Positions 1-42,627 of a stretch of DNA of 42,627 bases are shown here, piece after piece. Position numbers and translations under genes: made by a program. Each line of letters opens with the position of its first letter. Positions within the stretch are counted from its first letter, which is position 1. Origin of the DNA: Clostridia bacterium (lineage in GTDB: Bacteria; Bacillota; Clostridia; Oscillospirales; Acutalibacteraceae); assembly GCA_017522225.1 (NCBI GenBank), contig JAFWZR010000018.1, forward strand, positions 1-42,627, written 5' to 3'. The notes beneath the pieces are model-generated. The model did no database searches. It had not been told where the DNA came from and saw nothing but the letters and a program-made list of their open reading frames with translations.

Positions 1-183
1 AAAGCACTATCTATTGAAGAAAAAATGGAAGAAATCCGTATCGTTAACCGTGCAAAATGGTTGCTTATCGGCGAACTGAAAATGGACGAGCAAGGAGCTC
101 ATCGCTACATAGAAAAACAGGCAATGGACAGATGCATTTCAAAACGGATTGTTGCAGAAGAAATTATAAAAACATACGCATAA
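1..183 (+). CDS. ANTAR-domain response regulator, C-terminal fragment
   Basis: The window opens inside a reading frame whose last 60 codons are visible, ending in TAA. The residues form an ANTAR RNA-binding domain: an Ala-Lys-Trp-Leu-Leu core, then Gly-Ala-His-Arg-Tyr-Ile-Glu-Lys-Gln-Ala-Met-Asp, then a final helix with Val-Ala-Glu-Glu-Ile-Ile. ANTAR proteins bind paired hexaloop hairpins in nascent RNA and prevent termination. In Clostridia the domain usually follows a receiver domain and often serves nitrogen-related genes. The N-terminal part lies outside the window, so a receiver domain is only inferred. A stem-loop follows directly. Confidence 0.8.
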   Translation, partial: KALSIEEKMEEIRIVNRAKWLLIGELKMDEQGAHRYIEKQAMDRCISKRIVAEEIIKTYA

Positions 184-184
184 C

Positions 185-228
185 AGCAACAGCACGGCTT
201 ACAGTTTCTTGAAAGTCGTGCTGTTGCT
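185..228 (+). terminator. Inverted repeat after the ANTAR gene
   Basis: Twelve-base arms (AGCAACAGCACG at 185-196, its exact complement at 217-228) start one base after the ANTAR stop codon. There is no U-run after the stem, so it is either a weak terminator or an mRNA 3'-end stabiliser. It also lies just past the 3' end of the convergent tnpV gene. Confidence 0.5.
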
Positions 229-255
229 ATACAATATTCAAATGTCTGGCTGTTT

Positions 256-621
256 TTATTTGTATATCAGTTCATCAAGTACAATTTCTTTTGCTTGTTG
301 CTGAATGTTGCCCAGTATCTGCACCCACTCCCATTGTTTTTGCTCTTTCAATTCCTCTGTAACAGCTTCACTTACTTTTATCTGTTTAATCAAAAACTCA
401 AACATTTCTTTTGCCTGCTTTTCAACCTCAGCGCAGTACTGATACAGTTTGCCTTGCATAAGCAGTGTATTGAAAAATACCTTCTTATTCTTTTGAAGAT
501 AATCTTTGTGCATCATTCCCCATTTGCCGAGAGCAACATTTGCTTCTTCAGGTGGTAAGATGAGATTAGGGATTAAATAATCACCAACTTGGCGGTAACT
601 GATAGATTTTTTGTTTGACAT
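256..621 (-). CDS. tnpV: TnpV-like transposon-encoded protein
   Basis: This 121-residue protein resembles the TnpV family found in Tn4451-type and other clostridial mobile elements. The family-like features are an N-terminal Tyr-Arg-Gln-Val-Gly-Asp-Tyr followed by Ile-Pro-Asn-Leu, a central Gly-Lys-Trp-Gly motif, and a C-terminal Glu-Trp-Val-Gln...Ile-Val-X-X-Glu-Leu-Ile-Tyr segment. The length is normal for the family and the frame is intact. Its biochemical role is not established. The ATG is preceded by an AGGAGG-type ribosome site located inside the 3' arm of a strong hairpin. No transposase is adjacent, so this is probably an isolated remnant or a passenger of an element that continues outside the window. 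Confidence 0.72.
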   Translation of the reverse strand: MSNKKSISYRQVGDYLIPNLILPPEEANVALGKWGMMHKDYLQKNKKVFFNTLLMQGKLYQYCAEVEKQAKEMFEFLIKQIKVSEAVTEELKEQKQWEWVQILGNIQQQAKEIVLDELIYK

Positions 622-627
622 AATAAA

Positions 628-674
628 AACCTCCTGTTATTTGGTAGTTTTATTCTACCAAATAGCAGGAGGTT
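628..674 (-). promoter_or_regulatory. Hairpin combining a terminator with an occluded tnpV RBS
   Basis: Twenty-base arms at 628-647 and 655-674 match at 19 positions, and the last pair is a G-U wobble in RNA. Read leftward, the stem is followed by GGTTTTTATT, the form of an intrinsic terminator for RES-gene transcripts. The same 3' arm holds the AGGAGG ribosome site of tnpV, while the 5' arm carries CCTCCTG, an anti-SD sequence. Any RNA that reads through would therefore hide the tnpV start. Confidence 0.7.
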
Positions 675-717
675 AGCTAAATAGAGCAAACCTTTCCTAT
701 TATTAACTTATAAAAAA

Positions 718-1632
718 TTATTTGCATTCACCATATACATAGTTCACTTCAGACAAGTATACCAATTTGGAGGATACAGCAGGGCAATCATTTGGATTGA
801 AGATAACATAGTTAGTGCCATCTTTGACGAGAGAGCTCCTGAAACAAAGCCCGTCATATCCAAGATGCTCAATTAAAGATGTTATAAACTGAGTTATCAA
901 GTAATCACCATTCTGGGTTTTGTTAATTTTGGAAAAATCCCGTTGAATATCATTGAATAAAAAATCCCTACCGTTAACTACTGCTGTTGGTTCAAAATCA
1001 AAATTTACCAAGTGTAAATCACGAGCGGGTTGTAAAACAGCAACACTAATGGAGTCCCGAATAAATGGTCTTATTTCTGCGATAGCTGTATGTTCTTCCA
1101 AAGAAGCGTATAAATAAGAAACACCTTCTGAATTACATCTGCCTGCACTTGAAGTTCCTTTTGGAGGAGCAGAACTTCCATTGGCATCAAACCCTTGAAA
1201 TCCGGATTCGATACGTTGTTTTATTTCTTTAGTCTCTTGGGAGTTAATAAAATCTTCGTATTTCTTCCAAAGCTCAGCAAGCGTATCACTGGCGATATTT
1301 CTTTCTTCAAGTTCTTTCAATTTCTTGGGGGTATACTCAATGCTGCAGTAATTATTCCATTCATTCCATAGCTTACTGTCACAATCTATCCTTGCACGAT
1401 AAATTTCCGTTGCCAACGGTAGTTTGCACGAATTGCGTTTAAACTCAGCCTCCAAAACAGGCAAGAGTGGATGTTCAAAAAAGAAACGATTGTTTCTTTT
1501 TAGGCAATCCTTAAAGTATTCCCACATATAGTATTCAATGTTATACCATCCGGGATGCTTATTGTTATTTTGAATATATTGTTCAATAACATCTGTCCAA
1601 TATGCATCATCTGTATATGCTGGAAAATTCAT
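718..1632 (-). CDS. Solitary RES-domain protein with a long N-terminal extension
   Basis: The protein has 304 residues. The C-terminal half reads as a RES domain: Arg79/Arg81 in a Tyr-Arg-Ala-Arg motif, Gly-Arg164-165 followed by a Leu-Tyr-Ala-Ser strand, Glu186 in Ala-Glu-Ile-Arg-Pro, and Ser266-Ser267 after a Gly-Tyr-Asp-Gly-Leu-Cys-Phe-Arg segment. Known RES toxins of Xre-RES modules consume NAD+. The first 75 residues are rich in Trp and Tyr and resemble the helical HEPN/RES N-terminal domain of stand-alone RES proteins. No Xre-type antitoxin gene lies beside it, which is unusual for a type II toxin. The ATG has an AAAGGATGA ribosome site. The gene is expressed from a promoter at 1747-1775 through an attenuator-like hairpin. 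RES membership is fairly secure; toxicity is inference. Confidence 0.75.
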   Translation of the reverse strand: MNFPAYTDDAYWTDVIEQYIQNNNKHPGWYNIEYYMWEYFKDCLKRNNRFFFEHPLLPVLEAEFKRNSCKLPLATEIYRARIDCDSKLWNEWNNYCSIEYTPKKLKELEERNIASDTLAELWKKYEDFINSQETKEIKQRIESGFQGFDANGSSAPPKGTSSAGRCNSEGVSYLYASLEEHTAIAEIRPFIRDSISVAVLQPARDLHLVNFDFEPTAVVNGRDFLFNDIQRDFSKINKTQNGDYLITQFITSLIEHLGYDGLCFRSSLVKDGTNYVIFNPNDCPAVSSKLVYLSEVNYVYGECK

Positions 1633-1680
1633 TAAAAATCATCCTTTGTTGTTTATCTGTTTACAAATTACTCCTAAAGA

Positions 1681-1715
1681 AAACAAAAACCGTATGGAAA
1701 TACTTCCACACGGTT
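1681..1715 (-). terminator. Attenuator-like terminator in the RES leader
   Basis: Read leftward, 12-base arms (1704-1715 and 1688-1699) pair fully if one G-U is allowed, with a 4-base GTAT loop, followed by TTTTGTTTTCTTT. It lies about 25 nt after the predicted start of the RES transcript and about 50 nt before the RES ATG, so most transcripts should stop before the coding region unless something prevents it. Confidence 0.7.
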
Positions 1716-1746
1716 GACATGGCAGACTATTTACTACCGTTGTCAT

Positions 1747-1775
1747 ATTATAGCATAAAAAGCATTGGTTTTCAA
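1747..1775 (-). promoter_or_regulatory. Promoter of the RES gene leader
   Basis: Leftward TTGAAA (1770-1775), a 17-bp spacer and TATAAT (1747-1752). No other leftward gene lies between this promoter and the RES gene. Confidence 0.7.
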
Positions 1776-1878
1776 TATATCACTAAAATATACATCACCA
1801 ACGGTATCAAAGAAGATGGTGACAACACCTAAAAATATTGGTGTTAAGTTTTGGATAAAGGGTTCTCAGAAATAAACA

Positions 1879-1922
1879 AAAAATCCGAACGTCTTACCAA
1901 TCGGTAAAATGTTCGGATTTTT
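1879..1922 (-). terminator. Terminator of the tRNA unit
   Basis: Arms AAAAATCCGAAC (1879-1890) and its complement (1911-1922) enclose a smaller TACC/GGTA stem. U-runs exist on both sides; leftward it ends the tRNA-Tyr transcript, which finishes 4 nt upstream. The core stem ATCCGAAC recurs in two hairpins near 40.5 and 40.9 kb. Confidence 0.8.
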
Positions 1923-1925
1923 TGC

Positions 1926-2010
1926 TGGTGGGTGAGGGTGGATTCGAACCACCGAAGTCACTGACGACAGATTTACAGTCTGTTCCCTTTGGCCACTCGG
2001 GAACTCACCC
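1926..2010 (-). tRNA. tRNA-Tyr (GTA)
   Basis: The 85-nt cloverleaf has a 7-bp acceptor stem (GGGTGAG/CTCACCC), a long variable arm as expected for tRNA-Tyr, a T-loop TTCGAAT, and the anticodon GTA at 1974-1976. The CCA end is encoded. It is second in a tRNA-Thr/tRNA-Tyr transcript. Confidence 0.96.
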
Positions 2011-2022
2011 ATATAAAAATAA

Positions 2023-2098
2023 TGGAGCTGGTGGACGGACTCGAACCCCCGACCTGCTGATTACAAATCAGCTGCTCTACCAACTGAGCTACACCAGC
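2023..2098 (-). tRNA. tRNA-Thr (TGT)
   Basis: The 76-nt cloverleaf has an acceptor stem GCTGGTG/CACCAGC, D-arm AGCTCAGTTGGTAGAGC, anticodon TGT in loop TTTGTAA, T-loop TTCGAGT, discriminator U and an encoded CCA. It lies 12 nt before tRNA-Tyr. Confidence 0.96.
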
Positions 2099-2114
2099 GT
2101 CTCAACGCTCGTAT

Positions 2115-2143
2115 ACTATACCACAGACACAACCTTTTGTCAA
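2115..2143 (-). promoter_or_regulatory. Promoter of the tRNA-Thr/Tyr unit
   Basis: Leftward TTGACA (2138-2143), a 17-bp spacer and TATAGT (2115-2120), 16 bp before the mature tRNA-Thr 5' end. Confidence 0.85.
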
Positions 2144-2218
2144 CACTTTTTTCGAAAATTTTTGATTATTTTTTGTTTGTTTTTTCTTTTAAAAATGTCG
2201 TGTTTTCCGCAGCAAAAT

Positions 2219-2241
2219 CCCCACGGATAAACTCCGTGGGG
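2219..2241 (-). terminator. Terminator of the amidohydrolase gene
   Basis: A 9-bp GC-rich stem (CCCCACGGA/TCCGTGGGG) with a 5-nt loop starts 8 nt after the stop codon. Leftward it is followed by ATTTTGC, a short U-run. Confidence 0.75.
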
Positions 2242-2249
2242 TTGCCGAT

Positions 2250-3050
2250 TTATACTCCCAATACCTTCTTCAGCGTTTCGCCGAGAATGTTATCTTTAGC
2301 GGTGTCGGAGATGTTAAGACTTCTGAATCGCTCCATTTCATACTTTATATAATCCGCACCGTGGAACGGGAAATCAAGACCGAAAATGCTACTCTCCTCG
2401 CCCGTCTGGGTTATAATCGTTTCGAGCTGCTCGTTGGTAAGCGTCCAGGCATCCTTGCCGTCACGGTCGCTTATTGATGTCCAGCCTGCAAAAACTCTGG
2501 GACGGACATCGCCTCTTGAATTGTTGCACATTACAGCAAGACTTTCATTGAAGAAATGATATCCGCCGAGGTGCTCAAGACTGAATCGGAGCCTCGGGAA
2601 AAACCAGCCTACCTCATCGTAAAGAATCGGGCGCACACCCTTTAATCTGTGCCAATGCATACCGCAGTGGAAGGTGATAAAAAGTCCCAGCTCCTCTGCC
2701 CTTTCGTACACCTTGAACGCATCCTCACCATCGATGTCAAACTCCTGATACGGCGGATGCATCTTTATTCCCTTAAATCCGAAATCTGCAATACGGTCTA
2801 CCTCATCACGCAGGTTCTTTGTAAAATCCACCGTGCCGAAGCCGTAAAGATCAGGCTCGTTTTTTATTGCTTTTGCAAGCCATTCGTTTGGTGTGTCCGT
2901 ACGTCCGCACTCCTCAAATCTGTCCGGAAACGGGGCAAAGCATACCGCTTTGTCAATTCCACAGTCATCCATAAGTCGCTTGAGGTTGTCTATTGTTCCT
3001 GCCGGTTTTATATCCTCGGGGAAAACGTGAGCGTGGTTTGCAAAAATCAT
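2250..3050 (-). CDS. Amidohydrolase-2 family TIM-barrel hydrolase
   Basis: The protein has 266 residues, a normal length for small amidohydrolase-2 (PF04909-like) enzymes. It begins with Asn-His-Ala-His, corresponding to the first metal-binding strand (usually Asp-X-His). A Gly-Ile-Lys-Met-His-Pro-Pro strand follows near residue 97, a Thr-Phe-His-Cys-Gly strand near residue 127, and a C-terminal Gly-Leu-Asp-Phe-Pro strand that may supply the acidic ligand. Relatives hydrolyse or decarboxylate small carboxylated or lactone substrates; the substrate here cannot be read. The ATG has a strong AAAGGAGG site. It is transcribed divergently from the GH4 gene under mirrored promoters, suggesting a joint role in sugar-derivative catabolism. 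Confidence 0.75.
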   Translation of the reverse strand: MIFANHAHVFPEDIKPAGTIDNLKRLMDDCGIDKAVCFAPFPDRFEECGRTDTPNEWLAKAIKNEPDLYGFGTVDFTKNLRDEVDRIADFGFKGIKMHPPYQEFDIDGEDAFKVYERAEELGLFITFHCGMHWHRLKGVRPILYDEVGWFFPRLRFSLEHLGGYHFFNESLAVMCNNSRGDVRPRVFAGWTSISDRDGKDAWTLTNEQLETIITQTGEESSIFGLDFPFHGADYIKYEMERFRSLNISDTAKDNILGETLKKVLGV

Positions 3051-3094
3051 AAAGAGGCCTCCTTTAAAAATCGTCGGTTTTCTTTGGTACTTTT

Positions 3095-3123
3095 AGTTTA
3101 ACACGGCACCCGTTTTGTGTCAA
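3095..3123 (-). promoter_or_regulatory. Promoter of the amidohydrolase gene
   Basis: Leftward TTGACA (3118-3123), 17 bp, TAAACT (3095-3100). Its -35 faces the GH4 -35 across a 25-bp gap. Confidence 0.75.
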
Positions 3124-3133
3124 TAATGCCGAA

Positions 3134-3147
3134 AAAGCAAACGCTTT
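3134..3147. promoter_or_regulatory. Candidate operator between divergent promoters
   Basis: Palindrome AAAGC-AAAC-GCTTT lies centrally between the two opposing -35 boxes. Its core GCGTTTGC (on the minus strand) resembles LacI-family or cre-type operators and also occurs in the palindrome at the MFS promoter (13849-13864). The location would let one protein control both genes; the regulator is not in this window. Confidence 0.45.
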
Positions 3148-3148
3148 A

Positions 3149-3177
3149 TTGACAAAGACTTTTTAAAATTTTATACT
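3149..3177 (+). promoter_or_regulatory. Promoter of the GH4 gene
   Basis: TTGACA (3149-3154), a 17-bp spacer, TATACT (3172-3177), about 33 bp before the GH4 ATG. Confidence 0.85.
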
Positions 3178-3210
3178 TTGATTAACAATATAAAAAGGAG
3201 TGGTTATCCT

Positions 3211-4560
3211 ATGAAAATCACATTTATGGGCGCAGGCAGCACCGTTTTTGCAAGAAACGTTCTTGGTGACTGTATGTGCACACCTGCCCTCAGAGAGGCG
3301 GAAATCGCACTTTACGACATCGACAAGCAGCGTCTTGAGGATTCAGCAATCATCCTGAACGCTATCAATAAAAATGTAAACGAAAACAGAGCCAGAATCA
3401 GCACATATCTCGGTGTTGAGAACCGCAAGGATGCACTCCGCGGCGCAAACTTTGTTGTTAACGCAATTCAGGTTGGTCTTTATGATCCCTGCACAATCAC
3501 AGACTTTGAAATCCCGAAAAAGTACGGTCTTCGTCAGACAATCGCTGACACGCTCGGCATCGGCGGTATTATGAGAGGTCTTCGTACAATCCCCGTGCTC
3601 GAAGACTTTGCACACGATATGCAGGAGGTTTGCCCCGACGCCTGGTTCCTCAACTATACAAACCCGATGGCAATCCTTACAGGCTATATGACACGCTATT
3701 CAGGCATCAAGACAGTCGGTCTTTGCCACAGTGTTCAGTGCTGTGCAAGAGATTTGCTTGACCATGTCGGTATGCTTGAAGAGGTTGGCGAAGACAACTT
3801 CTACGACAGAATCGCAGGTATCAACCACATGGCTTGGCTCCTTGAAATTCACGACAAGCAGGGCAACGACCTCTATCCCGAAATCAGACGCCGTGCTCTT
3901 GAAATCAACGCCAAGGCACTCGCTTCAGATAAAAAGGAAGACAAGCATCACGATATGGTTCGTTTTGATTACATCAAACGCCTTGGTTATTATTGTACAG
4001 AATCCAGTGAGCACAACTCTGAGTACAATATGTTCTATATCAAGGATAAGTATCCTAACCTTATTGCAGATTACAACATTCCTCTTGACGAGTATCCGCG
4101 CCGTTGCATCGAGCAGATTGCAAACTGGGCAAAGCAGAAAAATGAAATCCTTGCAGACGGTAAGGTTACACATACCCGTTCAAAGGAATACGCTTCATAC
4201 ATTATGGAGGCAATGGTTACAAACAATCCGTATAAAATCGGCGGTAACGTGCTTAACACAGGTCTTATCGACAACCTTCCTGCCGACGCATGCGTTGAGG
4301 TGCCGTGTCTTGTTGACTCAAGCGGTGTAACACCCTGCCATATGGGTAAGCTTCCCGTTCAGCTTGCTGCGATGAATATGACAAACATCAATCCGCAGCT
4401 TCTTACAATTGAAGCAGCCGTTACAAGAAAGAAGGATCACATCTATCAGGCAGCAATGCTTGACCCGCACACAGGCTCCGAGCTCAGCATTGACGATATC
4501 GTTAAAATGGTTGATGAGCTTATTGAGGTTCACGGAGATTGGATGCCGAAATATCATTGA
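3211..4560 (+). CDS. Glycoside hydrolase family 4 (alpha-galactosidase/glucosidase-type)
   Basis: The protein has 449 residues from the ATG at 3211, which has AAAAGGAG 10 bases upstream; an earlier in-frame TTG at 3178 overlaps the -10 box and is unlikely. GH4 enzymes act in the cytoplasm by NAD+-dependent oxidation and elimination and need Mn2+. Visible features are the N-terminal nucleotide-binding Gly-Ala-Gly-Ser-Thr-Val-Phe, the Gln-Val-Gly-Leu-Tyr-Asp strand, Asn151-Pro152, and the putative metal ligands Cys172 (Gly-Leu-Cys-His-Ser) and His206 (Gly-Ile-Asn-His-Met). The overall match is closest to MelA/AglA-like members, but substrate specificity (alpha-galactoside, alpha-glucoside or glucuronide) cannot be settled by eye. 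It is a monocistronic gene with a strong terminator. Confidence 0.88.
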   Translation: MKITFMGAGSTVFARNVLGDCMCTPALREAEIALYDIDKQRLEDSAIILNAINKNVNENRARISTYLGVENRKDALRGANFVVNAIQVGLYDPCTITDFEIPKKYGLRQTIADTLGIGGIMRGLRTIPVLEDFAHDMQEVCPDAWFLNYTNPMAILTGYMTRYSGIKTVGLCHSVQCCARDLLDHVGMLEEVGEDNFYDRIAGINHMAWLLEIHDKQGNDLYPEIRRRALEINAKALASDKKEDKHHDMVRFDYIKRLGYYCTESSEHNSEYNMFYIKDKYPNLIADYNIPLDEYPRRCIEQIANWAKQKNEILADGKVTHTRSKEYASYIMEAMVTNNPYKIGGNVLNTGLIDNLPADACVEVPCLVDSSGVTPCHMGKLPVQLAAMNMTNINPQLLTIEAAVTRKKDHIYQAAMLDPHTGSELSIDDIVKMVDELIEVHGDWMPKYH

Positions 4561-4572
4561 TAAATATGCAGA

Positions 4573-4606
4573 ACGCCATCAGGAAAATCCTGATGGCGTA
4601 TTTTTT
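4573..4606 (+). terminator. Terminator of the GH4 gene
   Basis: A perfect 12-bp stem (ACGCCATCAGGA and its complement, 4573-4584/4588-4599) with an AAA loop is followed by ATTTTTT. It sits between convergent genes, and the T-run reaches the stop codon of the leftward 121-residue gene. Confidence 0.9.
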
Positions 4607-4970
4607 ATTTCTTCTTATTTTTTGCCTTCGGCTTGTTAAAAATCTTTGCGATTACTTTTTCGTAATCGTCCTTTGTTTTCAGCGAGCAGGTTGTCTTTTT
4701 AAATCCGTTTTCAAGCTTACGGACTTTAAATCCCTTAAAATACTTTTTCTTTTCAACAGCAATTTTGCATTCTCTTATATCGTCATTGAAAAAGATGTGA
4801 TATCCGTCAAGAATCGGCACAAAACGAACCGCAGAAATATGCTCACCGTGTGCAAGCTCCTTCTTGACAGCCGCAACAAAGCCTGTCAGCAAAACAGCCT
4901 TGGAATAATCCTCGTAACCGAGTTCTTTCTTCTCTTTGGTTTCAGCCTTTTTTTCTTTAGCTTTAGCCAT
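4605..4970 (-). CDS. Small basic protein of unknown function
   Basis: The 121-residue product is Lys-rich at both ends: an N-terminal 20 residues almost entirely Ala/Lys/Glu and a C-terminal Lys-Asn-Lys tail. A folded-looking centre (about residues 20-105) has alternating hydrophobic strands, including Val-Arg-Phe-Val-Pro-Ile-Leu-Asp-Gly-Tyr. I do not recognise a family. The ATG at 4970 has GAGGTGA 6-7 bases upstream, located in the 12-bp gap after the phosphodiesterase stop, so the two genes are probably cotranscribed. The charged tails suggest nucleic-acid or membrane-surface contact, but this is only inference. Confidence 0.65.
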   Translation of the reverse strand: MAKAKEKKAETKEKKELGYEDYSKAVLLTGFVAAVKKELAHGEHISAVRFVPILDGYHIFFNDDIRECKIAVEKKKYFKGFKVRKLENGFKKTTCSLKTKDDYEKVIAKIFNKPKAKNKKK

Positions 4971-4982
4971 AAAATCACCTCA

Positions 4983-5834
4983 TTATTTTGCAAGGATATC
5001 TGTCTCGATATATCTTACACCTAAATCGTAAACCATTTTTGCATCTTCGACTGTATTGACCGTCCAATACGAAGCATTTATACCGCGGTCAAGTGCAAGC
5101 TGAATGGTGCGTTTGTCGTTCTGATCAAAATGAGCAGAGAGCCAGACATCATCTGAGATCGACTTTGCCTCTGCGATATTCTCCTCTGTAATTCTGCCGA
5201 CAAGGTACCACAGCTCAATTTTATCGTTGAGCTTGTGAATCTCTCTGAGCTGCTGAAGGTCAAATGAAATAACAATTGCACTGTCCTCAAGACCCTTTTT
5301 AACAACCGCATCAACAACCTCGTGAAGAGTGTCGTAGGTTTCTGCCTTGATTTCAATCTGCGGTCTTGTGTCCGTACCGACAAAAACATCGAGAAATTCG
5401 TCAAGCGTGGGAATCTTAAGGTCTTCATAAGCCCAGAAATTTGAGCCGTCCTTGAAGCTGTATTTTCTTGCTTCTTCAAATGTCGCTTCCTTGATTTTAC
5501 CGTACTCGCAGAAGTGTTTGTCAACAGTATCGTTATGAAGCAGCACCCATACGCCGTCCTTCGTACGCTGAATATCACACTCTGCAGAGTAGTATCCGAG
5601 TCTTACGGATTCCTCATAAGCGGGAATTGTGTTCTCGGGAGCAATTGAAGTAACACCGCGGTGAGCTGTCATATAAATCGGATCATCCTGGGTGTCAACA
5701 CCCTTGCCTGCGATTGAAATAACCTCTGACGGTCTGTTAAAAAGCTTTGCAATGTGAATACACGGAAGATATTTGCACTTAAAAATCGGTACAAGCACAT
5801 TTGTGATAAGTTTGTTGAAATTAGCTGCGTTCAT
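4983..5834 (-). CDS. Glycerophosphodiester phosphodiesterase
   Basis: The protein has 283 residues from the ATG at 5834; the longer frame to 5927 is rejected because a clear promoter (5866-5894) lies inside it. The GDPD barrel is recognisable from Thr-Ala-His-Arg-Gly near residue 50, followed by Ala-Pro-Glu-Asn-Thr, then Glu-Cys-Asp-Ile-Gln and the His of Leu-Leu-His-Asn-Asp. A later Gln-Ile-Glu-Ile-Lys strand and C-terminal Trp-Thr-Val-Asn segment complete the family signature. These residues bind Ca2+/Mg2+ and the phosphodiester, releasing glycerol-3-phosphate. An N-terminal extension of about 48 residues precedes the barrel; no clear signal peptide is seen, so the enzyme is probably cytoplasmic. 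It leads a two-gene unit with the basic protein. Confidence 0.88.
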   Translation of the reverse strand: MNAANFNKLITNVLVPIFKCKYLPCIHIAKLFNRPSEVISIAGKGVDTQDDPIYMTAHRGVTSIAPENTIPAYEESVRLGYYSAECDIQRTKDGVWVLLHNDTVDKHFCEYGKIKEATFEEARKYSFKDGSNFWAYEDLKIPTLDEFLDVFVGTDTRPQIEIKAETYDTLHEVVDAVVKKGLEDSAIVISFDLQQLREIHKLNDKIELWYLVGRITEENIAEAKSISDDVWLSAHFDQNDKRTIQLALDRGINASYWTVNTVEDAKMVYDLGVRYIETDILAK

Positions 5835-5865
5835 TTGCACCATTCTTTCTTTTGCTGATGTAAAA

Positions 5866-5894
5866 ATAATACCATAACCCATTTTGACTGTCAA
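5866..5894 (-). promoter_or_regulatory. Promoter of the GDPD gene
   Basis: Leftward TTGACA (5889-5894), 17 bp, TATTAT (5866-5871). It begins about 10 bp after the rpsU terminator stem and fixes the GDPD start downstream. Confidence 0.85.
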
Positions 5895-5903
5895 TGCATA
5901 AAC

Positions 5904-5933
5904 AAAAAAGTGAGCGTCATAAGACACTCACTT
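5904..5933 (-). terminator. Terminator of rpsU
   Basis: Arms AAGTGAGTGTC and GACGCTCACTT (leftward) pair over 11 bp with one G-U, loop TTAT, followed by TTTTTTG. Confidence 0.88.
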
Positions 5934-5939
5934 AATTGA

Positions 5940-6116
5940 TTATTTGAACTTTCTCTTACGAGCAGCCTCAGACTTCTTCTTACGCTTAACTGACGGCTTC
6001 TCATAGTGTTCTCTTTTACGAACTTCCTGAATAACGCCGTCTCTTGAAGTCTGTCTCTTAAATCTTCTGAGAGCGTTATCTAAAGATTCGCCTTCCTTAA
6101 CTTTTACCTGACTCAT
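5940..6116 (-). CDS. rpsU: 30S ribosomal protein S21
   Basis: The 58-residue product starts [12 protein letters not shown] and has Ala-Leu-Arg-Arg-Phe-Lys-Arg, then ends in a very basic Arg/Lys tail, matching bacterial S21 in sequence and length. The start at 6116 is supported by GGAGGGAGGG upstream; the extension to 6164 overlaps the leader. S21 is a late-assembling small-subunit protein that contacts the anti-SD end of 16S rRNA. It is monocistronic here with its own promoter and terminator, though it directly follows leuS. Confidence 0.97.
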
Positions 6117-6167
6117 TGTATTCCCTCCCTCCGCTACTTGCAGGGGCAATTTTCTAATATACACCTT

Positions 6168-6196
6168 ATTTTAACATACACTTTTATGAATGTCAA
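6168..6196 (-). promoter_or_regulatory. Promoter of rpsU
   Basis: Leftward TTGACA (6191-6196), 17 bp, TAAAAT (6168-6173). It fills the gap between leuS and rpsU. Confidence 0.85.
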
Positions 6197-6243
6197 CAAG
6201 AAAAATGCACTTTATGAAAATTTATTGCAGGGAAATGAAAAAA

Positions 6244-8652
6244 TTATCTTACAACGATGTTAACAAGTCTGCCCTTGACGTAAAGCTCCTTGACAATCAG
6301 CTTACCTTCGATAGCCTTTGCAACGTTTTCGTCCTTCTTTGCAAGTGCGATTGCATCAGCTGAGTCAATCTCTGCAGGAATCATAAGCTTTGCTCTTACC
6401 TTGCCGTTGATCTGTGCAACGATTTCGATTTCGTCATCAACGCACTTAGCCTCGTCATAATTTACCCAGTTACCGTCAGCAAGCATTCCACCGAAGCCCT
6501 GCTGTGCCCAGATTTCCTCTGTAACGTGAGGTGCAAACGGGTTGAGAAGAGTTGCGAAGGTCTTAAGCTCTGCCTTGTTGATTGAGCCCTTGTCATAAAT
6601 TGCGTTAAGAAGTGTCATCAAAGCAGCAATTGCTGTGTTGAACTTCATATTTTCAATATCTTCTGATACCTTTTTGATTGTCTTGTGGAAAAGAGACTCA
6701 AGCTCCTTTGAATACTCGTCACCGTCTGTGAGAATATCCTGAAGACCCCATGTTCTGTCGATGAATCTCTTACAGCCCTTAACGGATGAAGCAGACCACG
6801 GAGCAGCCTTTTCGTAGTCACCCATAAAGAGAACATAAGCACGAAGAACGTCTGCGCCGAACTCGTCAACAACCTCGTTCGGGTCAACAACATTACCCTT
6901 CGACTTACTCATCTTGTCACCGTCGGGACCGAGGATAAGACCCTGAGCAGTACGCTTTGCGTAGGGCTCATCGTTGGGAACAACGCCAAGGTCATAGAGG
7001 AACTTGTGCCAAAAACGTGAGTAAATCATATGACGTGTAACGTGCTCCATACCGCCGTTGTACCAGTCAACCTGACCCCAATACTTAAGCTTTTCGCTAT
7101 CTGCGAGTGCTTCGTTATTGCGCGGGTCGATGTAGCGAAGGAAGTACCATGATGAACCTGCCCACTGAGGCATTGTATCTGTCTCGCGCTTTGCATCAGC
7201 ACCGCACTTCGGGCACTTGCAGTTTACATAAGAATCAATCTTTGCAAGCGGGCTTTCACCGTCTGAGCCCGGCTCAAAGTTTTCAACCTGCGGAAGCTTG
7301 AGGGGAAGCTCCTCGTAAGGAACAGCAACCATACCGCACTTCTCACAGTGAACAATGGGAATAGGCTCGCCCCAGTAACGCTGTCTGTTGAATGCCCAGT
7401 CCTTCATCTTGTACTGAACACCCTTTTCGCCGATACCGTTCTTCTGAAGATAGTTAGCCATTGTATCGATAGCTTCACGCTTTGATGTAATGCCGTTGAG
7501 GAATTCTGAGTTTACAAGCTCACCCTCACCTGCATAAGCAGCCTCATCGATGTTACCGCCCTTGATAACCTCGATGATGTCGATGCCGAACTTCTTTGCA
7601 AAGTCATAGTCACGGTCGTCGTGTGCAGGAACAGCCATAATAGCGCCTGTACCGTAACCCATCATAACGTAGTCTGATATGTAAATCGGAATTTCCTTAC
7701 CGTTTACGGGATTGATTGCTGAAAGACCGCTGATGCAAACACCTGTCTTGTCTTTTACAAGCTGTGTTCTTTCAAACTCTGTCTTCTTTGCGCATTCTTT
7801 TCTGTATGCTTCGATGTCTGCCATATTTGAGATTCTGTCAGCATACTTGTCAATCATCGGATGCTCGGGAGCCATAACCATAAAGGTTACACCGAAGAGT
7901 GTGTCGGGACGGGTTGTGTAAACCTTGAGCTTCTCGTTGTCTGAGCCCTTTACATCAAAGTCCACAAAAGCACCTGTTGACTTGCCGATCCAGTTCTGCT
8001 GCTGAAGCTTTACGTTCGGGAGATAGTCAACCTTCTCAAGTCCCTCAAGGAGCTTGTCAGCATACTCTGTGATGCGGAGATACCAAACGTCCTTTGACTT
8101 CTGAACGATATCTGAATGACAGATATCACACTTACCGCCCTGTGAGTCCTCGTTTGAAAGAACAACCTTACATGACGGGCAGTAGTTAACAAGAGTCTTG
8201 TCTCTGAAAGCAAGACCGTTTTCGAACATCTTGAGGAAGATCCACTGTGTCCACTTGTAATAGTCCTCCTGAGTTGTGTCAACAACTCTTGTCCAGTCAA
8301 AAGAGAAGCCTACTCTCTTAAGCTGGCTTGAGAACTTTTCGATATTCATATCGGTTACCTTACGGGGATGGATGCCCGTCTTGATAGCGTAGTTCTCTGT
8401 CGGCAAGCCGTAAGCGTCAAAGCCGATGGGGAACAACACGTTGTAACCCTGCATTCTTCTTTTTCTTGATACAACCTCAAGACCTGAATAGGCCTTGATG
8501 TGACCAACGTGCATACCTGCACCGCTGGGATAAGGGAACTCTACAAGAGCGTAGAACTTCGGCTTTTCTGAAAAATCTGCCGCATGGAAAACGCCGGTTT
8601 CTTCCCATTTATCCTGCCATTTTTTCTCTGTTGATTTAAAATCATAACCCAT
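6244..8652 (-). CDS. leuS: Leucyl-tRNA synthetase
   Basis: The protein has 802 residues from the ATG at 8652, chosen because GGAGGAATATTGAA lies directly upstream; the alternative 13-codon extension has no ribosome site. Class I features are the Pro-Tyr-Pro-Ser-Gly...His-Val-Gly-His (HIGH) segment near residue 42, a Cys-Pro-Ser-Cys...Cys-Asp-Ile-Cys zinc ribbon, the CP1 editing domain with Thr-Thr-Arg-Pro-Asp-Thr, a second Cys-X-X-Cys pair, and Lys-Met-Ser-Lys-Ser. The C-terminal anticodon and tRNA-binding domains are complete. It is the last gene of the leftward MFS-ABC-nadD-yqeK-rsfS run; no T-box precedes it, so it depends on upstream transcription or an unseen promoter. Confidence 0.97.
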   Translation of the reverse strand: MGYDFKSTEKKWQDKWEETGVFHAADFSEKPKFYALVEFPYPSGAGMHVGHIKAYSGLEVVSRKRRMQGYNVLFPIGFDAYGLPTENYAIKTGIHPRKVTDMNIEKFSSQLKRVGFSFDWTRVVDTTQEDYYKWTQWIFLKMFENGLAFRDKTLVNYCPSCKVVLSNEDSQGGKCDICHSDIVQKSKDVWYLRITEYADKLLEGLEKVDYLPNVKLQQQNWIGKSTGAFVDFDVKGSDNEKLKVYTTRPDTLFGVTFMVMAPEHPMIDKYADRISNMADIEAYRKECAKKTEFERTQLVKDKTGVCISGLSAINPVNGKEIPIYISDYVMMGYGTGAIMAVPAHDDRDYDFAKKFGIDIIEVIKGGNIDEAAYAGEGELVNSEFLNGITSKREAIDTMANYLQKNGIGEKGVQYKMKDWAFNRQRYWGEPIPIVHCEKCGMVAVPYEELPLKLPQVENFEPGSDGESPLAKIDSYVNCKCPKCGADAKRETDTMPQWAGSSWYFLRYIDPRNNEALADSEKLKYWGQVDWYNGGMEHVTRHMIYSRFWHKFLYDLGVVPNDEPYAKRTAQGLILGPDGDKMSKSKGNVVDPNEVVDEFGADVLRAYVLFMGDYEKAAPWSASSVKGCKRFIDRTWGLQDILTDGDEYSKELESLFHKTIKKVSEDIENMKFNTAIAALMTLLNAIYDKGSINKAELKTFATLLNPFAPHVTEEIWAQQGFGGMLADGNWVNYDEAKCVDDEIEIVAQINGKVRAKLMIPAEIDSADAIALAKKDENVAKAIEGKLIVKELYVKGRLVNIVVR

Positions 8653-8690
8653 TTCAATATTCCTCCGAGTGTTAGCTTTATGCAAATTCA

Positions 8691-8710
8691 CGGGCGGAAA
8701 TATCCGCCCG
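8691..8710 (-). other. Intercistronic hairpin between rsfS and leuS
   Basis: Perfect 8-bp GC-rich stem (CGGGCGGA/TCCGCCCG) with a 4-nt loop and no U-run. It is probably an mRNA-stability or processing element rather than a terminator. Confidence 0.6.
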
Positions 8711-8728
8711 TACGAATATTTTTCTTAA

Positions 8729-9085
8729 TCAGTCCGGTGTGATGATGTCGGAAATGTCGACGTGTGCTGCATCGCCCCAGAGCCTTTCGAGGTTGTAATA
8801 CTCTCGTGACTGCGGGTCAAAGATGTGAACAAGAACACAGCCGTAGTCAATCAGAATCCAGCCTGTTGCTCTGCCTTCAATATGGTCAGGTACAACGCCG
8901 AGCTTTGCCATTTCTTCATCAATCTCGTCAGCAAGTGAACGCACGTGTGTGCCTGATGTACCGCTCGCAATGATGAAATATTCCGAAACAATCGTAAGTT
9001 CCTTTGTTTCGATAAGCGAGATATCAATCGCTTTCTTGTTATCAAGAATCTTAACTATATTTCTTGCCGTTTCAAGGGATGTCAT
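8729..9085 (-). CDS. rsfS: Ribosomal silencing factor RsfS (Iojap)
   Basis: The 118-residue protein matches RsfS in length and signature: an N-terminal helix, Lys-Lys-Ala-Ile-Asp-Ile, Ser-Glu-Tyr-Phe-Ile-Ile-Ala-Ser-Gly-Thr-Ser, then Gly-Trp-Ile-Leu-Ile-Asp-Tyr-Gly and His-Ile-Phe-Asp-Pro-Gln-Ser-Arg-Glu-Tyr-Tyr-Asn-Leu-Glu. RsfS binds L14 on the 50S subunit and blocks subunit joining when nutrients are scarce. Its ATG overlaps the yqeK stop as TAATG, implying translational coupling, and AAGGAGGAAA lies inside the end of yqeK. The nadD-yqeK-rsfS order is conserved in Firmicutes. Confidence 0.95.
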   Translation of the reverse strand: MTSLETARNIVKILDNKKAIDISLIETKELTIVSEYFIIASGTSGTHVRSLADEIDEEMAKLGVVPDHIEGRATGWILIDYGCVLVHIFDPQSREYYNLERLWGDAAHVDISDIITPD

Positions 9086-9672
9086 TATTTATTTCCTCCT
9101 TGCCTGTTTATTATAACCTCATTATACAGGTTGACACTGTCGGGATGAACGACACTGCCCTTTTTAACAAGGTCGGGAATACCGAACTCGAGCGCGTAAA
9201 GAATTGCACTTTCCATGCTCTCGTCGCACAGACGGCGCATATCCTCAACACCGTTATAGCCGCGCTCTGCCGATATGTAGTCTGCAAGATAAACTATTTT
9301 TTCTATAAGGGACATTCCTGCCCTGCCTGTTGTATGGTATCTGACCGCAAGGTAAAGCTCCTCGTCATCAATACCCATTACAGTTTTAAGGTAAGCTGCA
9401 CCTGCAATTGCGTGCCAAAGCTTAGGGTTGGATGCTTCCGCAGGCGAAAGCTCAACGCCTGACTCGGCAATGACCTTCAGCTGCTCCTCGGGCGAGGCAT
9501 TTTTCATAACATCGTGCAACAAGCCTGCCGTGAAAGCCTTGTCCGCATCGTAGCCGTACTTTTCAGCCAGATAACGTGCACTTTCTGCAACATTAAGACT
9601 GTGCTCAAAGCGTCTTGTCTCGAGCTTCGAGCCTATGAGCTCAATGATTTTTTCATCTGTCCAGCCGTTCAA
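9085..9672 (-). CDS. yqeK: HD-domain diadenosine tetraphosphatase YqeK
   Basis: The 195-residue protein carries the HD metal motif: Arg-Arg-Phe-Glu-His-Ser near residue 20, Gly-Leu-Leu-His-Asp-Val near 50, a His in Leu-Trp-His-Ala, and Tyr-Leu-Ala-Asp-Tyr-Ile. YqeK enzymes hydrolyse Ap4A symmetrically to two ADP and are usually encoded beside nadD. Its ATG overlaps the nadD TGA (ATGA) and its own stop overlaps rsfS, so the three genes are tightly coupled. A lytR/cps2A gene is often present between yqeK and rsfS in relatives and is absent here. Confidence 0.93.
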   Translation of the reverse strand: MNGWTDEKIIELIGSKLETRRFEHSLNVAESARYLAEKYGYDADKAFTAGLLHDVMKNASPEEQLKVIAESGVELSPAEASNPKLWHAIAGAAYLKTVMGIDDEELYLAVRYHTTGRAGMSLIEKIVYLADYISAERGYNGVEDMRRLCDESMESAILYALEFGIPDLVKKGSVVHPDSVNLYNEVIINRQGGNK

Positions 9673-10271
9673 AGGTACAGCTCCTTTTCTTTTATGTATG
9701 CAAGCACCTGCGAATCTACAAGTCCCTCAATCGATTCACCGTTTTTTATCCTGTTACGGATTACGGTTGAGCTGATTTCAATCGGCTCGAAATCGCACAC
9801 GATGAATCTGTCTTTTTTGTCGGGGAAATGCTCATTTATATAATTCCCCAGTTCGTCCTTGTCAATTCCCCCGCTTCGCGTTACGGCGCAGATTCTGACT
9901 TTTTCCAGAATCACGTCGGGATTTTTCCACGAATGGAAGGAAAAGAGCATATCCGACCCGAGCAGAAAAATCAGCTCATCGTCGGGATATTGCTCACGCA
10001 GAAGAGTTGCCGTTTCAAACGTATAGCTCTTGCCTCCGCGGACAATTTCCATATCACTGACCTCTACCCCACTGTCACGGCTGAAAAGGATTTTTAACAT
10101 ATTTATCCTGTCTTCTGACGAAGTGTCAGTGTCCCTTTGCTTGTGCGGCGGGGCAGCTGTCGGTATTATTATAAGCTTGTCAAGTGAAAGCCCTGCTTTC
10201 AGCTCATCGGCATATTTTTTATGCCCTGCGTGCGGCGGGTCAAATGTTCCGCCGAAAATTCCGATACGCAT
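9669..10271 (-). CDS. nadD: Nicotinate-nucleotide adenylyltransferase
   Basis: The 200-residue protein opens with Gly-Ile-Phe-Gly-Gly-Thr-Phe-Asp-Pro-Pro-His-Ala-Gly-His, the nucleotidyltransferase (T/H)xGH motif, and ends with Ile-Ser-Ser-Thr-Val-Ile-Arg, the conserved phosphate-binding loop. It transfers AMP to nicotinate mononucleotide in NAD synthesis. The ATG is coupled to the preceding ABC permease by a TAATG overlap and to yqeK by ATGA. Length and motifs are normal. Confidence 0.96.
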   Translation of the reverse strand: MRIGIFGGTFDPPHAGHKKYADELKAGLSLDKLIIIPTAAPPHKQRDTDTSSEDRINMLKILFSRDSGVEVSDMEIVRGGKSYTFETATLLREQYPDDELIFLLGSDMLFSFHSWKNPDVILEKVRICAVTRSGGIDKDELGNYINEHFPDKKDRFIVCDFEPIEISSTVIRNRIKNGESIEGLVDSQVLAYIKEKELYL

Positions 10272-11104
10272 TATCTGATATTAACCTTCTTGTTCATAAC
10301 ATAGTGCGTTGCAAAGAAGAATGCCGCACCGAAAACAAGAGAGATGATGATTGTTGTAAGATTTATGAAGGATGCACCTGCATCAAGCTGGAAATAATCT
10401 GTAACAATCTTGATTGAATCAGCAGATACAGAAAGACCAAAGTCGACATTATCGGAAATAAGTGTTGAAATGCTTTCTGCAATGTAGGGGATGCCCAATG
10501 AGAAAACGATTATCCAGAGAATATATCTCTTCTGGAAAAGTCTTGTGTTTGCAATGCTGATTGCGAAGTAAACCTCGATAGAAAGCACTGCAAAACGGAT
10601 GAAGAAAGAGATAAGAGAAATAACCGTAGACGTAATAACCGTTGCAAGTGACTTTCCGCCAAGAAGAAGCGGAAGCATTGACTCGATCATAGCATAGCTT
10701 TCCTGTCCGATATAATCTTCCTTGATAACAAAGTACATAATTGCCATTGTGCCCATAAGGCATGCGAAAGCAGCGATGTACCAGATTGTAGAAACGATTA
10801 CCTTTGAAGCAAGAAGCGAAACGCTCTTGACAGGAAGCGTGAAGCTGAGATAACCCTGATCACCGTAAAGTGACTTCTGGAAATTTGTAACCATAACAAC
10901 TGTTGTAAGAAAGAAGTTGCAGGACGAAATAACGATAAGAACCATCATACCGAGCATCTGCGAGGTGCTGACTGCTTCGGAAGCGTCTCTGCCGATGTAA
11001 TATGAACCGATGATGTAAGCCATTATAATGGCAACAACTGCATAAAGCACACCCATAAGTCTGCCTGTCGCAATGAACTCGTGCTTTAAAAGCTTAGCCA
11101 ACAT
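10271..11104 (-). CDS. ABC transporter permease
   Basis: The protein has 277 residues from the ATG at 11104, which has GGGAGGTGTTCAGCT upstream. About six hydrophobic segments are visible, starting near residues 15-35, 60-85 and 110-150, with the last near the C-terminus; this is the ABC-2/DUF-type permease layout with paired Thr/Phe-rich helices. The start lies inside the end of the ATPase gene (11-bp overlap), so the two form one transporter. The substrate is unknown; such pairs commonly export lipids, peptides or antibiotics. Its stop codon overlaps the nadD start, an odd coupling of a transporter with NAD synthesis that probably only reflects shared transcription. Confidence 0.8.
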   Translation of the reverse strand: MLAKLLKHEFIATGRLMGVLYAVVAIIMAYIIGSYYIGRDASEAVSTSQMLGMMVLIVISSCNFFLTTVVMVTNFQKSLYGDQGYLSFTLPVKSVSLLASKVIVSTIWYIAAFACLMGTMAIMYFVIKEDYIGQESYAMIESMLPLLLGGKSLATVITSTVISLISFFIRFAVLSIEVYFAISIANTRLFQKRYILWIIVFSLGIPYIAESISTLISDNVDFGLSVSADSIKIVTDYFQLDAGASFINLTTIIISLVFGAAFFFATHYVMNKKVNIR

Positions 11105-11798
11105 AGCTGAACACCTCCCTGAACAAATCTTCAACGCTCTTACCTGTTGCCGTAATTTTTTCAACATCTGTGTTGACAACAAGGTCGCCGCCCTTGACCA
11201 TAAGTACACGGTCAAGAACGCGCTCGATGTCGTAGATGAGGTGTGTTGACAAAAGGATTGTGGAATTTTCCGAGTGATTTTTCATAATCGTGTCAAGGAT
11301 AAATTCTCTTGAAACAAGGTCAACACCGCCAAGAGGCTCGTCGAGGATATAAAGGTCTGCCTGACGGCACATTACGAGGATGAGCTGAAGCTTTTCCTGC
11401 TGACCTTTTGACATTGTTTTGATTTTCTGCTTTAAGTCAAGGTCAAAGGTCTGTGCCATTTTAAGAGCTTTTTCCTTGTCAAAATTCTTATAGAAATCTG
11501 CCATATAGCTGATTGCGTGCTTCGGTGTCATCCACGGTGCAAGATAATTCTTTTCGGGCAGGTATGCAACAATTGCCTTTGACTCAACTCCGGGAGCCTT
11601 GCCGTTGATAAGAATATTTCCCTCATAGTCGTTGATAAGACCGACTATTGATTTAATCATCGAGGTTTTACCGCAGCCATTGGGTCCGAGAAGTCCGACG
11701 ATTTTACCTGCGGGCAAATCAAACGAAACTCCGTTAAGCACCTGATGTGAGCCGTAGCTCTTTTTCAGATTTCTGACTTTTAATAAAGTCTCACTCAT
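11094..11798 (-). CDS. ABC transporter ATP-binding protein
   Basis: The 234-residue protein has Walker A Gly-Pro-Asn-Gly-Cys-Gly-Lys-Thr-Ser near residue 40, a Q-loop, the signature Met-Ser-Lys-Gly-Gln-Gln near 137, Walker B Leu-Tyr-Ile-Leu-Asp-Glu-Pro-Leu-Gly-Gly-Val-Asp, and the switch His in Ser-Thr-His-Leu. The signature has Ser-Lys-Gly-Gln rather than Ser-Gly-Gly-Gln, as is common in the YtrB/CcmA-like branch. The ATG has TTGGAGGAAAAA upstream, 33 bp after the MFS stop codon. It energises the adjacent permease. Confidence 0.92.
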   Translation of the reverse strand: MSETLLKVRNLKKSYGSHQVLNGVSFDLPAGKIVGLLGPNGCGKTSMIKSIVGLINDYEGNILINGKAPGVESKAIVAYLPEKNYLAPWMTPKHAISYMADFYKNFDKEKALKMAQTFDLDLKQKIKTMSKGQQEKLQLILVMCRQADLYILDEPLGGVDLVSREFILDTIMKNHSENSTILLSTHLIYDIERVLDRVLMVKGGDLVVNTDVEKITATGKSVEDLFREVFSYVG

Positions 11799-11830
11799 TT
11801 ATTTTTCCTCCAAACCGAAAAATCGGGATA

Positions 11831-13705
11831 TTAATCTTCTGCCATTCTTGCTTCCTTGATCATCTCGTCCGTTATCTTTGATTCGCCGTGCTTAACAAAG
11901 AGAAGGAAGAGTATTGCGACGGCAAACGTAACGGGGCTGTAGTAGAACAGCGACATATACGTACCCGCAAACATACGGATAAAGCCGTAGATAATCGGAG
12001 AAGCAATCTGTGCAGAGAATGTTGCCGTGTAATAATAACCTGTGAATGTTCCGACCTTTTCAACACCGCCGATGTCAAGAACAAGCGGAAGTGTGTTAAC
12101 TGTGATGAACATATTTGCTGCACCGCCAAGGATAAGAACGGGGTAAATAAGAACACGAAGAATCTTTGTGATGTTTGCAACTGCATCAGAAACCGCCTTG
12201 ATAGCTGTGCCGAAGGTTGCGTTTTCTGTTGCAAGAACATTGTCAGAAACAGCTATAACTGCCTTTTCAATGTCTGCGCCTGAGTTTTCAGCAAAATACT
12301 TGTCAAACTCTGCATAATACTTGTATTCATCAAGAGCCTTGCCTTCTTCCTTAGCAAGTCTGTACTCGATGAAGCCGTCAACAGTGAGAACCTCTGCCTC
12401 TGAAAGCTCTCTGCCTTCTTCCTTGGCAAGGTCACTGATCTCAGAGTTGTACTGGTTAATCTGGTCGTGAACTGCGATGTATGAATTGTTTACCTCAACA
12501 TAATTCTTGATTGAGAGGTCCTGACCGCCAAGCATTACAAGGAACACTGCGAAGAACACGATGAATGCTGTAAGGAAAACAGAGATACCTGCAAGGATAG
12601 TCTTTTTTCTGCCGAACTTCTTGCCGAACTTACCTGCCGGAAGAGCTGCAACACCGGAGCATACTGCGAAGAGAAGCATAATGAATGTTGCCTCTGAGGT
12701 AATCATATGAAGAATTTCCTGAGCAAAAAGTGAGAAGAAGGTTGTGATAGCATTTGTACCGCAGAAGAGGAAGAACAAGCAGCCGAGCATAAAGAGAAGA
12801 CTCTTTCTCTCGCCCTTTGAAAGTTTTTCTGCCTTGAGTGCTGCCTTGTGTGCCTTTGCAGCTTCTTTTTCTGCCCTTCTTCTTGCCTTTTCGTCAGCAT
12901 ACTGATTTGCTTCGCCCTTGAGCTTGATGCTCGTATCCTCTTCCTTAACAAAGAAGAGAAGAACGAGCATACCGATAATCATAACGATTGAACCGATAGC
13001 AAAAACGTACGGGAAAGAAAGTGTTTCGTTTGCCTTGATTTCTGCCTTTGTGTAGCCTGCGAAAAGAGAGCAGAGTGCAATACCGAGTGTACCTGCAACC
13101 ATACCTACCGCTGAGCCGATACCGCCCATAAGGTTGATAACTGCGTTACCCTCTGAACGGAGCTGCGGGGGTGTAAGGTCGGGCATAAGTGCAACAACGG
13201 GTGCACGCCACAGTGACATTGAGAAAACAAAGAGGATAACCACGAGCATTGTAACGGGAAGTCGTGCTTCACCCTGTACATTCAGAGCCACAATCGGGAT
13301 AAGTGTAAAGAGAACGGCTGATATCGGAGCACAAGCAACGATGAACGGGCGTCTCTTACCGAGCTATGAGTGGCAATTATCCGAAAGCTTGCCGAATGTC
13401 GGCTGGAAGATAACACCGAAGATGTTATCGAATGTCATAATGATACCGATGAACAAAGGAACAAGCGTAAAACCGCCGCCAAGTGAAACAGTGCTTTCGC
13501 CCTGTGCTTCAGCAAACTGACCGATCCACGGAATAGCCTTGCCGATGGCCTCACTCCAACGTGCAATCATATCGCTTTCTGAAAGAATCTTGTTAAGAAT
13601 CTTTGTGATGTACGGGTCATAAACTGCCCATGCGATTGAAGTTGCAAGGAAACCAAAGCCTGTAAGTATGGTTTTCTTGTAATTCAGCTTCATTTTTTCA
13701 GCCAT
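11831..13705 (-). pseudogene. MFS transporter gene interrupted by an in-frame TAG
   Basis: From the ATG at 13705 (AAAGGAT upstream) one frame runs to a TAA at 11831 with a single break, a TAG at 13364-13366. Upstream of it are about 113 residues with the first helix and a second ending in Gly-Lys-Leu-Ser-Asp-Asn-Cys-His-Ser. Downstream, still in frame, is Leu-Gly-Lys-Arg-Arg-Pro-Phe, completing the conserved helix 2-3 loop of MFS sugar/cation symporters. A Lys codon (AAG) would restore the usual Ser-Lys-Leu-Gly-Lys-Arg-Arg-Pro. Restored length is about 624 residues with 12 helices, a cytoplasmic Lys/Ala-rich loop between helices 6 and 7, and an unusual 130-residue hydrophilic insertion in the second half. 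A GTG 75 bases after the TAG could restart translation but would lose helices 1-3. The gene may be dead, miscalled or read through. Confidence 0.8.
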
Positions 13706-13831
13706 AAAAACAATCCTTTCAATACAATTTGCGGTAAATCGCAATTGAAAACTTTTCTAACCACCGTACAACGGAAACGCACCTTGTCTTTTACAACGCA
13801 CAAAATCCCATTTAATCGATAGTTACTTTGT

Positions 13832-13860
13832 ATTATACCACTTTTGTCAGCGTTTGCAAA
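13832..13860 (-). promoter_or_regulatory. Promoter of the MFS gene
   Basis: Leftward -10 TATAAT (13832-13837) preceded by TGG, an extended -10, with TTTGCA at the -35 position (13855-13860) after 17 bp. The -35 is overlapped by a palindrome. Confidence 0.65.
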
Positions 13861-13864
13861 TGCT
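13849..13864. promoter_or_regulatory. Operator-like palindrome over the MFS -35
   Basis: AGCGTTTGCAAATGCT is a 16-bp palindrome apart from one pair of positions. It covers the -35 box, so a repressor bound here would block the MFS operon. It shares the GCGTTTGC core with the palindrome between the GH4 and amidohydrolase promoters. Confidence 0.5.
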
Positions 13865-13977
13865 TTTGCTGTTATTTTTATCAATTTATTGAAAATATTT
13901 CGGATTGTGCAAGCAAGATAATAATTGCATTTGTTTTTTGACGTTATATAAAACAAATTAAAACAATCTGTAAACAA

Positions 13978-14011
13978 AAAGAAAAAAGCCGTTGGGGTTC
14001 CCCCCAACGGC
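13978..14011 (-). terminator. Terminator of the acidic secreted-protein gene
   Basis: A perfect 10-bp GC-rich stem (GCCGTTGGGG/CCCCAACGGC, 13988-13997 and 14002-14011) is followed leftward by TTTTTTC and a second T-run. The rest of the 13706-14031 gap holds only the MFS promoter and operator. Confidence 0.93.
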
Positions 14012-14031
14012 CAAAAATGTTTAGTTTTTAA

Positions 14032-15843
14032 TTAGAGCACTTCTGAGCCTGCAAAATCAAAGCTTGCAAACACACCGTTGCTTCTGTCATAGATAGTCCA
14101 TGTCTCGCAAAGACCTACCATTGAAAGAACACTGTTGTTGCCGAGACCGATCTGGAGGATGCCGTAAATTTCAGCATAACCGGAGATCGAGATCTCGCCT
14201 TCAACGTCCATACCTGCTGCTACTTCAGCAAGGTAGTCAACGGGAACTGCATATGTTGACTGGATAACGTTGCCGTTAGCATCAACAAACTTAGCGTGTG
14301 CCTCAACATAAGCACCGATACCGCCCCAAACTTCAACGTCGATTACTGTGTAACCGAAGAGACCAAGGCCAAGACCAAGACCAAGCTTGAGCTCGAAGTT
14401 ACCATAGATATCAACATTACGGTCAATAACGTTAACATCGTCAACCTTGCTTACCTTGTTGTTGATAACTGAAATGCCGTGGAATTCTTCTGATACAACT
14501 GTAATTGTCATTCTGCCGTTAACATTGATGTTAAGCATAATGTCAAAGTTGATTGTGAGAGGAGTTGTGCCAAGAGGAACAACAACTGTGAAGAGCTTGA
14601 TAGCTGATGTGTCAAACTCGCTGAGGAGATACTTGTTAACAAACTCCTCGAACTTGTTCTTACCTTCAAGCTTCTGGCCTGTTGTCTCAACTAACTCGCC
14701 GAACTCTTCATAATAAGAACCTGCAAGTGTTGTTGTGTCAACGAGGTCATACTCTGCGTTGAGGTAAGCTTCGTTGATGTTGAGCTGCTTGATGTTCATG
14801 TCAGCCTTAGCATCAACCTTAAGGTTTGTAAGAGAGTAATCCTTCTTAAGTGTAACACCGTCAACGATTGATGTTGCAACGCTGAAGTCAAGACCTGTCT
14901 TTGTAACCTTAGCGTCGATGTCGAAATCGCCGATTGAGAAGCTGATGTTACCGATTGTAACAAGGATACCGTGGATGATGTTGTCGATCTGCTCCTTTGA
15001 GAGACCTTCTGTGTCGAAGTAACCATTGCTGATAACTTCGCCGTTACCGTCGAGGATCATAGCTGTACCGAAGTTAACATCTGTTGAACCTTCGTAGTCG
15101 ATCTTCTCGATAACGTCGTCGATAGCAACTTCTGAGTTTGTAACGATCTTCTGACCGTCAACAACCTCTACAGACTCTGCCTTGTAAGCAGCACCTGTAA
15201 CGATAGCGTCTGACTGCTCGAGAACGTAGATGTCGCCCTCTTCGATGTCTGAAGCAGCGTCGAGAACGATAGCCTCGTCTGTTACTTCGTAATCTTCTAC
15301 TGTCTTAACGCCTTCTACGAGGTCAAGGTCCTCAAAAACGTCGCCGGGGATGAAGCGAAGACCTGCAGCAACTGCAATTGCAGCTGTGATGTCGTTTACT
15401 GACATAGCAGCAGTGCTTACTGTACCGTCTTCTTCAACGGGGATGATGCCATTAACAACAGCTGTGGAAACCTTTGCAATGTTTCTGAAATCGTCTGCGT
15501 TAGCAATTTCTGCTGTTTCGTCGATCTCAACGCCTGCAGCGTTTACAAGAACAGTTGCAACGAATTCTGTGTCAACAGGCTTGAAAACATCGATGAAGAT
15601 ATAGTCAACGAGAACGTCATATTCTGCAGCTGCAGCAACAGCTTCATAATACTCGTCGCCAGGCTTAACACCGAAGTAGATTTCGTCAGTGTCCTGAACC
15701 TGATAACCGAATGCTTCACCCACGTGTGCCAAGAACTCGCCTGTTTCCATTGTCTCTGTACCCGGCCATACGAAGCCCGGGAAGATGCTTGTCATAATGG
15801 TCATGATGATTGACAAGATGAATGAAATGATCTTAGTGGCCAT
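14032..15843 (-). CDS. Large acidic secreted protein with SLH-like N-terminal repeats
   Basis: The 603-residue protein begins with a hydrophobic export segment (residues 4-25, Ile/Met-rich). Residues about 30-175 contain two or three degenerate repeats of the SLH pattern: Glu-Phe-Leu-Ala...Tyr-Tyr-Glu-Ala-Val-Ala-Ala-Ala, then Phe-Lys-Pro-Val-Asp...Phe-Val-Ala-Thr-Val-Leu-Val-Asn-Ala-Ala-Gly, then a Val-Asn-Gly-Ile-Ile-Pro repeat. The remainder is beta-rich and very acidic, with an alternating Leu-Gly stretch near residue 490. No catalytic motif is recognised. The strong RBS AGGAGGAATTG, canonical promoter, strong terminator and regular codon use suggest an abundant cell-surface protein. SLH assignment is tentative because the canonical Ile-Thr-Arg-Ala-Glu motif is missing. 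Confidence 0.7.
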   Translation of the reverse strand: MATKIISFILSIIMTIMTSIFPGFVWPGTETMETGEFLAHVGEAFGYQVQDTDEIYFGVKPGDEYYEAVAAAAEYDVLVDYIFIDVFKPVDTEFVATVLVNAAGVEIDETAEIANADDFRNIAKVSTAVVNGIIPVEEDGTVSTAAMSVNDITAAIAVAAGLRFIPGDVFEDLDLVEGVKTVEDYEVTDEAIVLDAASDIEEGDIYVLEQSDAIVTGAAYKAESVEVVDGQKIVTNSEVAIDDVIEKIDYEGSTDVNFGTAMILDGNGEVISNGYFDTEGLSKEQIDNIIHGILVTIGNISFSIGDFDIDAKVTKTGLDFSVATSIVDGVTLKKDYSLTNLKVDAKADMNIKQLNINEAYLNAEYDLVDTTTLAGSYYEEFGELVETTGQKLEGKNKFEEFVNKYLLSEFDTSAIKLFTVVVPLGTTPLTINFDIMLNINVNGRMTITVVSEEFHGISVINNKVSKVDDVNVIDRNVDIYGNFELKLGLGLGLGLFGYTVIDVEVWGGIGAYVEAHAKFVDANGNVIQSTYAVPVDYLAEVAAGMDVEGEISISGYAEIYGILQIGLGNNSVLSMVGLCETWTIYDRSNGVFASFDFAGSEVL

Positions 15844-15973
15844 AACAATTCCTCCTAATAAAATATTTGAGGGTCACATTTCCTTTTGTTCTGAAAGTGG
15901 TATAACGTTAGTACCGCTTTGGAATAAAGCAAACCGTAGAATGCACCAAACGGAAACACTTTCCTCGATTGCA

Positions 15974-16002
15974 ATTATAATATAATTACTCGAAAAATTC
16001 AA
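15974..16002 (-). promoter_or_regulatory. Promoter of the acidic secreted-protein gene
   Basis: Leftward TTGAAT (15997-16002), 17 bp, TATAAT (15974-15979). The transcript would have a leader of about 125 nt with small hairpins such as GGAAA-GTG-TTTCC near 15951. The rest of 15844-16249 shows no gene. Confidence 0.75.
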
Positions 16003-16197
16003 TAAAAATTCAACAAATTTAATTAATTTTGGTAAAATTTAACGTTTTGCACAACATATTGTGCCTGAAGTGTCGGATAAACCGACTGTGTTTGTGCAAC
16101 TTGACAAAAAACAGGAAAAGTATAGTGAATACAAGAATGAATAATTCGTTTTGTTATAATTTTGTCAAAAAAATCCGTGTGTTCCATTACCATAATA

Positions 16198-16229
16198 ACA
16201 AAAAACGGCAGCCGTGTTACCGACTGCCG
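16198..16229 (-). terminator. Terminator of nifJ
   Basis: A 9-bp stem CGGCAGTCG/CGGCTGCCG (leftward, one G-U) with a 6-nt loop is followed by TTTTTTG. Confidence 0.9.
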
Positions 16230-16249
16230 AATTTGTATTGTTTAAGGAA

Positions 16250-19200
16250 TTATTCCTCTGTGCCGTAAAGCTTTGCGAGTCTCTCAAGGTGAGCATAACG
16301 ATCCTTAGCGTCTGCTTCAGCCTTTGCGAAGAGAGCTTCTGCTCTTTCGGGGAAGGAACGTGTAAGAGATGCATAACGAGCCTCGTTGAGGAGGAATGCA
16401 CGGTAGCCCTCTGTTGCCGGTGCCTTTGAATCCATTGAGAACGGATTCTTGCCCTCAGCCTTGAGTGCCGGGTTGTAGCGGAACATATTCCAGTAACCGC
16501 AGTCAACAGCCTTCTTCATTTCTGCCTGGCAGTTAACCATACCACCCTTGATTGAGTGCATTTCACAAGGAGCGTAACCGATGATGATTGACGGTCCCGG
16601 ATATGCTTCTGCTTCCATGATTGCCTTGAGTGTCTGGTTCATATCAGCACCCATAGCGATCTGTGCAACGTAAACGTAACCGTATGACATTGCGATTTCT
16701 GCAAGGCTCTTCTTAGCGATTGCCTTACCTGCTGCTGCGAACTGTGCAACCTGACCTACCTGTGAAGCCTTTGATGCCTGTCCGCCTGTATTTGAGTAAA
16801 CCTCTGTATCGAATACCATGATGTTTACATCCTCACCTGATGCGAGAACGTGGTCAACACCGCCGAAGCCGATGTCGTATGCCCAACCGTCGCCGCCGAA
16901 GATCCAAACTGACTTCTTTGAGAGGTATTCCTTCTGTGCAAGGATTTCCTTAGATGCGTCACAGCCGCACTTCTCAAGCTCTGCTACGAGAGCTTCTGTT
17001 GCAGCGCCGTTCTTTGCACCGTCAGAAACTGTTGCAAGGTAGCCTTCGCGAGCTGCCTTGAGCTCTGCTGTTGCCTTGTCGCACTCTGCAGCAGCCTTAA
17101 CCTTTTCGATGAGGCTGTTACGGATAGCGTTCTGGCCGAGGAACATACCAAAGCCGTGCTCTGCGTTGTCCTCGAAGAGTGAGTTAGCCCAAGCAGGACC
17201 GTGGCCGTTCTTGTCTGTTGTGTACGGTGATGTAGCTGCCGGACCGCCCCAGATTGATGAACAACCTGTTGCGTTGGAGATGTACATTCTGTCACCGAAG
17301 AGCTGTGTGATGAGACGAGCATAAGCTGTTTCAGCACAGCCTGCGCAAGAGCCTGAGAACTCAAGCAACGGCTTCTTATACTGGCTGGAGATAACTGTCA
17401 TCTTCTCTGTTGTCTCCGGCTTCTCTGTAACATTAGCTACACAGTAGTCAAATGCTGCCTGCTGTGCATCCTGGCTCTCACGAGATACCATAACGAGTGA
17501 ATTTGTCGGACAAACGCCTACGCAGACGCCGCAACCCATACAATCCATCGGTGATACTGCAAGAGTATAAGTGTAGTTTGTCTTTACGATCGGCTTCGGT
17601 GCCTTCTTCAATACGTCAGGAGCAGCTGCAACCTCTTCCTCTGTAAGAGCGAAGGGTCTGATTGTAGCGTGCGGACAAACATAAGCACACTTGTTACACT
17701 TTGCACAAGTTTCTGCATTCCACTCGGGAACCATAACTGCAACGCCGCGCTTCTCGTATGCTGATGCACCCTGCTCGAATGTACCGTCAGCGTGATCCAT
17801 AAAGTCTGAAACTGAAAGGCTGTAACCGTCCATACGGCCAACAGGCTTCATGATGCCGTCAACCATCTTTGTGAGCTTTGCAGGACCTTCTGTCTTTGTT
17901 TCAACAGCAACATCAGAAGCATCTGCCCACTCTGCGGGAACTTCGATTTCTACAAAAGCGGAAACACCTGCATCGATAGCATCCCAGTTGCACTTAACAA
18001 CATCGTCACCCTTCTTAGCGTATGACTTCTTAGCAGCTGCCTTCATGTAGTCAACAGCTTCCTCGATAGGCATAACCTTTGCAAGAGCAAAGAATGCAGC
18101 CTGAAGGATTGTGTTTGTTCTCTTACCCATACCAACCTTCTGAGCAAGGTCGATAGCATTAACTGTGTAGAGCTTGATGTTGTTCTTTGCGATGTACTGC
18201 TTTGTTTCAGCATTCATCTTCTCTGCAAGCTCTTCCTTGTCCCACTGGCAGTTGATAAGGAATACGCCGCCCGGCTTAACGTCGTTAACCATCTTGAAGC
18301 CCTTCTCGATGTATGAGGGGTTATGACAAGCAACGAAGTCTGCCTTGTTTACATAGTAGGGGCTCTTGATGGGTTTGTCACCGAAACGAAGGTGAGAAAC
18401 CGTGATACCGCCTGTCTTCTTTGAGTCATACTGGAAGTATGCCTGTACGAACTTATCAGTGTGGTCACCGATAATCTTGATTGAGTTCTTGTTAGCACCA
18501 ACTGTACCGTCACCGCCGAGGCCCCAGAACTTACACTCGATTGTGCCTTCTGCTGCTGTGTTCGGAGCTTCCTTCTCTTCAAGTGAGAGGTAAGTAACGT
18601 CGTCGTTGATACCGATTGTGAAGTGTGCCTTCGGAGCATCCTTTGCGAGCTCCTCGTATACTGCGAAGATGCTTGCCGGAGGAGTATCCTTTGAACCGAG
18701 ACCGTAACGGCCGCCGATTACCCGGATGCCTGACTTACCTGCTGCTGCAAGAGCTGCGATAACGTCGAGGTAGAGAGGCTCACCGATTGAGCCGGGCTCC
18801 TTTGTTCTGTCAAGAACAGCGAGCTTCTTACATGATGCGGGAACAGCCTCTGCAAACTTCTCTACTGAGAAAGGTCTGTAAAGACGAACCTTGATAAGAC
18901 CAACCTTCTCACCCTTAGCAAGGAGGTAGTCGATAACTTCTTCTGCAACGTCACAGATTGAACCCATAGCAACGATTACGTTCTCTGCGTCCTCTGCACC
19001 GTAGTAGTTGAAGAGCTTATAGTCTGTGCCAAGCTTTGCGTTAACCTTGTCCATGTACTTCTCAGCAATTGCGGGAACTGCATCATAGTACTTGTTACAA
19101 GCCTCACGGTGCTGGAAGAAGATGTCGTCGTTCTCGTGAGAACCGCGCATTACGGGATGCTCGGGGTTAAGTGCACGTGCACGGAATGCATTAACAGCAT

Positions 19201-19792
19201 CCATATCGCACATTTCCTTAAGATCCTCATAGTCCCAGATTTCAATCTTCTGAAGCTCGTGAGATGTACGGAAACCATCGAAGAAGTTGATGAACGGAAC
19301 ACGGCTTTCGATAGCTGTGAGGTGAGCGACTGCACCAAGGTCCATAACTTCCTGTGTGTTTGTTTCAGCAAGCATTGCGAAACCTGTCTGACGACAAGCG
19401 TAAACGTCTGAATGATCGCCGAAGATATTAAGAGCATGAGAAGCTACACAACGAGCAGATACATGGAATACGCTGGGAAGCAATTCACCTGCGATTTTGT
19501 ACATGTTCGGGATCATAAGAAGAAGACCCTGTGAAGCTGTGTAAGTTGTTGTCATAGCACCTGCTGCGAGTGAGCCGTGCACTGTACCTGCAGCACCAGC
19601 CTCTGACTGCATTTCTGCAACCTTAACTGTTGTGCCGAAGATGTTCTTTCTGCCCTGAGCTGACCACTGATCAACATAGTCTGCCATGGGGCTGGACGGA
19701 GTGATAGGATAGATACCTGCAACTTCTGTAAACGCATAAGATACGTGAGCAGCAGCGGTATTACCGTCCATGGTTTGTTTCATTCTTGCCAT
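16250..19792 (-). CDS. nifJ: Pyruvate:ferredoxin (flavodoxin) oxidoreductase
   Basis: The 1180-residue single-chain enzyme converts pyruvate and CoA to acetyl-CoA and CO2, reducing ferredoxin; it is the main pyruvate-oxidising step in anaerobic Clostridia. Domains in order are: the pyrimidine-binding domain with Tyr-Pro-Ile-Thr-Pro-Ser-Ser, a transketolase-C-like domain with Gly-Gly-Arg-Tyr-Gly-Leu-Gly-Ser-Lys, the gamma domain with Gly-Gly-Asp-Gly-Thr-Val-Gly-Ala-Asn, two 4Fe-4S clusters (Cys-Ala-Lys-Cys-Asn-Lys-Cys...Cys-Pro and Cys-Met-Gly-Cys-Gly-Val-Cys...Cys-Pro), then the TPP domain with Ser-Gly-Ser-Cys-Ala-Gly-Cys-Ala-Glu-Thr and Gly-Gly-Asp-Gly-Trp-Ala-Tyr-Asp-Ile. The length is full. 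The ATG has AGGGAGGAAAAAC upstream. It is monocistronic between a good promoter and terminator. Confidence 0.97.
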   Translation of the reverse strand: MARMKQTMDGNTAAAHVSYAFTEVAGIYPITPSSPMADYVDQWSAQGRKNIFGTTVKVAEMQSEAGAAGTVHGSLAAGAMTTTYTASQGLLLMIPNMYKIAGELLPSVFHVSARCVASHALNIFGDHSDVYACRQTGFAMLAETNTQEVMDLGAVAHLTAIESRVPFINFFDGFRTSHELQKIEIWDYEDLKEMCDMDAVNAFRARALNPEHPVMRGSHENDDIFFQHREACNKYYDAVPAIAEKYMDKVNAKLGTDYKLFNYYGAEDAENVIVAMGSICDVAEEVIDYLLAKGEKVGLIKVRLYRPFSVEKFAEAVPASCKKLAVLDRTKEPGSIGEPLYLDVIAALAAAGKSGIRVIGGRYGLGSKDTPPASIFAVYEELAKDAPKAHFTIGINDDVTYLSLEEKEAPNTAAEGTIECKFWGLGGDGTVGANKNSIKIIGDHTDKFVQAYFQYDSKKTGGITVSHLRFGDKPIKSPYYVNKADFVACHNPSYIEKGFKMVNDVKPGGVFLINCQWDKEELAEKMNAETKQYIAKNNIKLYTVNAIDLAQKVGMGKRTNTILQAAFFALAKVMPIEEAVDYMKAAAKKSYAKKGDDVVKCNWDAIDAGVSAFVEIEVPAEWADASDVAVETKTEGPAKLTKMVDGIMKPVGRMDGYSLSVSDFMDHADGTFEQGASAYEKRGVAVMVPEWNAETCAKCNKCAYVCPHATIRPFALTEEEVAAAPDVLKKAPKPIVKTNYTYTLAVSPMDCMGCGVCVGVCPTNSLVMVSRESQDAQQAAFDYCVANVTEKPETTEKMTVISSQYKKPLLEFSGSCAGCAETAYARLITQLFGDRMYISNATGCSSIWGGPAATSPYTTDKNGHGPAWANSLFEDNAEHGFGMFLGQNAIRNSLIEKVKAAAECDKATAELKAAREGYLATVSDGAKNGAATEALVAELEKCGCDASKEILAQKEYLSKKSVWIFGGDGWAYDIGFGGVDHVLASGEDVNIMVFDTEVYSNTGGQASKASQVGQVAQFAAAGKAIAKKSLAEIAMSYGYVYVAQIAMGADMNQTLKAIMEAEAYPGPSIIIGYAPCEMHSIKGGMVNCQAEMKKAVDCGYWNMFRYNPALKAEGKNPFSMDSKAPATEGYRAFLLNEARYASLTRSFPERAEALFAKAEADAKDRYAHLERLAKLYGTEE

Positions 19793-19849
19793 TGGTTTTT
19801 CCTCCCTAAATTTATTGATAAATTCAGTAATCTTAGTTTACCACCGTAA

Positions 19850-19878
19850 ATGATAACACTTTTATCTCAAGATGTAAA
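19850..19878 (-). promoter_or_regulatory. Promoter of nifJ
   Basis: Leftward TTTACA (19873-19878), 17 bp, TATCAT (19850-19855), about 58 bp before the nifJ ATG. Confidence 0.7.
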
Positions 19879-19981
19879 CCTCTAAACACGAAAAAATTTT
19901 GTCAAATCTGGTTTTTTATTCAGACTGTTTTTTGTATAAGTTGTTAAATTTTTATCATTTTCAGATTTTGCAGCTTTTCTG

Positions 19982-20010
19982 TTGTTTTTTGTCAAAGTCT
20001 GTTTTATAAT
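19982..20010 (+). promoter_or_regulatory. Promoter of the NYN nuclease gene
   Basis: TATAAT (20005-20010) with TTGTTT 17 bp upstream (19982-19987). A second overlapping TATAAT follows at 20010-20015 with TTGTCA 15 bp before it. The exact pairing is uncertain. Confidence 0.55.
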
Positions 20011-20062
20011 ATAATTTGCGGCAGATTATTATTTCTGTTAGTATTGTGAAAGGTGAATAAAA

Positions 20063-21502
20063 ATGGCAAAAGGAATAAACAGCTTAGAAGATCTGGCAGA
20101 TATCGAGCTTGAAGAAGAGGAAGATGCAGAAGACTTACCGCAGATATCTGACAAATCCATTTACAGACGCCACTCAAAAAGCATCGCTCTGACAATCGGA
20201 TTTTTATTGGGCATTACCGATGATGCTATTATGATGCGTCTTGAAAACCCGGAAGAATATATTCCCATAAAAGAAACAATGGAAAAAGACAGCGACGCCG
20301 TGGCTATACGGCATCTTAACAATATCCGGTCAAACCTTATGCTTCACTTCAAAGATGTAAGCAGAAATTTGCATAACATAGGCATAGACTTTATCCCGGT
20401 CTACGAAATGGAGGAATTTAAAGAGGATTTCAAAGCATTAAACAGAATGTCAATTTATATATCCACCGGAAGGCCGGACATAAATGAATATATCAAAAAC
20501 ATAAACTTTGAAATTTCAAAACGAATCGACAAAATGGAAAAATACTTCCCGGATTGGGTAAGATTCAAGCATATCCGTAATATGTTTATGATGCCCAAGC
20601 AAATTCCGGAAGAAAGAAAAAAATTCCAGGTTCACAAAAGTTTTTATCCGTTCCAGCGATATTTTTACTGGAAGCATCCGTTTGATGTGGGATATCTCCT
20701 TACAACAGATGCGGATGTGTTGACCATTGCATACGGTAACGGCAACGAGATTTTTACAGACCACGACAGAGTTTCCGATGCAAGCGACCTTGTTAAGAAT
20801 AACGTAAATGAATTTATAAATTCAGCGACAAAAATTCAGGTTTTCATTGACGGTGAAAACGCTGACCCGTACAGATTCGCTTCTGCGATTGACGGTCTGA
20901 ATGACGACGAGGTCAAGAAAATCAATAAAATCGTAATTTATTATGACAGCGAATATACCACAAAGGCGTGGACCATGCTCAAGCATTTCACCTTCGGTGT
21001 AGAGGTTGAGGCAATTCCCGTTGAGCGTATACGCGAGGACAAATCTCTTGTTGACCACCGTCTGGTTATGGGCGTTTCAAGGGCACTTTACAGAGACAAT
21101 GTCGACTCAATCATCCTCGTTTCCAGTGACTCTGATTTCTGGTCGGTAATAGATGCATCCGAGGATTCGATAAGATATCTTGTTATGGTTGAAAGCGAAA
21201 AGTGCGGCCACGAATTCAAGTCGCTCCTTCGTGATAAGGAGATTTTCTATTGCTATCTTGATAATTTTATGACTCCTGATGACGACAGCTTCTTTGCACT
21301 TGTTTTCAAGTCAGAGCTTAAAAAGCTGCTGAAGGAGCAGCTGCAGCTCGGCAGTGCAACAAAGCTTTTTACTGAGGCGCTTACCGCCTGCAGAGCAAAT
21401 GTATCTACCGCTGAGGAAGATATGCTGTTTGAAAAATATATGAAAACGCTTTCCCTCGGGGTTGACAAGGAAGGTAACTTTTTTGTTGAGATAGCAGATT
21501 GA
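20063..21502 (+). CDS. NYN (PIN-like) domain protein, probable ribonuclease
   Basis: The protein has 479 residues. A NYN domain lies at about residues 255-400: Val-Phe-Ile-Asp263-Gly-Glu-Asn, Ile-Val-Ile-Tyr-Tyr-Asp-Ser-Glu near 290, Asp331-His, and Val-Ser-Ser-Asp356-Ser-Asp358-Phe. These acidic residues are the metal-binding cluster of NYN/PIN nucleases. The N-terminus (residues 8-25) is an acidic low-complexity stretch. Residues 35-250 are a long mostly helical region rich in Lys, Tyr and Phe that I do not recognise, and a C-terminal helical region follows the nuclease. No signal peptide, so cytoplasmic. The ATG has GAAAGGTGA upstream. It is a single-gene unit with its own promoter and terminator. 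RNase activity is inferred from the family; the RNA target is unknown. Confidence 0.78.
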   Translation: MAKGINSLEDLADIELEEEEDAEDLPQISDKSIYRRHSKSIALTIGFLLGITDDAIMMRLENPEEYIPIKETMEKDSDAVAIRHLNNIRSNLMLHFKDVSRNLHNIGIDFIPVYEMEEFKEDFKALNRMSIYISTGRPDINEYIKNINFEISKRIDKMEKYFPDWVRFKHIRNMFMMPKQIPEERKKFQVHKSFYPFQRYFYWKHPFDVGYLLTTDADVLTIAYGNGNEIFTDHDRVSDASDLVKNNVNEFINSATKIQVFIDGENADPYRFASAIDGLNDDEVKKINKIVIYYDSEYTTKAWTMLKHFTFGVEVEAIPVERIREDKSLVDHRLVMGVSRALYRDNVDSIILVSSDSDFWSVIDASEDSIRYLVMVESEKCGHEFKSLLRDKEIFYCYLDNFMTPDDDSFFALVFKSELKKLLKEQLQLGSATKLFTEALTACRANVSTAEEDMLFEKYMKTLSLGVDKEGNFFVEIAD

Positions 21503-21541
21503 TTGCCCGAAAATCACAAAACATAAATTGAATCTTATGTT

Positions 21542-21577
21542 CATCGCAGACATAAAATACTGTCTGCGATGTTTTTA
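21542..21577 (+). terminator. Terminator of the NYN gene
   Basis: A perfect 11-bp stem (CATCGCAGACA and complement, 21542-21552/21561-21571) with an 8-nt loop is followed by TTTTTA. Confidence 0.92.
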
Positions 21578-21622
21578 TCTGTGTTTGTGTGTTCTGCGGA
21601 CAAAATCAATCGCTCTTTTCCC

Positions 21623-21651
21623 TTGACACCGCAACACTTTTGTGTTATCTT
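21623..21651 (+). promoter_or_regulatory. Promoter of the T-box/ileS unit
   Basis: TTGACA (21623-21628), 17 bp, TATCTT (21646-21651). Confidence 0.82.
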
Positions 21652-21670
21652 TATTTATAATGTAATAATA

Positions 21671-21899
21671 AATGGCGTTGACGAAGACAGTAAGCCTTGC
21701 GTGAAGTTGAAGCGAATCGGGGACGGTGTGAGCCCGGTATGATGTACGCATTGACGAAAATCACTTCCGAGCTTCGGGCTGAAAGCAGTAAGCCTTGACG
21801 GTTTTCCCCCGTTACAGGGAACGCATATTGTTGTATGTTGAATAGGTGGTTACGAGTTTTGTCTCGTCCTGTTTCACACGGGACGGGATTTTTTATTTT
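21671..21899 (+). ncRNA. T-box riboswitch, isoleucine type
   Basis: The leader has the T-box layout. An early GAAGACAGTA (AGTA at 21689-21692) is the 5' side of the Stem I specifier loop. The facing GACGAAAATCA supplies a candidate specifier codon ATC (Ile) at 21760-21762. A degenerate T-box sequence, AATAGGTGGTTACGAG, is at 21841-21856. It ends in a terminator stem (TCTCGTCCTGT with ACGGGACGGGA, 21862-21888) and an AT-rich T-run. Uncharged tRNA-Ile is expected to stabilise the antiterminator and turn on ileS. Stem boundaries were not computed. Confidence 0.88.
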
Positions 21900-21937
21900 G
21901 CAACTAAATCTTCCTAAATTTTAAAGGAGTGTATCGA

Positions 21938-24900
21938 ATGTATAAGAAAGTTCCCGCGAACATGAACTTTGTCGAGCGTGAAAAGTCAATCGAAAAGTTC
22001 TGGGCAGACAACAAAATTTTTGAAAAGACCTGTGAAAAACAGGGACCGTCTTATGTTTTCTATGACGGTCCGCCGACTGCTAACGGCAAGCCTCATATCG
22101 GTCACGTTCTTACACGTGTTATCAAGGATATGATTCCCCGTTACCGCACAATGAAGGGCTATCAGGTACCCCGTAAGGCAGGCTGGGATACTCACGGTCT
22201 TCCCGTTGAGCTTGAGGTTGAAAAGATGCTCGGTCTTGACGGTAAAGAGCAGATCGAAAAGTACGGTCTTGAGCCGTTCATCGAGAAGTGTAAGGAAAGC
22301 GTATGGAAGTATAAGGGAATGTGGGAGGATTTCTCCTTCACAGTCGGCTTCTGGGCTGATATGAACGACCCATATGTAACATACCACAATTCATTCATCG
22401 AGTCTGAGTGGTGGGCACTCAAGCAGATTTACGACAAGGGCCTTATCTACAAGGGCTTCAAAATCGTTCCCTACTGTCCCCGCTGCGGCACTCCCCTTTC
22501 TTCTCACGAGGTTGCACAGGGCTATAAGAACGTTAAAGAGCGTTCAGCAATTGTCCGCTTCAAGGTTGTCGGTGAAGACGCTTACTTCCTTGCATGGACA
22601 ACAACTCCGTGGACACTTCCGTCAAACGTTGCACTTTGCGTAAACCCGAATGACGAGTATGCAAAGGTAAAGGCAGCAGACGGCTACACATACTATATGG
22701 CAGTTGAGCTTCTTGACAAGGTTCTCGGCTCACTTGCAACAGAGGATGCTCCCGCTTACGAAATCCTTGAAAAGTATGTCGGCACAGACCTTGAAAGAAA
22801 AGAATACGAGCCCCTCTTTGCATGTGCAGGTGAAGTTGCTCAGAAGCAGAAGAAAAAGGGCTTCTTTGTAACCTGCGATAATTACGTTACAATGTCAGAC
22901 GGTACAGGTATCGTTCACATTGCTCCCGCATTCGGTGAGGACGACTCCAAGGTCGGCAGAAAGTATGACCTTCCGTTCGTTCAGTTTGTTGACGGCGCAG
23001 GTCATATGACAGACAACACACCCTTCGGCGGTCTTTTTGTAAAGGATGCGGATATGCCTATTCTTCAGGATCTTGAGGACAGAAAGCTTCTCTTCTCTGC
23101 TCCGAAGTTTGAGCACGACTATCCGTTCTGCTGGCGTTGTGACACTCCGCTTATCTATTACGCAAGAGAGTCCTGGTTCATCGAGATGACCAAGGTTAAG
23201 GATAACCTTATCAAGAATAACAACACAATCAACTGGATTCCCGAAAGCATCGGTAAGGGCCGCTTCGGCGACTGGCTCCTGAATGTTCAGGACTGGGGCA
23301 TCAGCCGTAACCGCTATTGGGGTACTCCGCTTAATATCTGGGAATGCGAATGCGGTCACAGACATTCAATCGGCAGCATTGAAGAGCTCAAGAGCATGTC
23401 CGACAACTGTCCTGACGAGATCGAGCTTCACCGTCCGTATATCGACGCAGTTACAATCAAGTGTCCCGAGTGCGGCGGTCAGATGAAGCGTGTTCCCGAG
23501 GTTATTGACTGCTGGTTTGACTCAGGTGCAATGCCCTTTGCACAGCACCACTATCCGTTTGAAAACAAGGAGCTCTTCGAGTCACAGTTCCCCGCAGACT
23601 TCATCTCTGAGGCTGTTGACCAGACAAGAGGCTGGTTCTATTCACTTCTTGCTATTTCAACCCTTATCTTTGACAAGGCTCCGTTCAAGAATGTTATCGT
23701 TCTCGGTCACGTTCAGGACGAAAACGGCCAGAAGATGAGTAAGTCAAAGGGCAACGCTGTTGACCCGTTCGACGCACTTGAAACCTACGGTGCAGACGCT
23801 ATCCGTTGGTACTTCTACACCAACTCCGCTCCGTGGCTCCCGAACCGTTTCCACGGCAAGGCAGTTACAGAGGGTCAGCGTAAGTTTATGGGTACGCTCT
23901 GGAACACATATGCGTTCTATGTTCTCTATGCTGATATTGACAAGTTCGACCCGACAAAGTATGAGCTTAACTACGAAAGCCTTTCCGTAATGGACAAGTG
24001 GCTTCTTTCAAAGCTCAACACAATGGTCGGTGTTGTTGACAACAACCTCGAAAACTACAAGATCCCCGAAGCTTGTAAGGCACTTCAGGAATTTGTTGAC
24101 GAGATGAGTAACTGGTACGTCCGCCGTTGCCGTGAGCGTTACTGGAAGCAGGAGCTTGACGAGGATAAGATCAACGCTTACCTCACACTTTATAACGCTC
24201 TTGTTACGGTTGCAAAGACAGCCGCTCCGATGATTCCGTTTATGGCTGAGGACATTTACCAGAATCTTGTATGCTCAGTAGACACAGCTGCTCCCGAAAG
24301 CATCCACCTTTGCTCATTCCCCGAAGTCAATAAGGACTTTGTTGATGCAGAGCTCGAGAAGAATATGGACATCGTTCTTAATATCGTCGGTCTCGGCCGT
24401 ACAGCACGTAACGGCGCTAACATCAAGAACCGTCAGCCTCTCGGCTCAATGCTCGTAAATGCAGGTGCAGGCGTCAAGCTTGACGGCTACTTTGCAGACA
24501 TCATCAAGGAAGAGCTCAACGTTAAGGAAATCACATTTGTTGATGAAGCAGACGAGCTTATGAGCTACAACTTCAAGCCGCAGCTCAAGACACTCGGACC
24601 GAAGTACGGTAAGCAGCTCGGCGAAATCCGTAATCTTCTTGCAGAGCTTGACGGCACTGCAGCAAAGAAGGAGCTCGACGCAAACGGATGCATCAAGCTT
24701 AACATAAGCATCGGTGAAATCGAGCTTACCGCAGACGATCTTCTTATCGAAGCAATCCAGAAGAGCGGTCTGTTCTCAGTTTCAGACTTCGGCGTAACCG
24801 TTGCAATTGACACAGAGCTTACACCTGAGCTTATCGAAGAGGGCTTTGTGCGTGAGATCATCAGCAAGATCCAGACAATGCGTAAGGACGCTGACTTCAA

Positions 24901-25090
24901 CGTAACAGACCATATCATCATTTCTGTTGCAGGTAACGACAAGATTGCTGAACTCATCACAAAGAATGAGGAAATGATCTTCACAACAGTTGTAGCAGAT
25001 AAGATTGTAACAGGCGAAGCACTCGGCCACACAGCAGAATGGAACATCAACGGTGAGAAGGTAACTCTCGGCGTTAAGGTTGCAGAATAA
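21938..25090 (+). CDS. ileS: Isoleucyl-tRNA synthetase, long (type 2-like) form
   Basis: The protein has 1050 residues from the ATG at 21938; AAAGGAG lies 8 bases upstream, and the earlier in-frame GTG at 21929 overlaps that site. Features are the HIGH segment Pro-Thr-Ala-Asn-Gly-Lys-Pro-His-Ile-Gly-His near residue 50, a CP1 editing domain with Trp-Thr-Thr-Thr-Pro-Trp-Thr-Leu, a Cys-Glu-Cys-Gly-His and Cys-Pro-Glu-Cys zinc-type insert, Lys-Met-Ser-Lys-Ser, and an anticodon-binding domain with Asn-Trp-Tyr-Val-Arg-Arg. Length and sequence style (for example Trp-Gly-Thr-Pro-Leu-Asn-Ile-Trp) fit the eukaryote-like type 2 IleRS, a class associated with reduced mupirocin sensitivity. Expression is controlled by the T-box. 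The gene is single and ends at a strong terminator. Confidence 0.96.
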   Translation: MYKKVPANMNFVEREKSIEKFWADNKIFEKTCEKQGPSYVFYDGPPTANGKPHIGHVLTRVIKDMIPRYRTMKGYQVPRKAGWDTHGLPVELEVEKMLGLDGKEQIEKYGLEPFIEKCKESVWKYKGMWEDFSFTVGFWADMNDPYVTYHNSFIESEWWALKQIYDKGLIYKGFKIVPYCPRCGTPLSSHEVAQGYKNVKERSAIVRFKVVGEDAYFLAWTTTPWTLPSNVALCVNPNDEYAKVKAADGYTYYMAVELLDKVLGSLATEDAPAYEILEKYVGTDLERKEYEPLFACAGEVAQKQKKKGFFVTCDNYVTMSDGTGIVHIAPAFGEDDSKVGRKYDLPFVQFVDGAGHMTDNTPFGGLFVKDADMPILQDLEDRKLLFSAPKFEHDYPFCWRCDTPLIYYARESWFIEMTKVKDNLIKNNNTINWIPESIGKGRFGDWLLNVQDWGISRNRYWGTPLNIWECECGHRHSIGSIEELKSMSDNCPDEIELHRPYIDAVTIKCPECGGQMKRVPEVIDCWFDSGAMPFAQHHYPFENKELFESQFPADFISEAVDQTRGWFYSLLAISTLIFDKAPFKNVIVLGHVQDENGQKMSKSKGNAVDPFDALETYGADAIRWYFYTNSAPWLPNRFHGKAVTEGQRKFMGTLWNTYAFYVLYADIDKFDPTKYELNYESLSVMDKWLLSKLNTMVGVVDNNLENYKIPEACKALQEFVDEMSNWYVRRCRERYWKQELDEDKINAYLTLYNALVTVAKTAAPMIPFMAEDIYQNLVCSVDTAAPESIHLCSFPEVNKDFVDAELEKNMDIVLNIVGLGRTARNGANIKNRQPLGSMLVNAGAGVKLDGYFADIIKEELNVKEITFVDEADELMSYNFKPQLKTLGPKYGKQLGEIRNLLAELDGTAAKKELDANGCIKLNISIGEIELTADDLLIEAIQKSGLFSVSDFGVTVAIDTELTPELIEEGFVREIISKIQTMRKDADFNVTDHIIISVAGNDKIAELITKNEEMIFTTVVADKIVTGEALGHTAEWNINGEKVTLGVKVAE

Positions 25091-25101
25091 TTGAACAGTA
25101 A

Positions 25102-25137
25102 AAGCCTCCGACTTAACTGTCGGAGGCTTAATTTTTT
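25102..25137. terminator. Terminator between ileS and the convergent beta-helix gene
   Basis: An 11-bp perfect stem (AAGCCTCCGAC and complement, 25102-25112/25119-25129) is followed rightward by AATTTTTT; leftward a shorter TTTTAC follows. It can serve both convergent genes. Confidence 0.9.
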
Positions 25138-25141
25138 GTAT

Positions 25142-27001
25142 TCAGTTCTGTGAATTAATCTGTGCCCATACTCTGATATTTTCTGACTTTACAATTTCTC
25201 TGATTCTCAAAAACCCGCTGTCTGCAAAATCATTGTCCGTGTAGGTCACGTTTGAACAGAACTCACCGAACTCTGTCCTGCCCTGCTGCATATTGCTGTC
25301 GAAGAATTCGCCCGCCTGAATTGTGTTGTCACGGAAAGCAAGGCCGTTGACATTGTTCGTTCTGAGAAGTGTTGACGGGATATCCGTAAAGGTGTTTGAA
25401 ATAATTTCAATATTAGTAAAGACTGCAGTTTCCGCACTCTTACCCGCTACATTCGTGCCGATTTCAATTACCGAGCCCCAATCGCTGTAATTGCATTTTT
25501 CAAAGGAATTGTTGCGTATAACAAGATTGTCAACACCCGTTCCCTCCTGCCACAGTGTGGGTTCAATATCCATAACAACCTTTATCGCCTGTGCCATCGT
25601 TTTATAAAAACGGTTGTTTTCGCAAAGTCCGTTTGAAGACTGAAGCAACAGGCCTCTTGCTCTGTTTTCGTGGAAATAGTTGTTTCTGATAACATAATTG
25701 CTGCTGTCACATTCCATGCTGTAAGCAGTAAAGCCTTCCGTAACACCTTCGGGCAGAGCTTCAACCACAACCTCCTGTATTATTCCCTCAAGCGGTCTGA
25801 CAGAAATAATTTTTGCCGTCAGATCCGTGTTTTCGAATTTAGTGTTTTTGAACGCAAGCACATCGCCCACACTCAATCGCATAGCAGAAGCAATAAGTGT
25901 AAGAGTGTTGCCGTTGACTGACGAAACATAACCGAGGCCGTCGTGAACATTGATTGCATCGTCACCCATTCCGCTTATATCGCAGCCCGAAACATTGAAG
26001 CAGCCGTCCGTATTTACAATATGGATAGCATCTGCCGTAAGCGAAACGCACCGCTTGTCTTTATCCTCGGGATTGACACCGATAAAGCTGTTGATAATCT
26101 GGAAGTGTGAGCAATTACCCTCGCAGATATAAGCCATACCTGAGCTGCCGTAAATATTCACATCATCAAAGGTTGTGTTTTTGCTGTAATCCCTGATATT
26201 GAAAACCGTTCCGTCATAGACATAGTGTCTGAGAATGTACACCTCTCCGTCTTCGAAGCTATCGAGGCAACCGCTGTGTGTTACACGCAGGGTATTATCG
26301 GAAATCTTTTCAACACCCTTGATTGCCGCCGTATCCTGATAAAGATAATTCTCCTTGCTTGAGTATTTTGTTCCGAAGGTGTATGTCTCGGGATCGCATT
26401 GAGTGATTGCCCTCATGCGGAGGCTTTCGTCACAATACTCCGCATTCTTAAATACAAGCTCCAGTGTATGTGTGTCTGTATTGCTGTTCTGAACAGTCAC
26501 AACCGATGCCAGCGGACTTTCTGCCCAGTTCCAATCAAAGTTAAGATTCCGAATTTCAACACAGTCGCTGTTTCTTATAAAAAACTTATATCCCGTTGAA
26601 GAAAAAATGAAAGTTGCATCGTTTCCCTCAATGAGAAGGTCAGTGCAGTTGTTTGCATCAAGACCTTTTTCACTTCTGAAATAATATGTGCCGTTATCAA
26701 TTACAAGCTTTGTCTGCGGATACAGTGCGCAATAGTCAAGCGCAGCCTGAAAAGCATCAAAATTATCCTCATTGCTTTCAGAAAGACCGAAGACTGAAGC
26801 GTTCACTTCGTTGAGCTTGTCGCCGTCGGGACGCTGAATGTAAAAGCGTGTCTCCCCTACACCGTTTATCTCGTCTGCAGTTCTGTACTCGCTTAAGCCT
26901 TCAAGTGTTTCAACCAGCATACGCGGACTCTCAGGCATTGCAGGTGCCGACATAAACAGCACCAATATTGACGCAATGATCGAAGCTATTCTAAGAAACA
27001 T
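25142..27001 (-). CDS. Secreted right-handed beta-helix protein, GH110-like
   Basis: The 619-residue protein has an N-terminal hydrophobic segment (residues 2-22) that looks like an export signal. From about residue 75 it has the repeated Asn-rich rungs of a parallel beta-helix: Leu-Ile-Glu-Gly-Asn, Cys-Val-Glu-Ile-Arg-Asn-Leu-Asn-Phe-Asp, Asp-Ala-Ile-His-Ile, Gly-Met-Gly-Asp-Asp-Ala-Ile-Asn-Val-His, Arg-Ala-Arg-Gly-Leu-Leu-Leu-Gln-Ser, Val-Ile-Arg-Asn-Asn-Ser-Phe. The Asp-Asp-Ala-Ile-Asn-Val-His and Arg-Ala-Arg-Gly rungs resemble family GH110 alpha-1,3-galactosidases, so it may trim galactosides outside the cell; a pectate-lyase-like fold without this activity is the alternative. The ATG has AAAGGAAG upstream. 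It lies near a GH4 gene 21 kb away and two broken glycosidase genes. Confidence 0.7.
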   Translation of the reverse strand: MFLRIASIIASILVLFMSAPAMPESPRMLVETLEGLSEYRTADEINGVGETRFYIQRPDGDKLNEVNASVFGLSESNEDNFDAFQAALDYCALYPQTKLVIDNGTYYFRSEKGLDANNCTDLLIEGNDATFIFSSTGYKFFIRNSDCVEIRNLNFDWNWAESPLASVVTVQNSNTDTHTLELVFKNAEYCDESLRMRAITQCDPETYTFGTKYSSKENYLYQDTAAIKGVEKISDNTLRVTHSGCLDSFEDGEVYILRHYVYDGTVFNIRDYSKNTTFDDVNIYGSSGMAYICEGNCSHFQIINSFIGVNPEDKDKRCVSLTADAIHIVNTDGCFNVSGCDISGMGDDAINVHDGLGYVSSVNGNTLTLIASAMRLSVGDVLAFKNTKFENTDLTAKIISVRPLEGIIQEVVVEALPEGVTEGFTAYSMECDSSNYVIRNNYFHENRARGLLLQSSNGLCENNRFYKTMAQAIKVVMDIEPTLWQEGTGVDNLVIRNNSFEKCNYSDWGSVIEIGTNVAGKSAETAVFTNIEIISNTFTDIPSTLLRTNNVNGLAFRDNTIQAGEFFDSNMQQGRTEFGEFCSNVTYTDNDFADSGFLRIREIVKSENIRVWAQINSQN

Positions 27002-27036
27002 AAAAATCTTCCTTTCAGATAAGCTTTAACAAAAAG

Positions 27037-27066
27037 ATTATAGCATATTTTAATTATAAAATACAA
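27037..27066 (-). promoter_or_regulatory. Probable promoter of the beta-helix gene
   Basis: Leftward TATAAT (27037-27042) with TTGTAT (27061-27066) 18 bp upstream. Confidence 0.5.
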
Positions 27067-27109
27067 CATTCTGTCATTCAGAACACCCTGATCAGCACGG
27101 CGTAAGCTC

Positions 27110-27138
27110 TTGACAACAAACGGCTTCTATGATATTTT
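27110..27138 (+). promoter_or_regulatory. Promoter of the ceramidase-like gene
   Basis: TTGACA (27110-27115), 17 bp, TATTTT (27133-27138). Confidence 0.78.
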
Positions 27139-27172
27139 TCTTATATAACATAATTTGTCAGGAGGAAAAATT

Positions 27173-28900
27173 ATGAAGAAAAAAGCATTATCATTGGCAC
27201 TTGCACTCGTGATGGTTTTCTCGTTTACCGTCACTCCTGTTTCTGCAATCGACTTTGAATCATCTTCAGATCCGGTTACAAAAACACTTGCAAGAGTTAT
27301 CGGCACAGTTTTTGAAGACCTCGTCAGCGTTCTTAACATTTTCCTCAGAGAAAACGATAAGTTCGTAGACGAAGAAGAATATGTATACGACAACTTCTAT
27401 GAAGGCACGGCAGATTTTATCGACGAGGCAAAAGCAGGCGCAAAATGGTCTCTCGGTCAGAGCAGCGCAAGTCTTGTGCCTGAGAATTACGAGGACTATG
27501 ACCTCTTCCTCGGCGGTTTTATCAGTGAGCAGAACTTCTTCACAAACGACGTTCGCGAAGTGCTTGACGATATGAAGGTTCGTGTTATCGCTCTCAATGA
27601 CGGTTCAGGCAGAGGCACTGCAGTTTTTGCAACAATCGACTCAATCGGTGTTTCAAACGGTGACATCAGACACATCCGCGGTCTGCTTAAGGATTTTGCC
27701 GCTGAAAACAACCTTAATTCTATCAACCTTTTTGCAACTCACACTCATTCAGGTATTGATACACAGGGTCTGTGGACAGACATTTTCAGAAAATGGCCCA
27801 AGAATATTTTCAGCGCATTCACAGGCATTATTGAAACAGAGCAGGGCACTGACCCCGAATATATGGAATTCTTCTACGGCAAGGTTTGCGATGCTATCAC
27901 CGAGGCTGTTGAGTCAATGGAAGAAGGCACAATGACTTTCGCAAGAAAAGACATCGGTGCAAGATATTTCAGCAACAAGAACAGACCCTCGGCATCATCT
28001 ATGGATACTGAGCTCAAGCGTTTTGTTTTCACACCCGACGATGCTTCGGTTACACCGACAATCATCCTTAATATGTCCGCACACCCCGACGTTGTAGGTC
28101 TTGCTACGGAAGATGATCCCACAAAGGGTCACGGTGTTTCAGGTGACTATATCTACTACATCGGCGAAACAATCAACAATGCAGGCTACAACTTTATGTT
28201 CTTCAACGGCTCAATCGCAGGCATCTACATCGGCAGAATCAGCGCACCTGCAGAAAAGCGTGTTGATATCGCAGCAAACTACGGCCGTGAAATCGGCAAA
28301 ATAGTTCTCGGTATGACAATGAGCAAAAACGAAATTCTTGCTGACGATTACCTTATGAGCCTCAATTGGAAAGCTGAAGATATCGAAGGCTACCATTACA
28401 CACCGTGGTACGAGGATTGGGTTCCCGCTGAGGAAACTAAGGTTGATCCTATCCTTAACATCAAAATCGCACAGGTTGAGGTTCACGTTACCAATCCCGT
28501 TATCAAGGCTGCAGGTAAGCTCGGCGTTGTTAACTACCTTATCAAGAAATCAGACCGCAACTACTATGTAACAACAGAGATCGGCTATATGGAAATCGGT
28601 AAGGATGTCAAGGTTGCATTCGTACCCGGTGAAATCTGTACAGACCTTATCTACGGCGGCAATCAGCTTACAGCCGAAGGCTCTGTAAAAAATGAAGCAT
28701 ACGAAGGCAAGACACTTTGCGAAATTTTCGGCGATGATGTTATAATCTTCGGCCTTGCAAACGATGCTGTCGGATACATCGTTCCCGAGAACGACTACTG
28801 TATGGCACTTGCATTCGGTCATTATCAGGAGCTTCTTTCACTCGGTGAAAAGGAAGCAACCGTAATGTTTGACGCATACGAAAAGCTTCTTGAAGAATAA
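27173..28900 (+). CDS. Secreted neutral/alkaline ceramidase-like protein
   Basis: The protein has 575 residues from the ATG at 27173, which is preceded by AGGAGGAAAAATT. It has a classical signal peptide: three Lys after Met, a hydrophobic core and a Val-Ser-Ala cleavage site at about residue 25. The mature part contains Phe-Ala-Thr-His-Thr-His-Ser-Gly near residue 195, the Zn2+-type His pair of the non-lysosomal ceramidase N-terminal domain. Downstream are Ala-His-Pro-Asp-Val-Val and Asn-Gly-Ser-Ile-Ala-Gly, matching the order of metal and catalytic segments in that family. Members cleave the amide bond of ceramides, but many bacterial relatives have untested substrates. A host-lipid substrate is attractive for a gut organism but is inference. 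Monocistronic. Confidence 0.72.
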   Translation: MKKKALSLALALVMVFSFTVTPVSAIDFESSSDPVTKTLARVIGTVFEDLVSVLNIFLRENDKFVDEEEYVYDNFYEGTADFIDEAKAGAKWSLGQSSASLVPENYEDYDLFLGGFISEQNFFTNDVREVLDDMKVRVIALNDGSGRGTAVFATIDSIGVSNGDIRHIRGLLKDFAAENNLNSINLFATHTHSGIDTQGLWTDIFRKWPKNIFSAFTGIIETEQGTDPEYMEFFYGKVCDAITEAVESMEEGTMTFARKDIGARYFSNKNRPSASSMDTELKRFVFTPDDASVTPTIILNMSAHPDVVGLATEDDPTKGHGVSGDYIYYIGETINNAGYNFMFFNGSIAGIYIGRISAPAEKRVDIAANYGREIGKIVLGMTMSKNEILADDYLMSLNWKAEDIEGYHYTPWYEDWVPAEETKVDPILNIKIAQVEVHVTNPVIKAAGKLGVVNYLIKKSDRNYYVTTEIGYMEIGKDVKVAFVPGEICTDLIYGGNQLTAEGSVKNEAYEGKTLCEIFGDDVIIFGLANDAVGYIVPENDYCMALAFGHYQELLSLGEKEATVMFDAYEKLLEE

Positions 28901-28938
28901 AAGAAGCCTTCAGACAAATTAACCCTTGATCTATACAG

Positions 28939-28975
28939 AAAACGCACTTGCAAATGCAAGTGCGTTTTGTTTTGT
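28939..28975 (+). terminator. Terminator of the ceramidase-like gene
   Basis: A perfect 13-bp stem (AAAACGCACTTGC and complement, 28939-28951/28956-28968) with an AAAT loop; the right arm ends in TTTT, followed by GTTTTG. Confidence 0.92.
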
Positions 28976-28984
28976 CAGCCAACC

Positions 28985-29261
28985 GTATATCCTGTAACTT
29001 CAATCGTAGGTGCACTGCACACGCCTTGTGTGCAGTCACTCTGTGGTGAAGGCACCCTCACGGTCCTCCAGACCTTCAACCTCGCGGATAGGTGAACACA
29101 ATCAAAACGAGATTGTGTTCCCCTTTATTAAGAATACCTGCAACATCAAAAGAATAGGATATAAACATATTGTCAACGGAGCCGACAAGAGTATTGTTGA
29201 GATAAATGTCTGCATCAAAGCATTCGCCCTGCCAGCAACCGTTAAGACTCAAAAATTCCAT
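28985..29261 (-). pseudogene. Remnant of a glycoside hydrolase family 2 (beta-mannosidase-like) gene
   Basis: An ATG at 29261 with GAGAGGGATATTA upstream opens a frame encoding Leu-Asn-Gly-X-Trp, then Ala-Asp-Ile-Tyr-Leu-Asn-Asn-Thr-Leu-Val-Gly, Asn-Met-Phe-Ile-Ser-Tyr-Ser-Phe-Asp-Val and Gly-Glu-His-Asn-Leu. This is the sugar-binding N-terminal domain of GH2 enzymes with part of its first 100 residues missing. The frame ends at a TGA at 29076. A different frame then continues the homology with Gly-Ala-Phe-Thr-Thr-Glu, stop, Leu-His-Thr-Arg-Arg-Val-Gln-Cys-Thr-Tyr-Asp, stop, where the intact family would have Arg and Trp. So there is an internal deletion, a frameshift, two nonsense codons and loss of the whole catalytic part. 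The gene is dead. Confidence 0.72.
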
Positions 29262-29325
29262 TAATATCCCTCTCTGAGCATTTATGTAACACAATGATAT
29301 CCGTTTGATTCAGCACATTATTCTT

Positions 29326-30498
29326 TTACTTTTTCTTTTTAAACACGGAAGTGACCTTGTGAACAGTTTTGTAGACAGGTACCTCCAGCACTTTTTCCGC
29401 TTCCTTTAACTGTTTGCGTATTTCAATGGACTGCGGACAATGCTTCTCACACTTTCCGCACCCGATACATTCCGATGCAGGTGCATATTTGGCTGTGCAT
29501 TTCACATAATCCCTGATGCCCGAAAAGCTGCCGTCCGAATAATAACGGTTGTATGCAGAAAAGGTTCCGCTGATATTGATATTCTGCGGACAGGGCATAC
29601 AGTATTCGCAGCCTGTACAGCCAACCTTCATCTTTGAGTTGATAGCACCGACAACCTGTCTGAGCATACCTTCATCCTCTGCAGTTAACTCGCCGATTTG
29701 TGTCTCGGATGCCGTTCTGATATTGTCCGCTACCATCTCGTCAGAATTCATACCCGAAAGCACAACCGTAACCTCAGGTTGATTCCACAGCCAACGGAAA
29801 GCCCACTGTGCGGGAGTGTGCTGAACAGGATGGGCACTGAAAATATCCTTTACCTCCTGCGGAAGATTGTTTACAAGTCTGCCTCCGCGAAGCGGCTCCA
29901 TAATCATAACGGGTATTCCCTTTTCGTGAGCGTGATTCAGCCCCTTGCGGCCTGCCTGAGTGTGCTCATCCATATAGTTGTACTGAATAAGGCACATATC
30001 CCAGTCATAAGCATCTATAATCTTGCAGAACATATCCGATTTACCGTGGTACGAAAAGCCCACCTGACGGATAGCTCCGCTTGCTTTTTTGTCTTTAATC
30101 CACTTTTCAATACCGATACTCTTAAGTCTTTCCCACACCTTGATGTCCGCCATCATATGCATCAGATAAAAATCAATATGATCTGTGCGGAGCCGCTTTA
30201 GCTGCTCGTTAAAAAGTTTGTCGAGAATCTCAGTGCTTCGCATCAGCTGAGGCGGAAGCTTTGTTGCAATGTACACCTTATCGCGGATATTGTTTTTTTC
30301 AAAAATCTCGCCTATTGCCGCTTCACTGCCCGGATATATAAATGCCGTGTCAAAATAATTTACACCATTCCTGTAAGCGTTCATAATCTGACGTTCTGCA
30401 TCCGCCATATTGATTCTGCCCATTTTCTTTTTAAAACGCATACAGCCGAAGCCAAGAACAGACAAGCTGTTGCCGTATTTATCCTCACGGTATTTCAT
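29326..30498 (-). CDS. Aldo/keto reductase with C-terminal 4Fe-4S domain
   Basis: The 390-residue protein has an aldo/keto reductase barrel (residues 1-290): Gly-Phe-Gly-Cys-Met-Arg near 17, Phe-Asp-Thr-Ala-Phe-Ile-Tyr with catalytic Asp and Tyr near 50-56, Lys in Ala-Thr-Lys-Leu-Pro, and His in Tyr-Leu-Met-His. The C-terminal 100 residues hold Cys-Thr-Gly-Cys-X-X-Cys-X-X-X-Cys-Pro and Cys-Ile-Gly-Cys-Gly-Lys-Cys-X-X-X-Cys-Pro, two ferredoxin-type 4Fe-4S motifs. This fusion is common in anaerobes and probably links the reduction of a carbonyl or quinone-like substrate to ferredoxin; the substrate is unknown. The ATG has TTTTGAGGGTGAT upstream. It sits between two glycosidase remnants, so it may have been part of a sugar-use cluster. 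Confidence 0.88.
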   Translation of the reverse strand: MKYREDKYGNSLSVLGFGCMRFKKKMGRINMADAERQIMNAYRNGVNYFDTAFIYPGSEAAIGEIFEKNNIRDKVYIATKLPPQLMRSTEILDKLFNEQLKRLRTDHIDFYLMHMMADIKVWERLKSIGIEKWIKDKKASGAIRQVGFSYHGKSDMFCKIIDAYDWDMCLIQYNYMDEHTQAGRKGLNHAHEKGIPVMIMEPLRGGRLVNNLPQEVKDIFSAHPVQHTPAQWAFRWLWNQPEVTVVLSGMNSDEMVADNIRTASETQIGELTAEDEGMLRQVVGAINSKMKVGCTGCEYCMPCPQNINISGTFSAYNRYYSDGSFSGIRDYVKCTAKYAPASECIGCGKCEKHCPQSIEIRKQLKEAEKVLEVPVYKTVHKVTSVFKKKK

Positions 30499-30515
30499 AA
30501 TATCACCCTCAAAAG

Positions 30516-30532
30516 CTAAAATATTATTTTAG
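30516..30532. promoter_or_regulatory. Palindrome before the aldo/keto reductase gene
   Basis: CTAAAATA-T-TATTTTAG is a perfect 17-bp palindrome 17 bp before the ATG. It may be an operator or part of an AT-rich -10 region. No convincing -35 was found. Confidence 0.35.
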
Positions 30533-30555
30533 GATTTACATAAGACCGAATTACA

Positions 30556-30908
30556 TCAATAAACAACATATATCGGCGAGTTTCCGACGGTCATTCTTCT
30601 GCCTATTTCAATTTCGTTACCGTACATATCGTATGCCTTATAATCACCTTCGGGTGCAGCAATTCTGCTTTTTTCACCAAGGCTGTAATACACTTCAATT
30701 TTCCTTGAGTTTGCGGAGTATGCGTCAATTATAAGATTTTTTTCATTTGAAATGTTTTCGATAAAATCCGCATTGCCTAAAAAACGGATAACTGTTGCAT
30801 AAGCAATCACGTCTGCGTGACAACAAGCTGCTTTTCAGGGAATAATCCAACAAAAAACATATCAATCGCAAATACTATTGATAATATAAATGAAACAATC
30901 CTGACCAA
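30556..30908 (-). pseudogene. Collapsed secreted glycosidase gene: signal peptide joined to C-terminus
   Basis: A TTG at 30908, six bases after AAGGAG, starts about 32 codons of a hydrophobic signal peptide (Val-Arg-Ile-Val-Ser-Phe-Ile-Leu-Ser) ending at a TGA near 30809. In another frame from about 30822 to the TGA at 30556 runs a sequence beginning His-Ala-Asp-Val-Ile-Ala-Tyr-Ala-Thr and ending Lys-Ala-Tyr-Asp-Met-Tyr-Gly-Asn-Glu...Asn-Ser-Pro-Ile-Tyr-Val-Val-Tyr. That ending is typical of the C-terminal beta domain of bacterial glycosidases. The simplest reading is that a large internal deletion fused the two ends out of frame. The parent family cannot be named. An intact promoter remains upstream. 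Confidence 0.65.
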
Positions 30909-30939
30909 AGTTTTCTCCTTGGTTACTTATAATATAATG

Positions 30940-30968
30940 ATTATATCAAGTCCGTTGTTAGAATTCAA
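30940..30968 (-). promoter_or_regulatory. Surviving promoter of the collapsed glycosidase gene
   Basis: Leftward TTGAAT (30963-30968), 17 bp, TATAAT (30940-30945). The stretch 30969-31125 shows nothing else. Confidence 0.65.
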
Positions 30969-31126
30969 GTTCTTTGCGCACCACTGATATCTACTATTGA
31001 TCAGCGACAACATATGCATATCCGTATTGCTCATCCACCCACAAGCAACAAGAATCTGTCCCTGTGTGAGAAATTCCTATAGCCTGTGTCTTCAGTTATA
31101 ATATGTTAGATAAAAAGAAATTTAAT

Positions 31127-31161
31127 AAAAAAGAAAAACCTGAAGCCGTAAAGCTTCAGGT
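31127..31161 (-). terminator. Second of two tandem terminators after the multidomain protein
   Basis: A 9-bp perfect stem (ACCTGAAGC and complement, 31138-31146/31153-31161), followed leftward by TTTTTCTTTTTTATT. Confidence 0.9.
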
Positions 31162-31164
31162 AGA

Positions 31165-31194
31165 GAAAAAGGATGACAGATTTCTCTGCCATCC
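31165..31194 (-). terminator. First of two tandem terminators after the multidomain protein
   Basis: A 10-bp stem (GGATGGCAGA/TCTGTCATCC leftward, one G-U) with a GAAA tetraloop, followed by TTTTTCTCT. The two terminators are directly adjacent. Confidence 0.85.
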
Positions 31195-31229
31195 TTAAAA
31201 GTTTTATATCATCTTTCCCCTTAAAATAA

Positions 31230-33575
31230 TCAGTACCATATCCAACCGAACAGGACAATAACAATAATCCACTGCCACCAGGAATACGAAACATTAACTT
31301 CGCAGGTATCGGTTACCACATTTCCGTGTTCATCGGTAACTGTACAAGTAATTGTTGCACTACCTGTATCATTTGTTGTAATTTTACCGTTTGCATCAAC
31401 TGAAGCAACACTCGTATTTGAAGATGAGTAAGCAACTGTATACCTTGCACCTGAATCCGCTGAAATCTGAGGAACTAAAGTTCCACTTGACTTGTACGTC
31501 AAATTTAAACTTTCCTCTACATTCACTGAATTGACTTTTTTAGGTGCTGATTTAATTACAAAATTAGACTCTTTCTCTTTAATTCCCTCATCGTTCAAGG
31601 AAGCCAGCTTAAGTACACCTACAGCATCTTTTATCTTGTCACCAAAAGTATATGATTCGTCAAGATACTCAAACTCAGCGTTTTCTACTAAAGGTATAAT
31701 CTCAACTTCTGTCATTGTGTCGGGAATTTCGAACATTACTTCCTCAACATCAGAATCTCCCGTGTCCATAACACTCTGTTTTGCTCCAACGACATTAATT
31801 GTATCTTTTTTTGCATAAATAGCCTGTGAGAACTTAAACTTTGCTGCTAAAGAGAAATATTTTTTTACATCTCTTAAAGCTATACATGTCAGTTCGCTAT
31901 AGCTTGGTTCGCCAACTATTGCAATCTTGCCATTAGAAGTTTTATAGATATAAGATTCTTTGGTTGGACTTTCATTATCATATATATATATTCTTTCTTG
32001 TCCGTTTACAACTTCATAGCGTAAAAAGTTTACTGCATGTCCACGTACTTTTTTATCTTCACCTTTACCTGAAACATAACGAAAAGATATTTGTAGCAAG
32101 CCTGTCCCATCATATTTATGGTCTTTAACATAATTAATTGCTTCCTTCCAGTCCTCCTGAATATTATTAGGCTTTTCTAAATACCAACGACCACCTGCAA
32201 CAATCGCATTATCGGCTTCCTTGCCCTGTCTATCCTGATAAAAACAGATTGGTTTTCTGAGTTTTTCCGAAAGTGTAAGTGAATTCAAATCTTTGGTTGC
32301 AGTAATTCCTACGTATGAACCTTCTAAAAGACCCAGATAATAAGCCGCACTCGTCATGCTCATACCGAAGCAATGATAACCTTTACAGGGTTTTTTAAAA
32401 TTGGCAAATTTATATGTTTCCTCGCCCAAATTGTATATGTCATTTGTTTTTTTCCATTGGGCATATAATGTTGTTGTGCAACTGCCATAGGTAAGATTGG
32501 GATTAATCTTTGAAGGCTTCAGTGAACTGTCATCATCATGGAAAACAGTTCCACCTGATGCAGAAGTTCCCCAACCGACAAAAGTATAACCTTTTTTGTA
32601 TAATCCTAATGTATCTACACCGTTTACTAATCCGTTTTCTTTTGTACTGTCATAAGCCCATTTTTGTGTAGCATCTTTTAAAGTGTCGCGATGATAAACC
32701 ATATCGTTTTTAACTATATACTTCTCGCTGTCAGTTGTTCCGCCGTTTGCGTTGAAATATAATGTTAAAACAAAATCAGTTTCTGTTCCTTCAGTTACAA
32801 AATAGTTAACGGGACTGCATCGTTCAGTACCATTAGTGGTAATGTAATAAAGTTTATAAAAATATTTTGTACCCGGTGTAAGTTTCCCATAATACTCGCT
32901 CATTGTGTAAGCTATATTTTCACAACCGGTGAAATAACCATCTTTCTTTGAATTTTTCTTCAAATTAGATTCACTTGTTCCGATGTAAAAACCTGCCTCT
33001 TTAACGGTTGTAGCTTTTGCTAAATCACCGGAAATCCTTGCGTCGGTCTTGCCGAGTGAAACAGTTGTAACTTTACTGAAATACGAGTTTGTTTTCTGTG
33101 TAAAATCACCTGCAACATTACCCGCTTCTGTAGCAAACCAACCTACCGGACTGCAACGTTCTACTCCGCCGGTTGTGATATAATACAACTTATAGTAATA
33201 TTTTGTGCCGGATTTGAGTGTCCCATAATATTCGCTCATTGTGTAAGCAATGTTTTCGCAACCGGTAAAATAACCGTCCTTCTTTGCATTTTTCTTCATA
33301 TTAGATTCACTTGTTCCAATATAGAAACCTGCTTCTTTAACAGTTGTGGGTCTTGCGAGATCGCCGTGAATCCTTGCGTCGGTCTTGGTAACCGAGCTGA
33401 CCCAAATCTTACTGAAATAATTGTTTGAGTTTGTAGCTTTCCCTGCATTCGAATCGACCGCATTTGCTTCAACCGAAAAATCTAACAAGTCGGCAAATCC
33501 ACCTGATGGAGCTACACTCAATAGCATTACAGCAACAATAACTGCCGCCAATGTTCTTTTAATAAATGTTTTCAT
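31230..33575 (-). CDS. Secreted multidomain protein with putative papain-like peptidase domain
   Basis: The 781-residue protein has a signal peptide (residues 1-28). Two near-identical fibronectin-III-like repeats follow at about 53-150 and 164-262, both with Glu-Ala-Gly-Phe-Tyr-Ile-Gly-Thr-Ser-Glu-Ser and Tyr-Tyr-Ile-Thr-Thr. A Listeria-Bacteroides (InlB-B type) repeat spans 270-375, with Asn-Ala-Asn-Gly-Gly and Gly-Tyr-Thr-Phe-Val-Gly-Trp. Residues 385-590 have His401-Cys402-Phe-Gly-Met-Ser, Arg-Gly-His513-Ala-Val-Asn and Tyr-Asp533-Asn534-Glu, in the order of a papain-like Cys/His/Asn peptidase. A Big_2-type Ig domain occupies 680-762. The last 17 residues are a Trp-rich hydrophobic tail ending Leu-Phe-Gly-Trp-Ile-Trp-Tyr. 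The ATG has TAGGAGGAAATTTT upstream. Peptidase function is inferred from spacing only. Confidence 0.75.
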   Translation of the reverse strand: MKTFIKRTLAAVIVAVMLLSVAPSGGFADLLDFSVEANAVDSNAGKATNSNNYFSKIWVSSVTKTDARIHGDLARPTTVKEAGFYIGTSESNMKKNAKKDGYFTGCENIAYTMSEYYGTLKSGTKYYYKLYYITTGGVERCSPVGWFATEAGNVAGDFTQKTNSYFSKVTTVSLGKTDARISGDLAKATTVKEAGFYIGTSESNLKKNSKKDGYFTGCENIAYTMSEYYGKLTPGTKYFYKLYYITTNGTERCSPVNYFVTEGTETDFVLTLYFNANGGTTDSEKYIVKNDMVYHRDTLKDATQKWAYDSTKENGLVNGVDTLGLYKKGYTFVGWGTSASGGTVFHDDDSSLKPSKINPNLTYGSCTTTLYAQWKKTNDIYNLGEETYKFANFKKPCKGYHCFGMSMTSAAYYLGLLEGSYVGITATKDLNSLTLSEKLRKPICFYQDRQGKEADNAIVAGGRWYLEKPNNIQEDWKEAINYVKDHKYDGTGLLQISFRYVSGKGEDKKVRGHAVNFLRYEVVNGQERIYIYDNESPTKESYIYKTSNGKIAIVGEPSYSELTCIALRDVKKYFSLAAKFKFSQAIYAKKDTINVVGAKQSVMDTGDSDVEEVMFEIPDTMTEVEIIPLVENAEFEYLDESYTFGDKIKDAVGVLKLASLNDEGIKEKESNFVIKSAPKKVNSVNVEESLNLTYKSSGTLVPQISADSGARYTVAYSSSNTSVASVDANGKITTNDTGSATITCTVTDEHGNVVTDTCEVNVSYSWWQWIIVIVLFGWIWY

Positions 33576-33618
33576 AAAATTTCCTCCTAAGTTTTTTTAT
33601 AAAAAGCAAAATTCAAAT

Positions 33619-33627
33619 ATTATATCA
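33619..33627 (-). promoter_or_regulatory. Extended -10 promoter before the multidomain gene
   Basis: Leftward TGATATAAT gives an extended -10 about 44 bp before the ATG. The -35 region (TTAATC) is weak. No GGTACGAA repeat is present here. Confidence 0.5.
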
Positions 33628-33660
33628 CCTTCCAAGCACAGATTAATAAAAAATTTAATT

Positions 33661-33700
33661 CAACAGCTATTATAAGCAATCAATTAAGATCGAGCTGTTG
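33661..33700 (-). terminator. Possible weak terminator after the propeller-like gene
   Basis: Eight-base arms (CAACAGCT/AGCTGTTG) surround the stop codon with a 24-nt loop, then AATTAAATTTTTT. The long loop makes it weak, so read-through into the multidomain gene is possible. Confidence 0.35.
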
Positions 33701-35104
33701 CTTAACAAATTTCCATTGACCTTTATCAGATTCTTCATCTGTATATTCAAAATAATAGAAACCGTTTGCCGAAAGATTTTTGCTGTCACGTTCAACACAA
33801 AACTCATTCGGTACTTCACACACGCCATCCGCAGAACCGTCAGCATTAACCTTGTCGATATATTTTGTGTTATATTGCGGCAACTCCCTGTAAGAGAACC
33901 ACTCGCCATTGAAATCAAAATATTCAGATCTATCATAAGGAATTGATATCATTTCACCGGTTTCAGCATCATAAAACCTGTGACTTTCTGTTTTCTCAAC
34001 ATATGTCTTATCTGTAACATCTGAATAAGCCTTTCCGCGGCCACAATAAATAAATCTGTCCGGATAAGCTCCGCTTATAAAATCACTCAGTTCATTGATT
34101 TTAAGCGTTTTCAACACTTTAGCTCCACTACCGTCAAAATTACATTCCTTGATCGTCATCGGATATTCATACTCATAAAAATCCTCGTTGATCAAATCGG
34201 ATGATTCTTCATCAATAATTCGATAAATGATTTTATCATCCTTAACATAGCTGAATCGAGCGCCGTCTTCCAGCGTATATATCTTTTCATTTTTAACATC
34301 TACAACTTTGGTCGGGTATGCATCAGCAATAATGTATGTATCAGTTTCAGTTATAAAAACATTATAATCAAAACCTTTGCTCCAATCGCAGACAACTTTT
34401 GAAGTTTTTGTTTTTAAATCATATCTGATTAAAATACAATTATTACCGTATGAATCAAAATCGCCGTAATAACCGATCTGACTTTCAGGAATATCACTGT
34501 AATACAAACAGCTTTCATCAAAATAAACCACGTCGTTAAGTGCACAATTTGTTTTTACTACAGACTCAAGTTTATCGTCAGAGAGAGTATATTTCATTAA
34601 TTCTCCAATGTAATAATCATCCCAGCCGTCAATGTATTCACCATCAGGTCCATATTTATATTTAGGATTAACCTTAACATTGGGATCTAAAACGATCTTC
34701 TCAATATAGAGTGTGTTTCCATCAAAAGCACGCGGCTCGTATTCTGTTGAAAAGGTCTTTACTACCTTTTCTGTTTTTTCATCAATAATTCTTAATCCCA
34801 AATCATCATAAACAATTCCGTAATTATCAAACGTCATAACACCACGATGCCGTAATTCGCTCGGCACTATAATTTCTCTGATCATTTTCTTGTTTGCTTC
34901 TTTTATCGGTGTTTTATCTGAATCTGTATTCAAAACAGAAGTCAATGAGTCTATCTCTGTTGCAGATGTTGTAGTTGATGTTGAGTTCTCAACATCTGTC
35001 TTTTTATCAGCATTTCTCTTTCCTATGAAAACTCCCGCGATGATACCTGCAACAATCACAACCGCTACTGCTGCGCAAATTATGATTTTCTTTTTATCTT
35101 TCAA
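33680..35104 (-). CDS. Membrane-anchored extracellular protein with propeller-like repeats
   Basis: The protein has 474 residues from the TTG at 35104. That start is chosen because GAGGGAG lies 5-6 bases upstream and because the product then begins exactly like its upstream neighbour (Met-Lys-Asp-Lys-Lys-Lys). One transmembrane helix spans residues 7-30 and is followed by a Ser/Thr-rich linker (35-60). The extracellular part has repeated strands of the form Ile-Leu-Ile-Arg-Tyr-Asp-Leu-Lys-Thr, Val-Val-Tyr-Phe-Asp-Glu-Ser and Tyr-Ile-Ile-Ala-Asp, like DUF5050-type or WD-like propellers that report on surface binding. No catalytic motif seen. It is the second gene of the operon behind the LytTR-type site at 36119-36148. 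Confidence 0.72.
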   Translation of the reverse strand: MKDKKKIIICAAVAVVIVAGIIAGVFIGKRNADKKTDVENSTSTTTSATEIDSLTSVLNTDSDKTPIKEANKKMIREIIVPSELRHRGVMTFDNYGIVYDDLGLRIIDEKTEKVVKTFSTEYEPRAFDGNTLYIEKIVLDPNVKVNPKYKYGPDGEYIDGWDDYYIGELMKYTLSDDKLESVVKTNCALNDVVYFDESCLYYSDIPESQIGYYGDFDSYGNNCILIRYDLKTKTSKVVCDWSKGFDYNVFITETDTYIIADAYPTKVVDVKNEKIYTLEDGARFSYVKDDKIIYRIIDEESSDLINEDFYEYEYPMTIKECNFDGSGAKVLKTLKINELSDFISGAYPDRFIYCGRGKAYSDVTDKTYVEKTESHRFYDAETGEMISIPYDRSEYFDFNGEWFSYRELPQYNTKYIDKVNADGSADGVCEVPNEFCVERDSKNLSANGFYYFEYTDEESDKGQWKFVKQQLDLN

Positions 35105-35159
35105 TGTGCTCCCTCTTTTCAAATTTCATCAAATCATTTTTAATAAGACAAAAATACTT

Positions 35160-36053
35160 TTACGCTTTTTCGATTTTGTAGAAACTCCACAGACTCTTTC
35201 CTTCAACAGTTTTCATTTCAGCAACAACATTGAGGTCTAAGATTTTTTCTCGGTCATCACCCCAATTTACATAATAAGTAGCTTTGATTGAATACTTTCC
35301 GTCATTCATAACGTCAATATCATTTATATCAATTTCCGGACCTGCGCCGTCGCCACCTTCATCACCGCGATAGTAATAATCACCATCATAGTAGTATGCA
35401 TGTACTTGGCCGTCTTTTGACTTAAGAACGTAGTTATGGTCAGGAGTTATATTGAAAACGGTCTTCAGTGCCATATCGATGTACTCTGCATCAACTATGC
35501 AATAGTATTCTCCTAACACCCCTTTGGGATCAGGATCAACAGCGTCTGTGCTTTCGTTATAACCGGCTCCGTCGTTAATACAAAAATCCCACCAGTTATA
35601 AATGTCACTTATCTCTTCGGCAAGAGTATAGTATCCCGTCATAAGACTGCTGTATGCAAATCGCTTTGCTGATGCAGCTTTGTAATCATAAGGCTTAAAA
35701 TTTTTCAATTCATGCTCCTTAAAGTCCTCGTAAGAAACACTTTCTGAATCAAAATTAAACCAAAGAATATGACCTAGAATATCAGAAAAGTTTTTTCTGT
35801 CCGTATTGCTTATGATTCCGTCAACAACCGTTACACTGACTGCTTTTTCAGTGCTTGTCGGCATCTCTGTTGTGGTTGTGGAAACTTCTGTCGTTGTAGA
35901 AGCTTCTGTCGTTGTTGTCGTAGATATTGTGCTGCTTTCAGTTTCTTCATTCTTATCAGTATTCCTCTTTCCGATAAAAATTCCCGCGATGATACCTGCA
36001 ACAATCACAACAGCTACTGCTGCGCAGATTATGATTTTCTTTTTATCTTTCAT
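35160..36053 (-). CDS. Membrane-anchored extracellular protein, Thr-rich linker
   Basis: The 297-residue protein starts at an ATG preceded by GCGGAGGGG. Residues 1-30 are a basic stop-transfer start and one transmembrane helix nearly identical to that of the next gene. Residues 38-72 are a Thr/Ser/Glu linker with Ser-Thr-Thr-Thr repeats, of the kind that spans the cell wall and may be glycosylated. The C-terminal 220 residues form a Tyr/Asp-rich extracellular domain with Tyr-Tyr-Asp-Gly-Asp-Tyr-Tyr-Tyr and acidic stretches; I do not recognise the family. It is the first gene of the operon with the propeller-like protein, 55 bp apart, and lies under the second LytTR-type promoter. Confidence 0.75.
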   Translation of the reverse strand: MKDKKKIIICAAVAVVIVAGIIAGIFIGKRNTDKNEETESSTISTTTTTEASTTTEVSTTTTEMPTSTEKAVSVTVVDGIISNTDRKNFSDILGHILWFNFDSESVSYEDFKEHELKNFKPYDYKAASAKRFAYSSLMTGYYTLAEEISDIYNWWDFCINDGAGYNESTDAVDPDPKGVLGEYYCIVDAEYIDMALKTVFNITPDHNYVLKSKDGQVHAYYYDGDYYYRGDEGGDGAGPEIDINDIDVMNDGKYSIKATYYVNWGDDREKILDLNVVAEMKTVEGKSLWSFYKIEKA

Positions 36054-36084
36054 AAAAAACCCCTCCGCTTTATTTGTTTAAACC

Positions 36085-36090
36085 ACTATA
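36085..36090 (-). promoter_or_regulatory. -10 box of the LytTR-type promoter of the anchored-protein operon
   Basis: Leftward TATAGT with TGA before it (extended -10). The -35 position (36108-36113) reads CGAAAT, far from consensus, as expected for an activator-dependent promoter. Confidence 0.65.
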
Positions 36091-36118
36091 TCACAAATTT
36101 TTAAAAAATTTCGCCAAA

Positions 36119-36148
36119 GGGTACGAATCGTTTAAAATACGGTACGAA
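36119..36148 (-). promoter_or_regulatory. LytTR-type direct repeat upstream of the anchored-protein operon
   Basis: Two copies of GGTACGAA (36120-36127 and 36141-36148) have a 21-bp period, two helical turns. The first copy and the following TCGTTTAAAAT are identical to the site at 40400-40418. Twenty-eight bases (36091-36118) separate the element from the -10. Confidence 0.75.
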
Positions 36149-36156
36149 AAATAAAT

Positions 36157-36186
36157 CACCTCCGAAACCGTAAGATTTCAGAGGTG
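36157..36186 (-). terminator. Terminator of the RR-HK-LRR operon
   Basis: A 13-bp stem leftward (CACCTCTGAAATC with GGTTTCGGAGGTG, two G-U) and TTAC loop, followed by ATTTATTTTTCG. It ends directly before the next LytTR-type site. Confidence 0.7.
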
Positions 36187-36199
36187 TTTCAATATAATT

Positions 36200-38275
36200 T
36201 TATCTGAATATTTTTCTGAAGAAGTTGATAATTTTAGAGGTTATTCTCAATGCACTTGTTATGAAGTGGTCGGTCACTTTTTCCCACAGTTCTTCAAACG
36301 TCAGTTGCTGTTTACCCTCCTGAGAAACAAGCTCGAACATAAATGAATCATAATCTCCGTTTTCAAGCAACGTCAGGAAAGCTTCAAATGTTACGCCCTC
36401 AGTTGATCCACCCTTAACTTTTTTCAGGCTGACATAAAGCTTGTTGAACGTAAGGTATTGTGCACCTGCCTCATTGTTAAGATCGTTGATATCAATCGTC
36501 TCCGGCACAACCCCGTGAAAAACAAGCTTTTCAAAGTAAAGATATTCCATTCCCGGATTCTGCTTTACAAACTTTGACAGGAAAGTATACGGCAAATCAG
36601 AATAAACCGTCAGCTCTCCGTTGAAGTTCATTACTTTTTTTGTATGATCATACGAGAAAGTAATGCTCTTGATCAACTTTTCTTCCGCATAGTCTGCCGC
36701 CTGAGTGTTTGCAGGGTTGCAGAGAAAAACAAGTCTTTCATCGTTACCTGCGAACGAGGTTTCATCTGCCGTGAACCTCGCACCGCTTACAGTAACGAGC
36801 GACAGCAACGGACAATCCGCAAAGGCATTTGCTCCGATCGTTCCTATTGACTCGCTGAGGTAAACCTCTTTAAGATTCGGGCATCCGTAAAACGCATTGC
36901 TTCCTACCGACACAGCGGCATTACCAAACTCAACAACTTCGATCTGATCTTTAAAATAAGACCAACCGTATTCCTCAAACGAAGCAAGGCTGTCCATTTC
37001 TCCGCTGCCCGTAATTGATAAAACTTTGCTGTCCTCATCAAACGACCATGTAAGCGTTTCGCCGCAGTTGCCGAAAGATTTGCCATAGTTGTAGTGGATG
37101 GTAGCGTTCAAAAGACAATCATTTTCATTCGCAAATGTGATAGCTTCCCATTCTTCTTGCGTTCCTGAATAAAACACATCTGTTATTGCTTCGCAAGATC
37201 TGAACGCACCATATTTTATTGTTTGAACAGAGACAGGCAAAAAAACCTCTTTCAAATTATCACAATACAAAAAAGCTGAATCAGAAATTGACTTAACTCC
37301 CGCAGGTATTTCTATACGGTTAATTCCGCAACCGGTAAATGCGTCACTATAAAAAGAAAGCACACTTTCCGGTAAGATTACTTCTTTCAAATAATCAGAT
37401 GATAAGGCATAAACACCAATAGACTTAACGCCATCCGGAACAACAAACTTTTCGTTTTCAAGGCAATCCGGATATTTCAGCAAAGTTGTTTTATCTTTAT
37501 TGTACAGTACACCATTGTCATCTGAGCTAAAATACAAATTCTCTTCACTGACTTCAATGGAAACAAGTGCTTTTGACAATAAAGCTTGTCCCGCCTCATA
37601 AATCGTTTTAACATTTTTAGATATATAAAAAGATTTAATTGCGGTATTAGTAAATGCTCTCTGCCCTATTTCAGTTAAACTCATCGGAAGATCCGCATTT
37701 GATAGTTTTTCGCACGACGAAAAAGCTTCCTTACTAATACGTTCGAGCCCTTCAGGAAAATTAATGCTTTCCAGATTATCGCACATATAAAAAGCTTCCT
37801 GGCTTATTTCAGAAACACTGTTCCCCAAAACAACCGTTCGCAAGTTATCACAATGATTAAAAGCACAATATCCTACAATCGTCACGGTATCCGGCACGAC
37901 GTATTCTGTCATTTCACTCGCCGCCGGATATTTAATCACCTTAGTTTTGTCCTTGTCGAACAGCACACCGAACTCATCTGCACAAAAATATTCATTGCTT
38001 TCTTCTACGACAAATTCCTTTACTTTGTATGCTTTTGTCCAAAATGCCCGCGATTCATATCCACTTACAGGATATCCGTTAATTTCTGCCGGAATCTCAA
38101 CTATTTCTTTCGTGTGATCATAACCGGTGATAATCACAGATCCATCTACAACTTTGTACGTAATTCCACCGGGATCAGTTAAAGTATCCGCCGCAAAAGC
38201 TTCAATCGAGGCTATTGTTGATAAAATAACTGCACATGCCAAACACAAAGATAAAGTTGCTTTAATCTTTTTCAT
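36200..38275 (-). CDS. BspA-like leucine-rich repeat surface protein
   Basis: The 691-residue protein has a signal peptide (residues 1-29, cleavage near Ala-Phe-Ala-Ala). Most of it consists of LRR_5 (BspA-type) repeats with the pattern Ile-X-X-X-Ala-Phe-X-X-Cys-X-X-Leu-X-X-Val/Ile-X-Leu/Phe-Pro. Examples are Ala-Phe-Asn-His-Cys-Asp-Asn-Leu near residue 137 and several later copies. Residues 560-650 are a different, Phe/Leu-rich domain, and the C-terminus ends in a basic amphipathic helix (Arg-Lys-Ile-Phe-Arg). There is no LPXTG motif. BspA-type LRR proteins commonly mediate adhesion. The ATG at 38275 overlaps the kinase stop by 14 bp and has AAAGGAGAAGAG upstream, so it is translated with the kinase. 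Confidence 0.85.
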   Translation of the reverse strand: MKKIKATLSLCLACAVILSTIASIEAFAADTLTDPGGITYKVVDGSVIITGYDHTKEIVEIPAEINGYPVSGYESRAFWTKAYKVKEFVVEESNEYFCADEFGVLFDKDKTKVIKYPAASEMTEYVVPDTVTIVGYCAFNHCDNLRTVVLGNSVSEISQEAFYMCDNLESINFPEGLERISKEAFSSCEKLSNADLPMSLTEIGQRAFTNTAIKSFYISKNVKTIYEAGQALLSKALVSIEVSEENLYFSSDDNGVLYNKDKTTLLKYPDCLENEKFVVPDGVKSIGVYALSSDYLKEVILPESVLSFYSDAFTGCGINRIEIPAGVKSISDSAFLYCDNLKEVFLPVSVQTIKYGAFRSCEAITDVFYSGTQEEWEAITFANENDCLLNATIHYNYGKSFGNCGETLTWSFDEDSKVLSITGSGEMDSLASFEEYGWSYFKDQIEVVEFGNAAVSVGSNAFYGCPNLKEVYLSESIGTIGANAFADCPLLSLVTVSGARFTADETSFAGNDERLVFLCNPANTQAADYAEEKLIKSITFSYDHTKKVMNFNGELTVYSDLPYTFLSKFVKQNPGMEYLYFEKLVFHGVVPETIDINDLNNEAGAQYLTFNKLYVSLKKVKGGSTEGVTFEAFLTLLENGDYDSFMFELVSQEGKQQLTFEELWEKVTDHFITSALRITSKIINFFRKIFR

Positions 38276-39551
38276 TCTCTTCTCCTTTCAGAATAAACCC
38301 TACCTGAATTTTAAACACATTATTTTCACAGCTCAGCTCAACAAATCCATTATAATCCTTTGCCGTCTTTTTTACAAGCGCAATGCCAAAGCCGTGGTTT
38401 TCTTTATCTGCCTTCGAAGTTTTTACTTCGTTGTTTTTTATTCTGATATTGTCGATAACCGGATTTGAAACATTGAGAACAAAACCGGTTGATGTTTCGT
38501 TTCCGACAACTTTAATTCTTGCTTTTTCTACGCCTTCACTGCCCCGTATTGCATTATCCAATGTGTTGGATAAAACCGTACAAAGGTCGTTGTTGGTTAT
38601 TCCCGATTGCGGAATTGACCCACTGAAATCAACTTCTATTCCTGATTTTTCTGCCTTAGCCGCTTTATCATTAAGTATTGCATCCGCAAGATAGTTTCCC
38701 GTTGAAAATCTGCTTTGAGCTACCATAAGATTGTCGTGCAAACCGTCTATATATTCAATAGCCTCAGCTGTTTTTCCTGCATCAATAAGCGATCTTAACG
38801 AAATCAGGTTGTTTTTATAATCGTGTCGGAAGCCACGGATATCTCTGTTCTTTATTACCATATCCTCATAGTGTTTCAGCTGCAGTTCAAGACTTTTTTC
38901 AGTTTCCTTCTGCTCGCGCACAAGAGAAGAAAACTTGTAAAATGCATAAGAAATACACACAACAACAAGTACAACAGAAATCAGCATCAATGCATTTCCG
39001 ACATCGCTGTAATATTCCGGGTCGCTGTTTTCCGTAATGCTGTAAAAAGTCGCAAGGCTGGCAATATAAATGACACCGTATACCGGCAACGGAATCTGTT
39101 CCAAAAATTTATCAGGAATAATAATACTTTTTTTCCTGATTATTATATAGCACAAAAAAAGAACCACCGCATACAAACCGCAATATACCAGAGTGGACTG
39201 TACCGCCGAAAGCTTAACAAAAACTGATGTTATACTGAACACTACAAAATCCATCAGTCCGCAGAAAGTCAAACCAAACAAAGCAAATGTCAGTTTTTTC
39301 CCGCAGCGGAACAAAATATACGGCGACAACGTAAAGCTAAGCAGTATTATTGCTTCAACCATTAGGTCAAAGGTTTCAAAATCAAAACACAGATACGATC
39401 CCGTAACAAGAAAAAAAGCAGAAATGAGGACAGCGGACAATCTCCACTTCCCCTTTCTGCTTTCATAATTTAAAAAACTATTCAAAACGTAACTTTCAGT
39501 TGTTATTCCGAGAAGAATCTGCAAAAGACTTGCGAAAAAATTTACAGTCAT
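38262..39551 (-). CDS. GHKL (AgrC-like) sensor histidine kinase
   Basis: The 429-residue protein has six or seven hydrophobic segments within residues 5-205, a short coiled segment (210-235), then the dimerisation/phosphorylation motif Phe-Arg-His243-Asp-Tyr-Lys-Asn. The GHKL ATPase domain has an N-box (Asn-Thr-Leu-Asp-Asn333-Ala) and a G-box (His-Gly-Phe-Gly-Ile-Ala, 386-391). Phe-Arg-His-Asp-Tyr-X-Asn and the polytopic sensor are typical of the AgrC/ComD class that often senses peptides. It lies 9 bp after the LytTR regulator gene and overlaps the LRR gene. No AgrB/AgrD-like peptide genes were found nearby, so the signal is open. Confidence 0.92.
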   Translation of the reverse strand: MTVNFFASLLQILLGITTESYVLNSFLNYESRKGKWRLSAVLISAFFLVTGSYLCFDFETFDLMVEAIILLSFTLSPYILFRCGKKLTFALFGLTFCGLMDFVVFSITSVFVKLSAVQSTLVYCGLYAVVLFLCYIIIRKKSIIIPDKFLEQIPLPVYGVIYIASLATFYSITENSDPEYYSDVGNALMLISVVLVVVCISYAFYKFSSLVREQKETEKSLELQLKHYEDMVIKNRDIRGFRHDYKNNLISLRSLIDAGKTAEAIEYIDGLHDNLMVAQSRFSTGNYLADAILNDKAAKAEKSGIEVDFSGSIPQSGITNNDLCTVLSNTLDNAIRGSEGVEKARIKVVGNETSTGFVLNVSNPVIDNIRIKNNEVKTSKADKENHGFGIALVKKTAKDYNGFVELSCENNVFKIQVGFILKGEENEKD

Positions 39552-39560
39552 TTATATCCC

Positions 39561-40268
39561 TCAGTCATTTCTTTTGTTAATCCATTTTAAATAGTGCTCG
39601 CAGAAATCGTTATACTTCTGCGGACTCATAAAAATTTTTTCACCGTTATCGAGCTGAACTATTCTCTTGTCAAAGCTCTTGACTTTATCAACATTAACCA
39701 GATATGAGCGATGAATTCTGAAAAAGCCTAAAGGATTAAGTTCCTTTTCGAGGGAAGAAATCGTCCTGTGGCAAACGACATAACCTTTATTAAGATAAAT
39801 GTAAACATCCTTTCGGGACACTTCCATATAGTATACATCTTTCAAGCTTATAATGTCATTTCTTCCGTCAATCTTAACCAAGAGCTTTCTTCCGGCATAA
39901 TTTGTAGCAACAAAATTATCAAGTGCCTCAAAAACTTTCTCCGATTGAATCGGCTTTAATAAATAGCGATGTGTTCTTACCTCAAAGGCTTCGTAAACAA
40001 AATCCGAATACGCTGTTATAAAAACAATGCCTTTTTCTTCACCATAATCCCTGCGTATGATTCTCGCAAACTCAAGACCGTCTATGCCGTCAGGCATTTT
40101 GCAGTCAAGAAAAAACAAATCATAATCAGAAATTCTGTCGATCAATTCATCAAAGTTCAAAAATACATCGTACGATATTTGTATATCCTTCATTTGGATA
40201 TAATCTTCCAAAACACCGGCTATAACATTTAATGTATTTTTGTCATCATCACACACAGCAATTCTCAT
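39561..40268 (-). CDS. LytTR-family response regulator
   Basis: The 235-residue protein has a receiver domain (1-120) with Asp7-Asp8-Asp9, phospho-acceptor Asp55 in Phe-Leu-Asp-Cys-Lys-Met-Pro, Thr85 and Lys105 in Leu-Leu-Lys-Pro. The LytTR DNA-binding domain follows (about 128-230): Asp-Val-Tyr-Tyr-Met-Glu-Val, His-Arg-Thr-Ile-Ser-Ser-Leu-Glu, and Phe-Phe-Arg-Ile-His-Arg-Ser-Tyr-Leu-Val-Asn. LytTR proteins bind two direct repeats about 21 bp apart, and such repeats lie upstream of this gene and of the operon at 36 kb. It forms a two-component pair with the adjacent kinase. Confidence 0.95.
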   Translation of the reverse strand: MRIAVCDDDKNTLNVIAGVLEDYIQMKDIQISYDVFLNFDELIDRISDYDLFFLDCKMPDGIDGLEFARIIRRDYGEEKGIVFITAYSDFVYEAFEVRTHRYLLKPIQSEKVFEALDNFVATNYAGRKLLVKIDGRNDIISLKDVYYMEVSRKDVYIYLNKGYVVCHRTISSLEKELNPLGFFRIHRSYLVNVDKVKSFDKRIVQLDNGEKIFMSPQKYNDFCEHYLKWINKRND

Positions 40269-40295
40269 TGTTAATGCTCACACCCATCGTACATA

Positions 40296-40324
40296 ATTAT
40301 AATATAAATAAAATAATATTTCAA
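40296..40324 (-). promoter_or_regulatory. Canonical promoter of the LytTR operon
   Basis: Leftward TTGAAA (40319-40324), 17 bp, TATAAT (40296-40301), 28 bp before the ATG. It lies downstream of the LytTR-type promoter and could give a basal level of regulator and kinase. Confidence 0.7.
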
Positions 40325-40364
40325 CAAGTTAATAAAAACCCATTGAATATCGTACATTATTTAT

Positions 40365-40370
40365 ATAGTA
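40365..40370 (-). promoter_or_regulatory. -10 box of the LytTR-type promoter of the regulator operon
   Basis: Leftward TACTAT, with CGAAAA at the -35 position (40388-40393); this matches the CGAAAT in the same position at the 36-kb promoter. Confidence 0.55.
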
Positions 40371-40398
40371 ACATAAAATTTCGAGTTTTTTCGTCAAA

Positions 40399-40428
40399 CG
40401 GTACGAATCGTTTAAAATTGGGTACGAA
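40399..40428 (-). promoter_or_regulatory. LytTR-type direct repeat upstream of the regulator operon
   Basis: Two GGTACGAA copies (40400-40407, 40421-40428) with a 21-bp period; 28 bp (40371-40398) to the -10, the same as at 36 kb. The intervening 28 bp differs in sequence between the two loci, so the shared spacing is not simply recent duplication. Confidence 0.75.
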
Positions 40429-40500
40429 TAAAAACACTGTTCAAATTTAATTTTATAAAATTTGATTACTTTTATAATAACTATGACTTTCTCTAAATAA

Positions 40501-40556
40501 AAACAACAAATCCGAACACATCGTTGGTTATAGATGGGTTCGGATTTATGTTGTTT
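40501..40556 (-). terminator. Long hairpin/terminator at the end of the recombinase region
   Basis: Arms AAACAACA + AATCCGAAC + CATC (40501-40522) pair with 40533-40556, about 21 bp with a 2-nt bulge and one mismatch. Leftward it is followed by TTATTT, so it may stop transcripts from the recombinase side before the LytTR operon. Confidence 0.65.
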
Positions 40557-40561
40557 GGCGC
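40538..40561 (+). repeat. 24-bp direct repeat, copy 1
   Basis: Begins GTTCGGATTT and ends TTTGGCGC; 21 of 24 bases match copy 2 at 40887-40910. It overlaps the right arm of the long hairpin. Confidence 0.6.
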
Positions 40562-40574
40562 CTCAAACAGGAGA

Positions 40575-40832
40575 TTCCCCTGACAGGGAAAGTGTCACGA
40601 AGTGACAAAAGGGTGTGAACCTGTGACATTTACGGTCAGAAATAAGGTCGCCTTGCTCGCTTGGTGACTCCCCACAGTGTGGGGAGATGTCTGCGAAGCA
40701 GACAGAGGGGACGGCCGCCGTCAGCGGCGCTTCGCAATTCTCCCTATTTCTTCCTACTCGATGACTTGACTATTCGTCCACCGGACGGTCAAGTCATCTC
40801 GTCAGTTAACAGCCGCGGTATTAACTAACGAG
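40575..40832. repeat. Array of six stem-loops beside the recombinase
   Basis: Successive inverted repeats: TTCCC/GGGAA (40575-40590), TGTCAC/GTGACA (40593-40607), CTCCCCACA/TGTGGGGAG (40668-40686), TGTCTGC/GCAGACA (40688-40704), ATGACTTGAC/GTCAAGTCAT with an inner CGTCC/GGACG (40761-40797), and CTCGT-AGTTAA with TTAACT-ACGAG (40798-40832, overlapping the recombinase 3' end). It codes for nothing visible and looks like a dispersed palindromic repeat or a structured end of a mobile element. Confidence 0.65.
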
Positions 40833-40865
40833 GTGTTGCATATGAGAGCCATTTGATACACAAAA

Positions 40866-40901
40866 GAAAAAGACAGAAACCCGAAAGTTCGGATTTCTGT
40901 C
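40866..40901 (-). terminator. Terminator inside the 3' end of the recombinase frame
   Basis: Arms GACAGAAA-CCGAA and its partner (40872-40885/40888-40901) pair over 13-14 bp with one G-U and a 2-nt loop in the DNA count, followed leftward by TTTTTCTTTT. Transcripts would end before the annotated stop codon, so the true C-terminus is uncertain. Confidence 0.75.
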
Positions 40902-40910
40902 CTTTGGCGC
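40887..40910 (+). repeat. 24-bp direct repeat, copy 2
   Basis: Matches copy 1 at 40538-40561 in 21 of 24 positions. The two copies flank the hairpin array, 349 bp apart. Confidence 0.6.
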
Positions 40911-42374
40911 AGCAACGGTTGTTGAATCCGAACTTAACGGTAAATTTTCAACTTCAACCAACCGGACGGCTTCAGTGCCGTCCTTGTAGTTGAAGTTAAT
41001 CACTAATCTGTCCTCAAACAAATGAACTGAATTCAGAAACAAATCTATCAGTCTTCGTTTGTGGTCTTTTCTTTTCACTCCGTACTTTTTCAGCTCTCCG
41101 AACCATTCAAGTATCATTTCTTTTGTCAGCATCGGCTGTTCGATTTCTTCCCTTATTATCTGTGCAGATAATTCAGCCTTCTGCTTTTCTAATTCTTCGA
41201 GCCTGTCCTTTGTCGATGAAGTAAGTATTCCCTGCTGAATTGCATCGAGCATATTGTCAATTCCTCGTTGAATATCAGCATATTGTTTTTTCAGCATCGG
41301 AAGTGTTGTGTTTTCTTTTTTCTGCAGCTTCAATATCTCGTCTGCGACTTTATCAAGCAGTTCATTGTTATGTAAAATCGTTTCAATCTGTTTTAAAACA
41401 ATTTCTTCAATCCAATCCTTCTGAACAGTTTTCTTGTCGCAATCGTGCTTCTTTTTTACTCCGACACATTTGTAATAGTAATACTTTTTGTCTGTATGAC
41501 TTGTACCGCTCTCCCCTACCATAAGTCTGTTACATTTGCCGCAGAACAGCTTTGTTGTCAGAAGATAATCTTCATCTGCCTTATGTGTTGCAGGTGCTTT
41601 TTTCGTTTCTTCAATCCTGCGTTGAACCTTATCGAACAATTCCTGCGGTACAATTGCAGGTATTCCGTTCGGGTGTACAATATCCTTGTATCTGTATTCA
41701 CCGATATACTTTCGGTTATGTAACATTCGGGAAACAACATTGTCGCTGACTTTTTTGCCTTTGGTTGTTCTGATACCTTTGCCGTTCAGTTCTTCTGCTA
41801 TTTCTTTCATTGTCTTTCCTTCTGCATAGCTTTGAAACGCTTCAAGAACAGCAGGAGCTGTTAACGGGTTAATCTGATAAAATTGATTTTTATCAATCAC
41901 ATATCCGATTGGGATATTGCAGCCTATCGACTTGCATTTCAAAGCATTTTCGGTTCTGCCGCGAATGACTTTTACCGAAAGTTCTTTAGAGTAATACTCA
42001 GCCATACCTTCAAGCATTGATTCTAAAATTATTCCATTGGGGTCATCAGAGATATGCTCAGTTATAGAAATAACCTTAACCCCATTCTTTTTAAGTGTTG
42101 CTTTGTATTTCGCACTATCATAACGATTTCGGGCGAAACGGTCAAACTTCCACAACAATAATTGTATCGAATTTGTTTTTTGAACTGTCTTTAACCATTC
42201 TTTGGAAATCGGGTCGGTTATCTGTTCTTGCAGAACGAGCTCTGTCTATGTATATACCTACAATGGTTTGTCCGTTCTTTTCTGCATAAGCCTTGCATTC
42301 ACGAACCTGACCTTCAATAGATTCCTCGCGTTGGTTACTGCTTGAGTATCTTGCATATATAACTGCGTTCATTT

Positions 42375-42473
42375 TCATTCCTCCATTCCGGATTTAATAT
42401 AGCGCGCAACAGCGCTTTTGTAAAGGCCGTAAGCTTTACTTTTTGAATAATTTATTTTGATTGAGTTGTTCAT
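42375..42473 (-). CDS. Small protein upstream of the recombinase
   Basis: A 32-codon frame (ATG at 42473, AAAGGATTGATAGA upstream) ends in TGA overlapping the first recombinase ATG candidate, and contains the recombinase ribosome site. The product is basic, with Lys-Ala-Tyr-Gly-Leu-Tyr-Lys. I do not recognise it. Position and RBS support translation; its role, perhaps excision or regulation of the element, is inference. Confidence 0.5.
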   Translation of the reverse strand: MNNSIKINYSKSKAYGLYKSAVARYIKSGMEE

Positions 42474-42477
42474 TCTA

Positions 42478-42594
42478 TCAATCCTTTCTTTGATTATTAT
42501 AAAATTCTGTTATTTCAGAGAAAAAGCATCTTGCTAATTCTGAATATACTGCTTTCGGAATACTTTCCGTTCCTTTCTTAATTTCAATATTCAA
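42478..42594 (-). CDS. Small protein, first of the recombinase operon in the window
   Basis: A 38-codon frame starts with TTG at 42594 (GGGAGGTG upstream) and ends with TGA at 42478, 4 bp before the next small gene. The product begins Asn-Ile-Glu-Ile-Lys-Lys-Gly-Thr-Glu-Ser-Ile-Pro and has Tyr-Ser-Glu-Leu-Ala-Arg-Cys-Phe. Small ORFs of this kind often precede serine recombinases in clostridial integrative elements, but I cannot name a family. Confidence 0.5.
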   Translation of the reverse strand: MNIEIKKGTESIPKAVYSELARCFFSEITEFYNNQRKD

Positions 42595-42600
42595 CACCTC

Positions 42601-42622
42601 CCCAACCTTTCTATTCGTTGGG
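42601..42622 (-). other. Short inverted repeat at the window edge
   Basis: CCCAAC/GTTGGG arms (42601-42606, 42617-42622) lie directly upstream of and partly over the ribosome site of the 38-codon gene. It could modulate that start. Confidence 0.3.
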
Positions 42623-42627
42623 TTATT

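Follow-up and report, generated by a model that had tools for sequence, protein, structure and literature searches.

The two operons described here open with the same short element, present twice at a 21-bp period, which raises the question of whether a regulator encoded in one of them binds both promoters. An earlier note on this DNA had read the element as a LytTR-type site with the adjacent regulator as its ligand, predicting autoregulation and control of surface proteins. Our analysis of the window, i.e., the whole stretch of 42,627 nt, leads us to consider it probable (roughly 0.8) that both elements are binding sites of this LytTR regulator (39561-40268), which would activate a local regulon with positive feedback. 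The locus is organized as follows.

40400..40428, minus strand: direct repeat preceding the regulator operon, TTCGTACC-N13-TTCGTACC when read in promoter sense, kept in the related genome G012
40365..40393, minus strand: core of the regulator-operon promoter, with CGAAAA at the -35 position (40393-40388), TG, and -10 TACTAT (40370-40365)
40296..40324, minus strand: second promoter, TTGAAA-17-TATAAT, nearer the regulator gene, called by its consensus match only (11/12)
39561..40268, minus strand: response regulator with receiver and LytTR domains, 235 aa, FFRIHRS
38262..39551, minus strand: sensor histidine kinase, 429 aa, with a hydrophobic N-terminal half and a GHKL ATPase domain
36200..38275, minus strand: secreted BspA-type LRR_5 protein, 691 aa
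36157..36186, minus strand: terminator-like hairpin of 13 pairs after the regulator operon
36120..36148, minus strand: direct repeat preceding the surface-protein operon, TTCGTACC-N13-TTCGTACC when read in promoter sense
36085..36113, minus strand: core of the surface-protein-operon promoter, with CGAAAT at the -35 position (36113-36108), TG, and -10 TATAGT (36090-36085)
35160..36053, minus strand: target gene 1, 297 aa, with an N-terminal membrane anchor and a Ser/Thr-rich linker
33680..35122, minus strand: probable target gene 2, 480 aa, whose anchor resembles that of target gene 1 (63% identity over 65 aa)
31230..33575, minus strand: probable target gene 3, 781 aa, secreted Big_2 protein with C-terminal WWQWII...LFGWIWY
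31196-31169 and 31161-31138, minus strand: two terminator-like sites after target gene 3

Since the target genes are encoded on the minus strand, the half-site reads TTCGTACC in promoter sense and GGTACGAA on the plus strand, where it occurs at 36120, 36141, 40400 and 40421. Both pairs match GGTACGAA-N13-GGTACGAA with 0 mismatches (36120-36148 and 40400-40428), and the previously reported positions and period are exact. Two lone copies at 28619 (minus) and 30048 (plus) bring the total in the window to 6 versus 0.90 expected, and at least 6 were seen in 0 of 100 shuffles; for the pair, a first-order Markov model predicts 8e-6 occurrences per window and 3e-4 per 1.58-Mb genome. The genome scan that the earlier note had asked for shows no scatter of the pair: with as many as 2 mismatches allowed, the parent assembly (G000, 69% complete) yields 2 matches, both at this locus, and the control none. 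At up to 3 mismatches the counts are background (5+4 versus 5+7 in the control), so that only near-exact matches are informative.

Some details of the promoters needed correction. The -35 position reads CGAAA(A/T) as described, but the gap between the element and the -10 hexamers (TATAGT, TACTAT), given as exactly 28 bp, is 29 nt, and the segment leading to the -10, said to be otherwise different, has 18 of its 29 bases in common between the two promoters. The N13 spacer is likewise conserved between the two copies (11/13). At both promoters a TG sits one base ahead of the -10, forming an extended -10. Downstream, the LRR_5 frame overlaps the end of the kinase frame by 14 bp.

The protein encoded next to the upstream site has the hallmarks of a LytTR response regulator. 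Its LytTR domain (PF04397) scores 71.7 bits against a curated cut-off of 22.6, and its receiver domain (PF00072) 50.6 bits against 30.2; the motif FhRhHRS, given for LytTR-type response regulators in the available text of PMC4227749, contacts DNA and appears here as FFRIHRS. Comparison with solved structures returned 15 matches, 14 of them receiver domains and one (3d6w) a DNA-binding part. The adjoining kinase combines hydrophobic segments within residues 37-211 with a GHKL ATPase domain (PF14501, 71.3 bits), so that regulator and kinase have the composition of a LytTR/GHKL two-component system. Other LytTR proteins of the same assembly map to C31:35296-36006 and C3:16100-16777. AgrA-type regulators have a LytTR regulator in common with this system and also partner a GHKL-type kinase. 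A Pfam scan of 10 window proteins found none that is AgrB-like, and unlike in Agr, the third gene here encodes a secreted LRR_5 protein and the target set comprises secreted LRR, dockerin and anchored proteins.

The sites resemble those of known LytTR systems in architecture. As described in the available portions of PMC4847170, published sites consist of repeats of 9-11 nt with spacers of 11-13 nt and have no common consensus. The regulator-operon site fits these dimensions (9 identical bases, N12), as do the clade B sites introduced below (10 bases, N11), whereas the copy at 36120 (8 identical bases, N13) is one base short of the published 9-11 nt. According to the accessible parts of PMC6193735, LytTR sites sit just upstream of the -35, also at the regulator's own operon. 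The same text describes the LytTR Regulatory Systems HdrRM and BrsRM, which carry direct repeats of mostly 21-bp period upstream of their own operon and, as here, an extended -10 at some promoters (PMC6193735). Those systems, distinct from two-component systems, have a membrane inhibitor in place of the kinase, whereas here a GHKL kinase is the partner and the regulator contains a receiver domain; their half-sites are mostly ACCxCTTAx and often lie 10 bp before the -35, compared with 6 nt here (PMC6193735, in part). In Escherichia coli, the LytTR response regulator YpdB is associated at the yhjX promoter with the direct repeat GGCATTTCAT, again of 21-bp period (PMC4847170). The half-site (C)ATTTCAGACC of clade C, described below, resembles GGCATTTCATTCC. 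The half-site of the window (clade A, TTCGTACC) differs from the YpdB site, as does the gene order, in which a GHKL kinase and then an LRR protein follow. No paper on a LytTR-GHKL-LRR_5 cassette appeared among the literature matches listed, a partial sample of those returned.

Conservation of the clade A site was evaluated in related genomes. The one ortholog found, 79% identical and from another species (G012), has upstream of it a site with 1 mismatch in 24 specified bases, the same spacing and the same -10 distance, so the retention before an orthologous operon that the earlier note had named as a test is borne out. A site pointing to the regulator, upstream of it in both window and ortholog, makes each a candidate autoregulated operon. 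No kinase lies beside the G012 regulator, and the top-scoring kinase match of G012 is both distant and partial, which counts against the preferred reading. Among the matches listed, clade-A-like sites also occur at 1 mismatch in G013, G003, G005, G008 and G017 and at 2 mismatches in G001, genomes where either no regulator was found or the nearest one shares 22-46% identity. Such sites speak against an exclusive tie between site and regulator and count against the preferred reading. Completeness is 61-91% for most of these assemblies; G001, at 95%, has no LytTR match at all, and G013 and G008 have a single match apiece, within open frames 162 and 154 aa long. Promoter layout is kept in these sites: TG-N-TATTAT lies at 29 nt in G017 and a -10 at 29 nt in G001, and the 29-nt distance recurs before unrelated genes with clade A sites, which encode dockerin proteins (G012, G013) and a protein kinase (G003/G005). 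The 37%-identical homolog of the dockerin protein in G000 has no such site upstream. Genus-wide (18 genomes), allowing up to 3 mismatches in the clade A pattern gave summed counts that did not exceed the backward control. For G003, G005, G007, G015, G016 and G017 the matches listed form part of the total, and the best loci of G007, G015, G016 and G017 were inspected individually. A recurrent 2-mismatch match, GCTACGAACC...GGGGTTCGAA, was dropped as resembling a tRNA gene by eye.

More distant regulators come with half-sites of their own. In another genus, clade B regulators (48-49% identical) are associated with the half-site TTTCTGTACC in the same architecture; 11 such sites were found in 6 of 11 genomes with 0 control matches, and 6 of the 10 non-redundant ones have a regulator-kinase-LRR cassette no more than 10 kb away. 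The clade C half-site, TTTCAGACC, occurs beside the second regulator pair of G000 and in three other genomes. Its 9 sites (control, 0) are confined to 4 of the 18 genus genomes, the ones where a clade C regulator was seen, a presence partly built in because the pattern derives from sites near these regulators; the absence from the remaining 14 genomes is not built in. Direct observation extends to the sites themselves, how they are spaced and conserved, and how they vary with the regulator clade. Since the clade B site adjoining the regulator faces a divergent gene and no clade C site was seen before the regulator itself, autoregulation is not general. Clade D (G007, G010b) has a 22-bp period, and clade E (G020) carries TTCGTTGCTT twice. 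For six cassette regulators (G032a, G032b, G017a, G010a, G003a, G017b) the scans yielded no convincing site, with a degenerate one at G003a, which counts against the preferred reading. Repeat scans near other cassettes covered 15 and then 11 loci; in the latter, a 21/22-bp repeat occurred in 20 of 95 upstream regions versus 8 in shuffles, 5 of the 20 being clade B sites and 2 the G020 repeat, and most others look like chance. Around further sites, 11 of 12 stretches contained no regulator or kinase relative, which also counts against the preferred reading.

Across a collection of 26 non-redundant sites, TANNNT lies 29 nt downstream in 20 and at 28-30 nt in all, against a background of 0.56 per offset. 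Sixteen of these came from repeat-only patterns, six were identified when the -10 was already taken into account (both window sites, three in G035 by profile search and one in G002), and four are clade C sites picked by eye; in the repeat-only subset the figures are 13/16 and 16/16. Visual inspection shows a poor -35 in most of the 26 promoters and an extended -10 in many, with the repeat ending 6 nt before the -35 position. The first downstream protein has a hydrophobic N-terminus in 21 cases. This set leaves out clades D and E, the weak G003a and G003b (8665) sites, the G001 2-mismatch and G017 1-mismatch sites, and duplicates (G003 of G005, G490 of G433, G003:C142 of G011:C32). The profile search applied strict filters with 26 candidates scored per genome, so weak sites may escape; among the matches listed, it missed those of G012 C18 and G001.

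These data bear on three other explanations. The sites might serve a different LytTR or other-type regulator encoded elsewhere, the local pair being merely a target, as the same-type sites in genomes where no clade A regulator was found, G013, G008 and G001 among them, would suggest. We think this unlikely: near-exact sites in G000 occur at this locus only, the G012 ortholog retains its site, clades B and C have differing half-sites beside their own regulators, and the regulators not found may reflect gaps in incomplete assemblies. The likeness of the two promoters could instead stem from recent copying of one upstream region, by shared ancestry or homogenization and without a common regulator. 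The identity in spacer and downstream stretch agrees with such an event, which is nevertheless very improbable given that the unrelated dockerin and protein kinase genes retain half-sites and the 29-nt distance, and that clade B and C sites keep the geometry but not the half-site sequence.

The regulator could also act as a repressor at these sites, given that sequence alone does not reveal the direction of effect and that the G012 C18 site adjoins a good TTGACA -35. The poor -35, frequent extended -10 and 6-nt placement seen across the collection, a layout near that of LytTR-activated promoters in the available text of PMC6193735, make repression quite improbable.

We therefore favor local activation by the LytTR regulator, for which binding, phosphorylation and a positive rather than negative effect are proposed by analogy with the LytTR family. 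The GHKL kinase (38262-39551) would phosphorylate the regulator, two subunits of which would occupy the two TTCGTACC half-sites on one DNA face, two helical turns apart, and bring in RNA polymerase at promoters whose -10 is extended and whose -35 is poor. The regulator-kinase-LRR operon would thereby be transcribed more strongly, as positive feedback atop a basal promoter, and so would the neighboring operon of anchored and secreted proteins. The original interpretation, that a LytTR-type site is bound by the regulator encoded next to it and that surface proteins are under its control, gains support from the clades with own half-sites, many of them near their own regulators. Autoregulation is supported insofar as the site precedes the regulator and is kept in G012; that it would be the sole control is doubtful, since TTGAAA-17-TATAAT, likely the basal promoter of the regulator gene, lies nearer and could make the upstream site unnecessary for regulator expression.

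To conclude, the species comparison suggests that secreted surface proteins are controlled here by a small switch of local range, whose mechanism is ordinary and whose setting has been little studied. Although the mechanism is of known type, the recurring regulator-kinase-LRR cassette and the change of half-sites with the regulator clade are new here. Tentatively, these loci may form a family of three-gene surface-sensing cassettes, in which the coupled secreted LRR_5 protein would act outside the cell as input to the kinase or as its partner, and each cassette would drive its own secreted LRR, dockerin or anchored set via a promoter of fixed geometry; half-sites TTCGTACC, TTTCTGTACC and TTTCAGACC would then have diverged in step with the clade, insulating two switches in one genome. 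Our findings assign DNA sites and a testable regulon to a LytTR/GHKL group of gut Clostridia, represented here by genome assemblies, and tie this group to secreted LRR and dockerin proteins. With three natural half-site versions in a fixed promoter geometry, it offers a ready set for probing DNA choice by LytTR regulators.

The exact pair GGTACGAA-N13-GGTACGAA was found by pattern search at 36120-36148 and 40400-40428 of the window, against chance expectations of ~8e-6 there and 3e-4 in its own genome (1.58 Mb, 69% complete). The earlier note had placed the same pair at both promoters; both copies are exact, and they are the sole matches in this genome at up to two mismatches (backward control pattern, 0). 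At up to three mismatches, the pattern is no better than background across 18 genomes of the genus. In promoter sense, both pairs read TTCGTACC-N13-TTCGTACC and are directed at minus-strand genes, with 11/13 spacer bases and 18/29 bases of the downstream segment identical. The -10 boxes (TATAGT for the 36120 pair, TACTAT for the 40400 pair) are preceded by TG. The proposed CGAAA(A/T) at the -35 position is borne out (CGAAAT and CGAAAA), but the gap between repeat and -10 measures 29 nt at both promoters instead of 28 bp.

The 40400 site lies upstream of a three-gene operon.

Features of the regulator operon and its flank
40324-40296, minus strand: consensus-like promoter TTGAAA-17-TATAAT, nearer the regulator than the repeat-bearing promoter
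39561-40268, minus strand: receiver and LytTR regulator, first gene
38262-39551, minus strand: kinase with hydrophobic N-terminal half and GHKL domain, second gene
36200-38275, minus strand: secreted LRR_5 protein, third gene; its ORF overlaps the kinase ORF end
36186-36157, minus strand: terminator-like hairpin (13 pairs) between this operon and the second repeat-bearing promoter

Because the TTGAAA-17-TATAAT promoter sits closer to the regulator, the operon probably combines a basal and a repeat-bearing promoter. A serine recombinase split over two frames (40821-42158 and 42142-42378) suggests a decayed mobile element adjoining it. Downstream of the 36120 promoter lie three genes, whose products are an anchored protein of 297 aa, one of 480 aa with a similar anchor, and a secreted Big_2 protein of 781 aa; a terminator scan found no same-strand terminator-like site in the two gaps between them, and two such sites follow the Big_2 gene (31196-31138). 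The membrane anchors of the proteins at 35160-36053 and 33680-35122 (63% over 65 aa, no listed similarity past the anchor) may reflect duplication of an anchor module. A hydrophobic aromatic tail, approximately QWII...FGWIW(Y/W) and perhaps an anchoring or sorting signal, ends several secreted proteins near regulators (window 31230-33575, L171, L166, L169 and L085).

The closest regulator in the 18 genus genomes, 79% identical and encoded in G012 (L038, G012:C6:52821-53513), is solitary, with no kinase gene adjoining. It forms clade A with the window regulator. Its upstream region retains TTCGTACC-N13-TTCGTACC and the 29 nt to an extended -10, so the site is kept at the orthologous regulator gene, the check that the earlier note had proposed. 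Further pairs occur at other genes.

Clade A-type pairs in other genomes
G012, C10:27330: upstream of a dockerin protein
G012, C18:5329: upstream of a 247-aa secreted protein
G013: precedes the gene of a dockerin relative (45% identity across residues 1-534)
G003/G005: upstream of a protein kinase gene
G008: upstream of a lipoprotein gene
G017, C76:7644-7708 (L070/L116): clade-A-like, 1 mismatch; upstream of a short HTH-protein frame, no clear surface-protein target

A profile of six clade A-type promoters, searched in 198 genomes with strict filters, returned seven strong matches (the six model promoters and a G003 twin). Among the matches listed, G008 came next at 1.9e-5, followed by near-noise rows that included three weak matches surrounding a regulator of 48% identity on one contig of G035, a genome of another genus. 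This cluster holds up: its regulator-kinase-LRR operon is flanked by three promoters whose TTTCTGTACC-type direct repeats have a 21-bp period and lie 29 nt from the -10. A repeat-only search of 11 genomes of that genus yielded 11 such clade B sites in 6 genomes (control, 0), 29 nt from the -10 in 10/11 and 28 nt in one; they flank the cassette of regulator, kinase and LRR_5 genes in G242 and G384 too.

The window's genome encodes a second LytTR regulator-GHKL kinase pair (C31:35296-36006; L053, L171), its regulator 39% identical to the window's. TTTCAGACC-type repeats lie at secreted LRR genes beside this pair, and likewise beside its clade C relatives in G011, G002 and G003. Across the 18 genus genomes, the clade C pattern matched at 9 sites, every one of them in a genome showing a clade C regulator (4 genomes; control, 0); 7/9 fall within ~8.5 kb of it, and the remaining two stand elsewhere, each before the same orthologous secreted, dockerin-like gene. 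A distant regulator (L172, G020:C20; 34% identical) carries TTCGTTGCTT twice upstream of itself with a 21-bp period, and a near-copy precedes a gene close by; TTCGTTGCTT is a possible fourth half-site type.

In a tree of 18 regulators, window and G012 group together (94/95), G035 joins G384, and the four clade C and two clade D members each form a group; G242 lacks clear placement and two rows are long-branched. The loop before the LytTR core is EVSRKD in both clade A members, G035 and G384 (GTACC ends); 3/4 clade C members have EVFHKD. This correspondence with the half-sites hints at matched specificity; it is no proof, because G242 pairs EVSLKN with a clade B half-site. Third genes of cassettes encode LRR_5 proteins in 8/8 scanned, and a similar short cationic helix-like C-terminal stretch (window ITSALRITSKIINFFRKIFR, G035 ALRAISSVINFIAKLFRKK) may mark this group.

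Geometry is conserved while half-sites change with clade. All 26 non-redundant sites (8 of clade A, 10 of B and 8 of C) have TANNNT at an offset of 28-30, 20 of them at 29 (background mean, 0.56 per offset); for the 16 found by repeat pattern only, the counts are 16 and 13. The box is also at 29 in two sites outside this set, one in G017 with 1 mismatch and one in G001 with 2. First downstream genes encode a hydrophobic N-terminus in 21/26 cases versus 103/226 for ORFs at these loci, the targets being counted in this control. A matching regulator gene lies within 10 kb of 16/26 sites. Regulator and kinase relatives were found in one of 12 stretches around further sites (L208, a clade C contig of G002) and, when searched for, in none of the other 11; part of every site set would therefore be controlled in trans.

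The earlier reading of these candidate sites, which proposed the adjacent regulator as ligand, autoregulation and surface-protein control, stands and is strengthened. Most likely, a LytTR activator controlled by phosphorylation would occupy two half-sites two turns apart and bring in polymerase at promoters with an extended -10; in clade A this would create positive feedback. What the sequences show is the sites, how they are spaced and conserved, and how they vary between clades; binding, activation and signal we infer from LytTR biology as described in PMC4847170, PMC6193735 and PMC4227749. Against this mechanism, clade-A-like sites occur in G013, G003, G005, G008, G017 and G001, genomes whose closest regulator, if any, has 22-46% identity; G001, 95% complete, has no LytTR match. 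The G012 regulator's want of a neighbouring kinase also counts against it, as do the absence of sites directed at the own regulator in clades B and C and repeat scans at six related cassettes that gave no convincing site.

This kind of mechanism is already known. The new elements appear to be the assignment of sites and a regulon to this regulator group, a regulator-kinase-LRR cassette that recurs, and half-sites that differ by clade within a fixed geometry.
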